Source: Cytobacillus sp. NCCP-133
GTDB taxonomy: Bacteria; Bacillota; Bacilli; Bacillales; Cytobacillaceae
Assembly: GCF_026011715.1 (NCBI RefSeq)
Contig: NZ_BRVM01000002.1
Coordinates: 186,001-250,000 of the forward strand
DNA length: 64,000 nucleotides
Reading direction: 5' to 3'
Shown here: positions 1 through 64,000 of the stretch, one piece after another
How the letters are laid out: each line of letters begins with the position of its first letter
How positions within the stretch are numbered: the first letter of the stretch is position 1
Notes under the pieces: model-generated
Databases searched by the model: none
What the model was told of the DNA's origin: nothing
What the model saw: the letters and a program-made list of their open reading frames with translations, nothing else
Made by a program: the position numbers and the translations under genes

Positions 1-750
1 CCTGATGAAAAAATTGCTTTGCACCGTATCAACCTCCAATTAAAGCCTGGCGACTTCATGACGGTTATCGGCAGTAATGGCGCTGGGAAATCAACTCTAA
101 TGAATATGATATCAGGAAAACTAATTCCTGATATGGGCGATGTTCTGATTGATGGGTCAGATGTTACCCTTGTAAAAGAGCATAAAAGGTCTAAACTAAT
201 TGGGCGGGTTTTTCAGGATCCGATGGCAGGCACAGCTCCATCCATGACGATAGAGGAAAATCTGGCTATTGCATACTCCAGGACAATGACGCGCAGTTTG
301 CATAAAGGCGTATCTAAGAAAAGAAGGGATTTTTTTCAGGAAAAGCTTGAAATGCTTCACTTGGGGCTGGAGAATAGGCTTTCTGCTAAAGTGGGGCTAT
401 TATCAGGGGGTGAGCGGCAGGCCTTATCATTATTGATGGCTACTTTTACCGAACCGAAAATTTTGCTATTGGATGAGCATACAGCTGCATTAGATCCAGC
501 ACGTGCAGAGCTGATTACCAATCTTACAAAAGAAATTGTGGAAACTTTCAAACTTACAACCTTAATGGTTACCCATAACATGCAGCAGGCACTTGATCTC
601 GGCAACAGGCTGATCATGATGGACAAAGCCCAGGTCATCTTTGAAACAAATGAAGAACAAAAACAAAAATTGACTGTGGAAAAATTGCTGGAAGAATTCC
701 AGAAAATCCGCGGTGAGAAAATGAGTAGCGATAAAGCTGTATTGATTTAA
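1..750 (+). CDS. ABC transporter ATP-binding protein, 5' end outside window
   Basis: This is the nucleotide-binding subunit of an ABC importer. The reading frame is open from base 1, so the true start lies upstream of the window. Visible motifs are Walker A GSNGAGKS (about residue 24 of the visible part), the signature LSGGERQ, Walker B ILLLDEH and the switch histidine in VTHNM. The overall pattern resembles the COG1101 ATPases that pair with a TrpX/YckB-like binding protein and permease (tryptophan/tyrosine or uncharacterised substrates). The partner genes are presumably upstream. A strong terminator follows. The substrate cannot be read from this subunit. Confidence 0.9.
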   Translation, partial: PDEKIALHRINLQLKPGDFMTVIGSNGAGKSTLMNMISGKLIPDMGDVLIDGSDVTLVKEHKRSKLIGRVFQDPMAGTAPSMTIEENLAIAYSRTMTRSLHKGVSKKRRDFFQEKLEMLHLGLENRLSAKVGLLSGGERQALSLLMATFTEPKILLLDEHTAALDPARAELITNLTKEIVETFKLTTLMVTHNMQQALDLGNRLIMMDKAQVIFETNEEQKQKLTVEKLLEEFQKIRGEKMSSDKAVLI

Positions 751-757
751 ATAGAAG

Positions 758-790
758 ACCGGACAGGGCGTAATGCTTGGTCCGGTTTGT
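758..790 (+). terminator. Rho-independent terminator of the ABC ATPase gene
   Basis: Stem ACCGGAC (758-764) pairs with GTCCGGT (780-786) and is followed by TTTGTTT. Confidence 0.8.
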
Positions 791-900
791 TTAGTTTGAA
801 AAGACAGCGTTTGTGCGGCAGAGGACCACAGTGAAACTAAAATTTATCTGAATGTTAATTAGGGCTTAAAATTGTCACACCTAGCATGAATTGGACCAAA

Positions 901-1025
901 TGTAAGATAAATTTTTTTTAAGATGCTAGATAAATTTTCAATCTTGTAAGATAAAAAGAATTCATTCGATGCCGGATAAATGCCTAATGCTGTCAGATAA
1001 AATGGAAAATTTGCTGGATAAATGG
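901..1025. repeat. Six degenerate tandem GATAA repeats, about 22-base period
   Basis: The pentamer GATAA starts at 906, 929, 950, 975, 996 and 1017, each preceded by a TGYYR-like element (TGTAA, GCTA, TGTAA, GCCG, TGTCA, GCTG). The spacings are 23, 21, 25, 21 and 21 bases. There is no credible coding frame here. Similar GCYGATAA words occur at about 2935-2990. The function is unknown; protein binding on one helical face or a decayed repeat are both possible. Confidence 0.55.
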
Positions 1026-1074
1026 AAAAAGCCCAGAAAAATGCATACCGCCTGTCAGCCATATGCCAATAATT

Positions 1075-1626
1075 TTATGGATAATACATAACTGCCTGAT
1101 ATCGGATCAATTCTTTGCCCATATTTTTATACGTATGGGCTTTGTTTGCAAGAAATTTAATGGAGTTGCCGGCTCGGACTGTAATTCGCTGGTCGCCAAT
1201 CTCCATTTCCAGAATGCCGGACATAACTGTGATATATTCTTCAACACCTTCATTATGTTTATCGGAGGTGTGCTGGCAGCCTGGTTCGACTTCGACCGTA
1301 AAGATTTCAAATTTCTTGCGCGGATCAAAAGGGAAGACCGGATAAACCTTGTAATTGCCCTTGCTTTCCATAATTGGCGTAATTGTTTGTAATTCAATAA
1401 AGTGTACATCTGAAGATTCTTCATTAATTAAAGAAGAAAATGAGACTTGTAGACCGCTTGCAATTTTCCAAAGGGTGGTTACAGTCGGATTTGATTCTCC
1501 TCGCTCAATTTGCCCCAGCATGGCTTTGCTGACGCCTGTCATTTCAGCTGTGGCATCAAGGCTGTATCCTCTTGCTTTTCGAATATTCCTCAGATTTTCC
1601 CCTATACTTTTTTGAATATTCTCCAT
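1075..1626 (-). CDS. XRE-family transcriptional regulator with C-terminal cupin domain
   Basis: A 183-residue regulator with an N-terminal helix-turn-helix (about residues 8-62, including SKAMLGQIERGESNPTV) and a C-terminal cupin (about 105-180) that probably binds a small effector. I chose the ATG at 1626 over the upstream start because GGAGG lies five bases before it. It is divergent from azlCD across an AT-rich 134-base gap, the usual arrangement for a local regulator of an amino-acid exporter. Control of azlCD is inferred from position only. Confidence 0.88.
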   Translation of the reverse strand: MENIQKSIGENLRNIRKARGYSLDATAEMTGVSKAMLGQIERGESNPTVTTLWKIASGLQVSFSSLINEESSDVHFIELQTITPIMESKGNYKVYPVFPFDPRKKFEIFTVEVEPGCQHTSDKHNEGVEEYITVMSGILEMEIGDQRITVRAGNSIKFLANKAHTYKNMGKELIRYQAVMYYP

Positions 1627-1691
1627 TACATCCTCCAAAATCATTGTGTAATATAACGCACGAATGTATAATATATCATAATAAAACATCA

Positions 1692-1705
1692 ATAATATAT
1701 ATTAT
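1692..1705. promoter_or_regulatory. Perfect AT palindrome between regulator gene and azlC, possible operator
   Basis: ATAATATATATTAT is a perfect 14-base palindrome in the divergent intergenic region and could be the binding site of the XRE-cupin regulator. The region is so AT-rich that chance palindromes are expected. Confidence 0.3.
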
Positions 1706-1760
1706 GTCTATTATAGTATATTTTCAGAACCTATTTTTATTTTTTTGGACGGTGAACGTA

Positions 1761-2489
1761 ATGGCAGAAATTGCAGTTAACAAGCCTGCTACAGAGTACA
1801 GGAGGGGATTACAGTCTGGGATTAGCATTGCAATTGGATATGCGCCGATTGCTTTAACCTTCGGGCTGCTGGCAAAAACAACCGGTCTGTCAATTGGTGA
1901 AACAGCCTTAATGAGTTTGCTTGTGTTTGCAGGTGCAGCACAATATATATCCTTGAGCCTGCTTTCGCTGGGAACAGGCATTTTTGAAATTATACTTACA
2001 ACCTTTATAGTGAATATCCGACATTTTTTGATGTCCACTTCACTTAATGAAAAATGGGAAGACAGCCAGACAGCCAATAAGGCGATTTTGTCATTTGGTA
2101 TTACGGATGAAACCTTTTCGGTTGCTGCAGTCCGGGATGAGAAGGTAACAAGCGGCTACATGCTTGGTCTCATCTCTATTTCCTATTCCAGCTGGGTAGT
2201 TTGTTCAGGTCTTGGCCATCTGATTGGTGCAAGCCTCCCGCAAACCTTGCAGGAAAGCATGTCTGTAGCTCTTTATGCAATGTTTGTCGGCCTGCTTGTT
2301 CCATCCATGAAAAAAAGCGTGAAAGTCGTTTTCCTTGCCGCACTTGCTGCTATCTTTAATATCATTTTTACTTTAACAAATGCTTTATCGACAGGATGGG
2401 CAATCGTACTGGCAACTCTTTTATCTGCTGTAATTGTTGAATTGATTGAAAATGCAAGAAACAGGCAAAGGAGGCGGGAGCATGAGTAG
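1761..2489 (+). CDS. azlC: AzlC-family branched-chain amino acid exporter, large subunit
   Basis: A 242-residue polytopic membrane protein of the AzlC/YgaZ family, which with AzlD exports branched-chain amino acids or analogues such as 4-azaleucine. The family-typical segment GISIAIGYAPIALTFGLLAK and the FAGAAQY motif lie near the N-terminus. The frame is open far upstream, but the ATG at 1761 is preceded by GGTGA and begins where family proteins begin. The 3' end overlaps azlD by eight bases, indicating translational coupling. Confidence 0.9.
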   Translation: MAEIAVNKPATEYRRGLQSGISIAIGYAPIALTFGLLAKTTGLSIGETALMSLLVFAGAAQYISLSLLSLGTGIFEIILTTFIVNIRHFLMSTSLNEKWEDSQTANKAILSFGITDETFSVAAVRDEKVTSGYMLGLISISYSSWVVCSGLGHLIGASLPQTLQESMSVALYAMFVGLLVPSMKKSVKVVFLAALAAIFNIIFTLTNALSTGWAIVLATLLSAVIVELIENARNRQRRREHE

Positions 2490-2787
2490 CCAAATTGTAT
2501 GGATGATTGCAGGCATGGCGATCGTTACCTATATCCCAAGGCTATTGCCTTTCGTGCTTTTCAAAGGGAAAGAACTTCCTGTATTTGTTCAGGGAATATT
2601 AAAAAATGTCCCTTATGCGACATTGGGTGCCCTTATCTTTCCAGGAATCCTGTTTATAAACGAGGATATTTGGTTTGGGCTGCTCGGAGCTGCAGCCTCT
2701 TTTACCGCAGCCTTTTTAGGAGCAAATGTAATTATTGTTGTTTTAGGCTCTATCGCCGTTTTATCTGTATATTCGTTCTTGTTTTAG
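2482..2787 (+). CDS. azlD: AzlD-family branched-chain amino acid exporter, small subunit
   Basis: A 101-residue hydrophobic protein with three to four membrane segments and the AzlD/YgaH-type sequence YIPRLLPF near the start. It is the obligate partner of AzlC. The ATG at 2482 follows GGAGGCGGGAG and lies inside the end of azlC. A terminator follows 24 bases downstream, closing a two-gene operon. Confidence 0.9.
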   Translation: MSSQIVWMIAGMAIVTYIPRLLPFVLFKGKELPVFVQGILKNVPYATLGALIFPGILFINEDIWFGLLGAAASFTAAFLGANVIIVVLGSIAVLSVYSFLF

Positions 2788-2811
2788 AAAAAATAATGGA
2801 AGATCTTTAGC

Positions 2812-2836
2812 CGGTTCAGTCTAGAACCGTTTTTTT
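2812..2836 (+). terminator. Terminator of azlCD
   Basis: CGGTTC (2812-2817) pairs with GAACCG (2824-2829), followed by a run of seven T. Confidence 0.8.
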
Positions 2837-2893
2837 CATAATAACAGAATTTATATCCTATTGAACTTAGATAACTGTCTAGCTCCAGGCGCC
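2837..2893. repeat. Dispersed post-terminator repeat, copy A
   Basis: It begins with AATAACAGAATTTATATCCT and ends with CTGTCTAGCTCCAGGCGCC. Near-identical copies lie at 11789-11845 and 30399-30452, and partial copies at 38563 and 44436, in each case just behind a terminator. The rest of the gap up to 3120 holds no gene that I can support. Confidence 0.75.
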
Positions 2894-3134
2894 TTGCGCT
2901 TTTTTTATGAAGAAGTGTGAATACATTGATTTTAGCTGATAAAACTGACTGTGCGGCTGTAAAATTGTTAAATTTGGCCGATAATTCACAGCAAACATGA
3001 ATGCAATGTCAGAACACAGTGCCGAAGAAGGGAACGGCGTAATCGTCGAATGAATGTCCAATTAAAATAGTTCTATTTGCAGATTTTTATACTAAACTAA
3101 ATAAAGAAGGGCTGTACCAAAAGGGGGGAATCGG

Positions 3135-4415
3135 ATGGCACGAAATTTAGGATTTTACGGCGCGTTAGCCTTTTGTTTATACGGTTTGTTTTTTTATTGG
3201 TATTTATTTTACTTTGCGGATAGCAGTCTCCCATTTGAATACGAAGATTCTCGTGCGGACCCCGCAACTTTCCTGAACGGCAGGGAGCTGATGCTGACTG
3301 AGGAATATTCTAAAATTAGAAACTTGCTGTTTTTCATTTCAACACCTTTTGAATGGATATTCTATTTATTCATTCTTTTATTTGGCTTGTCAAAGGCTTT
3401 TAAAAAATGGGCAGAGCAAACAACGCCATATAAGTTTCTGCAGACAGCAATCTATCTCATCTGGCTTTCATTTTTCGCATTTACTGCCACAATGCCGTTA
3501 AGCTATATTAGTTATTCTTTATCGAAAAGCTATAATATTTCAACCCAGAGCTTCAGCGCGTGGATGAAGGATGAGCTCATTGATTTTTGGGTTAATTATG
3601 GAACCATGCTTCTGATTGTTTCTGTTTTATACTGGCTGATCAATAAGAGCAAGAAAAGATGGTGGCTTTACGCCTGGTTCTTATCCATCCCTTTTACATT
3701 GTTTATGATGTTCCTTCAGCCTGTTGTCATTGATCCTCTCTATAATGATTTTTATCCTTTGAAAAATAAAGAACTTGAAACGAAGATCCTTGAACTGGCT
3801 AATCAGGCCAATATCCCGGCTGAACATGTTTTTGAAGTGGACATGGCGGAAAAAACGAATGCACTGAACGCTTATGTAACAGGGATTGGCTCTAACTCAA
3901 GAATTGTGCTTTGGGATACAACTCTTAGCAAATTAAATGAAGATCAAATTCTGTTTATTATGGCGCATGAAATGGCCCATTACGTAGAAAAGCATATTTA
4001 CATCGGCATCGCAGGCTATTTGTTGCTCTCGCTTCTTGGCCTGTATTTAACCGCCAAGCTAATGGAAAAGGCTATTGATAAATGGGGAAGGGCGCTTAAA
4101 ATTCCTGCTGTGAATGATATTAGGTCACTGCCGTTATTCTTTATGATCCTTTCGATGCTTTTATTCATGTCAAGCCCATTTACTAACCTCGTTTCACGCT
4201 ACCAGGAAACCCGGGCTGATCGGTATGCGGTCGAAATGACCGAAGATTCGGATTCAGCAATTGAAACATTTCAGGAGCTGACACGTGCTGGCTTGAGTCA
4301 GGTGAACCCGCCGCTCCTCGTAAAAATATTCCGATACGGCCATCCAACTATGCTGGAGAGGATCAGTATGATGGAAGAGTTTGAAATTGAACAGAGAAAA
4401 AAGGAAAGGAAATAG
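3135..4415 (+). CDS. M48-family membrane metalloprotease (Ste24/CAAX-protease-like)
   Basis: A 426-residue integral membrane zinc protease. The zinc-binding HEMAH motif is at residues 278-282 and the third ligand is probably Glu358 in QETRADRYA, both typical of Ste24-type M48 peptidases. Several hydrophobic segments lie before the catalytic part (about 8-28, 72-92, 110-130, 155-190) and two after it (about 290-310, 330-350). These enzymes generally act on membrane or mis-localised proteins. Six G bases act as the ribosome site before the ATG. The gene is followed directly by a structured repeat element. Confidence 0.9.
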   Translation: MARNLGFYGALAFCLYGLFFYWYLFYFADSSLPFEYEDSRADPATFLNGRELMLTEEYSKIRNLLFFISTPFEWIFYLFILLFGLSKAFKKWAEQTTPYKFLQTAIYLIWLSFFAFTATMPLSYISYSLSKSYNISTQSFSAWMKDELIDFWVNYGTMLLIVSVLYWLINKSKKRWWLYAWFLSIPFTLFMMFLQPVVIDPLYNDFYPLKNKELETKILELANQANIPAEHVFEVDMAEKTNALNAYVTGIGSNSRIVLWDTTLSKLNEDQILFIMAHEMAHYVEKHIYIGIAGYLLLSLLGLYLTAKLMEKAIDKWGRALKIPAVNDIRSLPLFFMILSMLLFMSSPFTNLVSRYQETRADRYAVEMTEDSDSAIETFQELTRAGLSQVNPPLLVKIFRYGHPTMLERISMMEEFEIEQRKKERK

Positions 4416-4422
4416 TCCCGAT

Positions 4423-4564
4423 AAAGTGAAACTTCAATCAGCGGGGTGCATTATCCCCGCTGATTGTTAGTTGAACCAATCGGGCCTTTACGGGCGGTTA
4501 GCTGTGCTTTTTGTCAAGCCACTTTGATAGAACTGAGTCATGAAGAGAGAGTTTTACTGCCCGT
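4423..4564 (+). repeat. Two-hairpin structured element, copy 1
   Basis: The order is AAAGTGAAACTT (4423-4434), a 12-base-pair hairpin (4435-4446 with 4455-4466), TTAGTTGAAC (4467-4476), CA, ATCGGG, CCTTT, then a second 9-base-pair stem (ACGGGCGGT 4490-4498 with ACTGCCCGT 4556-4564, one G-T pair) around a 57-base loop. A second copy on the minus strand at 40397-40504 keeps every linker and its length but has different stem sequences. Hairpin 1 may also terminate the M48 transcript, although no T-run follows it. Confidence 0.7.
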
Positions 4565-4574
4565 TAGTCTGCTT

Positions 4575-5211
4575 TTAGGTTTTTTTATAAGTATGTATGT
4601 TGCCATTCATAGTAGCCGGCACCTCACTTTTAAAATAAATGCCGGCACCATCATCGATCCCATAGCCTATTGAGGCATCAATATTCTTAGTGGCAGCTTC
4701 TAGATTTTTCTTTTCATTCCATTTTGAAAAATGAACACTGATGGCACAACTATTGATTAATCCAATGCCTTTAAGAAAGAGATGCTGTTTTTTTTCGTGT
4801 ATCAACGGGAGGAATAGCGCAAGGATCTGGACAAATTAATGCCCCTGCCGAAAAGCCTGCAACTGGAATGCCTTCTCTATACATATTCTGTATTCTTCTG
4901 CCAACTGCTGTGTCCATTATATAGTTCCTGTATTTTTCTGTTTCGCCTCCTCCAATTATGATTCCTGAACAAAATTCCAATTCCTTAAGAAGACTGGCGG
5001 ATGGCGAATCAGAGAGTGGAAGATAATAGAAGTCTTCAGCTCCATAGCGCTTTAAATCCCTCGTATATTTGTTCATATAGTCTCGCCAGCCTTCCCTTTT
5101 TATAAAAAGGACTGCGGTTCTTTCGAGAGAAAGCTCTGCAAATATTTTTCTTATTGTTTCTCCAAAAGGCGGGCTGCCGCCCATTAAAAATAAGTGCCTG
5201 TTTCTTAAGAT
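4575..5211 (-). pseudogene. S51-family peptidase (type 1 glutamine amidotransferase-like), frameshifted
   Basis: The product resembles the dipeptidase E/cyanophycinase-like S51 family. It has the HLFLMGG start region, the GGGETEKY loop and the nucleophile elbow AGFSAGA. The frame breaks in a run of eight A (minus strand, about 4787-4794). With seven A the protein reads on into KKQHLFLKGIGL and the typical ending YGIDDGAGIYF. In addition, no ATG/GTG/TTG lies at the expected place behind GGTGGAG (5216-5222); the codon there is ATC (5211-5209), and the first ATG is inside the GG loop region (5184). It may be a pseudogene, a sequencing error, or a gene expressed by polymerase slippage. Confidence 0.7.
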
Positions 5212-5234
5212 TATTCTCCACCCATTAAAAATAA

Positions 5235-5260
5235 AATCCCCGCTTTGTCGGCGGGGGCAA
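5235..5260 (-). terminator. Terminator of the IDEAL-domain gene
   Basis: On the minus strand a GC-rich stem CCCCGCC...GCGGGG is followed by ATTTTATTTTT. Confidence 0.75.
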
Positions 5261-5269
5261 TTATACGTT

Positions 5270-5506
5270 CTAAGTTCCAAAACGTTTGCTAAGCTCTTTG
5301 TATTGGTTGGATAATTGAATAAATTCCAGTTTGTTTCCTTCGTCGATGGCTGCATCTACTTTTTTCATTAATCTTTCCTTTTCAGAGTTCAGCAGGATTT
5401 CAGAAATCAGCATATCAATGTAAAGGTCAAGGACAAAGGACTCTTTCTGCTGCTTGCGCTTCATGTCGCTAGCTTTCATTAATTCGGTGTATGATTTTTC
5501 CTTCAT
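5270..5506 (-). CDS. IDEAL domain-containing small protein
   Basis: A 78-residue cytosolic protein. The segment LDLYIDMLISEILLNSEKER followed by AIDEGN matches the IDEAL domain found in small Firmicutes proteins such as YpiB and YozD; the molecular role of the domain is poorly known. The ATG at 5506 is five bases behind AGGGGTGA and is preferred over the in-frame GTG three codons earlier. It is divergent from comK and has its own terminator. Confidence 0.85.
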   Translation of the reverse strand: MKEKSYTELMKASDMKRKQQKESFVLDLYIDMLISEILLNSEKERLMKKVDAAIDEGNKLEFIQLSNQYKELSKRFGT

Positions 5507-5660
5507 GGAAATCACCCCTGTTGCTTTTTAATATTATATGGAATTTCCCTCTAATATTCAACTGAATATTTTTAATTTTTAGAAAATATTTTTATGGGTG
5601 TCGAAATTGTGAACATTTTAGCAACTATTTTCGAAAATTAGTAATTTTTTGATTAATTGG

Positions 5661-5699
5661 TGCTATGATGGAAAAGCGCGGTAAATTAGATAAGGAGAT
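5661..5699 (+). promoter_or_regulatory. comK promoter region: extended -10 and ribosome site
   Basis: TGCTATGAT (5661-5669) is an extended -10 without a good -35. Upstream (5565-5655) lie many A-run/T-run words, including TTTTCGAAAA, as expected for the AT boxes that ComK binds for autoactivation, but none is an exact AAAA-N5-TTTT. AAGGAGATG at 5691-5699 is the ribosome site. Confidence 0.45.
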
Positions 5700-5705
5700 G
5701 AAAAA

Positions 5706-6275
5706 ATGAGAAGCCCAAATACTCACCTAATTGAGGAATACGAAATCAATCCCAATACAATGATTATCCAGCCTCTCCCATATGGCCTAAAAGTATATTC
5801 GCAAATTTGGGAGCTTGAAGAAGAATTAACTTCCCCCTTTAAACCCATCGATATTATAAAGAAAGGCTGCAGGTTTTTCGGTTCCAGCTATGAAGGCAGG
5901 AAAGAGGGTACACGGCAATTGACTGGAATAACCCATAAGGCTCCGATTACAATTGACCCCACAAACTTCATTTATTTTTTCCCGACAACCTCTCCAACCA
6001 ACCCTGAATGCATTTGGGTCGCGCAGGCCCATATTCTCTATTACAAGCGGACGGAAGACGGAAATACACAAGTGATTTTCAAAAATAAGCAGAGTTTTAA
6101 AATCCCAGTGTCTCATAACACCTTTAATAACCAGCTGCTAAGAACAGCATTGCTAAAAACAACTTTAATAAGCAGGATAGAAGATTCAGAGAGAAAGTCA
6201 CTTTACTTTTTTAATGGTTCGAGAAGTATGAATGCTTCGGAGAGAGCCGGAGCGTACAGCTCAATAAGGGATTAG
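5706..6275 (+). CDS. comK: Competence transcription factor ComK
   Basis: A 189-residue homologue of the master regulator of genetic competence, which binds AT boxes as a tetramer and activates DNA-uptake and recombination genes. The segment CRFFGSSYEGRKEGTRQLTG and the following THKAPI are the ComK hallmark, and the length is close to that of B. subtilis ComK (192). The ATG follows AAGGAGATG. The neighbours (yhjD, yhjE, sipV, addBA) follow the B. subtilis order. The coding frame is intact, so competence regulation could be functional. Confidence 0.93.
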   Translation: MRSPNTHLIEEYEINPNTMIIQPLPYGLKVYSQIWELEEELTSPFKPIDIIKKGCRFFGSSYEGRKEGTRQLTGITHKAPITIDPTNFIYFFPTTSPTNPECIWVAQAHILYYKRTEDGNTQVIFKNKQSFKIPVSHNTFNNQLLRTALLKTTLISRIEDSERKSLYFFNGSRSMNASERAGAYSSIRD

Positions 6276-6286
6276 AAGGGATATGC

Positions 6287-6320
6287 CAGAAGCATGCCGG
6301 GTTTTCATGCTTCTGCTTTC
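6287..6320 (+). terminator. Hairpin terminator behind comK
   Basis: CAGAAGCATG (6287-6296) pairs with CATGCTTCTG (6306-6315), followed by CTTTCTG; the T-tract is weak. Confidence 0.6.
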
Positions 6321-6371
6321 TGTGTATATTAGAATATTATAAGCAGGCTCTTCCTATTACAACATGACCGA

Positions 6372-6761
6372 TTAATTTGCTTTCAAGTTTTTTCCTGTAC
6401 CTGATGCATGCCTTTTAAACAGATAGTGCACCATTAGCTCCTGTACTTTGTTGCGTATGCGGGGATTGAAATAGTTATGATGTTCCTCATAGTCTTTGTA
6501 GAGAAACATGAACATGGTAAACGCGTCATCCCGTTTGATTTCCTGGACTTTGAGCTGGTTTTTATTCAAATAGCGCTTTACCTCTGAGAGCTCCCTTTGT
6601 ATGACTTTCATCGTTTCTTCAATTAAATCCAGGTAAGGCTGTTTTAGTTTGAAGGGGCTTTTATTGATCACAATCAAATCGCGGTTCAGTATGGTTAAAA
6701 CCATCGGCAAGTAGATCGCCTGTTCCATCACATTGCGGTCTTCCTCAGGAATTCTCGTCAT
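6372..6761 (-). CDS. yhjD: YhjD-like conserved protein
   Basis: A 129-residue soluble, charged, mostly helical protein without recognisable catalytic motifs. Features include the start MTRIPEEDR, the core SPFKLKQPYLDLIE and the C-terminal YFNPRIRNKV. I assign it to YhjD by sequence impression and by position between comK and yhjE/sipV, as in B. subtilis. The function is unknown. The gap to the S9 peptidase gene (6762-7029) holds only promoter-type AT-rich sequence. Confidence 0.65.
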   Translation of the reverse strand: MTRIPEEDRNVMEQAIYLPMVLTILNRDLIVINKSPFKLKQPYLDLIEETMKVIQRELSEVKRYLNKNQLKVQEIKRDDAFTMFMFLYKDYEEHHNYFNPRIRNKVQELMVHYLFKRHASGTGKNLKAN

Positions 6762-7029
6762 AATTTTTCTACTCCCTTAATCAAAAGTTGCCTGCTGCTG
6801 CATGAGCAAGTAGGTATATATTAACAGAATATATGTTCTATATTTAATTTTACAGAGGATAGGTTTCTCTTTCAAGAGCCATTATTTGTCGAATAAATTA
6901 ATTTTTCTTTTTATCACCATCCTTTCCATTCTGCCAAAAAAAGTTTCAGCGATATCCAGAATGAGAAGAAGGGATTTTATTTCTAATGTCGAAATAAGTA
7001 GAGCAGCTTAGTTAGGAAGGGTGAAAGCA

Positions 7030-9015
7030 ATGATAAAAAAAAGAGTAATAAAACCTGAAGATCTTTCCATATTAAAATCAGTTGCAGATCCACAGCTATC
7101 CTCGAATGGCACCGATTTGGCATATGTGGAAACAAGAATGCTTCAAGAGGAAAATACATACAGTTCCAATTTATTTTACATAAATACCAGCAAAGAGAAT
7201 AAACCAGTCCAGTGGACTTACGGGAAGCATCGGGATCATTCGCCGCGGTGGTCCCCAAATGGAGAAATGCTTGCATTTGTTTCCGATAGAGGAGAGAAAC
7301 CGCAGATTTATATTATTAGCAAAACCGGCGGTGAAGCACGGCAGCTGACTCATTGTGCAAATGGAGCCTCAAACCCTGTTTGGTCCCCAGATGGAAAGCG
7401 GATTGCCTTTACTATTTCTTTGAAACCAGGCGAAGATGCTCAAGAGAAAGGAAAAGGGAAAATGAAGGATGAAAAACCTCTCCCTCTTGAAATTGATATA
7501 ATGAAACACAAATCGGATGCTCAAGGGTTTTGGAGCGGCAGATACAGCCAAGTGGCAACTGTGGATATTGACAACGGCGAGTTTGAGCAGCTTACCTCGG
7601 GAGAGCATGACTATCAGCTGCAAAGCTGGTCCCCGAATGGAAAATCAATTGCTGTTACAGCTGATTTGAACGAAGATAAAGATTTCTCTTTTGCAAGCCA
7701 TGTCTTTTTAGTTAATCTGGAAACCAAGGAAATGAAAAAGGTGACAAACGGAAAAGGCTATTTCGGCAGTGTCACATGGTCCCCAGATGGAAGGCAATTG
7801 GGAATGTTCGGTCATGAGAGAGAGTATGAAAATGCCACACATACAAAAGTCTGGGTTTATGATCTTGAAACGGAAAATCTGCAGTGTCTGACTGCGGAAT
7901 CAGATATTTCAGCTGGTGATTTTGCTATCGGAGATTTCCAGCAGGGGGTCGTCACACCAGGAATCCTTTGGTCAGAGGATAGCAGAAGTTTTTATTTCCT
8001 TGCTACAGATCATGGTAATACAGTCGTTTATTATGGGTCTATGGAAGGCGAGCTGTACCCTGCATTACTGGATCAGCAGCATGTGTATGGTTTGACTACA
8101 GGCGGGTGCATTAATAAAGCAGTTGTTGCTATCAGCAAACCGGCATATCCGGGAGACTTATATTTGCTGGATGTTCCAACGGGAGAATTAATACAGCTGA
8201 CCAATGTAAATGAAGAGTTTTTGAATGAGGTCGAGGTGGCAGATGCAGATCCGATTCAGTTCAAATCTTCGGATGATTGGGAGCTTCATGGCTGGATCAT
8301 GAAGCCTATTGGTTTAGAAGAGGGGGTAAAAACACCGCTTGTTGTTGAAATTCATGGAGGGCCGCATGCGATGTATGCCAATTCCTATTTCCATGAATTT
8401 CAATGTCTTGCAGCGAAAGGCTATGCCGTCTTATTTATCAACCCGAGAGGAAGCCATGGGTATGGCCAGCATTTTGTTAACGCTGTCAGAGGGGATTATG
8501 GCGGCAAGGATTATGAAGATATTATGGATGCAGTAGATTATGCGCTGGAAAGCTTTGATTTTATCGATAAAGACCGGCTTGGTGTGACAGGTGGAAGTTA
8601 TGGCGGGTTTATGACAAACTGGATTATCGGTCATACGAACCGTTTCAAAGCAGCTGTCACTCAGCGTTCAATCTCCAATTGGATCAGCTTCTATGGTGTA
8701 AGCGACATTGGCTTTTACTTTACTGATTGGCAAATCCAAAGTGATTTGAATGATATCGAAAGGCTTTGGAAGTATTCACCGCTCGCTTACGTGAATGAAA
8801 TGGATACTCCATTGCTTATACTTCACAGCGAAAAAGATTACCGCTGTCCGATTGAACAGGCTGATCAGCTATTTATTGCCTTAAAGCATCGTAAAAAAAC
8901 AGCCCAATTTGTCCGCTTCCCTGAATCGAACCATGAACTTTCAAGGAGCGGAAAACCGAATCTAAGAATCAGCCGCTTAAACTATATTGCAGGCTGGTTT
9001 GATAAGTATCTGTAA
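7030..9015 (+). CDS. yuxL: S9-family serine peptidase (prolyl oligopeptidase/acylaminoacyl peptidase type)
   Basis: A 661-residue cytosolic peptidase. The N-terminal part carries repeated WSP(N/D)G words (PRWSPNG, PVWSPDG, QSWSPNG, TWSPDG) typical of a TolB/beta-propeller domain (about 1-380). The C-terminal alpha/beta-hydrolase has the nucleophile motif GGSYGG (Ser523) and the catalytic His in SNHELS (His635). YuxL is the closest B. subtilis relative I recognise. The ATG at 7030 lies behind AGGAAGGG; an in-frame GTG three codons upstream overlaps that site. A terminator follows. Confidence 0.88.
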   Translation: MIKKRVIKPEDLSILKSVADPQLSSNGTDLAYVETRMLQEENTYSSNLFYINTSKENKPVQWTYGKHRDHSPRWSPNGEMLAFVSDRGEKPQIYIISKTGGEARQLTHCANGASNPVWSPDGKRIAFTISLKPGEDAQEKGKGKMKDEKPLPLEIDIMKHKSDAQGFWSGRYSQVATVDIDNGEFEQLTSGEHDYQLQSWSPNGKSIAVTADLNEDKDFSFASHVFLVNLETKEMKKVTNGKGYFGSVTWSPDGRQLGMFGHEREYENATHTKVWVYDLETENLQCLTAESDISAGDFAIGDFQQGVVTPGILWSEDSRSFYFLATDHGNTVVYYGSMEGELYPALLDQQHVYGLTTGGCINKAVVAISKPAYPGDLYLLDVPTGELIQLTNVNEEFLNEVEVADADPIQFKSSDDWELHGWIMKPIGLEEGVKTPLVVEIHGGPHAMYANSYFHEFQCLAAKGYAVLFINPRGSHGYGQHFVNAVRGDYGGKDYEDIMDAVDYALESFDFIDKDRLGVTGGSYGGFMTNWIIGHTNRFKAAVTQRSISNWISFYGVSDIGFYFTDWQIQSDLNDIERLWKYSPLAYVNEMDTPLLILHSEKDYRCPIEQADQLFIALKHRKKTAQFVRFPESNHELSRSGKPNLRISRLNYIAGWFDKYL

Positions 9016-9020
9016 AAGAT

Positions 9021-9050
9021 TGCCGCAGGCTTCGGTCTTGCGGCATTTTT
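9021..9050 (+). terminator. Terminator of the S9 peptidase gene
   Basis: TGCCGCA (9021-9027) pairs with TGCGGCA (9039-9045) around a UUCG-containing loop, then five T. The remaining gap to 9451 is AT-rich with repeated ACGAAAA words (9146, 9172, 9190) and an AAAAGGT/ACCTTTT inverted repeat near 9297-9340; no gene is supported there. Confidence 0.8.
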
Positions 9051-9451
9051 AGTTTGATTTTTGCGAATTGACCCAAACTTAAAAGAAGAAAAATTGATAT
9101 ATCAACTAAGGCCAGCGTAAGATCAGCAAATTTCCCAAAAAAGTAACGAAAAGAAAAAGCTGTATATTTCAACGAAAATACCGATACCAACGAAAATAAA
9201 ATTTCCAATCGGTAAACCGAAACAGCAAAGGTTTTATTTTAAAAATGCCGATAATAATAAAATAATTTGCAAAGAAAGTAATTCAACTGCAAAATAAAAG
9301 GTATACAGGATATACCAGCATCGATATCGAAACCTTTTTATAGAAACATCAGTCTAATATATGTGAAGGTCTGGTGGGCACTTTCAAAGCACATCCTGCA
9401 TTATTAACAGGCAGGCTTAATCATTTTATTGCAAAGAAAGGACTTATTCTT

Positions 9452-10387
9452 ATGAGATCTGATAGATACGAATATAAAAAACAGAAAAAGAAAAGGAAAT
9501 GGAAATCTGTTCTATTAATTCTTTTTCTATTGTTTGCTGGTACGCTTGGTTATTCTTATTACCAGTTTAAGCAGGGGGTTTCCCAATCAAAAGGCGAAGC
9601 AAATATAGAAACTGAGGAATTTGAATTTAACGGAGAAAAAGACAAGTATGGAGGAACGAACATCCTGATTCTTGGAAGTGATGCAAGAGGAAAAGAGAAA
9701 TCCAGGGCAGATACCATTATGGTTGCGCAATATCATCCTGTTAAGGGGACCTATAAGCTTATTTCTTTTATGAGAGATATGTATGTAGACATTCCGGGCC
9801 ATGGACAAAATAGAATAAATGCAGCACTTGCTTACGGAGGGCCAGAGCTATTAAGGCAGACGATTAAGGAAAACTTTGATATCGATATAAAATATTATTC
9901 AATCGTTGATTTTGAGGGATTTGTCCATTTAATCGATGAAGCTTTCCCAAGAGGAGTAGAAATGAATGTCGAGAAAAAAATGTCTGCCAATATTGGTGTT
10001 ACGCTTGAACCGGGACTGCAGCGTCTAGATGGAGAGCATCTCCTTGGATATGTCCGATTTAGACAGGATGCTGTCGGCGATTTTGGAAGGGTCGAGCGCC
10101 AGCAAAAGGTAATGAAGGAAGTGGCAAGCCAGTTTACAAGCTTTCAGACCATCACGAAGCTCCCAAAGTTAATTGGAGTGGTAACACCTTTTGTTAATAC
10201 AAATATGGATACGGGAGATATCCTGTACATTGGGAAAGACTTTTTAAGCAAAGATAAACGGAATGTAGAGACCCTCCGTGTTCCAGTTGATGGAACATTT
10301 GAAAACCAGAGAATCAATGGGGCAGCAGTATTGGGGATCAATAAAGAGGCAAATAAAGAAGCAATCCATGATTTTCTATCAAAATAA
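9452..10387 (+). CDS. LCP-family (LytR-CpsA-Psr) cell wall ligase
   Basis: A 311-residue membrane-anchored extracytoplasmic protein. A basic N-terminus precedes one membrane segment (about residues 17-38), followed by the LCP domain with NILILGSDAR, SRADTIMV, SFMRDMYVDIPG and YVRFRQD. The conserved Asp/Arg residues bind the polyprenyl phosphate. LCP enzymes transfer teichoic acids or other glycopolymers from undecaprenyl carriers to peptidoglycan; which polymer is used here is not visible. The ATG at 9452 follows AAAGGA with nine bases between. No wall-polymer genes are adjacent. Confidence 0.87.
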   Translation: MRSDRYEYKKQKKKRKWKSVLLILFLLFAGTLGYSYYQFKQGVSQSKGEANIETEEFEFNGEKDKYGGTNILILGSDARGKEKSRADTIMVAQYHPVKGTYKLISFMRDMYVDIPGHGQNRINAALAYGGPELLRQTIKENFDIDIKYYSIVDFEGFVHLIDEAFPRGVEMNVEKKMSANIGVTLEPGLQRLDGEHLLGYVRFRQDAVGDFGRVERQQKVMKEVASQFTSFQTITKLPKLIGVVTPFVNTNMDTGDILYIGKDFLSKDKRNVETLRVPVDGTFENQRINGAAVLGINKEANKEAIHDFLSK

Positions 10388-10530
10388 ATTTTAAACATTC
10401 TTTTTCCCCCGATTAGGTGTAGAATAATAGGGGAAGTGGTAAAACTAGGGTAATTGTCCTTATATGATCATATTTGCACTGGGAAAATTATTATATAGAT
10501 GTTTGCTGCATATGAACAAGGAGATACTAC

Positions 10531-11151
10531 ATGGATTTTGAACTGTTCAAAGATTGGTTTACATTGGAAAATATAATGGATATAATTCAGGAATATCGTT
10601 CATTCGGTCCGCTTCCTGGCATCCTGCTTCCTATGCTTGAAGCATTTTTGCCGCTCCTGCCCTTGTTTTTATTTGTTATGGCAAATGCGAGTGCATTCGG
10701 TCTTTGGCTTGGATTTTTATATTCCTGGCTGGGTGCTGTTGCGGGAGCGTTAATTGTTTTCTTGCTGGTTAGGAGATACGGACAAAAGAGAATCCTTCGG
10801 TTTTTAAAAAAACAACGTCAGGTGCAGAAGCTTATGAAGTGGGTGGAAAAGCATGGATTTGGCCCTTTGTTCATTCTGCTGTGTTTTCCGTTTACTCCAT
10901 CCGCTATTGTAAATATCGTGGCGGGGCTATCAAATATCAGCATTGCCCAATATATGCTGGCTGTCCTGACGGGAAAAATGGTTATGGTTTTTACCATTAG
11001 TTTTGTGGGATATGATATTAAATCATTAATTACTCAGCCTATTCGGACTGCCATCGTTGCTCTGGTCATTTTCATTCTTTGGTATGTCGGCAAAATTATT
11101 GAAATAAAGATGAATATGAGCGTAGAAAAAGATCGCACAAAAAAAGAATAA
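10531..11151 (+). CDS. yhjE: TVP38/TMEM64-family membrane protein
   Basis: A 206-residue membrane protein of the DedA-like TVP38/TMEM64 (SNARE-associated) family, with about five hydrophobic segments. The conserved core FGPLFILLCFPFTPSAIVNIVAGL (residues about 110-133) contains the family PF(T/S)P motif. Lipid scrambling or transport is proposed for relatives. The gene ends 31 bases before sipV, as in B. subtilis (yhjE-sipV), suggesting cotranscription. AAGGAG precedes the ATG. Confidence 0.85.
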   Translation: MDFELFKDWFTLENIMDIIQEYRSFGPLPGILLPMLEAFLPLLPLFLFVMANASAFGLWLGFLYSWLGAVAGALIVFLLVRRYGQKRILRFLKKQRQVQKLMKWVEKHGFGPLFILLCFPFTPSAIVNIVAGLSNISIAQYMLAVLTGKMVMVFTISFVGYDIKSLITQPIRTAIVALVIFILWYVGKIIEIKMNMSVEKDRTKKE

Positions 11152-11182
11152 CAATTGCAGTAAGCCTTGAGGGAGATGACGT

Positions 11183-11737
11183 GTGAAGGAAGAATTGAAA
11201 AAAGAAGGGGCAGAATGGCTAAAGGCCTTTGCCGTCGGCATCATAATCTTTGCTTTTATACGGACTTTTTTCTTCTCTAATTATGTTGTGGAAGGCGAAT
11301 CCATGATGCCGACCCTTCAGGATGGCAATAAGCTGATCGTTAATAAAGTTGGCTATCAGGTGGGCGATTTGAATCGTTTTGACGTCATTGTTTTTCACCA
11401 TAATGATGAAGAGGACTTTGTTAAAAGAATTATCGGGCTTCCAGGAGATAAAATTGAATACCGAAGAGATGAATTGTATATCAATGGGAAGAAAGTGGAC
11501 GAGCCATATTTGGACAAATATCGGAAAGAAGTAATTGGCGGAAGGCTGACGGGAGATTTTACCCTTCAAGAAATGACGGGAGTCGAAACGGTGCCTGAAG
11601 GAAAGCTCTTTGTGATGGGGGATAACCGTCTTGGAAGCTGGGACAGCCGCCATTTTGGATTTATATCAGCAGATCAGGTTGTCGGAAAAGTAAACTTGCG
11701 TTATTGGCCGCTGGATGAAATGGATGCTTCTTTTTAA
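11183..11737 (+). CDS. sipV: Type I signal peptidase SipV
   Basis: A 184-residue membrane peptidase that removes signal peptides from exported proteins. There is one N-terminal membrane segment (about residues 15-32), the catalytic Ser40 in GESMMPTL and the catalytic Lys81 in DFVKRIIGLPGD, then box D GDNR and box E DSRHFG. The start is GTG behind GAGGGAGATGAC. Position after yhjE supports the sipV assignment over sipS/sipT. A strong terminator follows. Confidence 0.92.
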   Translation: MKEELKKEGAEWLKAFAVGIIIFAFIRTFFFSNYVVEGESMMPTLQDGNKLIVNKVGYQVGDLNRFDVIVFHHNDEEDFVKRIIGLPGDKIEYRRDELYINGKKVDEPYLDKYRKEVIGGRLTGDFTLQEMTGVETVPEGKLFVMGDNRLGSWDSRHFGFISADQVVGKVNLRYWPLDEMDASF

Positions 11738-11757
11738 AGAAAAACCTATAATGCACT

Positions 11758-11790
11758 AAAAGGACTCGATAAAATTCGAGTCCTTTTTTA
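11758..11790 (+). terminator. Terminator of yhjE-sipV
   Basis: AAAAGGACTCGA (11758-11769) pairs with TCGAGTCCTTTT (11776-11787), followed by more T. Confidence 0.88.
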
Positions 11791-12200
11791 TAATATCAGA
11801 ATTTATATCCTTTTGAAATTAGATAACTGTCTAGCTCCAGGTGCCTACCCCTTCGAGGTCAGAAGCTTGTCTAGTTCCGGCTCCTAGAGACTCGGGGTCA
11901 TAAGCCGATTCCTTCCAGAAGGGAAAACACCTTCTTACAGGAACCGTCTTATGCCTGTCGTCCCTGGACAGTCGCCTCCACATTTCGGTTTGTCTAGTTC
12001 CGGCTCCTAGAGACTCGGGGTCATAAGCCGATTCCTTCCAGAAGGGAAAACACCTTCCCGCAGGACAAGGAAGGCTTCGTCAGCAAAAACATCGCACGGC
12101 CGAAAGCGGCAGCTTTTGGGAGGACGGGGGTCATGCAGACGTTGCCACAGGACGTGGCGCTTTTAGTCTAGGTTCCTTCGTGGTCAAGGCGCCCTGCGCT
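11789..12200. repeat. Composite dispersed repeat region
   Basis: This is the longest gene-free, relatively GC-rich block. It opens with copy B of the post-terminator repeat (11789-11845, ending CTGTCTAGCTCCAGGTGCC). It then holds two exact 68-base copies (11867-11934 and 11990-12057, GTCTAGTTCCGGCTCC type) and ends with a tail (12090-12195) containing TTTTGGGAGG and TTCCTTCGTGGTCAAGGCG. The tail resembles the sequence at 38600-38665, which also follows a CTGTCTAGCT word, so the whole block appears to be one long element present elsewhere as a decayed copy. No open frame of note. Confidence 0.7.
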
Positions 12201-12204
12201 TTTC

Positions 12205-13359
12205 TTAGTCGGACTGTGGGGAAAGGGCCACTTCTTTTGATAAAAATTTCCCAAAAACCATGTTCATCAGGAAAAAGGCGAGCAGCAGCTGCAGAACATA
12301 TTCAAATTGAAGAACCATTACAATAGGCGAGGCAAGACCGGCCCCCGTTAAAAGGATAAATGAATAGAGGGAAAGTGCTTTTGCCCGGTCTGTCCCTGCA
12401 ATCATGCCAATAAGGGTAATCACTGTAGGAACAAGCAGGGAGATAGAAGACACAAATATTATGGAAAAGGCCATTAAAGCAGTTGTACTGCTGAATACAG
12501 CCATGTTAATAATGCTAAATACCCCCAATATTAAACCGAGTTTCATGGTAGAATATATGCCCATCCTCTCGATTAATTTCCCGGTAAACAGAGACAGAAC
12601 TGCCCCAATTAATCCGAACGCTCTTAATGTAAATAAATCATCCCTGCTTCCCTGAAAAAATCTGCCAATCGCATCGTATAAAGCTACAAAAGAAAAAAGT
12701 AAAGTAAAAGCAATCGCGTAGCATTTCAGCAGGCTCCGGTTCTTTAATAATTTCCTCATTATAAAAAGCACAGAAGCCTTTGATTTAGATGGCTGAGAAG
12801 TGAGCGGCAGTATTTTGTACGATATAAGGAATAGCACGAAATAACAAAAAGCAAAAAAATAAAATGCATAGCCCCACTCATAATAAAATGTGATAGTGGA
12901 GCTGATCAGCTGTCCAAGGATGCCTGCGACAAGAAAACCTGTGTTGATAAAAACAAGAAGCAGTGTGCGGCTTTTAGGGGGAAAAAGATCAAAGGAATAA
13001 GCAAATGCAACTGGTGCGAAGCTGCCTAAAGTAAGCCCCTGAATAGACCTCGTGATATATAGCGCCTCTATGCTTGTAGATAGCCCAACCGTAAAAGTGG
13101 ATAAAGCGGAGGCGAACAATCCCATAATGATTATTTTTCTTCTTCCGAATCTATCGGACGCCGGACCGAAAAACAGCAAGCCAGCCGCATAAAAAAAGGC
13201 AAACAGGCTGCCGCCGCCGACAATATCATTTTCTTTCACGTCAAATGAGTCTGCAATGTCACCATAAATAGGGATCAGTGTATAAATATTGCTGGCAACA
13301 AAAATGCCTGTTACAGTCAAAATAATAGAAGTTGCCAGTAGTACTTGTTTTGAAATCAT
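12205..13359 (-). CDS. yhjO: Major facilitator superfamily transporter (YhjO-like)
   Basis: A 384-residue protein with about twelve hydrophobic segments. The MFS signature lies in the loop between the second and third segments, with GPASDRFGRRKII at about residues 57-69. It belongs to the drug/sugar efflux type of MFS; the substrate is not visible. The ATG at 13359 follows AGGTGATATGG. B. subtilis has the MFS gene yhjO in the corresponding place before addBA, so the symbol rests mainly on synteny. The 270-base gap to addB is AT-rich with no gene. Confidence 0.75.
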   Translation of the reverse strand: MISKQVLLATSIILTVTGIFVASNIYTLIPIYGDIADSFDVKENDIVGGGSLFAFFYAAGLLFFGPASDRFGRRKIIIMGLFASALSTFTVGLSTSIEALYITRSIQGLTLGSFAPVAFAYSFDLFPPKSRTLLLVFINTGFLVAGILGQLISSTITFYYEWGYAFYFFAFCYFVLFLISYKILPLTSQPSKSKASVLFIMRKLLKNRSLLKCYAIAFTLLFSFVALYDAIGRFFQGSRDDLFTLRAFGLIGAVLSLFTGKLIERMGIYSTMKLGLILGVFSIINMAVFSSTTALMAFSIIFVSSISLLVPTVITLIGMIAGTDRAKALSLYSFILLTGAGLASPIVMVLQFEYVLQLLLAFFLMNMVFGKFLSKEVALSPQSD

Positions 13360-13629
13360 CCATATCACCTGCCACCATAATCTATGCATGGATGCCTGTA
13401 TAGGAAAGTTGTTTATTTACTAGTTTGAAAGACCCCATCCGAAAAATTGAACTGCTTATATGATAAAATAATTCTATAAATGAAATAAAATTAAAGAATA
13501 CTAGCCAGCAACTTATTGGCAGAGGTTTGCTTTTATTTGAGATGCTTGTTTAATTATAGCTCAAAGTGTTACCCGGCCGGGATGATTGCTGATGGGCGGG
13601 GAGCGATGCTTTTTTTGAGGAGGAAAAAC

Positions 13630-16600
13630 ATGACCGTACGTTTATTGATAGGCCGTTCAGGTAGCGGCAAAACAGAATACTGCCTGAATGAAATCCGTGA
13701 TGAACTGCGGTTTAATCCGGATGGCGATCCGATTATTTATTTAGTTCCGGAACAGATGACGTTTCTATCAGAATATAAATTAATTACAACACCAGGATTG
13801 GGCGGAATGGTCCGCAGCCAGGTGTATTCCTTCACACGCCTTGCCTGGAGAATACTGCAGGAAACTGGCGGCATGAGCAGATATCATCTAAATAGTGTTG
13901 GGATCAGTATGCTGATCCGCAAAATTATTGAAGATAAAAAGGATGAGCTGAGGCTTTTTCAGCGTGCTGCAGATAAAAATGGTTTTATTCAGCAAGTTGA
14001 ACAGATGATGACAGAGTTTAAGCGTTATTGTGTCAATCCAGATGAACTTGCAGAGAGGCAAAATCAGCTATCATCAGGCGGGAAATCCAGTAAAGCATTG
14101 CAGGATAAGCTACATGACCTGGAATTGATTTTTCAAAATTTTGAAGAATCCCTTTCAGGTAAATATACAGATTCTGAAGATTATTTCCGATTGCTTACGG
14201 AAAAAGCCTCTCAATCACACTATCTCAACAATGCAGAGATTTATATAGATGGCTTTTACAGCTTTACACCGCAAGAGTATCTAATCTTGGAGCAGCTTAT
14301 GAAGCAGTGCAAAAAAGTAACGATTACTCTTACGCTTGATCGTCCGTATAGACAGAAGGTTCCCGATGATCTTCATTTATTCAGAATGTCGGGAGAGAAC
14401 TGCCAGACCATTTATGAAATGGCTTCCCGCAACGGGCTGAATGTGGAAGTAATGAAGCTTCATGATCAAAAAAGATGGAACTCCTATTCTCTAAAGCACC
14501 TGGAAGCCCATTTTGACAGCAGGCCGGCTGCCGAATATGCGGGAGAGGCTGATGTACACATTGGACAGGCTGTCAATAGGAGGGCAGAGATCGAAGGGGT
14601 TGCCAGAAAAATCAATCAGCTCATACGAAACGAAGGCTATCGCTACAGAGATATCGCTGTGCTTGCAAGGAATGGACAGGATTATCATGACATAATTGAG
14701 ACTGTGTTCCATGACTATGATATTCCTTATTTCATAGACCAGAAAAGGATCATGCTGAATCACCCTCTTGTGGAGTTAATCCGTTCGACTCTTGAAATTT
14801 TCAATGGGAATTGGCGTTATGAACCAATCTTCAGAGCGATTAAGACTGAGCTGATTTTTCCGACCAAATTAAATTCTTCCCGACTGCGCGAACAGATGGA
14901 CCGGCTTGAAAATTATGTTCTTGCCAATGGCATCCAAGGGGGGAAGTGGACGAAGAAGAAAAGGTGGATATATAGAAGGATCAGAGGACTGGAGTTTGAA
15001 GCAGTAGCTCAGACAGACGCCGAAAAGAAAATAGAAGATGAGTTAAATGATCTGCGTGAAATGATCACCGGTCCCATTTTAAGGTTGTCCCGCCGCTTTA
15101 AAAAAGCTGACAATGGACGTAAATATTGTGAAGCGCTGTTTTTATACCTTGAAGAACTGAATGTTCCATTCAAGCTTGAACAGTGGAAAACAGCTGAAGA
15201 GGAGAAAGGAAATCTTGTTAAGTCAAGGGAACATGGCCAAGCCTGGAATGCCATTATGGAGCTATTGGATCAATATGTTGAAATACTGGGCGAGGATGAA
15301 GTCAGTCTCAAGCGTTTTGCTTCGATACTTGATGCTGGAATAGAATCTTTGCGCTTTACGCTTGTTCCGCCTGCTATAGATCAAGTTATGGCAGCTGATC
15401 TGGAGAGATCCCGATTAACTGACACTAAAGCGGTTTTTGTTATTGGACTTAATGAGGGAGTACTCCCTGCCAAATTCACAGTGGACGGCGTGCTGGCGGA
15501 TGAAGACAGGGAAATGCTGCAGGCAAACGGCATGAAGCTAGCCCCCGGAAGCCGCACACGACTACTGGATGAGGAGTTTTTAGCCTATAAAGCTTTTGTC
15601 ACTCCTTCAGAAAAACTGTTTATCAGCTATCCCCTGGCAAATGAAGAAGGCAAAGCGCTTATGCCATCTCCTTTTATAAAGAAAATGGGAGATCTATTCC
15701 CTGACTGCAGACAGCATGCCTTCGTGTCAGATCCGCTAGAGCTGCCTGAAGCAGAACAGCTGGAATATGCAGATAATCTGAATACAGCACTTTCTTATCT
15801 TACTTCACAGCTTCAGCTCAAAAAGCGGAACTATCCGATCTATGACTTATGGTGGGATGTTTATAATTATTATCTTAAAAATGAGAAATGGAGAAGTTCT
15901 GCATTAAAGGTGCTTTCCAGCTTGAATTATGAAAACCGGACTCAACAGCTAGGTGAGGATATCAGTAAAGAGCTCTATGGTGACCACATTCAGGCAAGTG
16001 TATCTAGAATGGAATTATTCCACAGCTGTCCGTTTTCCCATTTTGCACAGCACGGCCTAAGGCTTAGAGAGAGGCAGGTATATCGCCTGGAGGCGCCTGA
16101 TATCGGGGACCTGTTCCATGCTGCATTAAAATATATTGCTGAAACAGTTATGACCCAAAAGCTTTCGTGGACAGATATGACAAGAGAACAGTGCGAAATA
16201 CTCGCAAAAGAAGCAGTTGAGATGCTGGCCCCAAAACTGCAAAATGAAATTCTCTTAAGTTCGAATAGGCATCACTATATTAAGAAAAAGCTAGAGCAAA
16301 TCATTAGCCGTGCATCTTTTGTTATTAGCGAGCATGCTAAATCAAGCGGATTCTCACCAGTTGGGCTTGAGCTTGGATTTGGCCCGAAAGGAGAACTGCC
16401 TTCACTTGTATTCCCGCTTAAAAATGGGACAAAAATGGAGCTTATCGGCAGAATTGACAGGGTAGATAAGGCACAGGATACCAGCGGCACCTTTTTAAGA
16501 GTCATTGACTATAAGTCGAGTTCCAAAGACTTAAATGTCAGTGAAGTGTACTATGGCATTGCCCTGCAAATGCTCACATACTTGGATATTATTATTGCCC

Positions 16601-17148
16601 ATTCCAATGCTTTGATCGGAACGGAAGCAGATCCGGCAGGAGTCCTTTACTTCCATGTCCATAATCCAATTGTAAATACATCGAAAATGCTGACGCTGGA
16701 GGACATTGAGCAGGAACTTTATAAAAAGTTTAAAATGAATGGCCTCATGCTGGGGGATGAAAATGTCATCAGGCTGATGGATCAGACTCTTGAGACAGGT
16801 GATTCATCCATCATTTCTGCAGGCTTTAAGAAGGATGGCACACTCTCAAAACGTTCGAAAGTTGCAAGCAAGCAGGAGTTTGACTATTTACGCCGTTATG
16901 TAAGGAAAATGTATCGAAATACGGGCAATAGCATCACAGAAGGAAACGTAGAGATTGCTCCTTATAAAATGAAAGAAAAAACACCTTGCACTTTTTGTGC
17001 TTATAAATCTGTTTGTCAATTCGACGAATCGCTAGAAACCAATGATTTCAGACTTTTTGCACCTAAGCCTAAAGAAGACGTTATAGAAATCATCAGGAAG
17101 GAGGTGGAGGAAGATGAAAATGAAAATGAAAATGATTATACCGCCTAA
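13630..17148 (+). CDS. addB: ATP-dependent helicase/nuclease subunit B
   Basis: A 1172-residue subunit of the AddAB double-strand-break end-resection complex, the Firmicutes counterpart of RecBCD; B. subtilis AddB has 1166. The N-terminus has Walker A GRSGSGKT (residues about 7-14). The C-terminal RecB-type nuclease carries IDYKSS. The Fe-S-binding cysteines appear as FHSCPFSH and the late cluster TPCTFCAYKSVCQF. The ATG at 13630 is preceded by GAGGAGG; the open frame upstream to 13516 lacks such a site. The last 35 bases overlap addA, so the two subunits are translationally coupled. Confidence 0.95.
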   Translation: MTVRLLIGRSGSGKTEYCLNEIRDELRFNPDGDPIIYLVPEQMTFLSEYKLITTPGLGGMVRSQVYSFTRLAWRILQETGGMSRYHLNSVGISMLIRKIIEDKKDELRLFQRAADKNGFIQQVEQMMTEFKRYCVNPDELAERQNQLSSGGKSSKALQDKLHDLELIFQNFEESLSGKYTDSEDYFRLLTEKASQSHYLNNAEIYIDGFYSFTPQEYLILEQLMKQCKKVTITLTLDRPYRQKVPDDLHLFRMSGENCQTIYEMASRNGLNVEVMKLHDQKRWNSYSLKHLEAHFDSRPAAEYAGEADVHIGQAVNRRAEIEGVARKINQLIRNEGYRYRDIAVLARNGQDYHDIIETVFHDYDIPYFIDQKRIMLNHPLVELIRSTLEIFNGNWRYEPIFRAIKTELIFPTKLNSSRLREQMDRLENYVLANGIQGGKWTKKKRWIYRRIRGLEFEAVAQTDAEKKIEDELNDLREMITGPILRLSRRFKKADNGRKYCEALFLYLEELNVPFKLEQWKTAEEEKGNLVKSREHGQAWNAIMELLDQYVEILGEDEVSLKRFASILDAGIESLRFTLVPPAIDQVMAADLERSRLTDTKAVFVIGLNEGVLPAKFTVDGVLADEDREMLQANGMKLAPGSRTRLLDEEFLAYKAFVTPSEKLFISYPLANEEGKALMPSPFIKKMGDLFPDCRQHAFVSDPLELPEAEQLEYADNLNTALSYLTSQLQLKKRNYPIYDLWWDVYNYYLKNEKWRSSALKVLSSLNYENRTQQLGEDISKELYGDHIQASVSRMELFHSCPFSHFAQHGLRLRERQVYRLEAPDIGDLFHAALKYIAETVMTQKLSWTDMTREQCEILAKEAVEMLAPKLQNEILLSSNRHHYIKKKLEQIISRASFVISEHAKSSGFSPVGLELGFGPKGELPSLVFPLKNGTKMELIGRIDRVDKAQDTSGTFLRVIDYKSSSKDLNVSEVYYGIALQMLTYLDIIIAHSNALIGTEADPAGVLYFHVHNPIVNTSKMLTLEDIEQELYKKFKMNGLMLGDENVIRLMDQTLETGDSSIISAGFKKDGTLSKRSKVASKQEFDYLRRYVRKMYRNTGNSITEGNVEIAPYKMKEKTPCTFCAYKSVCQFDESLETNDFRLFAPKPKEDVIEIIRKEVEEDENENENDYTA

Positions 17149-20100
17149 GCCGGCAGAAGCAACTTGGACAGACGACCAATGGAAAGCAATTATAGCAAAG
17201 GGCCAGGATATTCTGGTTGCTGCAGCAGCAGGATCAGGAAAAACTGCTGTTCTCGTTGAAAGGATCATTAATAAGATTATCGCGGTAGAGGATCCCATCA
17301 ATGTCGATGAACTTCTAGTCGTTACCTTTACCAATGCTTCAGCAGCGGAGATGAGGCATCGAATCGGTGAGGCTCTTGAAAAAGCGATAAATGCCAATCC
17401 TAAATCTTCCCACCTCAGAAAACAGGTAAGCTTATTAAATAAGGCATTCATCTCCACTCTGCATTCATTTTGTTTGGAAATGATCAGGAAATATTATTAT
17501 ATGACCGATATTGATCCAGGCTTTCGGATTGCAGATGAAACGGAAGCGCAGCTATTAAGGGATGAAGTTCTCGAGGATTTATTCGAAGAGGAGTACGGCA
17601 AGGAGGGCAATGATGCTTTCTTCGCTCTTGTTGATGCATTTACTAATGATAGAAGCGATACAGCCCTACAGGATATAATCCGGGACTTATATGATTTTGC
17701 CCGTTCCAATCCATCTCCAAATCAATATCTCGACTCGATTGTAGACATGTATAATGTGGACGGCAATTCAAAGCTTGAACAGCTGCCATTTGTACAATCC
17801 CTGTTGAAAGACGTTGATCTTCAATTGAAAGGAGCCAAGCAGCTGCTAGAGCATGGCCTTGAGCTGACCAAGCTTCCGGAAGGACCTGCACCGAGAGCGG
17901 AGAACTTTATTGCAGATCTGCATGTGGTGAATACACTTATCGAAGCCAAGAACGATTCATGGTCAACACTTTATGAAGCGATGCAAAAATGGTCATTCGG
18001 CAGAGCCAAGACTTGCAAAGGCGATGATTATGATCCAGTTTTAATTGAGAAAGCCAAAAAGCTGAGGGATCAAGCAAAGAAGATTATTTCTGATCTTCAG
18101 GAGGAGCTATTTGGACGCCCGCCGGAAAGCTTTATTCGGGACATGGCTGAAATGAAGTCCCATATTGAAACACTGGTTTTGTTAGTGAAAGATTTTTCCG
18201 TCCGCTTTGATCAGGTGAAAACAGACAAGGGACTTGTTGATTTCGCTGATCTTGAGCATTATTGCCTTGAAATCCTTTCATCTTCTGGTGAAGATGGACA
18301 TCTGTTGCCCTCAGAGGCTGCCTTTGCCTGCCGAAATCAGTTTAAAGAGGTTTTGGTTGATGAATACCAGGATACCAATATGGTGCAGGAAGCCATTTTA
18401 CAATTAGTAACAGCAGACACCGAAAAACACGGCAATCTATTCATGGTTGGAGATGTGAAGCAGTCGATTTACCGGTTTCGCCTGGCTGAGCCTAATTTAT
18501 TTTTGGGGAAATATACACGTTTTGACCAAAGCGGAGAAGAGACAGGGCTTAGGATTGGCCTGGCACGCAATTTCAGAAGCCGGCAGGAAGTTCTTCATGG
18601 CACTAATTATATTTTTAAACAAATCATGGGTGTAACCGTTGGTGAAATTGAATATGATGGAGCGGCTGAGCTCGTAAAAGGAGCTCCTTACTCAGAAGTC
18701 CAAGACCATCCGATTGAGCTGGCTATTATTGATCTAGAAGGAAATGAAAAAACCGAACCGCAGCCTGAAGTGACGGAAGACGCCTTCGATAGCGAAGATC
18801 TGGCGCAGTCACAGCTTGAAGCAAGGTATATGGCCGCAAAAATAAAAGAAATCATCGCAGAGCGCAAAGAAGTGTACAATCCGAAAACTCAGTCTGGCTG
18901 TCCTGCCAAGTACAGGGATATCGTGATACTGCTTCGTTCCATGACATGGGCGCCGCAGATTATGGAGGAATTTAAGCAGCAGGGGATACCTGTCTATGCA
19001 AATCTTTCAAGCGGTTACTTTGAGGCAACGGAAGTCGCCATCATGATGTCCCTTTTAAGGGTGATTGATAATCCGTATCAGGATATTCCGCTTGCTTCAG
19101 TGCTAAGATCTCCTATTTTGGAATTAACAGAAGAAGAGCTTGCCCAAATTAGAATCCATAATAAAAGAGGATCTTATTACGAAGCGTTGATTTCCTTCTG
19201 CCGTAATGAGCCTAATCTTCAGACGGGCGAATTATATGAAAAAGTCCGCCCGTTCTTTGATCAGCTGAAGGAATGGCGTGTGATGGCTCGCCAGGGTTCA
19301 CTTTCAGAGCTTATATGGCATTTGTATAGAGAGACGCGCTTCTATGATTTCGTTGGCGGCATGCCGGGCGGGAAACAGAGGCAAGCGAATCTCCGGGCAT
19401 TATATGACAGAGCCAGGCAATATGAAGCGACTTCCTTCAGAGGATTATTCCGCTTCTTGAGATTTATCGAGCGGATGCGTGATAGGGGTGATGACCTGGG
19501 CGCTGCCCGTGCACTGGGCGAACAGGAAGACGTGGTTCGCCTTATGACGGTCCACAGCAGCAAGGGTCTAGAGTTTCCATTTGTATTCATAGCAGGGCTC
19601 GCCCGTAATTTTAATACGATGGATTTGAAAAAGCCGTACATGCTGGATAAAGAATTCGGATTTGCAGCTAAGTACGTGAATGCTGAAAAAAGGATTTCCT
19701 ACCCATCTCTTCCGCAAATTGCTTTTAAACGAAAAAAGAAGATGGAAATGCTAGCAGAGGAAATGCGGGTTCTATATGTAGCCTTTACCCGTGCAAAAGA
19801 AAAGCTATATCTGGTTTCTTCTGTAAAAAGTGCGGAAAAGAAACTGAATCAATGGCTTCAGACTGCTGAGCATAAAGATTGGCTCCTGAATGAGTTCGAT
19901 CGGGCTTCAGTGAACAGTTATCTGGACTGGATTGGTCCATCACTGGTCAGACATAAGGATTGTGAAACATTGAGAGGTGAAGGCAATTCATTAAATCCTC
20001 TGGTTCCGTCAGAGATAATTGAGCATCCTTCTTGCTGGGATATTGCCATTGTGAAAAGTGAAGAAGCTGCCAGGCTATCATCGGAAACCAACGGTGGTGA

Positions 20101-20896
20101 AGAAGATCTGCTGAAAATGGTTTATGAAGGCAAAACGATACCAGCTGAATCGGCTTATAAGGAAAAGATTGAGAAACAGCTCTCTTGGAAATATTCTTAT
20201 AAGCAGGCTGCCCAGCATCGTTCCAAACAATCTGTTTCAGAAGTGAAGCGGCAGAGGGAGATTTTTTCTGAAGAAGACAGTGGAACAGAGTTAATTCGCA
20301 AACTAAATAAACCGCTGCTTAGCCGCCCGCGGTTTATGCAGGAAAAAGTACTTTCACCGGCTGAACGGGGAACAGCCATGCATGCGGTCATGCAGCATAT
20401 TGATTTCAGCAGACCGGCAACAACTGAAACCATTTCTGCCAAATTGGATGAGATGGTTAACAATGAACTGCTTACAGAAGAGCAGCGCGAAAGCATCGAT
20501 TCTCAAGCGATTGTGCAGTTCTTTGAAAGTGATATTGGACCTAGAATAATTAAGGCATCTGCATCGATTCGAAGAGAAATCCCGTTCAGTTTATCGTTCC
20601 CTGCCCGGGAAATCTATTCCGATTGGCAAGGCGAAGACGAACCTGTACTCATTCAGGGGATTGTGGACTGTCTGTTTGAGGATGAAAAGGGTTTGGTGCT
20701 CCTGGACTACAAAACAGATGGAATCACCGGCCGATTCAAAGGCGGCTTTGCAGAAGCAAAACCGGTTCTTGAAAACAGATATAAAGTGCAAATTGATATG
20801 TATACGCGTGCACTTGAACAAATTCTTAAAAGGAAAGTTAATGAAAGATACCTATTTTTCTTTGACGGAGCCCATACTATTAAGCTGGAACACTAG
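17114..20896 (+). CDS. addA: ATP-dependent helicase/nuclease subunit A
   Basis: A 1260-residue UvrD-type helicase with a C-terminal nuclease, the motor of AddAB. Motifs are Walker A AAAGSGKTA (about residue 33), Walker B VDEYQDTN, GDVKQSIYRFR, VHSSKGLEFPFVF and, in the nuclease, LLDYKTD. The start region is a tandem repeat of ATGAAA units giving MKMKMKM. I took the first ATG, nine bases behind GGAGG, but later in-frame ATGs are possible. Here sbcDC does not follow addA, unlike B. subtilis. Confidence 0.95.
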   Translation: MKMKMKMIIPPKPAEATWTDDQWKAIIAKGQDILVAAAAGSGKTAVLVERIINKIIAVEDPINVDELLVVTFTNASAAEMRHRIGEALEKAINANPKSSHLRKQVSLLNKAFISTLHSFCLEMIRKYYYMTDIDPGFRIADETEAQLLRDEVLEDLFEEEYGKEGNDAFFALVDAFTNDRSDTALQDIIRDLYDFARSNPSPNQYLDSIVDMYNVDGNSKLEQLPFVQSLLKDVDLQLKGAKQLLEHGLELTKLPEGPAPRAENFIADLHVVNTLIEAKNDSWSTLYEAMQKWSFGRAKTCKGDDYDPVLIEKAKKLRDQAKKIISDLQEELFGRPPESFIRDMAEMKSHIETLVLLVKDFSVRFDQVKTDKGLVDFADLEHYCLEILSSSGEDGHLLPSEAAFACRNQFKEVLVDEYQDTNMVQEAILQLVTADTEKHGNLFMVGDVKQSIYRFRLAEPNLFLGKYTRFDQSGEETGLRIGLARNFRSRQEVLHGTNYIFKQIMGVTVGEIEYDGAAELVKGAPYSEVQDHPIELAIIDLEGNEKTEPQPEVTEDAFDSEDLAQSQLEARYMAAKIKEIIAERKEVYNPKTQSGCPAKYRDIVILLRSMTWAPQIMEEFKQQGIPVYANLSSGYFEATEVAIMMSLLRVIDNPYQDIPLASVLRSPILELTEEELAQIRIHNKRGSYYEALISFCRNEPNLQTGELYEKVRPFFDQLKEWRVMARQGSLSELIWHLYRETRFYDFVGGMPGGKQRQANLRALYDRARQYEATSFRGLFRFLRFIERMRDRGDDLGAARALGEQEDVVRLMTVHSSKGLEFPFVFIAGLARNFNTMDLKKPYMLDKEFGFAAKYVNAEKRISYPSLPQIAFKRKKKMEMLAEEMRVLYVAFTRAKEKLYLVSSVKSAEKKLNQWLQTAEHKDWLLNEFDRASVNSYLDWIGPSLVRHKDCETLRGEGNSLNPLVPSEIIEHPSCWDIAIVKSEEAARLSSETNGGEEDLLKMVYEGKTIPAESAYKEKIEKQLSWKYSYKQAAQHRSKQSVSEVKRQREIFSEEDSGTELIRKLNKPLLSRPRFMQEKVLSPAERGTAMHAVMQHIDFSRPATTETISAKLDEMVNNELLTEEQRESIDSQAIVQFFESDIGPRIIKASASIRREIPFSLSFPAREIYSDWQGEDEPVLIQGIVDCLFEDEKGLVLLDYKTDGITGRFKGGFAEAKPVLENRYKVQIDMYTRALEQILKRKVNERYLFFFDGAHTIKLEH

Positions 20897-20908
20897 GAAA
20901 ACGGCAAG

Positions 20909-20957
20909 AACTGCACCCCATTGTTAGCCTTGGCTAACAATAAGGGGGCAGTTTTTT
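20909..20957 (+). terminator. Terminator of addBA
   Basis: A long hairpin: AACTGC...GCAGTT outer pairs enclose CCCC/GGGG and the inner ATTGTTAGCC/GGCTAACAAT stem, followed by TTTTTT. The gap from here to 21136 shows no gene. Confidence 0.82.
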
Positions 20958-21136
20958 ATATTTTGGTCTTTTCTATAAATGACCAATCAGCGCCCATAAA
21001 AAGTGATCAATCCCGCGTACAACAGTAACCTATGTGCATATATCCTGTCCATGCAAATAAATTACGAATCCGGCATTAATAGTCCCCTTCTTTATTAAGT
21101 CTATTATAGGGGATTCTATATGAAAGGTGGATTCCC

Positions 21137-21437
21137 TTGGGAAAAAAGAGGACAGTAACAGGAACCTGTGAATTATGCCTTAGAAATGAAGCTGACATGA
21201 CACTGCACCATTTGGCACCGAAAGAAATGGGCGGAACCTTCCTGCCAATTTATGCATCCCCTTCCATAAGCAGCTCCATGCTTTATACACAAATGTAGAG
21301 CTTGCAGCAAGGCTGAATACAATTCAATTATTGCAGCAGGATGAGAAGATAGGAAAATTTCTGAAATGGTAAAATGGATTAGAAAGCAGCCTTCTTCTAA
21401 GTTAACAAAAGCGAGGAAGTCGAATGCTAGAAAATGA
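21137..21437 (+). pseudogene. yisB: Broken yisB (HNH-type endonuclease-like protein)
   Basis: A TTG behind GAAAGGTGG opens a frame reading GKKRTVTGTCELC, with the C-x2-C knuckle, then MTLHHLAPKEMGGTFLP, the HH of an HNH-like fold. The frame then runs into a stop. Shifting it continues with CIPFHKQLHALYTN, and a second shift gives the basic tail KWIRKQPSSKL. Two frameshifts, and Phe where a second CxxC cysteine would be expected, mark it as decayed. Position next to gerP matches yisB in B. subtilis. Confidence 0.7.
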
Positions 21438-21474
21438 AAAGGACGATAACAGCTCTGCTACCGCCCTCTAAACA

Positions 21475-21693
21475 TTAGTTATTCCCGACAGTAGGCTGGT
21501 CTATTAGATTGGTATCCAGCACATTGCTGGCATTAAGTCCATTATTAGTAATGATGAACCCGCCTGTGTTTAAAGCTCCCTGTCCGGATGTGGATTTGGA
21601 ATTGCTCTTTGGTGAAATGTATAGAGAGTCTCCAAATTGGACAATTCCTCCTCCGACATTAATAATTTGTACCGGTCCAATTATAGCTGGCAT
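21475..21693 (-). CDS. gerPF: Spore germination protein GerPF
   Basis: A 72-residue protein, last of the gerP operon. GerP proteins are made in the mother cell and are needed for germinants to pass the spore coat. It starts MPAIIGPVQIINVGGGIVQFGD, the same pattern as GerPA, and ends in Asn-rich repeats. The ATG at 21693 lies behind AAGGATG; the upstream in-frame codon is not used. It is convergent with the broken yisB. Confidence 0.93.
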   Translation of the reverse strand: MPAIIGPVQIINVGGGIVQFGDSLYISPKSNSKSTSGQGALNTGGFIITNNGLNASNVLDTNLIDQPTVGNN

Positions 21694-21732
21694 AAAAAAC
21701 ATCCTTTTTAAAGTTTATTTCGCAGCATTCCC

Positions 21733-22128
21733 TTAGTCTCTACTTGGATTCCTGTTATTGTTTTTTTGAAAGAGCTGGCGAATATGCTTGACACGGGACT
21801 CCATTGAAATATTGCCGCTGTTTCCAATATGAACGATAGATGACGAGGAAACCCCGATTATATCAATAGTTTGAACTTTAATAATCGGATTTAATTGTGA
21901 TGTATGGATTGTAAGCTCTTCTTCAATGGGAAGCAGGGGGATGGGTTCACTGAAAATGGGATACACACTATAATTGCCTTCGCGGGTGTTGAAGTACTCT
22001 GCTTCACGCTGGAGGGCAATTGCCCTGGAGAAACCTTGAATCGAACAAGAATCCCCAATTTCAAAAACAGAAGAGAATGACATGGTATCAATGTTAATTT
22101 TATCAACAAAAGAAGTTCTGTTCAGCAT
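21733..22128 (-). CDS. gerPE: Spore germination protein GerPE
   Basis: A 131-residue coat-associated germination protein. It contains an IGDSCSIQGFSRAIALQREAE segment and the DIIGVSSSSIVHIGNS motif also seen in GerPD and GerPB. The ATG at 22128 lies five bases behind the gerPD stop, with the ribosome site inside the end of gerPD. Confidence 0.9.
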   Translation of the reverse strand: MLNRTSFVDKINIDTMSFSSVFEIGDSCSIQGFSRAIALQREAEYFNTREGNYSVYPIFSEPIPLLPIEEELTIHTSQLNPIIKVQTIDIIGVSSSSIVHIGNSGNISMESRVKHIRQLFQKNNNRNPSRD

Positions 22129-22133
22129 GCATA

Positions 22134-22310
22134 TTACTCCGGTGTCAGCGGCACAAAAGGCCCGACAAGAAGTGATTCTGCAGGCGTATCAAAAGTAGCC
22201 GCCAGCTGGATGCTATTCGTATCCCCAACTATTAGGACCGATGAACTGGATACCCCCAGCACTCTAATAGTCCCTACGCATACATCCCTGTTATATACTT
22301 GATAATTCAC
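22134..22310 (-). CDS. gerPD: Spore germination protein GerPD
   Basis: A 58-residue protein starting with GTG that overlaps the gerPC stop by four bases (GTGA), the hallmark of coupled translation. The sequence begins MNYQVYNRDVCVG and contains RVLGVSSSSVLIVGDT, the shared GerP motif. Its place between gerPC and gerPE is the standard operon order. Confidence 0.92.
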   Translation of the reverse strand: MNYQVYNRDVCVGTIRVLGVSSSSVLIVGDTNSIQLAATFDTPAESLLVGPFVPLTPE

Positions 22311-22933
22311 TCTTTATTCATTCCTTTCATGTTCTCAGGCAAATGAGAGATAAAAGCATGAACCCCACTGTGTATTTCCTTTTTTAGGCTTTCGATTATT
22401 TCATCATTCTCATTCGGATTTTTGTGATCTCCCCTGTTTGCAGCCTGCTGCTGTTTCATATAGAAATCTATTCTGTTTGGCAGCTGCTTTTTAATATCCT
22501 CTCTGATAAAAGCAACATATGAATCATCCACATTTACATTTAAGTTTTGCTTAACAGCAGCAACTACTTCCGGGAGCTCGCTTTCTAAATATTGATAAAT
22601 GGCATCTTCAATCTCCATCGTTCTTTTCATCTGTTTTTTAGGCGATATGGGTGCTTTGATGTTTTTATTATTAACATCAAAATCTTCAATGTTTTGCAGC
22701 TCGGATGGATTAAGTCCGATGTTTAAGGTACCTTCAAGGGACTCCACTTTAAGCTGGTCGAATTTGTATTCAATCCGGTCAACTTGCATAGGAGGACGGC
22801 TTTTAAGAACTTTAGTTTCCTCCTGTAGTTTTTTGACCGCTGCTTCCAGGCTCCGAATTCGCTTTTCTTGTGCCTCGATAAAAGCATGCAATTGCTGAAG
22901 ATAGGAATTTATTTGCTGATTCAAACGCACCAC
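22307..22933 (-). CDS. gerPC: Spore germination protein GerPC
   Basis: A protein of about 205-208 residues and the largest GerP protein. The N-terminal half is a coiled coil (QQINSYLQQLHAFIEAQEKRIRSLEAAVKKL region) followed by a charged segment. The start is uncertain: two GTG codons (22933, 22930) overlap the likely ribosome site GAGGTGG, so the TTG at 22924, five bases behind it, is a good alternative. The 3' end overlaps gerPD. Confidence 0.9.
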   Translation of the reverse strand: MVRLNQQINSYLQQLHAFIEAQEKRIRSLEAAVKKLQEETKVLKSRPPMQVDRIEYKFDQLKVESLEGTLNIGLNPSELQNIEDFDVNNKNIKAPISPKKQMKRTMEIEDAIYQYLESELPEVVAAVKQNLNVNVDDSYVAFIREDIKKQLPNRIDFYMKQQQAANRGDHKNPNENDEIIESLKKEIHSGVHAFISHLPENMKGMNKE

Positions 22934-22957
22934 CTCGCTTTTAAAGCTATATAATCA

Positions 22958-23194
22958 CTATGGCTTGGTTATACCTCCCAAGGGAACTGCAGGAGTAGTT
23001 AGTAAAGAGTCTGAGTGGACCGAAGGAACTGAAACCTCAGCTTCTGGAGCAGGTTCTGTAAACCCTCCTGTGTTAAACAAATAGGAAGCTGGCTTGATTA
23101 TGCCTGCACTCCCAATCTGCATAACAGAAGAGTTTGTTATTCCGCCTATTTTTATAAAATTAATATGAATAGATTGCTGTATATAAAAATTCAT
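22958..23194 (-). CDS. gerPB: Spore germination protein GerPB
   Basis: A 78-residue protein. It begins MNFYIQQSIHINFIKIGG and has the NSSVMQIGSAG motif typical of GerPB/GerPD, with a Pro/Ala-rich tail. The ATG at 23194 sits behind GGGTGATC; an upstream in-frame codon (23206) is less likely. It is the second gene of the operon. Confidence 0.92.
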   Translation of the reverse strand: MNFYIQQSIHINFIKIGGITNSSVMQIGSAGIIKPASYLFNTGGFTEPAPEAEVSVPSVHSDSLLTTPAVPLGGITKP

Positions 23195-23209
23195 GCGATC
23201 ACCCATTTT

Positions 23210-23431
23210 TTAAGCATTAAAATAGTTGCCCTGATCAACACCATCTGAATCGTACGTATTCGTTGTGCTCCGGTTATTATAAACATTCAATCCGTCACCA
23301 GTATTAAAAGATCCAGCACCGGAAAATGTTTTGGCGTTCGATACAGGCATGATTTTGTATACATCTCCAATATTGAAAACCGCGCTGCTTCCGATTGAAA
23401 TAACCTGTGCGACTCCAACAATAGCTGGCAT
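23210..23431 (-). CDS. gerPA: Spore germination protein GerPA
   Basis: A 73-residue protein and the first gene of the operon. MPAIVGVAQVISIGSSAVFNIGD is the GerPA/GerPF signature, and GSFNTGDGL follows. Two ATG codons are adjacent; the second (23431) gives the family start MPAI and is placed well behind AAGGGTG. Confidence 0.93.
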   Translation of the reverse strand: MPAIVGVAQVISIGSSAVFNIGDVYKIMPVSNAKTFSGAGSFNTGDGLNVYNNRSTTNTYDSDGVDQGNYFNA

Positions 23432-23461
23432 CATCAACACCCTTTTAAATTATTTCTTATA

Positions 23462-23488
23462 TATCCTATGTGCCTAAAAGCTGATTGT
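23462..23488 (-). promoter_or_regulatory. Sigma-K-type promoter of the gerP operon
   Basis: On the minus strand AC (23488-23487), 16 bases, then CATAGGATA (23470-23462) fits the sigma-K pattern AC-N16/17-CATAnnnTA. gerP is known in B. subtilis as a late mother-cell operon. The -10 is about 30 bases from gerPA. Confidence 0.7.
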
Positions 23489-23635
23489 GATTAGTTAGCC
23501 CAAATATCTTTGGGTGTGACCGTAAAATGATGTATTCATGGGTCCAGATAAATCGAAATCAAAATGCTTAAATGTTATATAACAGACAAAATTTATGTAA
23601 AACTGTTCCGCTTTATATGATAATATAAACATAAA

Positions 23636-23888
23636 TACAGAATTGCTGTTCCACATGAAAAATGGGGAGAAACACCGCATGCCTTTGTTGTATTGCGAAG
23701 CGGAGAAACCATAAAAGAGCAGGATATCATTGATTTTACGAGGGAAAAAACTTGCTCACTTAAAAGCAGTAATCGGAGTAACGTATGTCGAAGAGCTTCC
23801 AAAGACTGCATCAGGAAAAATCCAAAAAATACATCTTCGTAACGATTACTGGGATTCCAAAGGAAAGACCGGACGGTTTGTGAATTGA
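23636..23888 (+). pseudogene. C-terminal remnant of an acyl-CoA synthetase (AMP-binding enzyme)
   Basis: About 80 residues survive. One frame reads AVPHEKWGETPHAFVVLRSG and continues KEQDIIDFTRE. After a shift in an A run it continues LAHLKAVIGVTYVEELPKTASGKI. The PKTASGKIQK segment is the conserved A10 lysine region of class I adenylate-forming enzymes. The N-terminal 80 percent of the gene is missing, so this is a dead fragment. Its terminator is still intact. Nothing else is seen between gerPA and the DUF418 gene. Confidence 0.75.
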
Positions 23889-23896
23889 ATAAGTGA

Positions 23897-23932
23897 CCTG
23901 CAGCATGCATGATGCTGCAGGCTTTTCATTTT
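23897..23932 (+). terminator. Terminator left behind the acyl-CoA synthetase remnant
   Basis: CCTGCAGCAT (23897-23906) pairs with ATGCTGCAGG (23912-23921), followed by CTTTTCATTTTT. Confidence 0.85.
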
Positions 23933-24002
23933 TACTGGACAACCTCAATAGGGCTCTCTATTATAATGAATAGGATTTGGTTTCCCAAAAAGGAGGCATT
24001 TT

Positions 24003-25193
24003 ATGAACAAACTAGTTAGCCCAGTTCTGGAGCAGGACAGGATTATCTCCTTGGATATGATGAGAGGCTTTGCCATACTAGGTATATTTCTAGTAAACAT
24101 GCTATCGTTCCATTCACCGTTATTATATCTTGACCCATCCCAATGGTGGAATAGCCTTGCTGATAAAACTGTTTATGCATTCATTGATATCTTCATACAG
24201 GCAAGCTTTTACCCATTGTTTTCAATGCTTTTCGGATATGGTTTAGTCATATTAAGAGACAGAGCGGCTGCAAAAGGGCTTCCTTTCAGGGGGATGGCTC
24301 TTAGAAGGTTTTCATTGCTTTTATTGATAGGCATTATACATGCCTTTCTTATTTGGCATGGAGATATCCTAATCAATTATGCAATTTTTGGCTTTGTTTT
24401 TTTGCTTTTTATCAAAATGAACGGAAAGAATATGCTCTTGACCGGTTTATTGCTCTACATCATTCCTAATCTGTTATTCGCTCTCCTGTTTTTTGTAACC
24501 GTCCTGTTTGTACCTGGTGATGACCTTTCCATTTATAACTCTGCAGCAGCGGAAGCCTCAATGGAGGTTTATAAAAATGGAAGCTTCTTGGAAATCACAG
24601 TACAAAGAATTGAGGATTGGTCAGGAGTCAATAATATAGCTTCATTGCCCATCATGCTTGCATCCATATTTCCTTTATTCTTAATAGGCGGCGGGGCTGC
24701 CAGGCTTAAGTGGCTCGAAAAGACTGAGAAAGTTCGGGGCTTTCTAAGTAAAATAATGATAGCTTCTTTGGCTGCAGGTTTGCTTTTTAAAGTGCTCCCT
24801 TATTTATATGAAAGGAACATGGCTTTGGAGTTCATTCAAGATATTTTTGGCGGTCCGCTTTTAGCGATCGGATATGGCATGGTGATTGCCTTATCTATAA
24901 AGAAGGGGGAAGTACCTAGGGTATTGCTGCCGCTAGCCTATGTTGGGAAACTATCTCTTTCCAACTATCTGCTGCAATCCATTGTTTCGACTTTTATTTT
25001 CTACAGCTACGGATTAGGCTTTTATGGAGAGTTATCCGCTTTTGGAGGAACGGTTATCGTTATAATCATCTTCGCTCTTCAAGTAATAGCAAGTCGCTGC
25101 TGGGTTACCCGCTATTATTATGGCCCGGTTGAATGGCTTTGGAGGAGCTTTACATATTTAAAGCTGCCAAACTGGAGTCGCCGTTCTTCATGA
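24003..25193 (+). CDS. DUF418 domain-containing membrane protein (YeiB family)
   Basis: A 396-residue polytopic protein. The N-terminus RIISLDMMRGFAILGIFLVNM is characteristic of the heparan-alpha-glucosaminide-acetyltransferase-like/DUF418 group, and the C-terminal DUF418 half contains YVGKLSLSNYLLQS and ends RYYYGPVEWLWRSFTY. Roughly ten membrane segments are visible. Transport or acyl transfer has been suggested for relatives; no function can be given. AAAGGAGG precedes the ATG. It is monocistronic. Confidence 0.87.
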   Translation: MNKLVSPVLEQDRIISLDMMRGFAILGIFLVNMLSFHSPLLYLDPSQWWNSLADKTVYAFIDIFIQASFYPLFSMLFGYGLVILRDRAAAKGLPFRGMALRRFSLLLLIGIIHAFLIWHGDILINYAIFGFVFLLFIKMNGKNMLLTGLLLYIIPNLLFALLFFVTVLFVPGDDLSIYNSAAAEASMEVYKNGSFLEITVQRIEDWSGVNNIASLPIMLASIFPLFLIGGGAARLKWLEKTEKVRGFLSKIMIASLAAGLLFKVLPYLYERNMALEFIQDIFGGPLLAIGYGMVIALSIKKGEVPRVLLPLAYVGKLSLSNYLLQSIVSTFIFYSYGLGFYGELSAFGGTVIVIIIFALQVIASRCWVTRYYYGPVEWLWRSFTYLKLPNWSRRSS

Positions 25194-25267
25194 GGAGGAT
25201 TTTGATTGTTGAAGCATCTCATACCCCTTCAGAAAATAAAAGCATTTTTTGAAGAGTTATAGAGTGG

Positions 25268-25293
25268 GAGGCTCCTAAAGGGGTCTCTTTTTT
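25268..25293 (+). terminator. Terminator of the DUF418 gene
   Basis: GAGGCTCC (25268-25275) pairs with GGGGTCTC (25280-25287) with two G-T pairs, followed by TTTTTT. Confidence 0.65.
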
Positions 25294-25375
25294 AATAAAG
25301 GATGCTAAATAGTCTCGTAAATCTGAAAATTGTATTATACTTAAAATGCGATGAATAATAATGAGGTGATGAGAG

Positions 25376-26284
25376 ATGAAGTTTGTTACAGCAAAAGATA
25401 GCGGCAGAAGATTTGTGGGACTTATTGATGAATCATCCGAAAGGGTGCTGCCTCTTTCCCATGCTTTAGAAAAAATGGAAGGGAAGAGTGACTTGCCCCC
25501 AACACTTAAAGAATGTATTGCATTAGGGGATGCTTTTATTAAAAAAGTACATAAACTAAAGGATTGGATAAACAGCAATCCTGAAAGGGAGGAACTTTAT
25601 CTCCCGCTGGATTCTGTCTCATTGGGTGCGCCAATTCCGCGGCCGGATAAAAATATCTTTTGTGTAGGAAAAAATTATGCAGAGCATGCAATCGAAATGG
25701 GCAGCAAAGAAGATATTCCAGAGCATATTATGGTTTTTACAAAAGCGCCTACTACAGTGATTGGACCGGATGAAACAGTCCTAAACCATAAAGAAGCAAC
25801 AACGCAGCTTGATTATGAGGGCGAACTTGCTGTTATTATCGGAAAAAAGGGACGAGCCATCTCAAAGGAAGATGCTTTGGACTACGTATTTGGCTACACA
25901 ATTATTAACGATGTGACTGCAAGAGATCTCCAAGCCCGCCATAAGCAATTCTTCCTAGGGAAGAGCCTTGATGCTACCTGTCCGATGGGCCCATGGGTTG
26001 TCCATTCATCTGCAGTAGAAAATCCAAACAAATTGGATATTCGAACAAAGGTGAACGGGGAAGTGCGACAAAGTTCAAATACGGAAAACTTCATCTTTTC
26101 AATCGAGGAAATCATCACGGTCCTATCAAAAGGTATGACCCTTGAGCCGGGAGATATAATCGCAACTGGTACTCCTGCTGGTGTCGGCAAAGGATTTAAG
26201 CCCCCAAGGTTTCTTCAGCCGGGAGATCAAGTAGAAATAACAGTTGAAAAGATCGGTACTTTAAGGAATTCAATTGAGGAATAA
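25376..26284 (+). CDS. yisK: Fumarylacetoacetate hydrolase-family protein YisK
   Basis: A 302-residue enzyme of the FAH superfamily. The metal ligands are visible as Glu148 and Glu150 in DYEGELAVIIG and Asp179 in INDVTARD. IFCVGKNYAEHA and GDIIATGTPAGVG are further family landmarks. B. subtilis YisK acts on oxaloacetate as a decarboxylase and is linked to the Mbl cytoskeleton; the same role here is inferred from homology and from synteny with yisL and yisN. The ATG is behind GAGGTGATGAG. Confidence 0.88.
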   Translation: MKFVTAKDSGRRFVGLIDESSERVLPLSHALEKMEGKSDLPPTLKECIALGDAFIKKVHKLKDWINSNPEREELYLPLDSVSLGAPIPRPDKNIFCVGKNYAEHAIEMGSKEDIPEHIMVFTKAPTTVIGPDETVLNHKEATTQLDYEGELAVIIGKKGRAISKEDALDYVFGYTIINDVTARDLQARHKQFFLGKSLDATCPMGPWVVHSSAVENPNKLDIRTKVNGEVRQSSNTENFIFSIEEIITVLSKGMTLEPGDIIATGTPAGVGKGFKPPRFLQPGDQVEITVEKIGTLRNSIEE

Positions 26285-26290
26285 AGTCTA

Positions 26291-26450
26291 GAGTCTGGGA
26301 CAAAAGTGTTTTAATCAAATAAAAATCCGAACTATAACTTAGAATTTCTTAATTAGAATTCTAGTTACTTTGGATTTTTTCTTTATATAACTATTTTGTT
26401 TTATAATTATTCGCCTTTAGAACTGAATGATTTAGTTTTGTCCCAGCCTC
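26291..26450. mobile_element. MITE-like element with 15-base terminal inverted repeats
   Basis: A 160-base non-coding element bounded by GAGTCTGGGACAAAA (26291-26305) and TTTTGTCCCAGCCTC (26436-26450), inverted with one mismatch. Internal inverted words (AAAAATCC/GGATTTTT, TTAGAATT/AATTCTAG) make almost the whole length a quasi-palindrome. The GAGNCTGGGACAAAA end resembles small palindromic elements common in Bacillales. It has no transposase. The rest of the gap up to yisL (26451-26668) shows no gene. Confidence 0.72.
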
Positions 26451-26668
26451 ATTTATTTTATTATCAACAGATATGAGGAATCAGTGTGAAAATATTAGTG
26501 TTACCTATCTATCAAAGATGTAAGAGCTGATGTCTATGATAGAAATCTCATTTCTCCTGTAAAATTCACATATTTGCCTTATATAACGCATATTCGGCAC
26601 CGTTATTTTAGGATTTTCCATTTCAATATGATATGATGGTATCGAATTTTACAATAGGAGGCACTGGA

Positions 26669-27025
26669 ATGATACATGCCCACATAACGACATGGTTTTT
26701 GGCACTTGTTTTCTTTATTGTTGCCCTTTTTATGCATAATAGCGGCAAACAAAGAGGTTTAAAGGTTGTTCAGATGATTTTGAGGCTGTTTTACCTGCTG
26801 ATCATTGGGACAGGCGTTTGGATTCTAAGCTCCCTAAACAGCATTGACATGATGTATGTATTAAAATCATTGGTTGGATTATGGGTAATTGCTATGATTG
26901 AGATGATCATTATTCGTACTGTAAAAGGCAAGAAAACCACCATTCTATGGATTCAGTTCATTATTGCTTTAATCCTTGTTTTATATTTAGGGTTTGTGCA
27001 ACTGCCATTAACATTTATGACGTAA
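26669..27025 (+). CDS. yisL: YisL-family membrane protein (UPF0344)
   Basis: A 118-residue protein with four hydrophobic segments, matching the length of B. subtilis YisL. It starts MIHAHITTWFLALVFFIVAL. The ATG at 26669 follows AGGAGG with eight bases between, so the open frame from 26633 is not used. The function is unknown. Neighbour order yisK-yisL-yisN-asnO supports the name. Confidence 0.87.
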   Translation: MIHAHITTWFLALVFFIVALFMHNSGKQRGLKVVQMILRLFYLLIIGTGVWILSSLNSIDMMYVLKSLVGLWVIAMIEMIIIRTVKGKKTTILWIQFIIALILVLYLGFVQLPLTFMT

Positions 27026-27041
27026 ATAAGAATATTTTATG

Positions 27042-27072
27042 AAAAAGCTGCTAAAAAAGCAGCTTTTTCTAA
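27042..27072 (+). terminator. Terminator of yisL
   Basis: AAAAAGCTGCT (27042-27052) pairs with AGCAGCTTTTT (27058-27068). It could act in both directions. Confidence 0.85.
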
Positions 27073-27226
27073 TTTTATCATGTTATGACTGCCCTTAATA
27101 TGGTATTTTTAAAAAGATAGGAATAGAGGTAAACTTTAACAGTGAGCACTTTCCGAATGACATCTGCTTTTAGTGGATGCAGAGGATTAATCTTTAGAAA
27201 TGATACTACTATGATGGTGGGTTTTT

Positions 27227-30142
27227 ATGGCGAAAACAATAACATGTCTTTATGAGAATATGAGCCGGCTGAATAGTTTTATAGATGAGCACGAATTAGA
27301 TGAGTACCCAAATTTGCTTGTACAGATTTTCACAGGAAGAATAAAAGAATCTTTTATCGAGGACTTGAGGCTGCAATTGTCAAATCGGCTTCCGTTTGCT
27401 GATATTGCCGGCTGCTCAACATCAGGGGAAATATTTGAAGGCCGCATCACGGAAAATCAAACCGTTATATCTTTTACCCCCTTTGAAAAAACAGAATTAA
27501 AGTCATTCTTGCTGCATCAGGATGATTTTACAGACAGCTTTGAGATGGGACAGGTTCTGTCAAAAGAGTTGGATATGTTTAACACAAAGGTTTTAATTCT
27601 GTTTCCGGCAGGCTTTGATGTCGATTCTTCTTCATTGCTGGAGGTTTTACATGAAACAAACCCGGAAATGGTTATTGCTGGGGGAATTGCAGGTGATAAT
27701 GGAGCATTTCAGGAAGGCATTGCTTTTACACAAGAAGGGATTACGAAAAATGGAGTCGCGGCAGTCGCCATTCAAAAAGGTCATCTAACGGCACATTCCT
27801 TTGCAAACTATCGATGGCAGGAAATTGGGAAAAGTTTTGAGGTTACGAACGCATCAGGTTCCATTATCTATTCCATTGACCATAAAATCCCCTTAAATAT
27901 ATTAAAACATTATCTGGGAGAGACCTTTATAAATAACCTTCCTCAATCAGGGATAGAATTCCCATTTTTAGTAACGTATCGAGGCGAAAAAGTAGCAGTT
28001 TTCATTATAAAGCTGCTTGAAAATGGTGCCATTCAAGTTAACCGAACTGTAAAAAAAGGGGATACGTTAACATTTGCATACGCCAATTTGGAAGAAATCA
28101 TCGACAGGTCTCTGCAGGATTTGAATAGATTAAGCCAAACATCAGCAGAATCAATTTTTATCTTTAATTGTATGGCACGGAAGCAGTTTGCCAGAGATTT
28201 TTCGGAAAAAGAACTGTCAATGTTCCAAAGGATTGCCCCTGCAAATGGCTTTTTTTCCTATGGGGAAATTGCCTCAAGACAAGGTGACTCCCCCAAGATT
28301 GTCGGGCATTCGCTGACTTATTTAGCTATATCCGAGAATTCCTTCCGTTCGGCCAAAGGGAGAGAAGAAACATACATTTATGAGAGGCCTGCCCACTTTA
28401 AGACCATATCTTCACTTACACATCTAATGCATGCTTCCCAGGATGATATAAAACGATTGAACAGCAGCCTAAAGATTTCCGAACAATATTATAAATCTCT
28501 TTTTGATAACAATGCCGATTTTGTTTATTCAACAGACTTAATGGGTCACTTCACGAGCGTTAATCCAGCATTTGAAAAAACATTTGGATACAGCAGCGAT
28601 GACATACTGGGAAAATCAGCGCTTGCCTATGTACGGAATGACGATATTTCACGTGTTCGAAAGCACTTTTATCGGGCAATTAAAGGGAAAGAGCAGTACT
28701 ATAATCTTTATATTGATTCTAAATCAAGGGAAACAAACTTGTTTCAGCTGAAAAATATTCCAATTACAGTGAATGGAGAATGCGTAGGCATCTACGGGAT
28801 TGGCAGGAATATTACTGAGCAGAAAAAAATTGAAGAGAAAATTACAGAACTCGCTTATTTTGATCAGGATACAGGCCTTCCGAACAGAATGAAATTCACA
28901 GAGCAGCTGGATCTGCTTTTGAAGAAAGCAAAGAAGAAAAGGAAGATGCTTGCAGTTCTTTCAATTGATATTGACCGCTTTAAAATCATTAATGATAGCC
29001 TCGGCCATTTTGCAGGTGACATGGTTTTAAAGGAAATTTCTGAACGAATTGAAAGAGTTTTGCCTTCCGGTTCTTATTTAGGCCGGTTTGGAGGCGACAA
29101 ATTTAATTTGATTTTATCACGGGATATTTCAATTGAGAACGTCATGAAACTGTCTGAAAAAATTCTGGATGAAGTTTCAAAACCTTTATTTCATGCAGAT
29201 CAGGAGTTTATTGTCACAGCAAGCATAGGTGTCAGCTTTTTTCCAGGAGATGGATTGGATGAGCATACCATGCTAAAAAATGCAGATGTAGCAACCAATC
29301 GTTCTAAGCAGCATGGCGGTAACAGAGTAACTTTTTTCTCGATGGAAATGAACGAGCAGGCATTGGTCAGGCTTGAACTAGAAAGCTATCTAAGAAAGGC
29401 TATGCAAAAAAATGAATTTTACTTATGCTACCAGCCTCTGATTGATCTTGAGTCAGGAAACCTTTATGGAAGCGAGGCTTTAATCCGCTGGAATCATCCG
29501 AAGCTAGGACTTGTTTCGCCAGCAGAATTCATTCCCCTTGCTGAAGAAACTGGTCTTATAGAGGAAATTGGCAGTTGGGTATTGCGCACTGCATGCAAGC
29601 AGAATAAGAGGTGGCAAATGCTTGGCCATGAATCGCTCTCCATCTCCGTAAATGTGTCCGCCTATCAGTTCCAGCAGCCAGGTTTCCTGAACGAAGTAAA
29701 GAAAGCATTAGAAATTTCCGGCTTAAAACCGCAGTATTTGACTTTAGAGTTAACTGAAAGTACGATGCTGAGGAATGTGGAATACAGCATCCAGGTCATG
29801 CAGGCTCTCCAGACATTGGGAGTTAAAGTTTCAATTGATGATTTTGGCACGGGCTATTCTTCTTTAAGCTATCTGAAAGATTTTCCAATTAATACATTGA
29901 AGATAGACCGGTCTTTTATAAATAACCTGAGTTTAAACACATCTGACATTGCTATTGTAAAAGCAATCATTACAATGGGGCATGGACTTGCTGTAAAAGT
30001 AGTGGCAGAAGGGGTGGAAACGAAGGAGCAGATTGAACTTTTAAAAGAACTGAAATGTCATTACGCACAAGGCTTTTATATTCATAAGCCGCTTAGAACA
30101 AATGAATTTGAAGAAGGATTATCAAATAAGGTGCGGACGTAA
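27227..30142 (+). CDS. FIST-PAS-GGDEF-EAL sensory protein, probable c-di-GMP phosphodiesterase
   Basis: A 971-residue multidomain protein without membrane segments. The order is FIST N (about 30-225) and FIST C (about 226-375), thought to bind small ligands such as amino acids, then a short coiled linker, PAS (about 420-535), GGDEF (about 545-705) and EAL (about 720-965). The GGDEF signature is GGDKF (622-626), so cyclase activity is unlikely and the domain may be a GTP sensor. The EAL domain keeps E750-A751-L752 and DDFGTGYS (871-878), consistent with c-di-GMP hydrolysis. It stands alone; no c-di-GMP effector gene lies nearby. Confidence 0.92.
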   Translation: MAKTITCLYENMSRLNSFIDEHELDEYPNLLVQIFTGRIKESFIEDLRLQLSNRLPFADIAGCSTSGEIFEGRITENQTVISFTPFEKTELKSFLLHQDDFTDSFEMGQVLSKELDMFNTKVLILFPAGFDVDSSSLLEVLHETNPEMVIAGGIAGDNGAFQEGIAFTQEGITKNGVAAVAIQKGHLTAHSFANYRWQEIGKSFEVTNASGSIIYSIDHKIPLNILKHYLGETFINNLPQSGIEFPFLVTYRGEKVAVFIIKLLENGAIQVNRTVKKGDTLTFAYANLEEIIDRSLQDLNRLSQTSAESIFIFNCMARKQFARDFSEKELSMFQRIAPANGFFSYGEIASRQGDSPKIVGHSLTYLAISENSFRSAKGREETYIYERPAHFKTISSLTHLMHASQDDIKRLNSSLKISEQYYKSLFDNNADFVYSTDLMGHFTSVNPAFEKTFGYSSDDILGKSALAYVRNDDISRVRKHFYRAIKGKEQYYNLYIDSKSRETNLFQLKNIPITVNGECVGIYGIGRNITEQKKIEEKITELAYFDQDTGLPNRMKFTEQLDLLLKKAKKKRKMLAVLSIDIDRFKIINDSLGHFAGDMVLKEISERIERVLPSGSYLGRFGGDKFNLILSRDISIENVMKLSEKILDEVSKPLFHADQEFIVTASIGVSFFPGDGLDEHTMLKNADVATNRSKQHGGNRVTFFSMEMNEQALVRLELESYLRKAMQKNEFYLCYQPLIDLESGNLYGSEALIRWNHPKLGLVSPAEFIPLAEETGLIEEIGSWVLRTACKQNKRWQMLGHESLSISVNVSAYQFQQPGFLNEVKKALEISGLKPQYLTLELTESTMLRNVEYSIQVMQALQTLGVKVSIDDFGTGYSSLSYLKDFPINTLKIDRSFINNLSLNTSDIAIVKAIITMGHGLAVKVVAEGVETKEQIELLKELKCHYAQGFYIHKPLRTNEFEEGLSNKVRT

Positions 30143-30172
30143 CAGCTAAACAAGGACAGCATCAAATGCCGC

Positions 30173-30355
30173 TTGAAGAAGGGAAGGAAAGATATTGGGG
30201 CTTGGGTTCTGATTATTTTAATTGCAGTACTTATTATAAGTGTTTTTGTTGTCCAGGCTGTTACCAAACATGGAGATCATCCTGTATTAACGCAAAAGGA
30301 AATTATTGAAGCATTAAAAAAACGGGAGCAAGAGGAGAAAGCTGGCCCTGGTTAA
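30173..30355 (+). CDS. Small single-span membrane protein of unknown function
   Basis: A predicted 60-residue protein with a basic N-terminus, one membrane segment (about residues 9-29) and a charged helical tail (QKEIIEALKKREQEE). The only usable start is TTG at 30173, with a weak GGACAGC site rather far upstream. A strong terminator follows immediately, which favours a real gene. I do not recognise a family. Confidence 0.5.
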   Translation: MKKGRKDIGAWVLIILIAVLIISVFVVQAVTKHGDHPVLTQKEIIEALKKREQEEKAGPG

Positions 30356-30357
30356 AT

Positions 30358-30398
30358 AGCAGCCGTCTGCCGGGAATTGGCAGACGCTGCTTTTTTTT
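30358..30398 (+). terminator. Strong terminator behind the small membrane protein gene
   Basis: AGCAGC-CGTCTGCC (30358-30371) pairs with GGCAGACG-CTGCT (30379-30391) with one bulged C, then eight T. Confidence 0.87.
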
Positions 30399-30452
30399 AT
30401 AATATCAGAATTTATATTCTTTTGAACTTAGATCTGTCTAGCTCTAGGCGCC
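30399..30452. repeat. Dispersed post-terminator repeat, copy C
   Basis: ATAATATCAGAATTTATATT to TCTAGCTCTAGGCGCC, closely matching copies at 2837-2893 and 11789-11845. Confidence 0.72.
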
Positions 30453-30460
30453 TCCCCTTG

Positions 30461-31024
30461 CTATGAGGAAATCTTTTCAATTACCATTCGCTTCCCGCTA
30501 TTTAAGGTGAATTCAAATCGATCACTCATTTTTTCATAATAGCAGAAATGATGCTGAACATTGCAAATGTGATCCTGGTTATCAAAAATGATAAAATTTA
30601 CCCCGCTCTTCCGATCTTTATCATTGAAAAAGGCTAACTGGTTATAGCAATAAATGCAATCATAGACTGAGAATTGCATTGAATTCAAAGTTGTTACAAA
30701 CTGGTAAAATGCATCATCATTCATTTCCTCCAGCAGCCTCTCCAATGAGAAAACGAGATGTTTTCTTATTCGGATTGCATCCTGATCCTTTAAATGAAAA
30801 ACTTCATCGGCCAGGGTAATTTTTCCCTCTTCAAACAAAATTCCTTTTTTCCAGCGCTTGAAGCGAAATAGTTCTAATTCCTGATGGAGGAATTCATCTA
30901 ACAAAGATGCCTCATCTGTTTCATGATCAAAAAAAATCCATTGATCATTGATATACTCTACAGTGCCTTCTGTAAAGGCACGGGATTGATGCTCAATAAG
31001 CTTTATTCGCTGCTGTCTATTCAT
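30461..31024 (-). CDS. yisN: DUF2777-family protein (YisN-like)
   Basis: A 187-residue soluble protein starting MNRQQRIKLIEHQSRAFTEG, rich in aromatic and acidic residues, with a Cys pair in YDCIYCYNQL. I assign it to DUF2777/YisN by overall sequence impression and by its position directly upstream of asnO, as in B. subtilis. No catalytic motif is visible and the function is unknown. Confidence 0.68.
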   Translation of the reverse strand: MNRQQRIKLIEHQSRAFTEGTVEYINDQWIFFDHETDEASLLDEFLHQELELFRFKRWKKGILFEEGKITLADEVFHLKDQDAIRIRKHLVFSLERLLEEMNDDAFYQFVTTLNSMQFSVYDCIYCYNQLAFFNDKDRKSGVNFIIFDNQDHICNVQHHFCYYEKMSDRFEFTLNSGKRMVIEKISS

Positions 31025-31179
31025 AAAAAACCTCCATTTACTTCCTCAACTTCTTTTTAGACAGTTTTGGCGATTTTTATAACCGCTGAAAGTGGACAAT
31101 TAACTTTTTTCTAGGCCGTGCATAGAATAGCATCATGAAAATTGTGCCCAAACGATTCCGCTGGAAAGGATGATGTAGA

Positions 31180-33027
31180 ATGTGTGGAATTACAGGCTGG
31201 ATTGATTTCCAGAAGGATTTGAGAAAGGAAACGGCTGCAATTGGAAACATGGCGGATACGTTGACTAAGCGAGGTCCGGATGATACAAACGTCTGGACAG
31301 ATGGGCATGCAGGATTCGGCCATAAAAGGCTAATCGTTGTAGACCCGGCTGGCGGAAAGCAGCCAATGACAAGAGAAAAACATAATAACCGCTATACCAT
31401 TTGCTATAATGGTGAGCTATATAATACGGAAGATCTTCGTAAAGAACTCCTTATAAAAGGATATTCGTTTGAGGGCCATTCTGACACTGAGGTTTTATTG
31501 ACTTCTTATATGGAATGGGGAGAAAATTGCCTTGAATATTTGAATGGAATTTTCGCGTTTGCTGTATGGGATGAAGAAAAGGAACAATTATTTATAGGAA
31601 GAGACCGTTTAGGGGTCAAGCCGCTATTTTACAGTGAGATCAAAAAGGGAATCATCTTCGGATCAGAAATAAAAGCCATTTTGGCCCATCCGGATATAAA
31701 GGCTGAAATAGATAGGGAGGGGCTGGCTGAAGTCTTTGGCTTAGGTCCATCAAGGTCGCCGGGTTCAGGAGTTTTCAAAGGGATTGATGAATTGAGGCCA
31801 GCACACGCTTTAAATTTCTCCAGAAATGGGCTTAAGGTCTGGCGCTATTGGAATGTAAAAAGTGAACCTCATAGGGATAACGTTGATGAAACAGCAGAAA
31901 AAGTAAGATACTTATTTACTGATGCAGTAACAAGACAGCTGGTATCCGATGTACCGCTTTGCACATTTCTCTCTGGAGGGGTCGATTCTAGCGCAATCAC
32001 TGCTATTGCTGCAAAAACATATGAGAAAGAGGGAAAAGGCCAGCTTCATACCTATTCTATCGATTATGAAGGCAACGATGTTTTCTTCAAGGCAAATGAA
32101 TTTCAGCCAAACTCGGATGGCGCATTTATCCATAAGATGTCTAAAGCCTTTAATACCAAGCAAAATAGTTGTATCATAACTCAGAAGCAGCTCGCAGAGG
32201 ATTTAATAGAATCTGTACACGTAAGGGATCTTCCCGGTATGGCTGACATTGATTCGTCCCTACTCTGGTTTTGCAGGGAAATAAAGAATGACTTTGTTGT
32301 AAGTTTATCAGGTGAATGTGCGGACGAAATATTCGGAGGGTATCCATGGTTCCACAGGCAGAAAGACTTGCAGCGCAGGGGCTTCCCATGGATGAGATCT
32401 CTCGAAGCCAGAAATGGGCTATTGAAAGAAAACTGGCGGGAAAAGTTGAAGATCCAAGACTATGCCATGGAAAAATATAGGCAGGCAATCTCGGAAACTC
32501 CTAAGCTCGAGGGAGAGAGCGGAGAGGATGCCAGCCGAAGAGAGCTCTTTTATATTAACATGATTTACTTTATGACTACTTTATTGGATCGGAAAGATAG
32601 AATGAGTATGGGTGCAAGCCTTGAAGTAAGGGTGCCTTTTGCTGATCATCGCCTGGTGGAGTATGTGTGGAATATTCCATGGGAGATGAAAATGCATGGC
32701 AACCGTGAGAAGGGAATTTTGCGAAAAGCACTTGAGGGCATTTTGCCAAATGAAGTCTTATATAGAAAAAAGAGCCCTTATCCGAAAACCCATAATCCTG
32801 AGTATACTGATGCAGTCCAAAAAATGCTAAATGGATATTTAGAGGACCGATCTTCTGCACTTTATGAATTTTTCGATCATAGCCAGTTAAAGAAAATCAT
32901 TGATTCCGGGGGAGAAGCGTTCAAGGAGCCTTGGTACGGCCAGCTTATGACCGGCCCTCAGCTGCTGGCGCATCTTGCACAGATTCATGTCTGGTTTAAA
33001 GATTATAATATTAATATTGTGGAGTAG
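31180..33027 (+). CDS. asnO: Asparagine synthase (glutamine-hydrolysing)
   Basis: A 615-residue enzyme converting aspartate, glutamine and ATP to asparagine. The N-terminal class II glutaminase uses Cys2 (MCGITGW). The C-terminal synthetase has the PP-loop FLSGGVDSS. The length equals that of B. subtilis AsnO (614), which is the sporulation-linked paralogue located beside yisN, so asnO is preferred over asnB or asnH. The ATG follows GGAAAGGATGATGTAGA. A terminator closes the unit. Confidence 0.9.
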   Translation: MCGITGWIDFQKDLRKETAAIGNMADTLTKRGPDDTNVWTDGHAGFGHKRLIVVDPAGGKQPMTREKHNNRYTICYNGELYNTEDLRKELLIKGYSFEGHSDTEVLLTSYMEWGENCLEYLNGIFAFAVWDEEKEQLFIGRDRLGVKPLFYSEIKKGIIFGSEIKAILAHPDIKAEIDREGLAEVFGLGPSRSPGSGVFKGIDELRPAHALNFSRNGLKVWRYWNVKSEPHRDNVDETAEKVRYLFTDAVTRQLVSDVPLCTFLSGGVDSSAITAIAAKTYEKEGKGQLHTYSIDYEGNDVFFKANEFQPNSDGAFIHKMSKAFNTKQNSCIITQKQLAEDLIESVHVRDLPGMADIDSSLLWFCREIKNDFVVSLSGECADEIFGGYPWFHRQKDLQRRGFPWMRSLEARNGLLKENWREKLKIQDYAMEKYRQAISETPKLEGESGEDASRRELFYINMIYFMTTLLDRKDRMSMGASLEVRVPFADHRLVEYVWNIPWEMKMHGNREKGILRKALEGILPNEVLYRKKSPYPKTHNPEYTDAVQKMLNGYLEDRSSALYEFFDHSQLKKIIDSGGEAFKEPWYGQLMTGPQLLAHLAQIHVWFKDYNINIVE

Positions 33028-33029
33028 AA

Positions 33030-33060
33030 AAAAGCGGCAGAAACCCCTGCCGCTTTTCTT
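33030..33060 (+). terminator. Terminator of asnO
   Basis: AAAAGCGGCAG (33030-33040) pairs with CTGCCGCTTTT (33047-33057). Confidence 0.87.
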
Positions 33061-33179
33061 TTAAAACAACTAAGATGTTCATGCGCATGTTTATATACAT
33101 TATATTTCTGGTGAATTTTAAAACGAAAAAGGAAAGTCTTAAGGCTTTGCACCTAAGAACTTTTCTTAATTAAAACGAT

Positions 33180-34952
33180 CTAAATCTTGCTTAAAGAGGA
33201 AGGGAATGATAGAATTTCAAATTCGAAACCAGCCAGATTTACTTTAAGGCTATCGGCCTCTGCAGCAAACTCTTCACCTGAAAGCAGGTTTGTAATTTTA
33301 ACGCCCTTCATATTATAAGGCAGTGTAAAATCAGTTTTTTCATCCAAAGGGTTAGCTACTACAACAATCGTTTTTGACTCATTATATTTTCGATAGGCAA
33401 CTATATTACCGGTTGTTTGGAAGAATTCGAACTGGCCTTCGTTGGCAAGCAATTTTTCTTCCTGGCGCAATTGGATCAGCTTCTGAACATGGATGAAAAG
33501 GTCCCGGTCCTGTTTCGCTTCATCCCACTCCATACATTTTCTGCAGCCTGGATCTATTTCCCCGCTTAGGCCAATCTCATCCCCATAATAAAGGCAAGGG
33601 GATCCCATAAAAGTAAATAAGATGGTGTAAATAAGTTTTACCCTTTTTTTATCTCCATTACATTCACTCAGAATTCTGGGTGTATCGTGGCTGCCGACAA
33701 GATTGAAGGCAGCTTCGTAAAAATTGGCAGGATAACGGTGGATTTCACCAGTTATGTTATAGGCGAATTCAGTGGCGGATATCGTTTTCTTCGCAATAAG
33801 GTTCAATAAATTGGCTGTGAAAGGATAATTCATGACTGCGTCAAATTGATCGCCGCGCAGCCAGGGCATGGAGTTATGCCAAATCTCCCCCAAAATATAG
33901 AGATCAGGTTTAACGCTTTTCACTGTCTGCCTGAACTCACGCCAGAACTGATGGTCAACTTCGTTTGCTACGTCCAATCTCCACCCGTCAATATTAAACT
34001 CTTCAATCCAATAGTTAGCCACTTTAAGCAGATAATCTTTTACCTCAGGATTTGCCGTATTTAGCTTTGGCATTTGTTCTACGAAAGCAAATGTTTCATA
34101 GTTAGGATATTTGCCGCCTTTTAATGGAAAGCTGTGCGGATGAAACCAATCTTTAAACTTTGATTTTTCTCCGTTTTTAAGCACATCCTGAAAAGGGGGA
34201 AAGTAATATCCACTATGATTAAATACGGCATCAAGCATAACACGGATATTTCTTTTGTGGCATTCTTCTACCATTTTCCTTAAAGATTCCTTCGTTCCAA
34301 ACTGGGGATCAATTTCCAGATAATCGATTGTATCATATTTATGATTGGAAAAAGCCTTAAAAACTGGTGTGAAATAGATGCCTGTAATACCAAGATTCTG
34401 GAGATAATCCAAATGTTCCATTACACCCTCAAAATCACCGCCAAAAAAATTCGTCGGGGACGGGTATGTACTGCCCCATGCAAGAGTTCCAACAGGATCA
34501 TTATCGGGGTTGCCATTCGCAAACCTTTCAGGAAAAATCTGATACCAAACTGTATCCTTTACCCAGGAAGGGGCTTTGAACACTTCTTCCGGGTGTAGAT
34601 ATGGAAAGTTAAAGTAATAGCCGGAATCCGCAGGAACCGTATCGCAAAACCCTTTTTCAGTTAAAATTAATTCTTCTTTTTCGGATTTCAATATAAAGCC
34701 GTACCGTGACCTTCTAAAAGGCGGAACAATAAAAGTGTGCCAAAAATCATGAATCCCATCTGTTCCGGACTTTGACATTTTTGTTACTTCATATTGCCAT
34801 TTGCCATCCGTCCAGAGGTATTGGTCACCGTGTATTAAAGACACTTCCAAAACGTCATCTTTTTTTGTCTGTATTCTAATATGCAGGGTTTCTTCATCAA
34901 TTGGGTATACATAATGATCAGCAGGATAGTGGATGATAGCTGCCTTTTCCAT
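33180..34952 (-). CDS. GH13 neopullulanase/cyclomaltodextrinase-type alpha-glycosidase
   Basis: A 590-residue cytosolic enzyme. An N-terminal CBM34-like domain (about 1-125) precedes the GH13 barrel, as in the maltogenic amylase/neopullulanase group (GH13_20). The catalytic triad is complete: Asp327 in GWRLDVANE, Glu356 in LGEIWH and Asp423 in SHDTPR. It would hydrolyse maltodextrins, cyclodextrins or pullulan. The ATG at 34952 follows GAAAGGGG. It lies divergent from a dead maltodextrin permease gene and its promoter carries a LacI-type operator. Confidence 0.9.
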   Translation of the reverse strand: MEKAAIIHYPADHYVYPIDEETLHIRIQTKKDDVLEVSLIHGDQYLWTDGKWQYEVTKMSKSGTDGIHDFWHTFIVPPFRRSRYGFILKSEKEELILTEKGFCDTVPADSGYYFNFPYLHPEEVFKAPSWVKDTVWYQIFPERFANGNPDNDPVGTLAWGSTYPSPTNFFGGDFEGVMEHLDYLQNLGITGIYFTPVFKAFSNHKYDTIDYLEIDPQFGTKESLRKMVEECHKRNIRVMLDAVFNHSGYYFPPFQDVLKNGEKSKFKDWFHPHSFPLKGGKYPNYETFAFVEQMPKLNTANPEVKDYLLKVANYWIEEFNIDGWRLDVANEVDHQFWREFRQTVKSVKPDLYILGEIWHNSMPWLRGDQFDAVMNYPFTANLLNLIAKKTISATEFAYNITGEIHRYPANFYEAAFNLVGSHDTPRILSECNGDKKRVKLIYTILFTFMGSPCLYYGDEIGLSGEIDPGCRKCMEWDEAKQDRDLFIHVQKLIQLRQEEKLLANEGQFEFFQTTGNIVAYRKYNESKTIVVVANPLDEKTDFTLPYNMKGVKITNLLSGEEFAAEADSLKVNLAGFEFEILSFPSSLSKI

Positions 34953-34970
34953 GGTTTTTCCCCTTTCAAA

Positions 34971-34993
34971 ATAATGCAATCGTTTGCATTATA
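34971..34993 (-). promoter_or_regulatory. LacI-family operator overlapping the -10 of the neopullulanase gene
   Basis: AATGCAATCGTTTGCATT (34973-34990) is a palindrome with one mismatched pair and a central CG, typical of LacI/GalR operators; the symmetry extends two more bases each side. On the minus strand TATAAT (34993-34988) overlaps it, so binding would block the promoter. The LacI-type regulator at 37467-38519 is the obvious candidate; CcpA is an alternative. Confidence 0.65.
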
Positions 34994-35009
34994 TCATATC
35001 GCTAAAAGG

Positions 35010-35676
35010 ATGATATCTTTACTGCTTTTTATTTAATCATTGCTTTAATGAGTTTTATTGTTATCTATCCGCTTTTTCAGTACGCTGACGATGATATTTA
35101 CTATTATTACTGTGTCATTCAAAGCCTTCTCATTTTCGCGTTATTAGTTTGTAGGAAGGAAAAATGGACTGTTGACGTTTTTAATCCTTCAAATGATTCC
35201 TAACTTTGCCCCATTGATTTCCATTTTCGTTTTAGCAACGAGAACAGGAATGATTGATGCTCAACTTGGATTAATTCTTGTGTGTGCAGGCGGTCAGATT
35301 CCAATAAATACATGGCTAATGAAAGGATATCTTGATACAATTCCTAAGGAACTTGATGAGTCTGCAAAAATGGATGGAGCAAGCCATTTCCGTGTGTTCT
35401 GGCAAATTATTATGCCTTTGGCAAAGCCCATTATAGCGATTGCTCATTTATAGCCCCATTCGGTGACTTTATTTTAGGTAAATCTTATTAAGAACAGATG
35501 AAAAATTTACTATGGCGATAGTTTATATGAAATGGCTGCCAAGCAGTTCGGAAATGAATTTACATAGTTCGCTCGCTGCAGGATCAGTCTTGATTGCGAT
35601 TCCGATAGCAGCTCTGTTCCTGATGTTCCAGAAATACTTTGTTTCCGGATTGACGTCAGGGGGAACAAAAGGCTAA
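35010..35676 (+). pseudogene. Decayed MalG/MdxG-type maltodextrin ABC transporter permease
   Basis: Fragments in different frames match a sugar ABC permease. An N-terminal piece resembles ALMSFIVIYPLF. The central block LILQMIPNFAPL...NTWLMKGYLDTIPKELDESAKMDGA (about 35172-35450) contains the permease EAA-like loop. The final piece reads FQKYFVSGLTSGGTKG. An internal deletion and several frameshifts separate them. The binding protein, MalF and ATPase genes are absent, so the uptake system has been lost. Confidence 0.8.
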
Positions 35677-35764
35677 TCTTAAAGGGCTGAAACTTTTACA
35701 TGCCGTTGCCGCAGTCATGTTTTTCTGCCTCTGCAATGGCTTGAAAAATGAAGGAGGAGCGGCG

Positions 35765-37303
35765 ATGAAACAAGGATTTATAACCTTCATCTTAATCTCG
35801 TTTCTTATTTTTTATGCCCTGCCGGTAGGAGCAGCTGAAAAAGAAGAGCGTAAATGGCAAGATGAAACAATTTATTTTTTAATGGTGGATCGATTTAGCA
35901 ATGGTAATCCAAATAATGATTTTAAGGTGGATGTTGAAGACCCCAAGGCCTATCATGGCGGTGACTTTAAAGGCATTATGGATCGCCTGGATTACATTAA
36001 AGATATGGGATTTACGGCAATTTGGCTGACACCTGTTTTTGATAACGAAGAAAAAGGCTACCATGGTTATTGGATTAAAGACTTTTACAATACAGAAGAG
36101 CATTTCGGAACGTTGGATGAGTTCAAACAGCTTGTACAGGAAGCCCATAAAAGGGATATGAAAGTGATTCTGGACTTCGTTGTGAATCATGTAGGATATA
36201 ATCACGATTGGGTAAATGATCCAAAGAAAAATGATTGGTTCCATGAGGAACGGGATATAGCCAATTGGACAAATCAGACTGAAATTGAAAATGGATGGAT
36301 AAATGGTCTGCCTGATTTAAAACAGGAAAATCCTGAAGTGCAGGACTATTTAATTGATGCCGCTCAATGGTGGATAAAAGAAACGGACATCGACGGCTAT
36401 CGCCTGGGTACTGTTAAGCATGTTCCAAAAACCTTCTGGGCAGAATTTGCAGGCAGTGTGAAAAGCGTCAAAGAAGATTTTTATTTGCTTGGGGAAGTTT
36501 GGTCCGATGATCAGAAGTATATCGCTGAATATGAAAAAACAGGTATAGATGGCTTTGTTGATTACCCATTGAATGACCATTTAAGAACAGCTTTCGCAGA
36601 ACCTGATCAATCCTTAGGCTGGCTTTTTACAAGCTGGGATGGAAATAAAGCTTTATATGATCATCCTTATTTAATGGGAACTTTCATGGATAATCATGAT
36701 ACGGTCAGATTTACAAGAGATGCTGTTTTAAAAAACAACCACCCTGGACCAAGATGGAAACTGGCATTGACGTATTTGTACACAACTCCGGGAATTCCAA
36801 TTGTTTATTATGGCAGCGAAATTGCGCTCGATGGCGGTGAAGATCCAGAGAATCGCAAGCAGATGGATTTCAGGACAGATAAAGAACTGATTGACTATAT
36901 TTCGAAGCTCGGAGAAGTAAGACAAATGCTTCCTTCATTAAGAAGAGGCGAAATGGAACTTTTAGCAGAAGAGAATGGATTTGCTGTTTACAAAAAGAAG
37001 TATAAAGATGAAACCGCTGTCATTGCCATCAACAATTCAACCAAATCGCAAAAGGCTGTTCTGGATTCATCACAGGTGGAAGAAGGAAAAGAACTTCGCG
37101 GCCTTCTTACAGATGACCTAGTCCAAAGCGAGAATGGCAATTATAATCTCATAATGGACCGGGAACAGGCGGAAGTATATATTTTGGATGAGAAATCAGG
37201 TATAAACATTCCTTTGATAGCAGCATTAGCTGCAGTATATACTGCTTTTATGTTCTTTATCTTTCTATTGTGGAAGCGGTCAAAAAAGAAAAAGGCAGAA
37301 TAA
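35765..37303 (+). CDS. Membrane-anchored GH13 alpha-amylase-like protein lacking the nucleophile
   Basis: A 512-residue exported protein. It has a signal peptide (about 1-23, cleavage near PVGAA), a GH13 barrel, a C-terminal beta domain, and a final membrane segment plus basic tail (about 480-512, ending KRSKKKKAE), so it would sit on the outer face of the membrane. The acid/base Glu244 (LGEVW) and Asp312 (NHDTVR) are present. Conserved region II, however, reads GYRLGTVKH instead of GFRLDTVKH; codon 215 is GGT where GAT (the nucleophile Asp) is expected. It is probably inactive or binding-only unless this is a sequencing error. GGAGGAG precedes the ATG at 35765. Confidence 0.87.
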   Translation: MKQGFITFILISFLIFYALPVGAAEKEERKWQDETIYFLMVDRFSNGNPNNDFKVDVEDPKAYHGGDFKGIMDRLDYIKDMGFTAIWLTPVFDNEEKGYHGYWIKDFYNTEEHFGTLDEFKQLVQEAHKRDMKVILDFVVNHVGYNHDWVNDPKKNDWFHEERDIANWTNQTEIENGWINGLPDLKQENPEVQDYLIDAAQWWIKETDIDGYRLGTVKHVPKTFWAEFAGSVKSVKEDFYLLGEVWSDDQKYIAEYEKTGIDGFVDYPLNDHLRTAFAEPDQSLGWLFTSWDGNKALYDHPYLMGTFMDNHDTVRFTRDAVLKNNHPGPRWKLALTYLYTTPGIPIVYYGSEIALDGGEDPENRKQMDFRTDKELIDYISKLGEVRQMLPSLRRGEMELLAEENGFAVYKKKYKDETAVIAINNSTKSQKAVLDSSQVEEGKELRGLLTDDLVQSENGNYNLIMDREQAEVYILDEKSGINIPLIAALAAVYTAFMFFIFLLWKRSKKKKAE

Positions 37304-37466
37304 AACTCAAAGAATGGCAATTGCAGCATCCTGCTGACCCTTCATTGCAGCTTTTAACCGCTTCTTCCAAGAGTTTGTTATGAATAGGCATCCTGTTTAC
37401 AAAAGGAAAGAAATATATTACTGTTTTGATTATAATATAAATAACAGAGACCTCATGGAGTGGGTG

Positions 37467-38519
37467 ATGATATTGGCAGTTACAATTAAAGATGTTGCAA
37501 AGGTGGCAAAAGTTGCGCCTTCGACGGTTTCACGAGTTATTGCCAACAATCCTCGCATCAGCGAAAAAACGAAACAAAAAGTCAGAGAGACGATGGAACA
37601 ATTGGGGTACCATCCCAATTTCATTGCCAGGAGTCTTGCAAGTCAATCAACACGTGCTATTGGCTTAATTATGCCAAGCTCTACAGATAAAGTTTTTCAA
37701 AATCCTTTCTTCCCAACCGTATTAAGGGGGCTGAGCGAGGGTGCTCATGAGAGGCATTATGCTCTCCATATGACAACTGGAAAAACGGATGATGAAATAT
37801 ATGATGGGGTAGTCCAAATGGTGCAAGGCGGACGTGTAGATGGTGTAATTCTTCTTTACTCCAAAGTGGAAGATAAAGTCCTTGCCTTTCTAAAGGAAAA
37901 AGACTTTCCCTTTGTAGTGATAGGAAAACCCTTTTCGGACGAGGAAGAAATCACGTATGTAGATAATAACAATTTCCGTGCTGCGAAGGAGGTTACGGAA
38001 TATTTAATCAAGCTTGGACATAATCAAATTGCCTTTGTAGGCGGGAACTTGAACCTGACTGTAACGGTTGAACGTTTGCTTGGTTATGAAAAAGCATTAA
38101 GAGAAGCAAATATTGAGCTTGTAAATGATTATATTGTCCATGAGGAATTCCTAAAAGAAGGCGGGCAGGAAGCTGTTAGAGGGTTAATATCCCTTGAACA
38201 GCCGCCTACAGCCCTTGTGGTTGCCGACGATTTAATGGCACTTGGTGTCTTAAAAACATTGGATGAGCTTGGGATCAAGGTTCCTGAAGACATGTCTATC
38301 ATTAGCTTTAATAATGTGCTATTGGCTGAAATGTCCAGACCGCCGTTAACCTCAGTAGACATCCATATATTTGATTTAGGATTTGAATCTGCGAGAAGTT
38401 TAATTTACAGAATTGAAAATCCGCGGGAACCTGTTAAAAGAATAATAATTCCGCATAAAATTGTAAAACGCTGCTCATGCAGCAGTCCGAATCAGGAAAA
38501 ACCATTCATAGTTTCTTAA
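37467..38519 (+). CDS. LacI/GalR-family transcriptional regulator (MalR-like)
   Basis: A 350-residue repressor. An N-terminal LacI helix-turn-helix (VTIKDVAKVAKVAPSTVSRVI, about residues 5-25) is followed by a hinge helix and a periplasmic-binding-protein-like sugar domain. The ATG at 37467 is six bases behind GGAG; a TTG two codons on would give the typical MAVTIKDV start. The neighbours are maltodextrin-hydrolysing genes, so maltose or maltodextrin is the likely inducer, and the palindrome at 34973-34990 a likely target. Both are inference. Confidence 0.9.
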   Translation: MILAVTIKDVAKVAKVAPSTVSRVIANNPRISEKTKQKVRETMEQLGYHPNFIARSLASQSTRAIGLIMPSSTDKVFQNPFFPTVLRGLSEGAHERHYALHMTTGKTDDEIYDGVVQMVQGGRVDGVILLYSKVEDKVLAFLKEKDFPFVVIGKPFSDEEEITYVDNNNFRAAKEVTEYLIKLGHNQIAFVGGNLNLTVTVERLLGYEKALREANIELVNDYIVHEEFLKEGGQEAVRGLISLEQPPTALVVADDLMALGVLKTLDELGIKVPEDMSIISFNNVLLAEMSRPPLTSVDIHIFDLGFESARSLIYRIENPREPVKRIIIPHKIVKRCSCSSPNQEKPFIVS

Positions 38520-38550
38520 AAAGGGAAGCCTGCGGAGGCTTCCCTTTTAG
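38519..38550 (+). terminator. Terminator of the LacI-type regulator gene
   Basis: AAAAGGGAAGCCT (38519-38531) pairs with AGGCTTCCCTTTT (38536-38548). Confidence 0.88.
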
Positions 38551-38555
38551 TTATA

Positions 38556-38670
38556 AAAACTGTCTAGCTGCTTTATAAAGGCTTTGACAGGTTCATCATG
38601 ACACGACCAATAGCCAGCAGCATTTGGGAGGCCATGGCGTTTTTTTAGCCAGTGTTCTTCGTGGGCACGG
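38556..38670. repeat. Decayed copy of the long composite repeat
   Basis: It starts with ACTGTCTAGCT behind a terminator and later holds CAGCATTTGGGAGG, TGGCGTTTTTTTAG and GTTCTTCGTGG. These align in the same order with GGCAGCTTTTGGGAGG, TGGCGCTTTTAG and TTCCTTCGTGG at 12107-12185. Confidence 0.5.
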
Positions 38671-38674
38671 TGTC

Positions 38675-39544
38675 TTACCCGTTTACAATAGTGCCGCCAT
38701 TCACATGAATCATTTGGCCGCTTACGTAAGAGGAATCATCGCTTGCAAGATACACATAAGCAGGAGCCAGTTCATACGGCTGGCCAGCTCTGCCCATTGG
38801 TGAATTTGAACCGAATTTGGATACTTTTTCTGCTGAGAAGGTAGACGGGATCAGCGGTGTCCAAATCGGGCCAGGAGCTACACCGTTCACTCGGATTCCT
38901 TGGCCTGCAAGTGACATTGCCAAGGAACGAGTAAAGGAAACAATTGCTCCTTTTGTAGATGAATAATCAATTAATTGTTCATTTCCTTCATATGCTGTAA
39001 TGGAAGCAGTATTGATAATGGAGCTTCCTTCTTTGAGATGAGGAAGAACTGCTTTTGTTAGATGGAAAAATGAAAAGATATTGGTTCTAAAGGTTCTCTC
39101 GAGTTGATCAGCTGTGATGTCCAGCAGACTTTTCTGCGGATGCTGTTCAGCTGCATTATTAACAAGCACATCAATTTTTCCGAATTGGTCTATCGTCTTA
39201 TTGACTACATCTTTGCAGAATGTTTCACTTCCAATATCACCTGAGATTAGCAGACATTCCTGGCCTTCAGCTTTGATAGCCTCTTTTGTTTTCTCTGCAT
39301 CCTCATGCTCATCCAAGTACACGATTGCCACATTCGCACCTTCTTTTGCAAAATAAATGGCGGCTGATTTTCCGATGCCGCTGTCTCCGCCTGTAATTAA
39401 GGCTACCTTTCCTTTCAATTTTTCAGAACCCTTATAATTCGGGTCTGCACATTGAGGTTTAGGCTGCATAGGATCTTCAGTGCCAGGCTGATGATCCTGA
39501 TGCTGCGGCGGGAATTCCTTAGGGTTATTTTGATTGTTAGACAT
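38675..39544 (-). CDS. Short-chain dehydrogenase/reductase (YhdF/YghA-like)
   Basis: A 289-residue NAD(P)-dependent SDR. A hydrophilic N-terminal extension of about 40 residues (rich in Pro, Gln and Asn) precedes the Rossmann fold, as in the YhdF/YghA group. TGGDSGIGKS is the cofactor loop, NNAAEQ the central motif, and Ser plus YSSTKGA (Tyr-x3-Lys) the catalytic set. The substrate is unknown. GGAGGGATG precedes the ATG. The following 300 bases (39545-39807) contain only a tiny unsupported frame. Confidence 0.9.
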   Translation of the reverse strand: MSNNQNNPKEFPPQHQDHQPGTEDPMQPKPQCADPNYKGSEKLKGKVALITGGDSGIGKSAAIYFAKEGANVAIVYLDEHEDAEKTKEAIKAEGQECLLISGDIGSETFCKDVVNKTIDQFGKIDVLVNNAAEQHPQKSLLDITADQLERTFRTNIFSFFHLTKAVLPHLKEGSSIINTASITAYEGNEQLIDYSSTKGAIVSFTRSLAMSLAGQGIRVNGVAPGPIWTPLIPSTFSAEKVSKFGSNSPMGRAGQPYELAPAYVYLASDDSSYVSGQMIHVNGGTIVNG

Positions 39545-39807
39545 TGCTTCATCCCTCCAAATGATTGATACTAGTTAAATTCCATTTTATTATGATAAAA
39601 AAACATGGAAATTATTTGCAACGGCCCATATTTAAGATCTAAAAATATAGAAAGGAGAGAATCTGCATGCAAATTCTTTAAATCCATATTAAACCAAAAT
39701 TCTTGATGCAAGGTAAGTGATGTCAAGTAACATAATTGATAGTTAGCCGCCTTTTTATCATTCATTTCTATAATAAGTGCGATGACGGCTTTTGGTGCTA
39801 TTTTCAA

Positions 39808-39838
39808 ATAAAAAAGCAAACGGATAAAGACCGTTTGC
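39808..39838 (-). terminator. Terminator of yitK
   Basis: On the minus strand GCAAACGG (39838-39831) pairs with CCGTTTGC (39823-39816), followed by TTTTTTATTTG. Confidence 0.85.
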
Positions 39839-39844
39839 TCTCAT

Positions 39845-40336
39845 TTAGCGGTAGTTAACGAACTGGACGTCAACCGTTATATCAGCTTCTTTAACTGCTG
39901 TAATAATCTTCTGAAGATCATCACGGTTTTTCCCCGTTACACGAACCTGGTCATCCTGCACTTGACTCTTAACTTTTAAGCCGCTGTTCTTAATAAGGGT
40001 ATTAATTTTCTTTGCATTCTCTTTATCAATGCCCTGAACAAGTTTGGCTCTTTGGCGTACAGTTCCGCCCGATGCTCCTTCAACTTTGCTGTAATCAAGG
40101 TTTTTTATCGGGATCCCTCTTTTAATTAACTTGCTTAATAAAACATCCTTAAGCTGTTCAAGTTTAAACTCATCATCAGAGACCAGTACAAGTTCTTCCT
40201 TATCCAGTTTGATGTCACTTTTGCTACCTTTAAAGTCATAACGTGTGGAAATTTCCTTCATCGCAATATTAATTGCATTGGTTACTTCTGAAAATTCTAC
40301 TTTAGATACAATATCAAATGAGCTTTCTTTAGACAT
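39845..40336 (-). CDS. yitK: YajQ-family nucleotide-binding protein (UPF0234)
   Basis: A 163-residue soluble protein of the YajQ family, two ferredoxin-like domains; relatives bind nucleotides, and in some proteobacteria c-di-GMP. The motifs [11 protein letters not shown] and [15 protein letters not shown] are typical. The ATG at 40336 is behind AAGGAGG; the frame is open upstream to 40366 but without a site. The length equals that of B. subtilis YitK. It is preceded by the structured repeat element, which lies in its leader. Confidence 0.9.
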
Positions 40337-40368
40337 GGCAGCCTCCTTGGACATTACAATTTTCATTT

Positions 40369-40504
40369 AAAAGAAGTTTCACTTTTCCGCGTTATAACTG
40401 TCCGTAGAAGATAGTATATCAAGAAGCTGAAACGGACAGTAAAAACCCGATAAGTTCAACTAACTTTTTGAAGGAAAAGCGCCTTCAAAAAGAAGTTTCA
40501 CTTT
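40369..40504 (-). repeat. Two-hairpin structured element, copy 2, with a 17-base direct repeat
   Basis: Read on the minus strand: AAAGTGAAACTT (40504-40493), an 11-base-pair hairpin (40492-40482 with 40474-40464), TTAGTTGAAC (40463-40454), TT, ATCGGG, TTTTT, then a perfect 9-base-pair stem (ACTGTCCGT 40440-40432 with ACGGACAGT 40405-40397). Linkers and their lengths equal those of copy 1 at 4423-4564, while both stems are different. The word AAAAGAAGTTTCACTTT occurs exactly at 40369-40385 and 40488-40504, flanking the element. Confidence 0.72.
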
Positions 40505-40627
40505 ACCTTCTTATTATAGTAAAATATAGCAGTTCGAACAACTTTAGGAGTTATAAGATCTTTATAGGGAAAGATTTAATATAATGAATATTTGGTGTTT
40601 ACAGTGATAAAAAGGAGGTAACAAGCA

Positions 40628-41491
40628 ATGGCATTAGAGGAGTACTTGGGCCGTACAGCCGCGCTGACTGTATCAAGGGAAGCGGCATTTGGGTATTTTT
40701 TGACTGATGGAGAGGAAGATATCCTGCTCCATGAAAATGAAACAGAGGGTAAGCTTGAAGAAGGACAGGAGGTTGAGGCTTTTCTTTATGTAGATTCTCA
40801 GGGGAGAATTGCCGCGACAACCAGGATTCCCGAAATACAGGCTGGTACATATGGCTGGGCGCAAGTAAGTGATGTAAAACCCGGGATAGGGGTATTTATC
40901 AATATTGGTGTGCAGAAGGATATGCTTCTGGGAGAAGAAGATTTGCCTGTTCATAAAGCTGTATGGCCGCAAGAAGGGGACAGGCTGTATATTACCCTTC
41001 GTGTGAATAAAAACAACCGAATTTATGTAAAAATGGCTACCGATCCTTTAATAAGTGAAATGGCTGTAAAGGCTGTAAGAAGTGATTTTAATAAGAACAT
41101 TCATGGGCATATTTACAGAACAGCGAAGGTCGGAAGCTGGATTTATACAGCAGAGGGTTTTAAGGGTTTTATCCATGAATCCCAGCGAAAAAGGGAGCCG
41201 CGCCTCGGTGAAAAGGTTGAAGGGCGTATTGTGGATGTAAAGGAAGATGGAACTGTGAATATTTCTTTAATCGCGAGAAAGCACGAAGTACTTGATGAAG
41301 ATTCGGAAAAGATCCTTTCCTACCTGGAAAGCCGTAATGGTGCGATGCCATTTAGTGATAAAAGCGCACCAGAAGACATTCAGGAGCGTTTCCAGCTTAG
41401 CAAAGCTTCCTTCAAAAGAGCTTTGGGCAGGCTGATGAAAGAAGGTAAGGTGTATCAGGAGGACAGCTGGACATATATAAAGAAAGACTAG
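40628..41491 (+). CDS. cvfB: CvfB-family S1 RNA-binding protein
   Basis: A 287-residue protein (B. subtilis YitL). Three S1-type OB folds (about 1-65, 70-135 and 145-215) are followed by a winged helix (about 225-287, ending TYIKKD). Staphylococcal CvfB binds RNA and influences virulence-gene expression; the role in bacilli is unclear. GFINIG-like S1 strands appear as GVFINIGVQKDMLL and EGRIVDVKEDGTVNISL. AAAGGAGGT precedes the ATG, and TATAAT at 40580-40585 may be its -10. Confidence 0.87.
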   Translation: MALEEYLGRTAALTVSREAAFGYFLTDGEEDILLHENETEGKLEEGQEVEAFLYVDSQGRIAATTRIPEIQAGTYGWAQVSDVKPGIGVFINIGVQKDMLLGEEDLPVHKAVWPQEGDRLYITLRVNKNNRIYVKMATDPLISEMAVKAVRSDFNKNIHGHIYRTAKVGSWIYTAEGFKGFIHESQRKREPRLGEKVEGRIVDVKEDGTVNISLIARKHEVLDEDSEKILSYLESRNGAMPFSDKSAPEDIQERFQLSKASFKRALGRLMKEGKVYQEDSWTYIKKD

Positions 41492-41500
41492 CTATTAATG

Positions 41501-41536
41501 AAAAAAAGGACAAGCTAAATGCTTGCCCTTTTTTAT
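41501..41536 (+). terminator. Terminator of cvfB
   Basis: AAAAAAGGACAAGC pairs with GCTTGCCCTTTTTT (one A-C mismatch) around TAAAT. Confidence 0.75.
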
Positions 41537-41667
41537 TAAAGATGGTCTGTTTTTTTAGAGTACTGATTTTTTCCTGCTTTCCGGTTTTTCTCGCGCATCA
41601 TGTTTTTTTCATGACGCAGCGCGTTATTGTCTTTTGCCTTTTTATCATTATCAGAAGTATGCGGCAT
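41536..41667 (-). CDS. DUF3941-type very small basic protein
   Basis: A 43-residue protein, MPHTSDNDKKAKDNNALRHE at the start and NRKAGKNQYSKKTDHL at the end, strongly basic and hydrophilic. It matches my recollection of the DUF3941 family of about 44 residues, found only in Bacillaceae and of unknown function. The ATG is 11 bases behind AAAGGGG. It is convergent with cvfB and shares the terminator region. Confidence 0.72.
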   Translation of the reverse strand: MPHTSDNDKKAKDNNALRHEKNMMREKNRKAGKNQYSKKTDHL

Positions 41668-41786
41668 AATAAAAAATACCCCTTTCCATTCTGTTAGAAT
41701 TAGTCTTCAGCAAGAAACCGGCTGAAGTGCAGTCTTATTGTCTGTCAGAATAGAAAGGAGTATGTATAGATTTATGATAGCATGTT

Positions 41787-42641
41787 TTACAGTTTGTTTT
41801 GGAAGAAGATGGCGATTGAGCCAGGGCCGGTATGTGATCCAATAACAGAGCCAATCGATGTGACATAAACTTCTTTTGCGTTTAGCTCGTTCATTATAAG
41901 AGTTTTCATTTCAATTGCCGTTTCTTCATCATCAGCATGGCTAATGCCGACAGTCTGGGATTCAAATGAAACTCCTCTTTCTTTCATCAGTTCAATGATC
42001 CGCCGAAGAAGTTTTTTCTTGCCACGCAGCTTTTCAATCGGAACGAGTTTACCATCCTCCACATGTAAAAGGGGTTTAATGTTCAGCAGTCCTCCTAAGA
42101 AGGCAGAGGCTCTAGAAACGCGGCCGCCTTTTGCTAAATACTCGAGATCGTTAACAGTAAATAAGCTTTCCAAATGCTCGCAGCGAAATTTGATATCCTT
42201 TACCAATTCTTCTTTGGAGGCGCCAGATCGCATTTTATTAACAGCTGCCATTACAATTAATCCGTATCCCAAAGAAGCAGCCTTGGAGTCTATAATGGTT
42301 AAGTTAAAGTCAGGATACTTCTCCTTAACCTGTTCGAGAATCATTACAGCTGTTTGATATGTACCCGAAAGCTCGGAGGAAAAAGCAATATATATGCCGT
42401 CTTTATTTTCTTCTGCCATTTTTGTGAATGCTTCTTCAAAAAGCAGCGGAGATACTTGTGAGGTTTTTGGCACCTGGCCTTCACGGATGGCATCATAAAC
42501 TTTTTTAGGTTCAATTGTAACTAAATCTTCATACTCAGTATCGTTTAAATGAACCTTTAATGGAAAAAGTGTGACATCATTTTCCTTAAAAAAATTTAAA
42601 GGTAGGTCACACGCACTGTCAGCGAGTAATTTTACTGACAT
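41787..42641 (-). CDS. yitS: DegV-family fatty-acid-binding protein
   Basis: A 284-residue protein of the DegV/FakB type, which binds a fatty acid and presents it to a fatty-acid kinase. It begins MSVKLLADSACDLP. It has the FSSELSGTYQTA and GGRVSRASAFLGGLLNIKPLL segments that line the lipid pocket. Position next to yitT identifies it as YitS. The kinase partner is not in the window. Confidence 0.9.
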   Translation of the reverse strand: MSVKLLADSACDLPLNFFKENDVTLFPLKVHLNDTEYEDLVTIEPKKVYDAIREGQVPKTSQVSPLLFEEAFTKMAEENKDGIYIAFSSELSGTYQTAVMILEQVKEKYPDFNLTIIDSKAASLGYGLIVMAAVNKMRSGASKEELVKDIKFRCEHLESLFTVNDLEYLAKGGRVSRASAFLGGLLNIKPLLHVEDGKLVPIEKLRGKKKLLRRIIELMKERGVSFESQTVGISHADDEETAIEMKTLIMNELNAKEVYVTSIGSVIGSHTGPGSIAIFFQNKL

Positions 42642-42767
42642 TCTTTTTCACCTGCTTTCAAACTATATGAATTAAGTGTATAGAAATAAGTAAGAAAAAA
42701 CAATGAATTGTATTGAAAATGCCTCATTTTGGGTAAAGATTAAATAAGTGAAATTAGGGGGTTTACA

Positions 42768-43598
42768 ATGGTTTGGTTAGAGACTAAGAAGGTTTTTATT
42801 GTATTGATTGGAGCGATTTTAAATGCGATCGCCATGAATTTCTTCCTGATACCGGCAAATGTCTATGCAAGCGGGTTTACGGGTGTGGCACAGCTGCTTT
42901 CCAGTATTTTGGGCAGCTTTGCATCTACAGGTATATTGCTCTTTATTTTGAACATCCCTGTAACCATTTTAGCTTGGAAGAAGGTTGGGAGATCATTCAC
43001 AGTTTATAGCTTCCTTAGTGTGTTTTTACTGTCATTTTTTTTGGAAGCCATCCCCATTATTCGTGTGTCCGGGGATATTCTGCTAAATGCAGTATTTGGA
43101 GGGGTCATAGCTGCTGTCGGTGTGGGGATTACACTAAAGTGGGGGGCTTCTACTGGAGGTATGGATATTATAGCTATGGTATTGTCTAGAATGAAAGATA
43201 AACCAGTCGGTACATATTTTTTCACGCTTAACGCCATTATTATAATATCGGCCGGATTTTTATATGGCTGGGAAAAAGCTCTGTATACACTGGTAACCCT
43301 GTATGCCTCTACACGGGTAATTGATGCGATCCACACAAGACACGAAAAGCTGACAGCGCTAATCATTACAAAAAAGTCGGTAGAAATGAAAAAGGCAATT
43401 CATGACCATTTAGTTAGAGGGATTACAACGTTCCCTGCCAAAGGAGCTTTTACAAACGAAAGCAAAGAAATGATGATGATCGTCATTACTCGGTATGAAT
43501 TATTTGATCTTGAGAGAATTATTAAAGAAGTGGATCCCAATGCTTTTACCAATATCGTTCAAACAGCAGGTGTGTACGGTTTCTTCCGCAGGGATTAA
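42768..43598 (+). CDS. yitT: YitT-family membrane protein
   Basis: A 276-residue protein with an N-terminal membrane part of five to six segments (about 1-170) and a C-terminal cytosolic DUF2179 domain (about 200-276, with GITTFPAKGAFTNESKEMMM). The function is unknown. It is divergent from yitS as in B. subtilis. The next gene starts 20 bases later, suggesting an operon. Confidence 0.9.
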   Translation: MVWLETKKVFIVLIGAILNAIAMNFFLIPANVYASGFTGVAQLLSSILGSFASTGILLFILNIPVTILAWKKVGRSFTVYSFLSVFLLSFFLEAIPIIRVSGDILLNAVFGGVIAAVGVGITLKWGASTGGMDIIAMVLSRMKDKPVGTYFFTLNAIIIISAGFLYGWEKALYTLVTLYASTRVIDAIHTRHEKLTALIITKKSVEMKKAIHDHLVRGITTFPAKGAFTNESKEMMMIVITRYELFDLERIIKEVDPNAFTNIVQTAGVYGFFRRD

Positions 43599-43618
43599 AT
43601 AACTGGAGGGGTGCAGGG

Positions 43619-44374
43619 ATGCTGCGACTATTAGGTGTTCTGTTTTTTTTAGCATTTTCTCTGCCTTTACAAAGCTCTGAGGCTGCTGGGAGCAAAAAGC
43701 CTTATGAATTTGAGGTTTTACCTTATGCAGGACCGGAACGATTGGAAATGGACATTATTTTAAGAAATACTGAAAATGATCCTTTGGATTTTGAATTTCC
43801 AAGCTCACAGAAGTATGAAATTTTGATTTATGATGAAAAAGGCAATCCGGTATACTCCTATTCAAAAGGCAAAGTTTTTTTACAGGCTTTGCAAACCCTT
43901 AAGTTAAAACCGGATGAGAGCTTGATTTGGAGGGAACAATGGGATTATGTCTATAATGGCAATCGAGTAACGGAAGGGGAATATCGGATTAAAGCCATTC
44001 TGCAGGCAAAAAAACTTAACGAGGAAACTTTGACAGAAAAACCTGCTTCCGAATCGCCTGTTTATATACCTGGAAAAAGTGCATCATTCCGCCATGCAAA
44101 GACTAGCGGGGAAGACGGCGCTTATACAGTTGCCTTTGAAGCACGCTCTCTAGGAGGAAAGTTATTCTATGCTGTAGAAGATGGCCATAATGAGTTATGG
44201 GCTGAACGGCCGCTCCAAACAAAATCCAGGAACTGGGAGTCCATTACATTAAAAATAAATATCCCTAATCGGAAATTGCCTAGAAGCGGTTCTGTAATAC
44301 TGCATTTGTATGAAAAAAGCCAAAAAGACGGAAGTATTATTCAATCCGTTCCGGTAATACTGGAAAATAGGTAA
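43619..44374 (+). CDS. Secreted BsuPI-domain protein with a Gmad2-like C-terminal domain
   Basis: A 251-residue protein with a signal peptide (about 1-22, ending SSEAAG). The first half (about 30-140, DIILRNTENDPLDFEFPSSQ and the IWREQWDYV region) matches the BsuPI fold of the B. subtilis intracellular proteinase inhibitor. The second half (about 155-250, ending KDGSIIQSVPVIL) resembles the Gmad2 immunoglobulin-like domain. In B. subtilis ipi lies in this same place beside yitT, but that protein is intracellular and single-domain, so this is a longer, exported version. Confidence 0.75.
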   Translation: MLRLLGVLFFLAFSLPLQSSEAAGSKKPYEFEVLPYAGPERLEMDIILRNTENDPLDFEFPSSQKYEILIYDEKGNPVYSYSKGKVFLQALQTLKLKPDESLIWREQWDYVYNGNRVTEGEYRIKAILQAKKLNEETLTEKPASESPVYIPGKSASFRHAKTSGEDGAYTVAFEARSLGGKLFYAVEDGHNELWAERPLQTKSRNWESITLKINIPNRKLPRSGSVILHLYEKSQKDGSIIQSVPVILENR

Positions 44375-44376
44375 AA

Positions 44377-44411
44377 AAAGCTGACAGCCTATTTGGGGCT
44401 GTCAGCTTTCT
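44377..44411 (+). terminator. Terminator of yitT and the BsuPI-domain gene
   Basis: AAAGCTGACAGCC (44377-44389) pairs with GGCTGTCAGCTTT (44397-44409), a 13-base-pair stem. A partial post-terminator repeat (TGTCTAGCTCCAGC) follows at about 44440. Confidence 0.87.
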
Positions 44412-44474
44412 TAAATTTTAAAAAAATGTTTGTCGATAAATGTCTAGCTCCAGCATTTTTCTTCATTATCGGCT

Positions 44475-44648
44475 CTATTGTTCCAGCTTCTGCTGCATTT
44501 CACGCAGCTGCTCCTGTTCAGCCGCAGTGGAATTAGCAAAGGCGGAACTTAACGCATTTTTTGCACGGGAAATAGCTTCTTCCTGGCCAGGAGAACCTTT
44601 AGCAATTTCTGCATATTTCCTGGCTTCCTGATATAATCTGTTTCCCAT
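44475..44648 (-). CDS. DUF3813-type small protein
   Basis: A 57-residue soluble helical protein starting MGNRLYQEARKYAEIAKG, with AKNALSSAFANSTAAEQEQL. The pattern fits the DUF3813 family of Bacillaceae, unknown function. The ATG follows GGAGGAATATAAG and lies one base beyond the stop of the upstream small gene, so the two are cotranscribed. Confidence 0.75.
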   Translation of the reverse strand: MGNRLYQEARKYAEIAKGSPGQEEAISRAKNALSSAFANSTAAEQEQLREMQQKLEQ

Positions 44649-44649
44649 C

Positions 44650-44802
44650 TTATATTCCTCCGAGGGATGATTCTTTCACATTAGCCAATTTTTCGGCTTC
44701 TGCATCAGCATATGTCATGTGATACGGGATACGCTCATCATGCTTACTAACAGTATCAATACCTTGTTGAACGAAGCGTTTTGATTTATTACGTTTACCC
44801 AT
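44650..44802 (-). CDS. Conserved small basic/acidic protein, unknown function
   Basis: A 50-residue soluble protein, MGKRNKSKRFVQQGIDTVSK at the start and an acidic second half ending ESSLGGI. The ATG at 44802 follows GGAGGGGATTCGA, an excellent site, so the longer frame from 44850 is not used. It forms a tight pair with the DUF3813 gene. I do not recognise a named family. Confidence 0.7.
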   Translation of the reverse strand: MGKRNKSKRFVQQGIDTVSKHDERIPYHMTYADAEAEKLANVKESSLGGI

Positions 44803-44935
44803 TCGAATCCCCTCCGCCTGAAGATTTTTGAAGCAGCTTGTCTGCTTCATCCTTTAGTATGCTCTAAAGAGATGTTTTTCAAAAGAGGGTTATATTGGCC
44901 AGTTTTCTAATTTATGTTTTTTGCTGTGAAGCTGG

Positions 44936-45754
44936 TTAAAGAGCTTTTAAGTTAAGTAAATCATTTAAATAAATTCCAATTCCATCTTCTTCATTTGTCA
45001 AGGTAACTTCGTTGGCAATATTCTTGACCCTGTCAATGGCATTTCCCATTGCAATGCCGTAGCCTGCATATTCAAGCATTTCCAAATCATTATCTTCATC
45101 GCCAAAGGCAATAATCCGATTGGAAGGTATTTGGAAATGTTCTGAGGCTTTTTGCAATCCTACAGCCTTATTAAGGCCGGCCTTCACGATTTCTATCACA
45201 TGCCATGGAGCGGCCCAGCGCCTATGATCAATCACTTCAGCGTGCACTTTGGATAAGTGGTCCCTGATGGTTCTTACATGCTCCTCATCTGTATGGATCA
45301 GCATGCTTGTAGGATTATCATTGAGGTAATTGCGCAAGTCGCCAGTTGTTATATTCGGGTCGCCGAATCCAAAGATATCCAGCAGTTTTTCATCATGATA
45401 GTGCAAATAAACATCATCAATAACCTCTGCAACGATATTATGGAAAGTATAGCTGTTAACAGCTTCCACAATTTCTTTCGCTACGGTCATTTGCAGCGGA
45501 GTATGGTAGACCCCCCAGTTGCGATCTTTGGGATGATGAATGTATGCTCCGTTAAAATTTACAATAGGAGAAGTAAGGTCCATTTCCCGATAATAAATCT
45601 CACTTGAACGAAACGGCCTTCCCGTAGCAATCATGACCTCATGTCCCTGTTCACGAGCTTTTTGAATGACCATTTTTGTTTTTGGTGATATTGTTTTATC
45701 ATCTTTTAATAAAGTGCCATCAAGGTCAAGTGCAATTAAATGTTTTTCTGCCAT
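44936..45754 (-). CDS. yitU: Cof-type HAD-superfamily phosphatase
   Basis: A 272-residue cytosolic phosphatase. HAD motif I is LDLDGTLL, motif II ATGRP, and motif IV GDEDNDLEM, with a C2-type cap between. B. subtilis YitU dephosphorylates a riboflavin-pathway intermediate; the same activity is inferred only. It is divergent from yitV, and the roughly 300-base gap (45755-46050) is AT-rich without a gene. Confidence 0.88.
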   Translation of the reverse strand: MAEKHLIALDLDGTLLKDDKTISPKTKMVIQKAREQGHEVMIATGRPFRSSEIYYREMDLTSPIVNFNGAYIHHPKDRNWGVYHTPLQMTVAKEIVEAVNSYTFHNIVAEVIDDVYLHYHDEKLLDIFGFGDPNITTGDLRNYLNDNPTSMLIHTDEEHVRTIRDHLSKVHAEVIDHRRWAAPWHVIEIVKAGLNKAVGLQKASEHFQIPSNRIIAFGDEDNDLEMLEYAGYGIAMGNAIDRVKNIANEVTLTNEEDGIGIYLNDLLNLKAL

Positions 45755-46050
45755 AATATCTCCTTTTATGCGCTTTGCGCTTTATAAATTTTTTATGTCA
45801 GTCATCCACAATAAAAAGATGCCTTTGCATTTAAGTTTAAAGGTTTGTGAAAAAAAAAGTCCACATGTTATTCTGAAAATATAGGAAGAATTTACAATGC
45901 TGTGTAAATTTCAGTTTACAAAAATCATTTTATACGTATATGTTACCAATATTCTAATATGGTTGTAAAAAAATTCACTTTGCTTACATAATAAAAACAA
46001 TTGAACTTGCCACTTAACAATTAGGCATAAATGATTTAGGAGGAAGGCCA

Positions 46051-46818
46051 TTGGTTATTATAGAAAATAAGCTTATCAGGGAGATTCCTGTTCTCGAGGT
46101 GGCCAGACAGGAGAAAAAGGAGGATCGATTGCCATTCGTTTTTTTCGTTCATGGATTTACGAGTGCGAAAGAACATAACCTTCATTATGCTTATCTGCTT
46201 GCTGAAAAAGGCTTTAGGGTGGTGCTGCCGGATACGGTATTCCATGGGGAAAGATCAAACGGCTTAACAGGTAATCATTTGAACTTCAGGCTTTGGGATA
46301 TTGTTCTCAATACGATAGCAGAGTTGGGAATGATAAAGGAAGCATACGAAGGGGAACACCTGATAAATCCAGATAGAATTGGTCTTGTCGGAACCTCCAT
46401 GGGGGGCATCATAACACTTGGCGCTTTAACACAATATGAATGGATTAAAGCTGCTGTCAGCCTTATGGGGATGCCTTATTATGAAAAGTTTGCCCAAATG
46501 CAGCTGGAAGAACTTCCGAAACATAATATTGAAATTCCTTTAAGCAATGAAGAGATCTCAGATTTGCTGGCTTCTCTAAGAGAGCGCGATATAAGTCTGC
46601 AGCCAGAAAAACTGTGTGGCAGGCCCCTTATGTTCTGGCATGGAAAAAAAGATTCTGTTGTTCCTTATTCCTATACATACCGGTTTTATGAAAACATTCA
46701 GCCACTATATCGTGATGCACATGAAAAGCTGAGATTTATTTCGGACGAACAAGCAGGACATAAAGTGAGCAGAGAAGGTGTGCTTGAAACGGTAAAATGG
46801 TTTGAAGTGCATCTTTAG
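46051..46818 (+). CDS. yitV: Alpha/beta-hydrolase esterase YitV
   Basis: A 255-residue hydrolase. The oxyanion-loop motif FVHGFTSAKEHN is followed by the nucleophile elbow GTSMGG (Ser116), the acid in HGKKDSVVP and the His in QAGHKVS. The start is TTG at 46051 directly behind AGGAGGAAGG. The substrate is unknown. It is followed 70 bases on by yitW in the same direction. Confidence 0.87.
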   Translation: MVIIENKLIREIPVLEVARQEKKEDRLPFVFFVHGFTSAKEHNLHYAYLLAEKGFRVVLPDTVFHGERSNGLTGNHLNFRLWDIVLNTIAELGMIKEAYEGEHLINPDRIGLVGTSMGGIITLGALTQYEWIKAAVSLMGMPYYEKFAQMQLEELPKHNIEIPLSNEEISDLLASLRERDISLQPEKLCGRPLMFWHGKKDSVVPYSYTYRFYENIQPLYRDAHEKLRFISDEQAGHKVSREGVLETVKWFEVHL

Positions 46819-46888
46819 ACAACATTTTGTCAATTCATTTAAATATTTGTTATGATTAATTAAAGTACAAAAGAAGGAGTGCTTCAAA

Positions 46889-47197
46889 ATGAATCAGGAT
46901 TTAAAAGACAGCATCATGGGCGCACTAGAACTTGTAGTAGACCCTGAGCTCGGCATCGATATTGTAAACTTAGGCTTGGTATATGACGTAAAAATGGAGG
47001 AAGAGGGCAAGGCGGTTATTGATATGACCCTTACTTCCATGGGCTGCCCTTTGGCTGGAACCATAGTAGAACAAGTCAAGGCTGCATTGGCTGATATCCC
47101 TGAAGTCAAAGATACTGAGGTAAATATTGTCTGGAACCCGCCCTGGTCCAAAGACAGAATGTCCCGTTATGCAAAAATTGCCCTAGGCGTACAATAA
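46889..47197 (+). CDS. yitW: MIP18/DUF59-family iron-sulphur assembly protein
   Basis: A 102-residue protein of the SufT/MIP18 type, involved in iron-sulphur cluster maturation. It has VVDPELGIDIVNLGLVYDV and the DMTLTSMGCP motif with the conserved Cys. AAGGAG precedes the ATG. Confidence 0.92.
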   Translation: MNQDLKDSIMGALELVVDPELGIDIVNLGLVYDVKMEEEGKAVIDMTLTSMGCPLAGTIVEQVKAALADIPEVKDTEVNIVWNPPWSKDRMSRYAKIALGVQ

Positions 47198-47208
47198 AAA
47201 ATCCCCAG

Positions 47209-47244
47209 CTAACCCAGTAGGCAGCTTTTTGCCTGCCGGGTTAG
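47209..47244 (+). terminator. Hairpin behind yitW
   Basis: CTAACCC (47209-47215) pairs with GGGTTAG (47238-47244) and inner GGCAG with CTGCC around CTTTTTG-type sequence. There is no clear T-run after it, so termination is less certain. Confidence 0.5.
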
Positions 47245-47390
47245 TATATAAAATGAATCCTATAATCCGTAATGATATGCTTAGCTGCTAATTACAGTTT
47301 AATGACAAAACCTTCATCACCCTGCACTTATCAATCATCCTTGCACCTTCTAGTCACCTCCTTGTCAAATTTCCAAAAAGAACAGATATT

Positions 47391-47433
47391 TGTGAGATAG
47401 TTCACTTATTTACATTTGAAATTACCCTATAAT
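47391..47433 (+). promoter_or_regulatory. FNR-type site at -41.5 and -10 of the radical SAM gene
   Basis: TGTGA-GATAGT-TCACT (47391-47406) matches the Bacillus FNR/CRP box. After 21 bases comes TATAAT (47428-47433), putting the box centre about 41.5 bases before the predicted start, the class II activator position. No -35 is needed and none is evident. Confidence 0.72.
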
Positions 47434-47521
47434 AACGATGCAAAGACAAATAAAGTTCACTTCAAATGGCATCATCATTGAAGAAGCTGTCTAAAAAGGG
47501 GCAGCTAAGGAGGCATCTATT

Positions 47522-48649
47522 ATGGAATTTAATAGAGATTTTAATCAGGACCCTTTTATTGTAATTTGGGAGTTAACAAGAGCTTGCCAGCTAAAATGCC
47601 TGCATTGCCGCGCGGAGGCACAATACAGAAGAGACCCTAGAGAGCTTTCCTTTGAAGAGGGGAAAGAATTGATTGATCAAATATATGAAATGAACAACCC
47701 GATGCTGGTATTCACAGGTGGAGATCCATTAATGAGACAGGATGTATTCGATATAGCCGACTATGCAGTGAAAAAAGGAGTTAGGGTTTCCATGACACCA
47801 AGTGCAACCCCGAATGTAACAAAGGAAGCTATCGAAAAAGCAAAAGAGGTAGGCTTATCTCGCTGGGCATTCAGTCTCGACGGACCCAATGCAGAAATTC
47901 ATGACCATTTCCGGGGTACCTCAGGCTCGTTTGATCTAACAATTGAAAGGATCAAGTATTTGCATGAACTTGAAATACCAGTCCAAATCAATACGGTTAT
48001 TTCCCGGTATAATATTGATTATCTCGAGGAAATGGCAATGGTTGTTGAGAATCTGAAGTGTGTGCTTTGGAGCGTGTTTCTCCTTGTGCCTACAGGCAGA
48101 GGGCAGGAAAAGGATATGATTTCTCCTGTTGAGCATGAGAAGGTATTTACCTGGCTATATGACTTAAGCAAACGAGTTCCTTTTGATATTAAAACAACAG
48201 CTGCACAGCATTACCGAAGAGTGGTTATACAGCAGAAAATAAAGGAAGCAATAGCACAGAATCAAGACATTCAGTATCTTGATGCGCTAACACAGAAGGG
48301 CTTGACTGGTTCTATTGATGGGCTGGGAAGGGCGCCAAAAGGAGTGAATGACGGGAACGGTTTTGTATTCATTTCCCACATAGGAGATGTCTATCCGAGC
48401 GGCCTTCTTCCTATTAAAGCGGGCAGCGTGAGGGAACAGCCTCTCGCAGAAATTTACAGGGAGTCTCCCATTTTTAAAGATTTAAGAAACCCTGATAAAT
48501 ACAAGGGAAAATGTGGACAATGCGAGTTCAGATATGTTTGCGGAGGGTCAAGGTCCCGAGCTTATGCGATGACCGGAGACTATCTTGAAAGCGAGCCATT
48601 CTGTGTCTATATCCCTAAATCATTGAGGAAGAAAGCGGCAAACACCTAA
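47522..48649 (+). CDS. Radical SAM/SPASM domain protein (AhbD/NirJ-like)
   Basis: A 375-residue protein. CQLKCLHC (Cys22, Cys26, Cys29) binds the SAM-reducing 4Fe-4S cluster. The C-terminal SPASM cysteines appear in CGQCEFRYVCGG and in SEPFC. It resembles the heme-synthesis radical SAM group (AhbD siroheme decarboxylase, NirJ) and the BA_1875-like family of Bacillus. The reaction is not certain. An FNR-type promoter and neighbouring fnr and molybdenum-cofactor genes suggest a role in anaerobic or nitrate/nitrite metabolism. Confidence 0.85.
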   Translation: MEFNRDFNQDPFIVIWELTRACQLKCLHCRAEAQYRRDPRELSFEEGKELIDQIYEMNNPMLVFTGGDPLMRQDVFDIADYAVKKGVRVSMTPSATPNVTKEAIEKAKEVGLSRWAFSLDGPNAEIHDHFRGTSGSFDLTIERIKYLHELEIPVQINTVISRYNIDYLEEMAMVVENLKCVLWSVFLLVPTGRGQEKDMISPVEHEKVFTWLYDLSKRVPFDIKTTAAQHYRRVVIQQKIKEAIAQNQDIQYLDALTQKGLTGSIDGLGRAPKGVNDGNGFVFISHIGDVYPSGLLPIKAGSVREQPLAEIYRESPIFKDLRNPDKYKGKCGQCEFRYVCGGSRSRAYAMTGDYLESEPFCVYIPKSLRKKAANT

Positions 48650-48733
48650 TAAAATGATTAGAAACAGCGTCAGTGGAATAAGGATAAGCCTATTTTTCCG
48701 GATGAATAAGAGTGCAGCATAAAAGCTGCACTC

Positions 48734-49435
48734 TTATTCAATGCTGCAATAGACCGCAGGACAATTTTCGCAGCCAATCTCATTTTTTAAGTATTGCAAG
48801 TTCTTAACAATAATTTTTCCGTTCAAGCTGGCAATAATATCATCCTTCTTAAGCTCACCCAGGATCCTGTTCGTGCTTTCACGGGAGGTTCCGCAGAAAT
48901 TGCCCAGTTCCTGGTTGGTGAGAGGCAGGTCAATGAGGATTCCTTCATCCACATTGACACCATAGCTGTTAGTCATTCTTATTAAGGTTGAAAAGAGGGC
49001 GCCTTTCTTTCCGTTGAGGACAAGATCTCTAAATTTTGTTTGGGTCTTCCTAAAATGATCGCTCATCCATTTCATAAACTCATAAGCCAGCCTGCTGTTT
49101 TTAAAGATTTCCCTTTCCAGAACCTCTTTTTTAACAACAGCGATTTCACCAGCATCAATTACCAAAGCATTTAGTAAATATTTCGGGCAGTTAGTAAAAA
49201 GAGTCAATTCACCAATGATTTCATTTTTCCCGCATATTCGAAAAGTAAGCTCTCTTCCCTCTGCCGTTATTTTGCTGATTTGGATTTTGCCGGACAAAAT
49301 GATATAGAGCTCATTAGCTTCCATTCCTTCCTGAAAAATATAAGAGCCTTTCTTTGTTTGTATATGCCGGTCCGCAAAGTTAAGAAGCTCCTTTATTTCA
49401 ATGGAATGTGTAGGTTTATTGGCTGTTTGTGACAT
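48734..49435 (-). CDS. fnr: Anaerobic transcription activator Fnr
   Basis: A 233-residue CRP/FNR-family regulator. An N-terminal cyclic-nucleotide-type domain (about 20-140) and a C-terminal winged helix (about 150-215, recognition helix GTSRESTNRIL) are followed by the C-terminal cluster CENCPAVYC (Cys222, 225, 230). B. subtilis Fnr likewise carries its oxygen-sensing 4Fe-4S cluster at the C-terminus. The ATG at 49435 follows GGAGG. It probably activates the four FNR-type promoters nearby. A dead paralogue lies at 54659-55022. Confidence 0.92.
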   Translation of the reverse strand: MSQTANKPTHSIEIKELLNFADRHIQTKKGSYIFQEGMEANELYIILSGKIQISKITAEGRELTFRICGKNEIIGELTLFTNCPKYLLNALVIDAGEIAVVKKEVLEREIFKNSRLAYEFMKWMSDHFRKTQTKFRDLVLNGKKGALFSTLIRMTNSYGVNVDEGILIDLPLTNQELGNFCGTSRESTNRILGELKKDDIIASLNGKIIVKNLQYLKNEIGCENCPAVYCSIE

Positions 49436-49589
49436 GCTAATCCTCCATCTGATAAAACTTCTGTCTTTTTTCACAATAATATCATCTAAATAGTGAAAAT
49501 ACGCCCGGTGTTTGTGTCGTTATTGTGGCACTTTGTTGCAGTTTTTGAATACTGGGGATGCGCATAATCAAAAAAAATTAATTAAACTG

Positions 49590-49618
49590 TTAACAATTAT
49601 AGAAATTTATGCTCTAAT
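49590..49618 (+). promoter_or_regulatory. Possible promoter of moaA
   Basis: TTAACA (49590-49595), 17 bases, TCTAAT (49613-49618). No FNR-type box was found at the matching distance, unlike neighbouring genes. The remaining 327-base gap between fnr and moaA shows no convincing gene. Confidence 0.4.
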
Positions 49619-49762
49619 AGTAAAAGCCCTTAATTTTAAGTGCAGGATTATTTCTGTTATCTTAAGGGAAAGGTTAAAATATACATTAGATAAGTTTAAA
49701 TATATTTTTGCTGAAATAGTTGATGATTTAAAAAAGTCACTCTTTATCTGGAGTTGAACGCA

Positions 49763-50779
49763 ATGGCTAAAACAATCATTAAAGATAAATTAAATAGACC
49801 TTTGAGAGACTTGCGGATATCGGTTATTGACCGCTGTAATTTCCGCTGTCAATACTGTATGCCTGCAGACGTTTTCGGCCCTGACTTTGCTTTTCTCCCT
49901 AAAAGTGAGCTGCTAAGTTATGAAGAAATTAATAGGCTGGCAAATATCTTTGTCGGCCTAGGCGTTGAAAAAATCAGGTTAACAGGTGGAGAACCCTTAA
50001 TGAGAAAGGACCTCTCTATACTAGTAAAAATGCTCTCGGAAATTGAAGGATTAAACGATATTGGGTTAACCACCAATGGTGTATACCTCCCGAAACATGC
50101 AAAGGATCTAAAGGACGCAGGACTAAAAAGGGTGAATATTAGCCTGGATAGCCTGGATGACGAATTATTTGGGAAAATTAACGGTCGCAATGTTGGTGTA
50201 AAACCTGTATTAAAAGGGATTGAAGCTGCAAAAGAAGCCGGGCTTGGCGTCAAACTGAACATGGTTGTAAAAAAAGGACTGAACGATTCAGAAATTGTTC
50301 CAATGGCCAAGTTTTGCAAAGAAAATGGGCTGCAGCTTCGTTTTATTGAATATATGGATGTTGGAAGCACAAATGGCTGGAAGATGGACCAAGTCGTGAC
50401 CAAAAAAGAAATATATGAAATTTTAAAGGAACATTATCTGCTTGAACCGGTAGATCCTGATTATTTCGGTGAAGTTGCTAAACGCTACCGTTATAAAGGC
50501 ACAAATGTAGATGTTGGATTTATCACGTCTGTATCTGAATCCTTCTGCTCAAGCTGTACCCGTTCAAGGCTCTCGGCTAATGGGCAAATCTTCACCTGCC
50601 TCTTCAATGGAGAAGGACATGATTTAAAAGAATTTATGAGAAACAATGCCTCAGATGAAGAAATTACTGAGCGCATTATCACTATCTGGAATGGCCGCAT
50701 AGATAGATATTCGGACGAGCGTACAGAGGAAACGATTGCAAATAGGAAGAAAATTGAAATGTCCTATATCGGAGGGTAA
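49763..50779 (+). CDS. moaA: GTP 3',8-cyclase MoaA (molybdenum cofactor biosynthesis)
   Basis: A 338-residue radical SAM enzyme for the first step of molybdopterin synthesis. The N-terminal cluster is C25-N-F-R-C29-Q-Y-C32. The second cluster is in [13 protein letters not shown] and TC, and the C-terminus ends in the catalytically needed Gly-Gly (YIGG). The ATG at 49763 follows GGAG; a TTG three codons upstream is less likely. Together with moeA and mobB it supplies cofactor for nitrate reductase, whose genes are outside the window. Confidence 0.93.
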
Positions 50780-50851
50780 TTTCCCTCGATGTGATTTTCT
50801 TATTTGAAAAGGCCCCATCCCTTACCCTATCAAGCTTCATGATTGAGAAAT

Positions 50852-50889
50852 AAAAAATCTGCAGGCTTTTAAGCTGCAGATTTTTTAAG
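50852..50889. terminator. Bidirectional terminator between moaA and ric
   Basis: AAAAAATCTGCAG (50852-50864) pairs with CTGCAGATTTTTT (50874-50886), with T-runs on both strands. Confidence 0.87.
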
Positions 50890-51585
50890 TTAATTAATAT
50901 ATCGTGGGAACAGAATATTATTTTCTAGGTGGACATGCATAAAAGTTTGGCCTTCTAAATCTTCAAGCCGTTTATAGACTAATCGGTAAGATCCGCATGC
51001 ATCTGACGGCGGAACAAAATCTGAAGTGATTTCGCGAAGCTCTTTTAAAATCGCACCTGCATGATCATGTTCTTTTTCAAGTTCTTGAATATAGCTAATA
51101 ATTTCCTCGCGATTATCAGCAGGAGGATCCTCGAGCTTGAGCAGCAAAGGGAAAACCGACTCTTCTTCCTTGGCAGTGTGTTCGAGAAGTTCCCTTTTTA
51201 ACTCGAAGAACAATTCGTGAACTCTTAGCAGTTCCTCATGGCCTGCTCCATGAACCCGGGCAACCTTTGTCACATATGGACTTAATTGCGAAAGTTCTTC
51301 TTCAAGCGGTCGGTGGTACTGGTTGATGACGTATTCAATAATATCCACAGAACTGCTTTTTGTCCAAACTTGTATATCTTCTTTAGGATTTTCTTTTTGA
51401 ATTACCTCGTTTAATTCTTTTATCAGTACTTCCATATCAGCAGATTGCTCAGCTGCTGCCCGTATTAATGAAATATTTCCTCCACAGCAAAAATCTATCC
51501 GATGCCTTTTGAATACATCACTTGTCTTCGGGAAATCATTAACAAGATCTTTTACGAGCCGATCCTCAGAAAGCTGCATAGTCAT
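50890..51585 (-). CDS. ric: Iron-sulphur cluster repair di-iron protein (Ric/ScdA/YtfE)
   Basis: A 231-residue protein that repairs Fe-S clusters damaged by nitrosative or oxidative stress. The N-terminal DUF542 domain contains DFCCGG. The hemerythrin-like C-terminal domain has the His/Glu ligands in YHRPLEEE, HEELLRVHELF, HTAKEEE, EKEHDHAG and HVHLENNILFP. The ATG at 51585 is seven bases behind AGGAG. An FNR-type site lies upstream, consistent with use during nitrate/nitrite respiration, when NO forms. Confidence 0.92.
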   Translation of the reverse strand: MTMQLSEDRLVKDLVNDFPKTSDVFKRHRIDFCCGGNISLIRAAAEQSADMEVLIKELNEVIQKENPKEDIQVWTKSSSVDIIEYVINQYHRPLEEELSQLSPYVTKVARVHGAGHEELLRVHELFFELKRELLEHTAKEEESVFPLLLKLEDPPADNREEIISYIQELEKEHDHAGAILKELREITSDFVPPSDACGSYRLVYKRLEDLEGQTFMHVHLENNILFPRYIN

Positions 51586-51623
51586 ATACTTGCTCCTCCT
51601 TTAATATTGCGGATTATATCTAT

Positions 51624-51666
51624 AGGATAAAAGAAGTAATACTGCAAAGTGGTGATGCTCATCACA
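51624..51666 (-). promoter_or_regulatory. FNR-type site at -41.5 of ric
   Basis: On the minus strand TGTGA-TGAGCA-TCACC (51666-51651), then 21 bases, then TATCCT (51629-51624). A TATAAT (51618-51613) also lies downstream but at a non-standard distance. Confidence 0.62.
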
Positions 51667-51714
51667 CTTAGAGCATTTTTAAAATTTTCTTTGTTGAAGC
51701 AGCGAAGCTGAATG

Positions 51715-51757
51715 TGTGATGTTTGTCATGTTTGACTATTTCATGTACGTTTATAAT
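51715..51757 (+). promoter_or_regulatory. FNR-type site at -41.5 of moeA-mobB
   Basis: TGTGA-TGTTTG-TCATG (51715-51730), 21 bases, TATAAT (51752-51757). The right half-site has two mismatches to TCACA. Confidence 0.62.
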
Positions 51758-51814
51758 AAGCAAAAATAGCATTTTTGGATTATTTAGAAACCGCGATACA
51801 TAGGAGCTGATATC

Positions 51815-53080
51815 ATGTTGGAAAAAAGAACTCCCATTCAGGTTGGGGAAGCCGTGAAAAGAATAATGGCTTATCAGAAAAAAGGAGATATTGAACATGT
51901 TTCCATAAATGATAGCTTTGGACGCTTTCTTGCAGAGGATTTAAAAGCAACCAATGATGTCCCGCATTTTGACCGATCGCCCTATGATGGATTTGCAGTA
52001 CGTTCGAAAGATACAAAAGGAGCTTCCATGGATAATTCAGTTGAGTTTGAGGTAATCGACCATATTGGAGCAGGTCATGTAACGACTAAACAAGTGGGTG
52101 CTTTTCAAACCGTGAGAATTATGACAGGTGCCCAAATGCCTGATGAATGTGATGCTGTTGTGATGCTTGAATTGGCCAGCGCCTATGAAAAGGACGGCAA
52201 GAATTACATGTCCATCAAACGTACCTATAAACCTGGCGATAATGTGTCATTCAAAGGTGAAGATGCCAAAGAAGGTGAATCTCTTGTTAAAAAAGGAGCA
52301 AGAATTAATCCAGGAATTCAGGCTATACTTGCCACATTTGGCTATGACAAGGTTTCTGTTGCTAAAAAGCCTGTCATTGGATTGTTTGCTACCGGTACGG
52401 AGCTTCTGGAAGTACATGAACCATTGCAGCCAGGGAAAATCAGGAACAGCAATGCCCATATGATTTCTGCACAAATTGAAAGAGCAGGAGCAGAGGTTAT
52501 ATACCTCGACAAGCTTCCGGATGAATTTGATACTTGCTTTGATGCAGTAAAAGAAGCTTTGGATCATGTCGATATGCTGATCACAACAGGAGGTGTGTCT
52601 GTGGGCGATTTTGATTATCTGCCTGCCATTTATAAAAAAATGCAGGCAGAGGTCCTTTTTAACAAGGTTGCGATGCGTCCAGGAAGTGTTACGACTGTTG
52701 CCCAGCATCAAGGAAAGCTTATGTTTGGCCTTTCGGGAAACCCATCTGCATGCTATGTCGGGTTTGAGCTATTTGCAAGGCCAATCATTCGAAAAATGCT
52801 GTTTGCTGAAAAACCGCATCTGAGAAGGGAAAAAGCTGAACTTGCAGCAGAGTTCCCGAAAGCAAATCCATTTACCCGATTTGTCAGAGCTACGCTCAAT
52901 TATGCTGATGGCCGGCTTATAGCTGCTCCAAGCGGTGTGGATAAGTCGAATATCGTCATGAGCCTTGCTGGCGCGAATTCTTTAATGATTCTTCCAGGAG
53001 GAACCAGAGGATATAGCAAAGGGGATGAGGTAGAAGTCTTATTGCTGGAGGACCATGAAGGAAGCGAATGGCCATGGTAA
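51815..53080 (+). CDS. moeA: Molybdopterin molybdotransferase MoeA
   Basis: A 421-residue enzyme inserting molybdate into adenylylated molybdopterin. Landmarks are FDRSPYDGFAV, IMTGAQMPDECDAVV, FATGTELL, TTGGVSVGDFDYLP and GLSGNPSACYVGFELF. The ATG at 51815 lies behind TAGGAGC. The last 13 bases overlap mobB. An FNR-type promoter precedes it, linking cofactor supply to oxygen limitation. Confidence 0.93.
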   Translation: MLEKRTPIQVGEAVKRIMAYQKKGDIEHVSINDSFGRFLAEDLKATNDVPHFDRSPYDGFAVRSKDTKGASMDNSVEFEVIDHIGAGHVTTKQVGAFQTVRIMTGAQMPDECDAVVMLELASAYEKDGKNYMSIKRTYKPGDNVSFKGEDAKEGESLVKKGARINPGIQAILATFGYDKVSVAKKPVIGLFATGTELLEVHEPLQPGKIRNSNAHMISAQIERAGAEVIYLDKLPDEFDTCFDAVKEALDHVDMLITTGGVSVGDFDYLPAIYKKMQAEVLFNKVAMRPGSVTTVAQHQGKLMFGLSGNPSACYVGFELFARPIIRKMLFAEKPHLRREKAELAAEFPKANPFTRFVRATLNYADGRLIAAPSGVDKSNIVMSLAGANSLMILPGGTRGYSKGDEVEVLLLEDHEGSEWPW

Positions 53081-53613
53081 GGGAGCCTGTTGTCATACAG
53101 GTTTCCGGCTATCAAAATAGCGGTAAAACAACCCTGGTAAATACATTAATTTCCGGATTAAGGGAAGCAGGGGTTTCAGTCATAACGATTAAGCACCATG
53201 GGCATGGAGGCATGCCCGAAGTGCCTGGCGGGAAAGATACCAGCAAACATATCAAATCGGGGGCATTAGCCACACTGGTGGAAGGGGGAGGCAGGCTTCT
53301 AATACAGGCTGAGAAAGAAGCATGGAGCCTTGAAGAACAAGTAAAATTAGCCTCAAAGATGGATTCCGATCTTATTATCATAGAAGGGCATAAGCATGCT
53401 CCATACCCTAAAGTGCTGCTTTTAAGGTACTGTGATGACCTGCACCTGCTAAAGCAATTAACCAATATCAAGGCAGTATTTTACTGGGATGACGAAGCGA
53501 AAAGTGCGGAGCATGGGGAAGTGAAGATCCCATTTTTCAATATCCATGATCCAAAAGGTCCAGAATGGATGATCAAATATATAAAAAGTGAATTGAATTC
53601 AGAGCCAAAGTAG
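53068..53613 (+). CDS. mobB: Molybdopterin-guanine dinucleotide biosynthesis protein MobB
   Basis: A 181-residue P-loop protein that assists MobA in forming the guanylated cofactor. Walker A GYQNSGKT is at residues 14-21 and the HHGHGG loop follows. The start overlaps moeA by 13 bases with AAGGAAG as ribosome site; a second in-frame ATG lies two codons on. mobA, moaB, moaD and moaE are not in the window. Confidence 0.9.
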   Translation: MAMVREPVVIQVSGYQNSGKTTLVNTLISGLREAGVSVITIKHHGHGGMPEVPGGKDTSKHIKSGALATLVEGGGRLLIQAEKEAWSLEEQVKLASKMDSDLIIIEGHKHAPYPKVLLLRYCDDLHLLKQLTNIKAVFYWDDEAKSAEHGEVKIPFFNIHDPKGPEWMIKYIKSELNSEPK

Positions 53614-53771
53614 CGGCTGAGAAAAAGATGACAGCATTACTGTGAACACATCAACTAACTCGGATCACGATCATCAATAAGAAAAAACCTCGTACAAAAC
53701 AAAGCATCCGTTGCGGAAAAGTAGTCAGCTTGCGCAGAACCATCTACTGTGCATTTGGACACTCAACGTGT

Positions 53772-53803
53772 AAGCCTCTGGCGTAAACTTCCAGAGGCTT
53801 TTT
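53772..53803 (+). terminator. Terminator behind moeA-mobB
   Basis: AAGCCTCTGG (53772-53781) pairs with CCAGAGGCTT (53791-53800), then TTT. The stretch between mobB and this hairpin (53614-53770) holds no recognisable gene and may be remnant sequence. Confidence 0.75.
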
Positions 53804-53838
53804 GGCATTAATGAACGTTCTGTGGCGAAACACCAGTT

Positions 53839-53881
53839 AGTGATAAGCCTCACTTCTTTTTTAGTCTGTAAATTTTATATT
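53839..53881 (+). promoter_or_regulatory. FNR-type site at -41.5 of ywiC
   Basis: AGTGA-TAAGCC-TCACT (53839-53854), 21 bases, TATATT (53876-53881). The left half-site has one mismatch to TGTGA. Confidence 0.6.
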
Positions 53882-53912
53882 ATAGGCAGAAAGCAACGGG
53901 GAGGAATTAGAA

Positions 53913-54632
53913 ATGAAGTTATTTTTGCCAAAGCAGCATGGTGCATGGGCGATGCTGCTCCTGCCTTTTTGGCTGGGAGCGGCAGCGTCAGAAGTAGTTT
54001 GGTCCCATATCCCGTTTTTCTTAGGGTGGACTTTACTATACTTAGCTACTTATCCGTGCCTTCTTTTGTTTAAGAGGAAAAAAGTCGCCTTTTATGCAAA
54101 ATGGACAGCTATTTATATGATTCCCGCCATTATGCTGCTTTTGTTTCCTTTATTGGCAAGACCTTCTATCATTCAATTCGGGCTTCTCATGGTTCCTTTT
54201 TTTATCATAAATGCTTATTATTCATCAAAAAATCAGGATCGGGCACTCGGGAATGATTTCAGTGCCATTTTCGCGTTTTCGTTAGCAGGGCTTGCTAGTA
54301 GCTATTTGCCTAGTGGAGAAATTACGCTGCTCTCCTGGATTGTATTTGCAGGCTCTATTTTATTTTTTTCAGGCAGCACTTTTTATGTAAAATCAATGAT
54401 TCGGGAGAAGAAAAATCTATCTTTTAGGTGGGTGTCATGGATTTACCATGCGGTTGTGCCAGTTATTTGGATTCTGTTGGGACAGTGGGTAGTGGCAGCT
54501 GCATTCCTGCCAAGTCTGTATCGAGCTATTGCGTTTTATGGAAAACCTTTGTCTCCTAAAAAAATCGGCATCTTTGAAATCGCAAATGCCGCTATCTTCT
54601 TTTTCATTATAATAACCGCTTTTCACAACTAA
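53913..54632 (+). CDS. ywiC: YwiC-like membrane protein
   Basis: A 239-residue protein with about seven membrane segments. It starts MKLFLPKQHGAWAMLLLPFWLG, the YwiC-family signature. The function is unknown, but in B. subtilis ywiC lies between fnr and narG, and here it again sits in the anaerobic cluster with an FNR-type promoter. GGGGAGG precedes the ATG. Confidence 0.9.
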   Translation: MKLFLPKQHGAWAMLLLPFWLGAAASEVVWSHIPFFLGWTLLYLATYPCLLLFKRKKVAFYAKWTAIYMIPAIMLLLFPLLARPSIIQFGLLMVPFFIINAYYSSKNQDRALGNDFSAIFAFSLAGLASSYLPSGEITLLSWIVFAGSILFFSGSTFYVKSMIREKKNLSFRWVSWIYHAVVPVIWILLGQWVVAAAFLPSLYRAIAFYGKPLSPKKIGIFEIANAAIFFFIIITAFHN

Positions 54633-54660
54633 AACCCGGCCTTTGAAGGCCGGGTTTATT
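54632..54660 (+). terminator. Terminator of ywiC
   Basis: AAACCCGGCC (54632-54641) pairs with GGCCGGGTTT (54648-54657). The stem abuts the end of the fnr pseudogene. Confidence 0.8.
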
Positions 54661-55022
54661 ATTTGATGCTGCAAATGTCAGCTGGACAATTCTCACAGTA
54701 AATTTTTTAGAAGGCGATTATAACTTCCCTGAAAGCTCCGCAAAAGTTGTCTAGTTTCTGATACGTAAGAAGCACTTCAATGGAATTTATTTCCCTTAAT
54801 TTAACCCTGAAGCTAATGGAAAGGCGAATCAAAGTTGAATAAATGGCGCCTTTTTTCCATTCAAGATGAGATCCCTGAATTTACTCTGGGTTCTACAGTG
54901 CCAGCCCATTGGCTCCAATCTCTTCCTGAAACAAAAAACAGCCCTTTTTCCATTCTTATTTAACGGTGAATAGACAGCAAAAAATTCCTTAGCTCTGCTG
55001 ATATTTCAGTTGTTGGCTGCAT
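54659..55022 (-). pseudogene. Dead paralogue of fnr
   Basis: Three islands on the minus strand match Fnr. One is an N-terminal start MQPTTEISAELRNFLLSI stopped by TAA. The second is a middle piece KKGCFLFQEEIGANG, which parallels KKGSYIFQEGMEANE of Fnr. The third is the C-terminal cysteine cluster YCENCPADICSIK before TAA at 54659. Stops, frameshifts and a large internal deletion separate them. It is a decayed Fnr-type gene convergent with ywiC. Confidence 0.78.
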
Positions 55023-55208
55023 GCTAAAACCACCATTTTCCGATGCATTATGCATTTTCCCCGGGAAGAACGAAACTATCTAATAAGAATCATAAAAAAA
55101 TGACAATAGAACCCTGATTTAATGCTAAAAGGCCAGTGCCAATAACTTTTCACTTGTTAAAAAATAAAATTTGTATTTTAAGAATCTTTAAAACTTCGAG
55201 AAAATAGG

Positions 55209-55237
55209 TTGCAATTTTCTTCCGCAGTTTTTATAAT
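55209..55237 (+). promoter_or_regulatory. Sigma-A promoter of the argC operon
   Basis: TTGCAA (55209-55214), exactly 17 bases, TATAAT (55232-55237). Confidence 0.65.
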
Positions 55238-55254
55238 AAGAGAAACAAAAAATT

Positions 55255-55296
55255 TATAAATATGTATAAATTTGATTAAATATACATTTAAGTATT
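55255..55296 (+). promoter_or_regulatory. ARG-box-like sequences before argC
   Basis: ATATGTATAAATTTGAT and TAAATATACATTTAAGTAT resemble degenerate ARG boxes (TGAATWWWWATTCA type) bound by ArgR/AhrC. They lie just after the predicted transcription start, fitting arginine repression. The AT-richness makes single boxes uncertain. Confidence 0.5.
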
Positions 55297-55309
55297 GAAG
55301 GGAGCAATT

Positions 55310-56341
55310 ATGAACGTTTCAATTATCGGAACAACCGGGTATGGAGGTGCGGAATTGCTTCGTATCCTTCAGCACCACCCGGAATTTAACGTTAAATCCA
55401 TTCATTCAACAAAAGAAGATTTGCCTATCTGGAAAGAATACCCGCATTTATATGGGATCATGGATAAAGATTTACAGAAAGTTGACCCTGATCAAATTGC
55501 AGAGCAATCCGATATTGTTTTTCTTGCCACACCTTCAGGAATCTCGGGAAAACTGGCAAAGGATTTTTCAGGGAAAGGCATTAAGGTAATTGACCTCTCC
55601 GGGGACTTACGGATACCTGCAAAAGATTATATCGAGTGGTATAAGCACGAACCTGCGGATGAGGATCTTGTGGGTAGAGCCGTATATGGTCTATCTGAAT
55701 GGCATCATGATGAGATTGTCTCTGCTGAATTGATATCCAATCCCGGCTGTTATCCAACTTCTGCCCTGTTAGGTCTGGCTCCGGCTGTAAAAGAGAATTT
55801 AGTGAACACAACAGGTATCGTTGTAGATGCTAAATCAGGGATATCGGGAGCTGGAAGGTCGCTTTCAAGAACTTCAAGTTATGCGGAAGCCAATGAAAAT
55901 TTGCGTGTTTATAAGGTAAACCAGCATCAGCACACACCGGAAATTGAACAGGAACTCAAGAAATGGAATCCTGTAGTGGAACCCATAACCTTCACCACTC
56001 ATCTCCTTCCGATTACAAGAGGAATCATGACTACTAGTTATGCTCAGTTAACAAAAGAATATACAACTGCACAGATTCTTGAACTCTATAAATCAGTTTA
56101 TGAGAAACATCCATTCATCAGGATACTTCCAGAAAATACTTTTCCTTCTGTAAAAGAAGTGGCTGGCTCCAATTATTGTGATATTGGTGTCCATGCAGAT
56201 TCACGGACAGGAAGGCTGACAGTTGTTTCAGTGATCGATAACCTGATGAAGGGTGCAGCGGGGCAGGCTGTCCAAAATGCAAATATTATGAGCGGGCTTG
56301 ATGAATCAGCAGGGCTTGGATTTGTTCCGCTCTATCCATAA
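55310..56341 (+). CDS. argC: N-acetyl-gamma-glutamyl-phosphate reductase
   Basis: A 343-residue NADPH-dependent reductase, third step of arginine synthesis. N-terminal GTTGYGGAELLRIL is the cofactor loop, and SNPGCYPTS contains the catalytic Cys. The ATG at 55310 follows AAGGGAGC. First gene of the arg operon; argJ starts 13 bases after it. Confidence 0.94.
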   Translation: MNVSIIGTTGYGGAELLRILQHHPEFNVKSIHSTKEDLPIWKEYPHLYGIMDKDLQKVDPDQIAEQSDIVFLATPSGISGKLAKDFSGKGIKVIDLSGDLRIPAKDYIEWYKHEPADEDLVGRAVYGLSEWHHDEIVSAELISNPGCYPTSALLGLAPAVKENLVNTTGIVVDAKSGISGAGRSLSRTSSYAEANENLRVYKVNQHQHTPEIEQELKKWNPVVEPITFTTHLLPITRGIMTTSYAQLTKEYTTAQILELYKSVYEKHPFIRILPENTFPSVKEVAGSNYCDIGVHADSRTGRLTVVSVIDNLMKGAAGQAVQNANIMSGLDESAGLGFVPLYP

Positions 56342-56354
56342 GGAGGAATAGCAA

Positions 56355-57587
56355 TTGCCAATATTATCACAAACAGCAGAAGTAACAGAACGGTCCTCAG
56401 GAAGCATCATTTCGCCAAAGGGATTCGCTGCTGCTGGCGTTCACGCAGGACTTCGTTATTCAAAAAAGGATTTGGGGGTTATAGTAAGTGAAACCCCAGC
56501 ACAATGTGCAGCCGTTTATACAACAAACCATTTCCAGGCTGCACCGCTTAAAGTGACACAGGAAAGCATTGCTGAAGAAGGGCTTATACAGGCAGTCATT
56601 GTTAATAGTGCCTGCGCGAATGCCTGTACGGGTGAGCAAGGTCTTAAAGATGCTTATCTAATGAGAAAGCTTGCTGCTGAGAAATTTCATTTGAAAGAAC
56701 ATTATGTAGCTGTTGCCTCAACAGGTGTAATCGGAGAGTACATGCAGATGGACAAAATTGAAGCGGGGATTCAGACATTAAATTCAGGCAGCGATACGTC
56801 TCATTCGGAGGACTTCCAAACAGCTATTTTAACGACAGATTTAGTAATGAAGAAGTGCTGCTATTCGGCAGTGATCGATGGAAAAGAAGTCACAATGGGC
56901 GGATCGGCGAAAGGCTCTGGGATGATCCATCCAAATATGGCGACAATGCTGGCGTTTATAACAACAGATGCAAATATAGATAGCGGCGACTTACAGTTTG
57001 CTTTAAAACAGGTTACTGACCGGACGTTCAATCAGATTACCATAGATGGAGATACATCAACAAATGACATGGTTCTTGTTATGGCTAATGGACAAAGCGG
57101 GACGGATAAGCTTTCTCCGGATCATCCTGATTGGGACGTATTCATCGAGATGCTATCGAAAACAAGCGAGAGCCTTGCTAAGCAAATTGCAAAAGATGGC
57201 GAGGGAGCGACCAAACTAATTGAGGTAGAGGTTTCTGGGACAGAGAGTGACGATGAGGCCAGAAAGGCTGCTAAACAGATTGTCGGCTCCAACCTGGTGA
57301 AGACGGCTATGTATGGTGCGGATGCAAACTGGGGCCGTATTATAGGCGCAATCGGGCAGAGTCAGATCAATATGGATCCATCTTCGGTAGATATCTCAAT
57401 TGGACCTATTGAAATGCTAAAGAATAGTGTACCACAGGCATTTTCAGAGGAAGATGCAAAAGAGTATTTAAGTAATCAATCGATACAAATTTCGGTAAAT
57501 CTGCATACCGGAAATGGAATAGGGAAGGCATGGGGCTGCGATTTATCCTATGACTATGTAAAGATTAATGCCAGCTATCGTACTTAG
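56355..57587 (+). CDS. argJ: Bifunctional ornithine acetyltransferase/N-acetylglutamate synthase
   Basis: A 410-residue enzyme that recycles the acetyl group between acetylornithine and glutamate. KGSGMIHPNMATML contains the autoproteolysis and nucleophile Thr197, which splits the chain into alpha and beta parts. The start is TTG behind AAGGAGG. The presence of argJ implies the cyclic acetyl pathway. Confidence 0.94.
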   Translation: MPILSQTAEVTERSSGSIISPKGFAAAGVHAGLRYSKKDLGVIVSETPAQCAAVYTTNHFQAAPLKVTQESIAEEGLIQAVIVNSACANACTGEQGLKDAYLMRKLAAEKFHLKEHYVAVASTGVIGEYMQMDKIEAGIQTLNSGSDTSHSEDFQTAILTTDLVMKKCCYSAVIDGKEVTMGGSAKGSGMIHPNMATMLAFITTDANIDSGDLQFALKQVTDRTFNQITIDGDTSTNDMVLVMANGQSGTDKLSPDHPDWDVFIEMLSKTSESLAKQIAKDGEGATKLIEVEVSGTESDDEARKAAKQIVGSNLVKTAMYGADANWGRIIGAIGQSQINMDPSSVDISIGPIEMLKNSVPQAFSEEDAKEYLSNQSIQISVNLHTGNGIGKAWGCDLSYDYVKINASYRT

Positions 57588-57598
57588 GGGGATGCAAG

Positions 57599-58372
57599 TT
57601 GAAAAGTATAGTCATAAAGTGCGGCGGAAGCGTGATGGAAGATTTGGGAGATTCGTTTTTTGAAAGTCTTTCAGAATTGAAGGAAGAGGGATATCAGCTT
57701 GTGTTTGTCCATGGAGGCGGTCCTGCCATCAACAAAATGCTCGAACTCTATCAGGTGCCTCATGAATTTGTAAATGGTCTACGAAAAACGACTCCCGAAG
57801 TGATGGAAGTGGCGGAAATGGTATTGTCAGGCCAGTCAAATCGGAAGCTTGCTGCCATGCTCCAAAAACAAGGCTTAAAGGCATTGGGATTAAATGGAAG
57901 CGATGCGGGATTATTTTTAGGGGAAGTTGTAGACCAGGAAAAACTTGGTTTGGTTGGAAAAATTTCAGGTGTGAATCGGCCCTTGCTTGAAAAATTGCTC
58001 AGTGAAGAGCTTATTCCGGTGATCACACCTATTGCATCAACAGAAGATGGTACAAAGCTGAATGTCAATGCAGACTATGCAGCCGCAGCTGTTGCAAATG
58101 CAATAGATTCTGAGCACTGTATATTCGTAACGGATGTAGAAGGAATCTTCATTGATGGCAAGCTGTCATCTCATTTGGATAAGAAAGAAATTGAGCAGCA
58201 TATAAAAGATGAAAAGATAACAGGTGGAATGATTCCGAAGGTTACATCCGCGATGAAGGCAATCAGCCAGGGGATAAACAGTGTAATGATTGTATCCGGG
58301 AAGGATGCGTTTTATAAAAATGGAACTTGGATCGGGACGAATGTGTCAGCCAAAAAGGAGGTATTCAATTGA
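57599..58372 (+). CDS. argB: Acetylglutamate kinase
   Basis: A 257-residue amino-acid kinase phosphorylating N-acetylglutamate. IKCGGSVM and VHGGGPAINKML are the N-terminal nucleotide and substrate loops, and NVNADYAAAAVA and KITGGMIPKV are further family motifs. The start is TTG behind AGGGGGATG. It lacks the N-terminal extension of arginine-sensitive hexameric forms. It overlaps argD by four bases (TTGA). Confidence 0.94.
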   Translation: MKSIVIKCGGSVMEDLGDSFFESLSELKEEGYQLVFVHGGGPAINKMLELYQVPHEFVNGLRKTTPEVMEVAEMVLSGQSNRKLAAMLQKQGLKALGLNGSDAGLFLGEVVDQEKLGLVGKISGVNRPLLEKLLSEELIPVITPIASTEDGTKLNVNADYAAAAVANAIDSEHCIFVTDVEGIFIDGKLSSHLDKKEIEQHIKDEKITGGMIPKVTSAMKAISQGINSVMIVSGKDAFYKNGTWIGTNVSAKKEVFN

Positions 58373-59526
58373 GTTTTCTATTCCCGACATATGCCCGGTG
58401 GGAAGTGGAGCCGGAAGCAGCAGAGGGCAGCATCCTAATTGATAAAAACGGCAAACACTATTTGGATTTTACTTCAGGCATAGGGGTTTGCAATTTGGGA
58501 CATCGTCCCGCAGCTGTACAGGAAGCAGTCAGTACCCAATTGAATAAATTCTGGCATGTTTCCAATTTGTTTGTGCAGGAGCAGCAGGAAATTGCTGCGA
58601 AGCACCTTTCTGAAGCAGCAGGCATGGGTCCTGTATTCTTTGCCAATAGTGGTGCAGAGGCAAATGAAGCAGCAATAAAGCTAGCAAGGAAAGCAACAGG
58701 GCGTCAGAAAATCATTAGTTTTCAGCAGTCTTTCCATGGCAGAACTTTTGCTGCGATGGCTGCTACAGGACAGGATAAAATTAAAGAAGGTTTTGGCTCC
58801 ATGCTTGAAACATTTAAGTATGTTCCTTTTAATGATAGTAACGCATTAGAAAAAGAAATGGATAAAGAAACAGCGGCTGTTATGCTTGAAATCGTTCAGG
58901 GAGAAGGCGGGATTCATATTGGGACGCAGGAGTTTCTTGAAAAAACAGAACAGCTTTGCAGGAAGTATGGATCCCTCTTAATTATAGACGAAATCCAGAC
59001 AGGAATAGGCAGAACAGGAAAAGCCTTCGCATTTCAGTATTTTAATCTTGACCCCGATATTGTCACATCAGCTAAGGGGCTCGGGAGTGGATTGCCAATC
59101 GGTGCAATGATTGGAAAGCAAGAGTTAGAAGAAGTCTTTGGGCCCAGCAGCCATGGATCAACATTTGGCGGTAATCCAATCAGCATCGCTGCAGCAATCG
59201 CCACAATGGAAACTATTTTTAAGAAAGAATTCTTAAAGGGTGTACAGGAGAAGGGCACCTATTTAGCAAATAAATTAACTGAATCACTCGAAATTATTAC
59301 AGCCGTTAAAGAAATTCGCCAGCTTGGGATGATGGTTGGAATTGAAACAGATGTTCATCTCCCTCACCTGCTTAAGGCATTAAGGGAAAAAGGTTTGCTG
59401 GCACTGCCTGCGGGTAAAAATGTGCTGCGCCTGCTCCCTCCGCTGACTGCAACAGAAGCAGAAATTGACGAGGCAGCTGAAATTCTTCAATCCATATTAA
59501 AAGAATACTCAAAATCAGCTGTGTAG
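58369..59526 (+). CDS. argD: Acetylornithine aminotransferase
   Basis: A 385-residue class III PLP aminotransferase. FTSGIGVCNLGH, FANSGAEANEAAIKLAR, the LIIDEIQTGIGRTG region and the PLP lysine in TSAKGLGSGLPIGA are visible. The start is TTG at 58369, overlapping the argB stop and seven bases behind AAAGGAGG; the frame is open further upstream within argB. Confidence 0.93.
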   Translation: MSFLFPTYARWEVEPEAAEGSILIDKNGKHYLDFTSGIGVCNLGHRPAAVQEAVSTQLNKFWHVSNLFVQEQQEIAAKHLSEAAGMGPVFFANSGAEANEAAIKLARKATGRQKIISFQQSFHGRTFAAMAATGQDKIKEGFGSMLETFKYVPFNDSNALEKEMDKETAAVMLEIVQGEGGIHIGTQEFLEKTEQLCRKYGSLLIIDEIQTGIGRTGKAFAFQYFNLDPDIVTSAKGLGSGLPIGAMIGKQELEEVFGPSSHGSTFGGNPISIAAAIATMETIFKKEFLKGVQEKGTYLANKLTESLEIITAVKEIRQLGMMVGIETDVHLPHLLKALREKGLLALPAGKNVLRLLPPLTATEAEIDEAAEILQSILKEYSKSAV

Positions 59527-59547
59527 GCTGTATTATTTTTCATATCA

Positions 59548-59582
59548 TTGCATAAAAATTAGTTTAAGTATATAAATATACG
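59548..59582 (+). promoter_or_regulatory. Internal promoter before carA overlapped by an ARG-box-like sequence
   Basis: TTGCAT (59548-59553), 17 bases, TATAAA (59571-59576). TAAGTATATAAATATACG (59565-59582) covers the -10 and resembles the argC leader sequence, so carAB may be separately controlled by arginine. Confidence 0.5.
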
Positions 59583-59603
59583 GATTACTTCGAGGTGTTG
59601 ATA

Positions 59604-60683
59604 ATGGAAGGTTACCTTCATTTAAAAAGCGGCCATTCTTATAAGGGCCAATGGCTGACAAATCAGCCTGAAAAGGATATAAAGGGAGAAATCGTATTTT
59701 TCACAGGGATGACTGGCTATCAGGAAGTTTTGACAGATCCTTCTTATAAAGACCAAATAATCGTTTTTACGTATCCTTTGATCGGAAATTATGGGATTAA
59801 TGAAACTGATTTTGAGAGCAAAAAGCCTCATGTGGCTGGGGTTATTGTATATGAAGGAAGCATGAGCCCTTCACATTATAAATCAGCATTTAGTTTGGCA
59901 GATTATTTGCAAAAATGGGATATTCCTTTACTTGGGCATATGGATACAAGGTCAATTGTGAAGAAAATCCGTACCGAAGGAAGTATGCCTGCAAAGATGT
60001 CAACAAATGAAATGGGTAGTGCAGAATTATTCCTGGAAAAGGATGAAAAGGTATGTAAAGTATCTTCCAAGGCGATTGAGACATATGGAAATGGTGAGAA
60101 CCATGTGGTGGTTATCGATTTTGGAGCAAAGAAATCGATTGTGGACTCCTTGCTTAAAAGATCCTGTAAAGTTACATCCCTTCCTTTTAACACGAACTTA
60201 GAGAAGATAAAAAAATTAAATCCTGATGGGGTAGTTCTATCAAATGGACCAGGGGATCCAAAGGAATTAATAGGCATCTTGCCTGAAGTGAAAAAAATTC
60301 TGAAACAGTATCCGTCATTGGGCATTTGCCTTGGGCACCAGCTTGCTGCACTTGCATTTGGCGGGAATACAAAAAAGCTTTCGTTTGGCCATCGGGGAGC
60401 CAATCATCCTGTAGCAGATTTGAAAAAAGGAACTGTATTTATGTCCTCACAAAACCACAGCTATGTAGTGGATGAAGAAAGCTTAAGAGCAACTGGATTC
60501 AAAACAAGATATGTAAACCTGCATGACCAGTCCGTTGAGGGACTTATGCACCAGGAGCTGCCTATCCAGACCGTACAGTTCCATCCTGAGGCCCATCCAG
60601 GACCTGCAGACGGTGATTACATCTTTGATGAATTTATGATGATGATTAAAGCCGAGAATAGGAGAGTATTTGCTTATGCCTAA
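59604..60683 (+). CDS. carA: Carbamoyl-phosphate synthase small subunit, arginine-type
   Basis: A 359-residue glutaminase subunit. The class I amidotransferase nucleophile is Cys242 in GICLGHQL, with His/Glu in QFHPEAHPGP. Its place inside the arg operon marks the arginine-specific enzyme rather than the pyrimidine PyrAA. The ATG at 59604 follows GAGGTG. The end overlaps carB by eight bases. Confidence 0.93.
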   Translation: MEGYLHLKSGHSYKGQWLTNQPEKDIKGEIVFFTGMTGYQEVLTDPSYKDQIIVFTYPLIGNYGINETDFESKKPHVAGVIVYEGSMSPSHYKSAFSLADYLQKWDIPLLGHMDTRSIVKKIRTEGSMPAKMSTNEMGSAELFLEKDEKVCKVSSKAIETYGNGENHVVVIDFGAKKSIVDSLLKRSCKVTSLPFNTNLEKIKKLNPDGVVLSNGPGDPKELIGILPEVKKILKQYPSLGICLGHQLAALAFGGNTKKLSFGHRGANHPVADLKKGTVFMSSQNHSYVVDEESLRATGFKTRYVNLHDQSVEGLMHQELPIQTVQFHPEAHPGPADGDYIFDEFMMMIKAENRRVFAYA

Positions 60684-63600
60684 AGACACCAGTATCCAAT
60701 CCATTTTAGTGATCGGTTCAGGGCCGATTGTGATCGGTCAGGCCGCAGAATTTGATTACGCAGGCACACAGGCATGTGCAGCCTTAAAAGAAGAAGGCTA
60801 TAAAGTAATCCTTGTTAATAACAACCCTGCTACAATTATGTCTGACAAGGCTTTTGCTGACAAAATATACTTTGAGCCGCTGACTGCCGATAGCCTTGAA
60901 AAAATCATCAATAAAGAACAGCCAGACGGACTCCTTGCCACCCTAGGAGGGCAGACCGGATTGAACCTGGCCTTCCAGCTGAGCGAAACAGGTGTCCTAA
61001 AGCGGTATGGAGTGAAGCTTTTGGGCAGCAGCATTGAATCAATTAAGAAAGGCGAAGACCGTGAAGCTTTCCGAAAATTGATGAAGGAACTAAATGAGCC
61101 TGTTCCTGAAAGCATCATTGTCCATGAGGTTAAAGAAGCTATTCAGTTTGCACAAGAAATAGGTTTCCCTATCATTGTCCGCCCTGCATATACGCTTGGG
61201 GGAACAGGTGGGGGCATTGCCGGCAATTTTGATGAGTTGCATTCCCTGGTCAGGGGCGGATTAAAAGAGAGTGCGATTAATCAATGTCTGATCGAAAAGA
61301 GCATCGCCGGCTTTAAGGAAATTGAGTATGAAGTCATGCGTGATTCACAGAACACATGCATCATCATTTGCAATATGGAAAACATTGATCCTGTCGGGAT
61401 TCACACAGGTGATTCAATTGTCGTTGCACCTTCACAAACGTTAACAGATGACGAGTATCAGATGCTAAGATCAGCTTCGATCAAAATAATATCTGAGCTT
61501 GGCATTATTGGAGGGTGCAATATACAATTTGCGCTGGATCCACATAGCAAAAATTACCATCTGATTGAAGTGAACCCGAGGGTTAGCCGCTCATCAGCAC
61601 TTGCTTCCAAGGCTACTGGCTATCCAATTGCCAGGATGGCTGCAAAACTGGCAGTCGGATATTCATTATCCGAAATTATAAACCCGGTTACTGGCGATAC
61701 TTTTGCAAGCTTTGAACCGGCTCTGGATTATGTCATTGTTAAATTCCCAAAATGGCCTTTTGATAAATTTCCCCTTGCAGACCGGAAACTGGGGACACAG
61801 ATGAAAGCAACCGGAGAGGTAATGGGGATAGACCGAAATCTGGAGCGGGCTCTGCTAAAAGCAGTCCACTCACTTGAAGTAAAAGGGAATGACCTAATTA
61901 ATCCGGTATTAGCTGGTAAAACAACAGAAGGTCTTGAAGGCTTGCTGAAAGAGCAGACAGATGAAAGATTTTTTATTTTGATGGAATTAATCCGAAGAGG
62001 CTATTCTTTAGAGTCATTGCATAACATCACAAAAATTGATTATTTTTATCTGAACATTTTTCAAGGGCTTGTTAATATCGAAAATACCATTTCATCTTTG
62101 TCATTAGAGGAAGCCGGAAAAGAAGAGCTTCAGCTTTTTAAGGAAAAGGGTTTCAGCGATCAATATCTGGCATTGGAATGGAAAACCTCGGAAAAAGCAG
62201 TGAGGAATAAACGCAAAAAGATGGGAATTCTGCCATCATATAAAATGGTCGATACATGTGCAGCAGAATTTGAAGCACAATCCAACTATTACTACTCAAG
62301 CTATTTTGGCGAAAATGAACAGCAAAAAAGCAATAAAAGAAAGGTTCTTATAATCGGTAGCGGTCCTATCAGAATCGGCCAGGGCATTGAATTTGATTAT
62401 TGTTCTGTTCAAGGGGTGTTTGCTTTAAAAGAAGCTGGCATTGAGACAATTATGATCAACAATAATCCAGAAACCGTCAGCACTGATTATACTACTGCAG
62501 ACAGACTTTATTTTGAGCCATTAATTCTCGAAGACATCTTAAATGTTATTGAAGCAGAAGGAATTACAGAAGTCATCGTACAGCTGGGCGGTCAGACCGC
62601 ACTAAATCTTGCGGCTGACTTGGAAGAATATGGAGTATCCTTGCTCGGTACAGATTCTAAGACAATTGATGCCTTGGAAGACCGAAAGCTTTTTTATCAG
62701 CTGTTAGATGAGCTCAATATACCGCGTATTAAAGGAGATGTCGTTTACTCTGAAAAAGGGCTGTATGAAGCTGTCGAAAAATTGGGTTTTCCTATTTTGG
62801 TCCGTCCTTCGTATGTAATCGGAGGTATGGGAATGGAACGAATTGGTTCGCAATCGGAATTGGTGAACTATCTAGCAAAAGGGAATATTCCTTACCCGAT
62901 TCTAATCGACCAATTTATGCATGCTTCAGAAACAGAACTTGATTTGGCGGCTGATGGAAATCATATATGCGCACCTGCAATGATGGAACACATCGAAAAA
63001 ACAGGAGTGCACTCAGGAGATAGCATGTCGGTTCTGCCACCACAGAATATATCCAAAGCTGTACAGGAGAAAATGCTTTCCTATGCAAAAGCAATTGTCC
63101 AAATGCTTCATTACAAAGGACTAATGAATATTCAATATATTGTAGACGGTGAAGATGTTTATATTCTTGAAGTTAATCCGAGAGCAAGCCGTACGGTACC
63201 TATTATCAGTAAAGTAACAGGTGTACAGCTGGTGCAAATTGCGACAAAAATATTGCTCGGGAAATACACTTTGTCGAAAGATGAAATACCCGCATTTGCA
63301 AAGCTTCCCTTCGTTTGTGTTAAATATCCAGTGTTTTCAAATTATGCATTAAAAGGATTAGACTCCAAAGTAGGGCCTGAAATGAAATCAACTGGCGAAG
63401 GTATTTCCCTTGCACCAAGCTATGAAGAGGCAATTAGGAAATCCTTTCATTCAGGACTGATGAATGTTGCGGGCAATAAAGTGCTTATTGCGGATAAGGA
63501 TTTAAACTTTGAAGAACTATCACCTTTTTTGGAAGATGCAGATCTTGAGGCTATCTTCTGGACGGAAAATGACTGGGATATTCAGGAAACCTTTGCCTTA

Positions 63601-63807
63601 TATAATCCCAATCAGCAGGAAAAAGATCAAAAAATGAGGGAAGAAGCAACTAAAAATAGGATTTTGACTTTTACGGAAAAGGAAACCCTGCTTGCTATGT
63701 TAAGTTCATTGGCATCAGAAGATTGGGATGTCCAATCAATAGAGGAATGGCATCAGATAAAAAACAATAATCCAGCATCAAAAGTAAAGGAAGTGGGCGT
63801 ATTATGA
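60676..63807 (+). CDS. carB: Carbamoyl-phosphate synthase large subunit, arginine-type
   Basis: A 1043-residue enzyme with two homologous ATP-grasp halves: VIGSGPIVIGQAAEFDY opens the first and IIGSGPIRIGQGIEFDY the second. It is slightly shorter than the roughly 1070-residue pyrimidine-type enzyme, as is B. subtilis CarB (1030), with a short C-terminal regulatory part. It makes carbamoyl phosphate for ArgF. It overlaps carA and argF. Confidence 0.94.
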   Translation: MPKDTSIQSILVIGSGPIVIGQAAEFDYAGTQACAALKEEGYKVILVNNNPATIMSDKAFADKIYFEPLTADSLEKIINKEQPDGLLATLGGQTGLNLAFQLSETGVLKRYGVKLLGSSIESIKKGEDREAFRKLMKELNEPVPESIIVHEVKEAIQFAQEIGFPIIVRPAYTLGGTGGGIAGNFDELHSLVRGGLKESAINQCLIEKSIAGFKEIEYEVMRDSQNTCIIICNMENIDPVGIHTGDSIVVAPSQTLTDDEYQMLRSASIKIISELGIIGGCNIQFALDPHSKNYHLIEVNPRVSRSSALASKATGYPIARMAAKLAVGYSLSEIINPVTGDTFASFEPALDYVIVKFPKWPFDKFPLADRKLGTQMKATGEVMGIDRNLERALLKAVHSLEVKGNDLINPVLAGKTTEGLEGLLKEQTDERFFILMELIRRGYSLESLHNITKIDYFYLNIFQGLVNIENTISSLSLEEAGKEELQLFKEKGFSDQYLALEWKTSEKAVRNKRKKMGILPSYKMVDTCAAEFEAQSNYYYSSYFGENEQQKSNKRKVLIIGSGPIRIGQGIEFDYCSVQGVFALKEAGIETIMINNNPETVSTDYTTADRLYFEPLILEDILNVIEAEGITEVIVQLGGQTALNLAADLEEYGVSLLGTDSKTIDALEDRKLFYQLLDELNIPRIKGDVVYSEKGLYEAVEKLGFPILVRPSYVIGGMGMERIGSQSELVNYLAKGNIPYPILIDQFMHASETELDLAADGNHICAPAMMEHIEKTGVHSGDSMSVLPPQNISKAVQEKMLSYAKAIVQMLHYKGLMNIQYIVDGEDVYILEVNPRASRTVPIISKVTGVQLVQIATKILLGKYTLSKDEIPAFAKLPFVCVKYPVFSNYALKGLDSKVGPEMKSTGEGISLAPSYEEAIRKSFHSGLMNVAGNKVLIADKDLNFEELSPFLEDADLEAIFWTENDWDIQETFALYNPNQQEKDQKMREEATKNRILTFTEKETLLAMLSSLASEDWDVQSIEEWHQIKNNNPASKVKEVGVL

Positions 63808-64000
63808 TATCGACTCAAAGTGCAGATAAGACTCTAAATATAAAAGGGCAAGATTTTTTAACTCTTGCCGATTATTCACCAGAAGTAATAAAGGGGTTAT
63901 TAAAAAAAGCAGCACAATTAAAAGAAGCCCATTTGATGGGTGAGACTGCCCCATTGCTTCAGGGAAAAGTTCTCGGAATGATTTTTGAAAAATCTTCCAC
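63804..64000 (+). CDS. argF: Ornithine carbamoyltransferase, 3' end outside window
   Basis: The first 65 residues are visible: a short N-terminal extension (MISTQSADKTLNIKG), then QDFLTLADYSPEVIKGLL and the start of the carbamoyl-phosphate loop FEKSST (normally FEKSSTRTR). The ATG overlaps the carB stop by four bases (ATGA). It joins carbamoyl phosphate and ornithine to citrulline. Confidence 0.92.
   Translation, partial: MISTQSADKTLNIKGQDFLTLADYSPEVIKGLLKKAAQLKEAHLMGETAPLLQGKVLGMIFEKSS

Follow-up and report, generated by a model that had tools for sequence, protein, structure and literature searches.

Two copies of the element in the window and their general build

The 64-kb window, by which we mean the whole stretch of DNA analysed here, contains two copies of a short structured element on opposite strands. 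A check of the window sequence finds both at the coordinates, and with the linkers and hairpins, given for them in the original prediction. Copy 1 (4421-4577, + strand) lies downstream of an ORF (3135-4415) that has an M48 peptidase domain, and begins 5 nt past its stop codon, in agreement with the prediction that one copy follows a protease gene. It opens with the 5' boundary pentamer ATAAA (4421-4425), within which AAAGTGAAACTT starts at 4423, and continues with GTGAAACT (4426-4433), the 5' half of a conserved lower stem, and the variable stem of hairpin 1 (4435-4466). The linker TTAGTTGAAC (4467-4476) then includes AGTTGAAC (4469-4476), the 3' half of the lower stem, and is followed by the conserved ATCGGG (4479-4484) and hairpin 2 (4490-4564). 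The outer arms of hairpin 2 (4490-4498 and 4556-4564) enclose an inner arm, and there is one G.T pair within the hairpin. The 3' limit of the copy is approximate and was set by comparison with other copies.

Copy 2 (40383-40506, - strand, the 3' limit again approximate) has GTAAA as its 5' boundary pentamer (40502-40506), with AAAGTGAAACTT starting at 40504. Hairpin 1 (40464-40492), TTAGTTGAAC (40454-40463), ATCGGG (40446-40451) and hairpin 2 (40397-40440, arms 40440-40432 and 40405-40397) follow in the same order, all on the - strand. A partial second unit, GTGAAACTTCTTTT (40369-40382, - strand), is joined head-to-tail to this copy and was not seen at the orthologous locus of a related genome (L047 in G004). 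The flanking genes are a CvfB-domain ORF (40628-41491, +) and a DUF520 ORF (39845-40366, -), the latter called yitK in the original prediction. Both copies extend beyond the limits originally drawn for them: the 5' start is the ATAAA or GTAAA that stands directly before GTG, and the 3' end lies about 10-13 nt past hairpin 2, at a second pentamer that is degenerate in both window copies when compared with others. Elsewhere in the window, the Bacillaceae-1 RNA (Rfam RF01690) matches at 12121-12182 (- strand) with a score above the gathering threshold.

Across genomes, the element is about 155 bases long and encodes no protein. From 185 distinct copies, 149 with a recognisable hairpin 2 were retained and 61 of these, 112-163 bp in length, were aligned (alignment A1); nested forms were left out, as were three loci, the near-duplicates and copies of very short length. 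The consensus runs ATAAA, GTGAAACT, T, hairpin 1, TT, AGTTGAAC, two variable bases and ATCGGG, followed by 5 nt, hairpin 2, a tail of the form TTA..CTGCG or TTAATGCGGG, and a closing ATAAA. Immediately before this boundary the tail finishes in TGCG or CGGG. Hairpin 2 consists of 9-bp outer arms and a looser inner arm. The frame is fixed while the stems of the two hairpins vary yet remain paired; the invariance of the linkers in A1 is due to the copies having been selected by exact linkers, a selection that was not applied to the stems. The linkers GTGAAACT and AGTTGAAC can themselves pair, GT with AC and AACT with AGTT, on either side of a tandem G.A mismatch. AACT/AGTT is paired in all six predicted folds (four as single-strand DNA, two as RNA), and the pairs outside the G.A/A.G mismatch appear in some of the six only. 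The two window copies differ in their stems, as predicted; this does not extend to the element at large, in which a few stems are common to many copies. Among 153 distinct sequences of hairpin 1, the opening and closing letters are CAATCAG/CTGATTG in 49, CCATCAG/CTGATGG in 23 and CATTCAG/CTGAATG in 17.

Pairing in the variable stems

The original prediction held that pairing is conserved while sequence is not, and the alignment bears this out. In A1, 90.8% of 2178 cells of the named structure are paired, against 79.6% in shuffled alignments; 218 cells carry a double change, against 67.3, and 26 of the 37 pairs show at least one, against 20.0. None of 500 shuffles attained any of five covariation measures, a figure that is not a probability since the shuffles ignore relatedness. 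Controls in which the partner was slid by 1-3 columns point the same way, with just 27.7-46.9% of cells paired. The inner arm of hairpin 2 is imperfect (73.8% paired). A compensated change can also be seen in place: at L047, the orthologue of copy 2, a G to A change in one arm faces a C to T change at the opposite position, giving ACTATCCGT/ACGGATAGT in place of the window's ACTGTCCGT/ACGGACAGT. Folding of the window copies as RNA yields z-scores of -4.69 and -5.44.

Hairpin 1 is almost wholly Watson-Crick, with 1058 such cells, 13 G.T, 8 A.C and 33 others. G.T pairs make up 1.2% of hairpin-1 cells and 3.7% of hairpin-2 cells. When the + strand is read, G.T pairs outnumber A.C by 27 to 13 (p = 0.038, relatedness uncorrected; hairpin 2 taken from the 42 of 67 distinct arm pairs that passed a filter), and in A1 the two hairpins have counts of 17 to 8 and 9 to 0. 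For hairpin 1 alone (13 to 8) the difference is not significant. The excess hints weakly at the + strand as the folding strand.

Distribution, insertion sites and arrays

An exact pattern of the element, in which the linkers are fixed and the stems variable but paired, matches 12 times in the genome that contains the window, and matches in 50 of 151 genomes (this one included) and 18 of 78 genera. The same pattern read backwards gives no match in any of the 151 genomes, so the 12 copies are not a product of chance. A covariance model was used at two levels: in the order, 110 of 299 genomes (62 of 117 genera) contain the element, and in the class 51 of 398 (29 of 146 genera). These figures are not copy numbers, since only about 10 candidates per genome were scored in the order and 7 in the class. 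Among the matches listed, at least 119 stretches from named genomes carry the element, including those of Cytobacillus, Peribacillus, Neobacillus, Lysinibacillus, Sporosarcina, Virgibacillus, Oceanobacillus and Siminovitchia. Relatives in the same genus hold up to 66 exact copies (in G001, a single contig), with 19 in G011, 39 in G020 and none in 7 of the 35. The exact pattern has no match in viral contigs, and a single 200-base query has none in phage records and matches 5 of 72,556 plasmid records. A partial match (79.4% over 68 query bases) lies at 1501-1564 of L233, from a record labelled as the Klebsiella grimontii plasmid pNY3A (CP079755.1), which is perhaps mislabelled or mixed.

ATAAA stands at the 5' end in 202 of 235 matches and at the 3' end in 143 of the 181 matches with a recognised tail motif (loci overlap in both counts), and conservation is strong at the pentamers with little beyond them (among 180 distinct flanks on the left and 137 on the right). 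Copies lie mostly between genes, with 4 of 171 non-redundant copies overlapping a mechanically called ORF of more than 150 aa. For the 166 copies with both neighbours read, both ORFs lie on the strand of the element in 49 and on the opposite strand in 54, the two ORFs are divergent around 35 copies and convergent around 28, and there is no strand preference relative to the neighbours. In a tally of frame ends around 84 non-redundant copies in the fetched sequence, open frames that enter the element from the 5' side stop at the TAA of ATAAA in 7 of 49 cases and where AGTGA gives TGA in 6 of 49 (a codon deduced from the consensus sequence); of 45 on the 3' side, at most 3 end at any one position.

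Comparison of filled with empty sites among 270 clusters of copies, drawn from all fetched sequence and in many cases redundant or overlapping, gave 17 rows that correspond to 15 distinct loci. One pair of genomes compared in this way is G001 and G003. In the first 0.4 Mb of each, alignments of more than 1 kb cover 188 kb, with 97.1% identity. Seven of the 17 clusters in 1.2 Mb of G001 are empty in G003, and 3 of the 11 clusters in 1.2 Mb of G003 are empty in G001. At four of the loci compared between these two genomes, the flanks of the empty site are exactly 5 bp apart with nothing left unaligned. Read by eye, the pentamer of the empty site is exactly ATAAA at 5 of the 15 loci, one base off at 4 (ATTAA, ATAAT, ATAAG and GTAAA, at one locus each), and two or more bases off or hard to read at 6. 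The ends of the filled site are not always alike. At L134 the empty site has ATAAG and the filled site ATAAA at 5' and ATAAG at 3', and at L020, where the flanks are merely 77-83% alike, the empty GTAAA corresponds to GTAAA at 5' and AAAAA at 3'. At six loci with unequal ends, the 3' pentamer is nearer to the empty site at four and the 5' pentamer at one, the remaining locus being unreadable; six loci are too few to fix a mechanism. At some loci both boundary pentamers differ from the empty one, as at position 938642 of G001, where the filled site has ATAAA on both sides and the empty site ACTTA. Plain duplication does not account for this, nor does a target on one side, unless repair or subsequent mutation is invoked. 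Precise loss of the element would give the same filled and empty picture as its insertion.

Copies also occur in arrays. A further head-to-tail unit follows 38 of 239 copies (loci overlap), full in 25 and partial in 13, and the junction is ATAAA in 28 of the 38. Where G001 has a three-unit array (613686-614254), G003 has a short chimeric remnant (in a joined stretch near 394989), suggesting deletion between the units of an array. In the stretches read, an inner module of about 112 bp is present in 9 of the 17 G001 clusters and 2 of the 11 G003 clusters, accompanied by extra sequence in two of these G001 clusters and one of the G003 clusters. This module repeats the design in reverse orientation (GTGAAACTT-hairpin-TTAGTTGAACCAATCGGG-hairpin) and is set in the TTAGTTGAAC linker. 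Within the first 0.8 Mb of G001 and G003, three loci that are filled in both genomes have the module in one and not in the other, in near-identical surroundings; gene conversion between copies and nested insertion are both possible sources of the difference. Other inner insertions measure about 67-70, 116-129 and 228-253 bp. A second repeat (GACAAGCA.AAGACGAGC ... GGGGCTAGG or similar) was seen beside or inside copies, after the element at L002 and in the joined stretch 247459-247847 of G003.

Proposed mode of spread and relation to known repeats

Both window loci are probably copies of a short mobile element that is non-coding and occurs across many genera of Bacilli. We favour a mobile repeat over an RNA gene because the copies are mostly intergenic without strand preference, usually bounded by ATAAA, in part arranged in arrays, and present or absent at 15 loci that are otherwise conserved. 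Where the original prediction left the choice between a structured RNA and a mobile repeat, the dispersed copies, the ATAAA ends, the arrays and the filled and empty sites bear out the mobile half; the context, with near-equal numbers of sense and antisense placements (49 and 54) and the reversed nested design, lends no support to the RNA half. No mobilising gene was found beside the copies: when 1130 ORFs called mechanically in their neighbourhood were compared all against all, no transposase-like or recombinase-like ORF was seen by eye in the 25 largest clusters. The largest cluster (25 ORFs at 22 loci, at scattered distances) looks like ABC transporters and was rejected as a partner gene. 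A search of all fetched sequence for half-elements 20-5000 bp apart on one strand gave no larger, gene-bearing version: all but two pairs are 67-253 bp apart, a spacing that inner modules explain, and the remaining pairs, at 3294 and 3634 bp, appear to be halves of neighbouring copies. Searches with Pfam models found no Y1 transposase (PF01797) in G001, G011 and G020, among 22 genomes searched, and no reverse transcriptase (PF00078, RVT_1) in the same three, among 16. The tyrosine recombinase family PF00589 matches in all 16 genomes searched, with four matches in G001, in open frames of 300, 314, 285 and 203 aa, two of them of Xer length. The same-genus genome G033 has 29 reverse-transcriptase matches, mostly of equal score, and no exact copy of the repeat; these look like a burst of one intron family.

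We suggest that a protein supplied in trans would recognise the folded element by its shape and its fixed linkers, and that the element would be recombined into an ATAAA-like pentamer by site-specific recombination with a 5-bp exchange region, leaving one pentamer on each side. Since insertion would leave ATAAA at both ends, the element would itself be a target, and arrays would follow. Plain target duplication predicts three equal pentamers; mixed ones are expected if a 5-bp overlap is exchanged and then replicated or repaired. As the boundary pentamers often differ between the two ends or from the empty site, short-overlap exchange suits the sites better, though the sample is small. In its most specific form, the proposal is of a class of gene-less elements that are recognised as a folded strand, through shape and a few constant linkers and not through the letters of the arms, and inserted at ATAAA, through a 5-bp exchange, by a host tyrosine recombinase with other duties. 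We offer this tentatively, as a possibility rather than the expected outcome; on this proposal the candidate in G001 would be one of only four PF00589 matches. It is also possible that the enzyme has been lost since the last insertions, or that it lies outside the families searched.

The same stems can be read in other ways. Selection on structure, which the original prediction took the covariation to mark, is likely, but it is not the sole reading: arms that serve as templates for one another when the DNA is replicated or repaired (quasi-palindrome correction) could also stay paired without selection. The nearly all-Watson-Crick stems with few wobble intermediates (13 G.T cells in hairpin 1) are what such correction would leave. 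It does not explain the fixed linkers, the fixed positions of the stems or their wide persistence, and the imperfect inner arm of hairpin 2 also counts against it, making it a doubtful account of the pairing. That the element is instead a structured non-coding RNA, acting in trans or as a UTR element, with spread of the DNA incidental, is unlikely. The strong covariation, the folding z-scores and the + strand excess of G.T pairs are all consistent with an RNA. The tandem G.A mismatch of the lower stem, a familiar RNA motif, is a further point in its favour. Against this stand the lack of strand preference, the rarity of G.T pairs, and the presence and absence of copies at conserved sites. Nor does any Rfam family reach its gathering score on either window copy, RF01690 being the only match in the window, and eight loci searched up to E = 1 gave two T-boxes and two matches at E = 0.55, none on the element. 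Expression has been reported for 50.9% and 40.0% of the bcr1-18 intergenic repeats in two B. cereus strains (PMC3446304), a further point for the RNA reading.

Two further alternatives retain mobility and replace the enzyme. A single-stranded-DNA element moved in trans by a Y1 transposase, of the IS200/IS605 or REP-associated kind, would carry the target pentamer on one side and its own on the other. Hairpins near both ends, a pentamer at each end and the lack of a visible terminal inverted repeat agree with this, as does the 3' pentamer being nearer to the empty site at four of the five readable loci with unequal ends. We nevertheless consider it improbable: the three carriers G001, G011 and G020 have no PF01797 match although 7 of the 17 G001 clusters are empty in G003, five genomes of the same genus (G017, G021, G026, G031 and G033) have Y1 matches without an exact copy, and the weak G.T excess would lie on the strand opposite to the one expected to fold. 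Least probable is a retro-element, a bacterial counterpart of SINEs, in which a structured RNA would be copied into ATAAA/TTTAT by a reverse transcriptase. Its RNA-like fold, the slight G.T excess and a fixed 3' end that matches the target would suit such a route; the three carriers without PF00078, the 29 matches in G033 beside zero exact copies, and the lack of strand preference argue against it.

The closest likeness among known repeats is to bcr1 (BCR group A). To our knowledge, no enzyme is known to mobilise repeats of this kind, which are about 155 bp in size and are reported only from the B. cereus group. In the literature, bcr1 is described as a non-coding, multicopy stem-loop repeat with a TTTAT motif, for which movement resembling site-specific recombination has been proposed (PMC6542083), as 147-167 bp in size (PMC2267715), and as MITE-like (PMC3446304). 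Judged against these descriptions, the present element is similar in size (112-163 bp) and has stem-loops, TTTAT (= ATAAA) ends (202 of 235 at 5', 143 of 181 at 3', loci overlapping) and apparent mobility: it is non-coding, multicopy and intergenic (4 of 171 copies in an ORF of more than 150 aa), and present or absent at 15 distinct conserved sites. The difference is one of distribution and not of build, since bcr1 is reported as group-restricted and the present element occurs in many other genera. Because the likeness is by description alone, we do not file the element as bcr1 and regard "bcr1-like structured mobile repeat" as the safest name. The 74-bp Bhal-1 of Bacillus halodurans (PMC2267715) may be part of the present element. 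In the literature covered, which included few subscription papers, there was no description of the repeat outside the B. cereus group, and papers containing the linker strings, among the matches listed, look unrelated from their titles.

REP/RAYT sequences and palindrome-associated derivatives of IS200/IS605 are likewise hairpin-based, intergenic and without coding capacity. Tags of GTAG/CGTC are given in PMC3733652. The present element is longer, ends in ATAAA rather than GTAG/CGTC, and has no Y1 gene in three carriers. Classical MITEs are similarly short, non-coding and multicopy, but the terminal inverted repeats of a DDE-transposon MITE were not found by eye at the ends of A1, where ATAAAGTGAAACTT and reversed TTTATCCCGCATTAA share ATAAA/TTTAT only. 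In integration of the Tn916 type, the short overlap sequences are unequal at the two ends, as the boundary pentamers often are here; the present element carries no gene and its target is near ATAAA. Integron attC sites are recombined in folded form and combine variable stems with a few short motifs that are fixed, a likeness shared by the present element, which differs in being bounded by ATAAA. The match of its GTTGAAC to the attC motif GTTRRRY is probably due to chance.

An element of bcr1-like description is found in many genera of Bacilli, and its position differs between two genomes that are 97% identical in their aligned parts (G001 and G003). Its covarying stems on a fixed frame provide a data set for asking whether a folded strand of DNA or of RNA is recognised. 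If the mover is a tyrosine recombinase, the list of candidates is short, with four in G001. A covariance model of the element would mark many intergenic copies in genome annotation.
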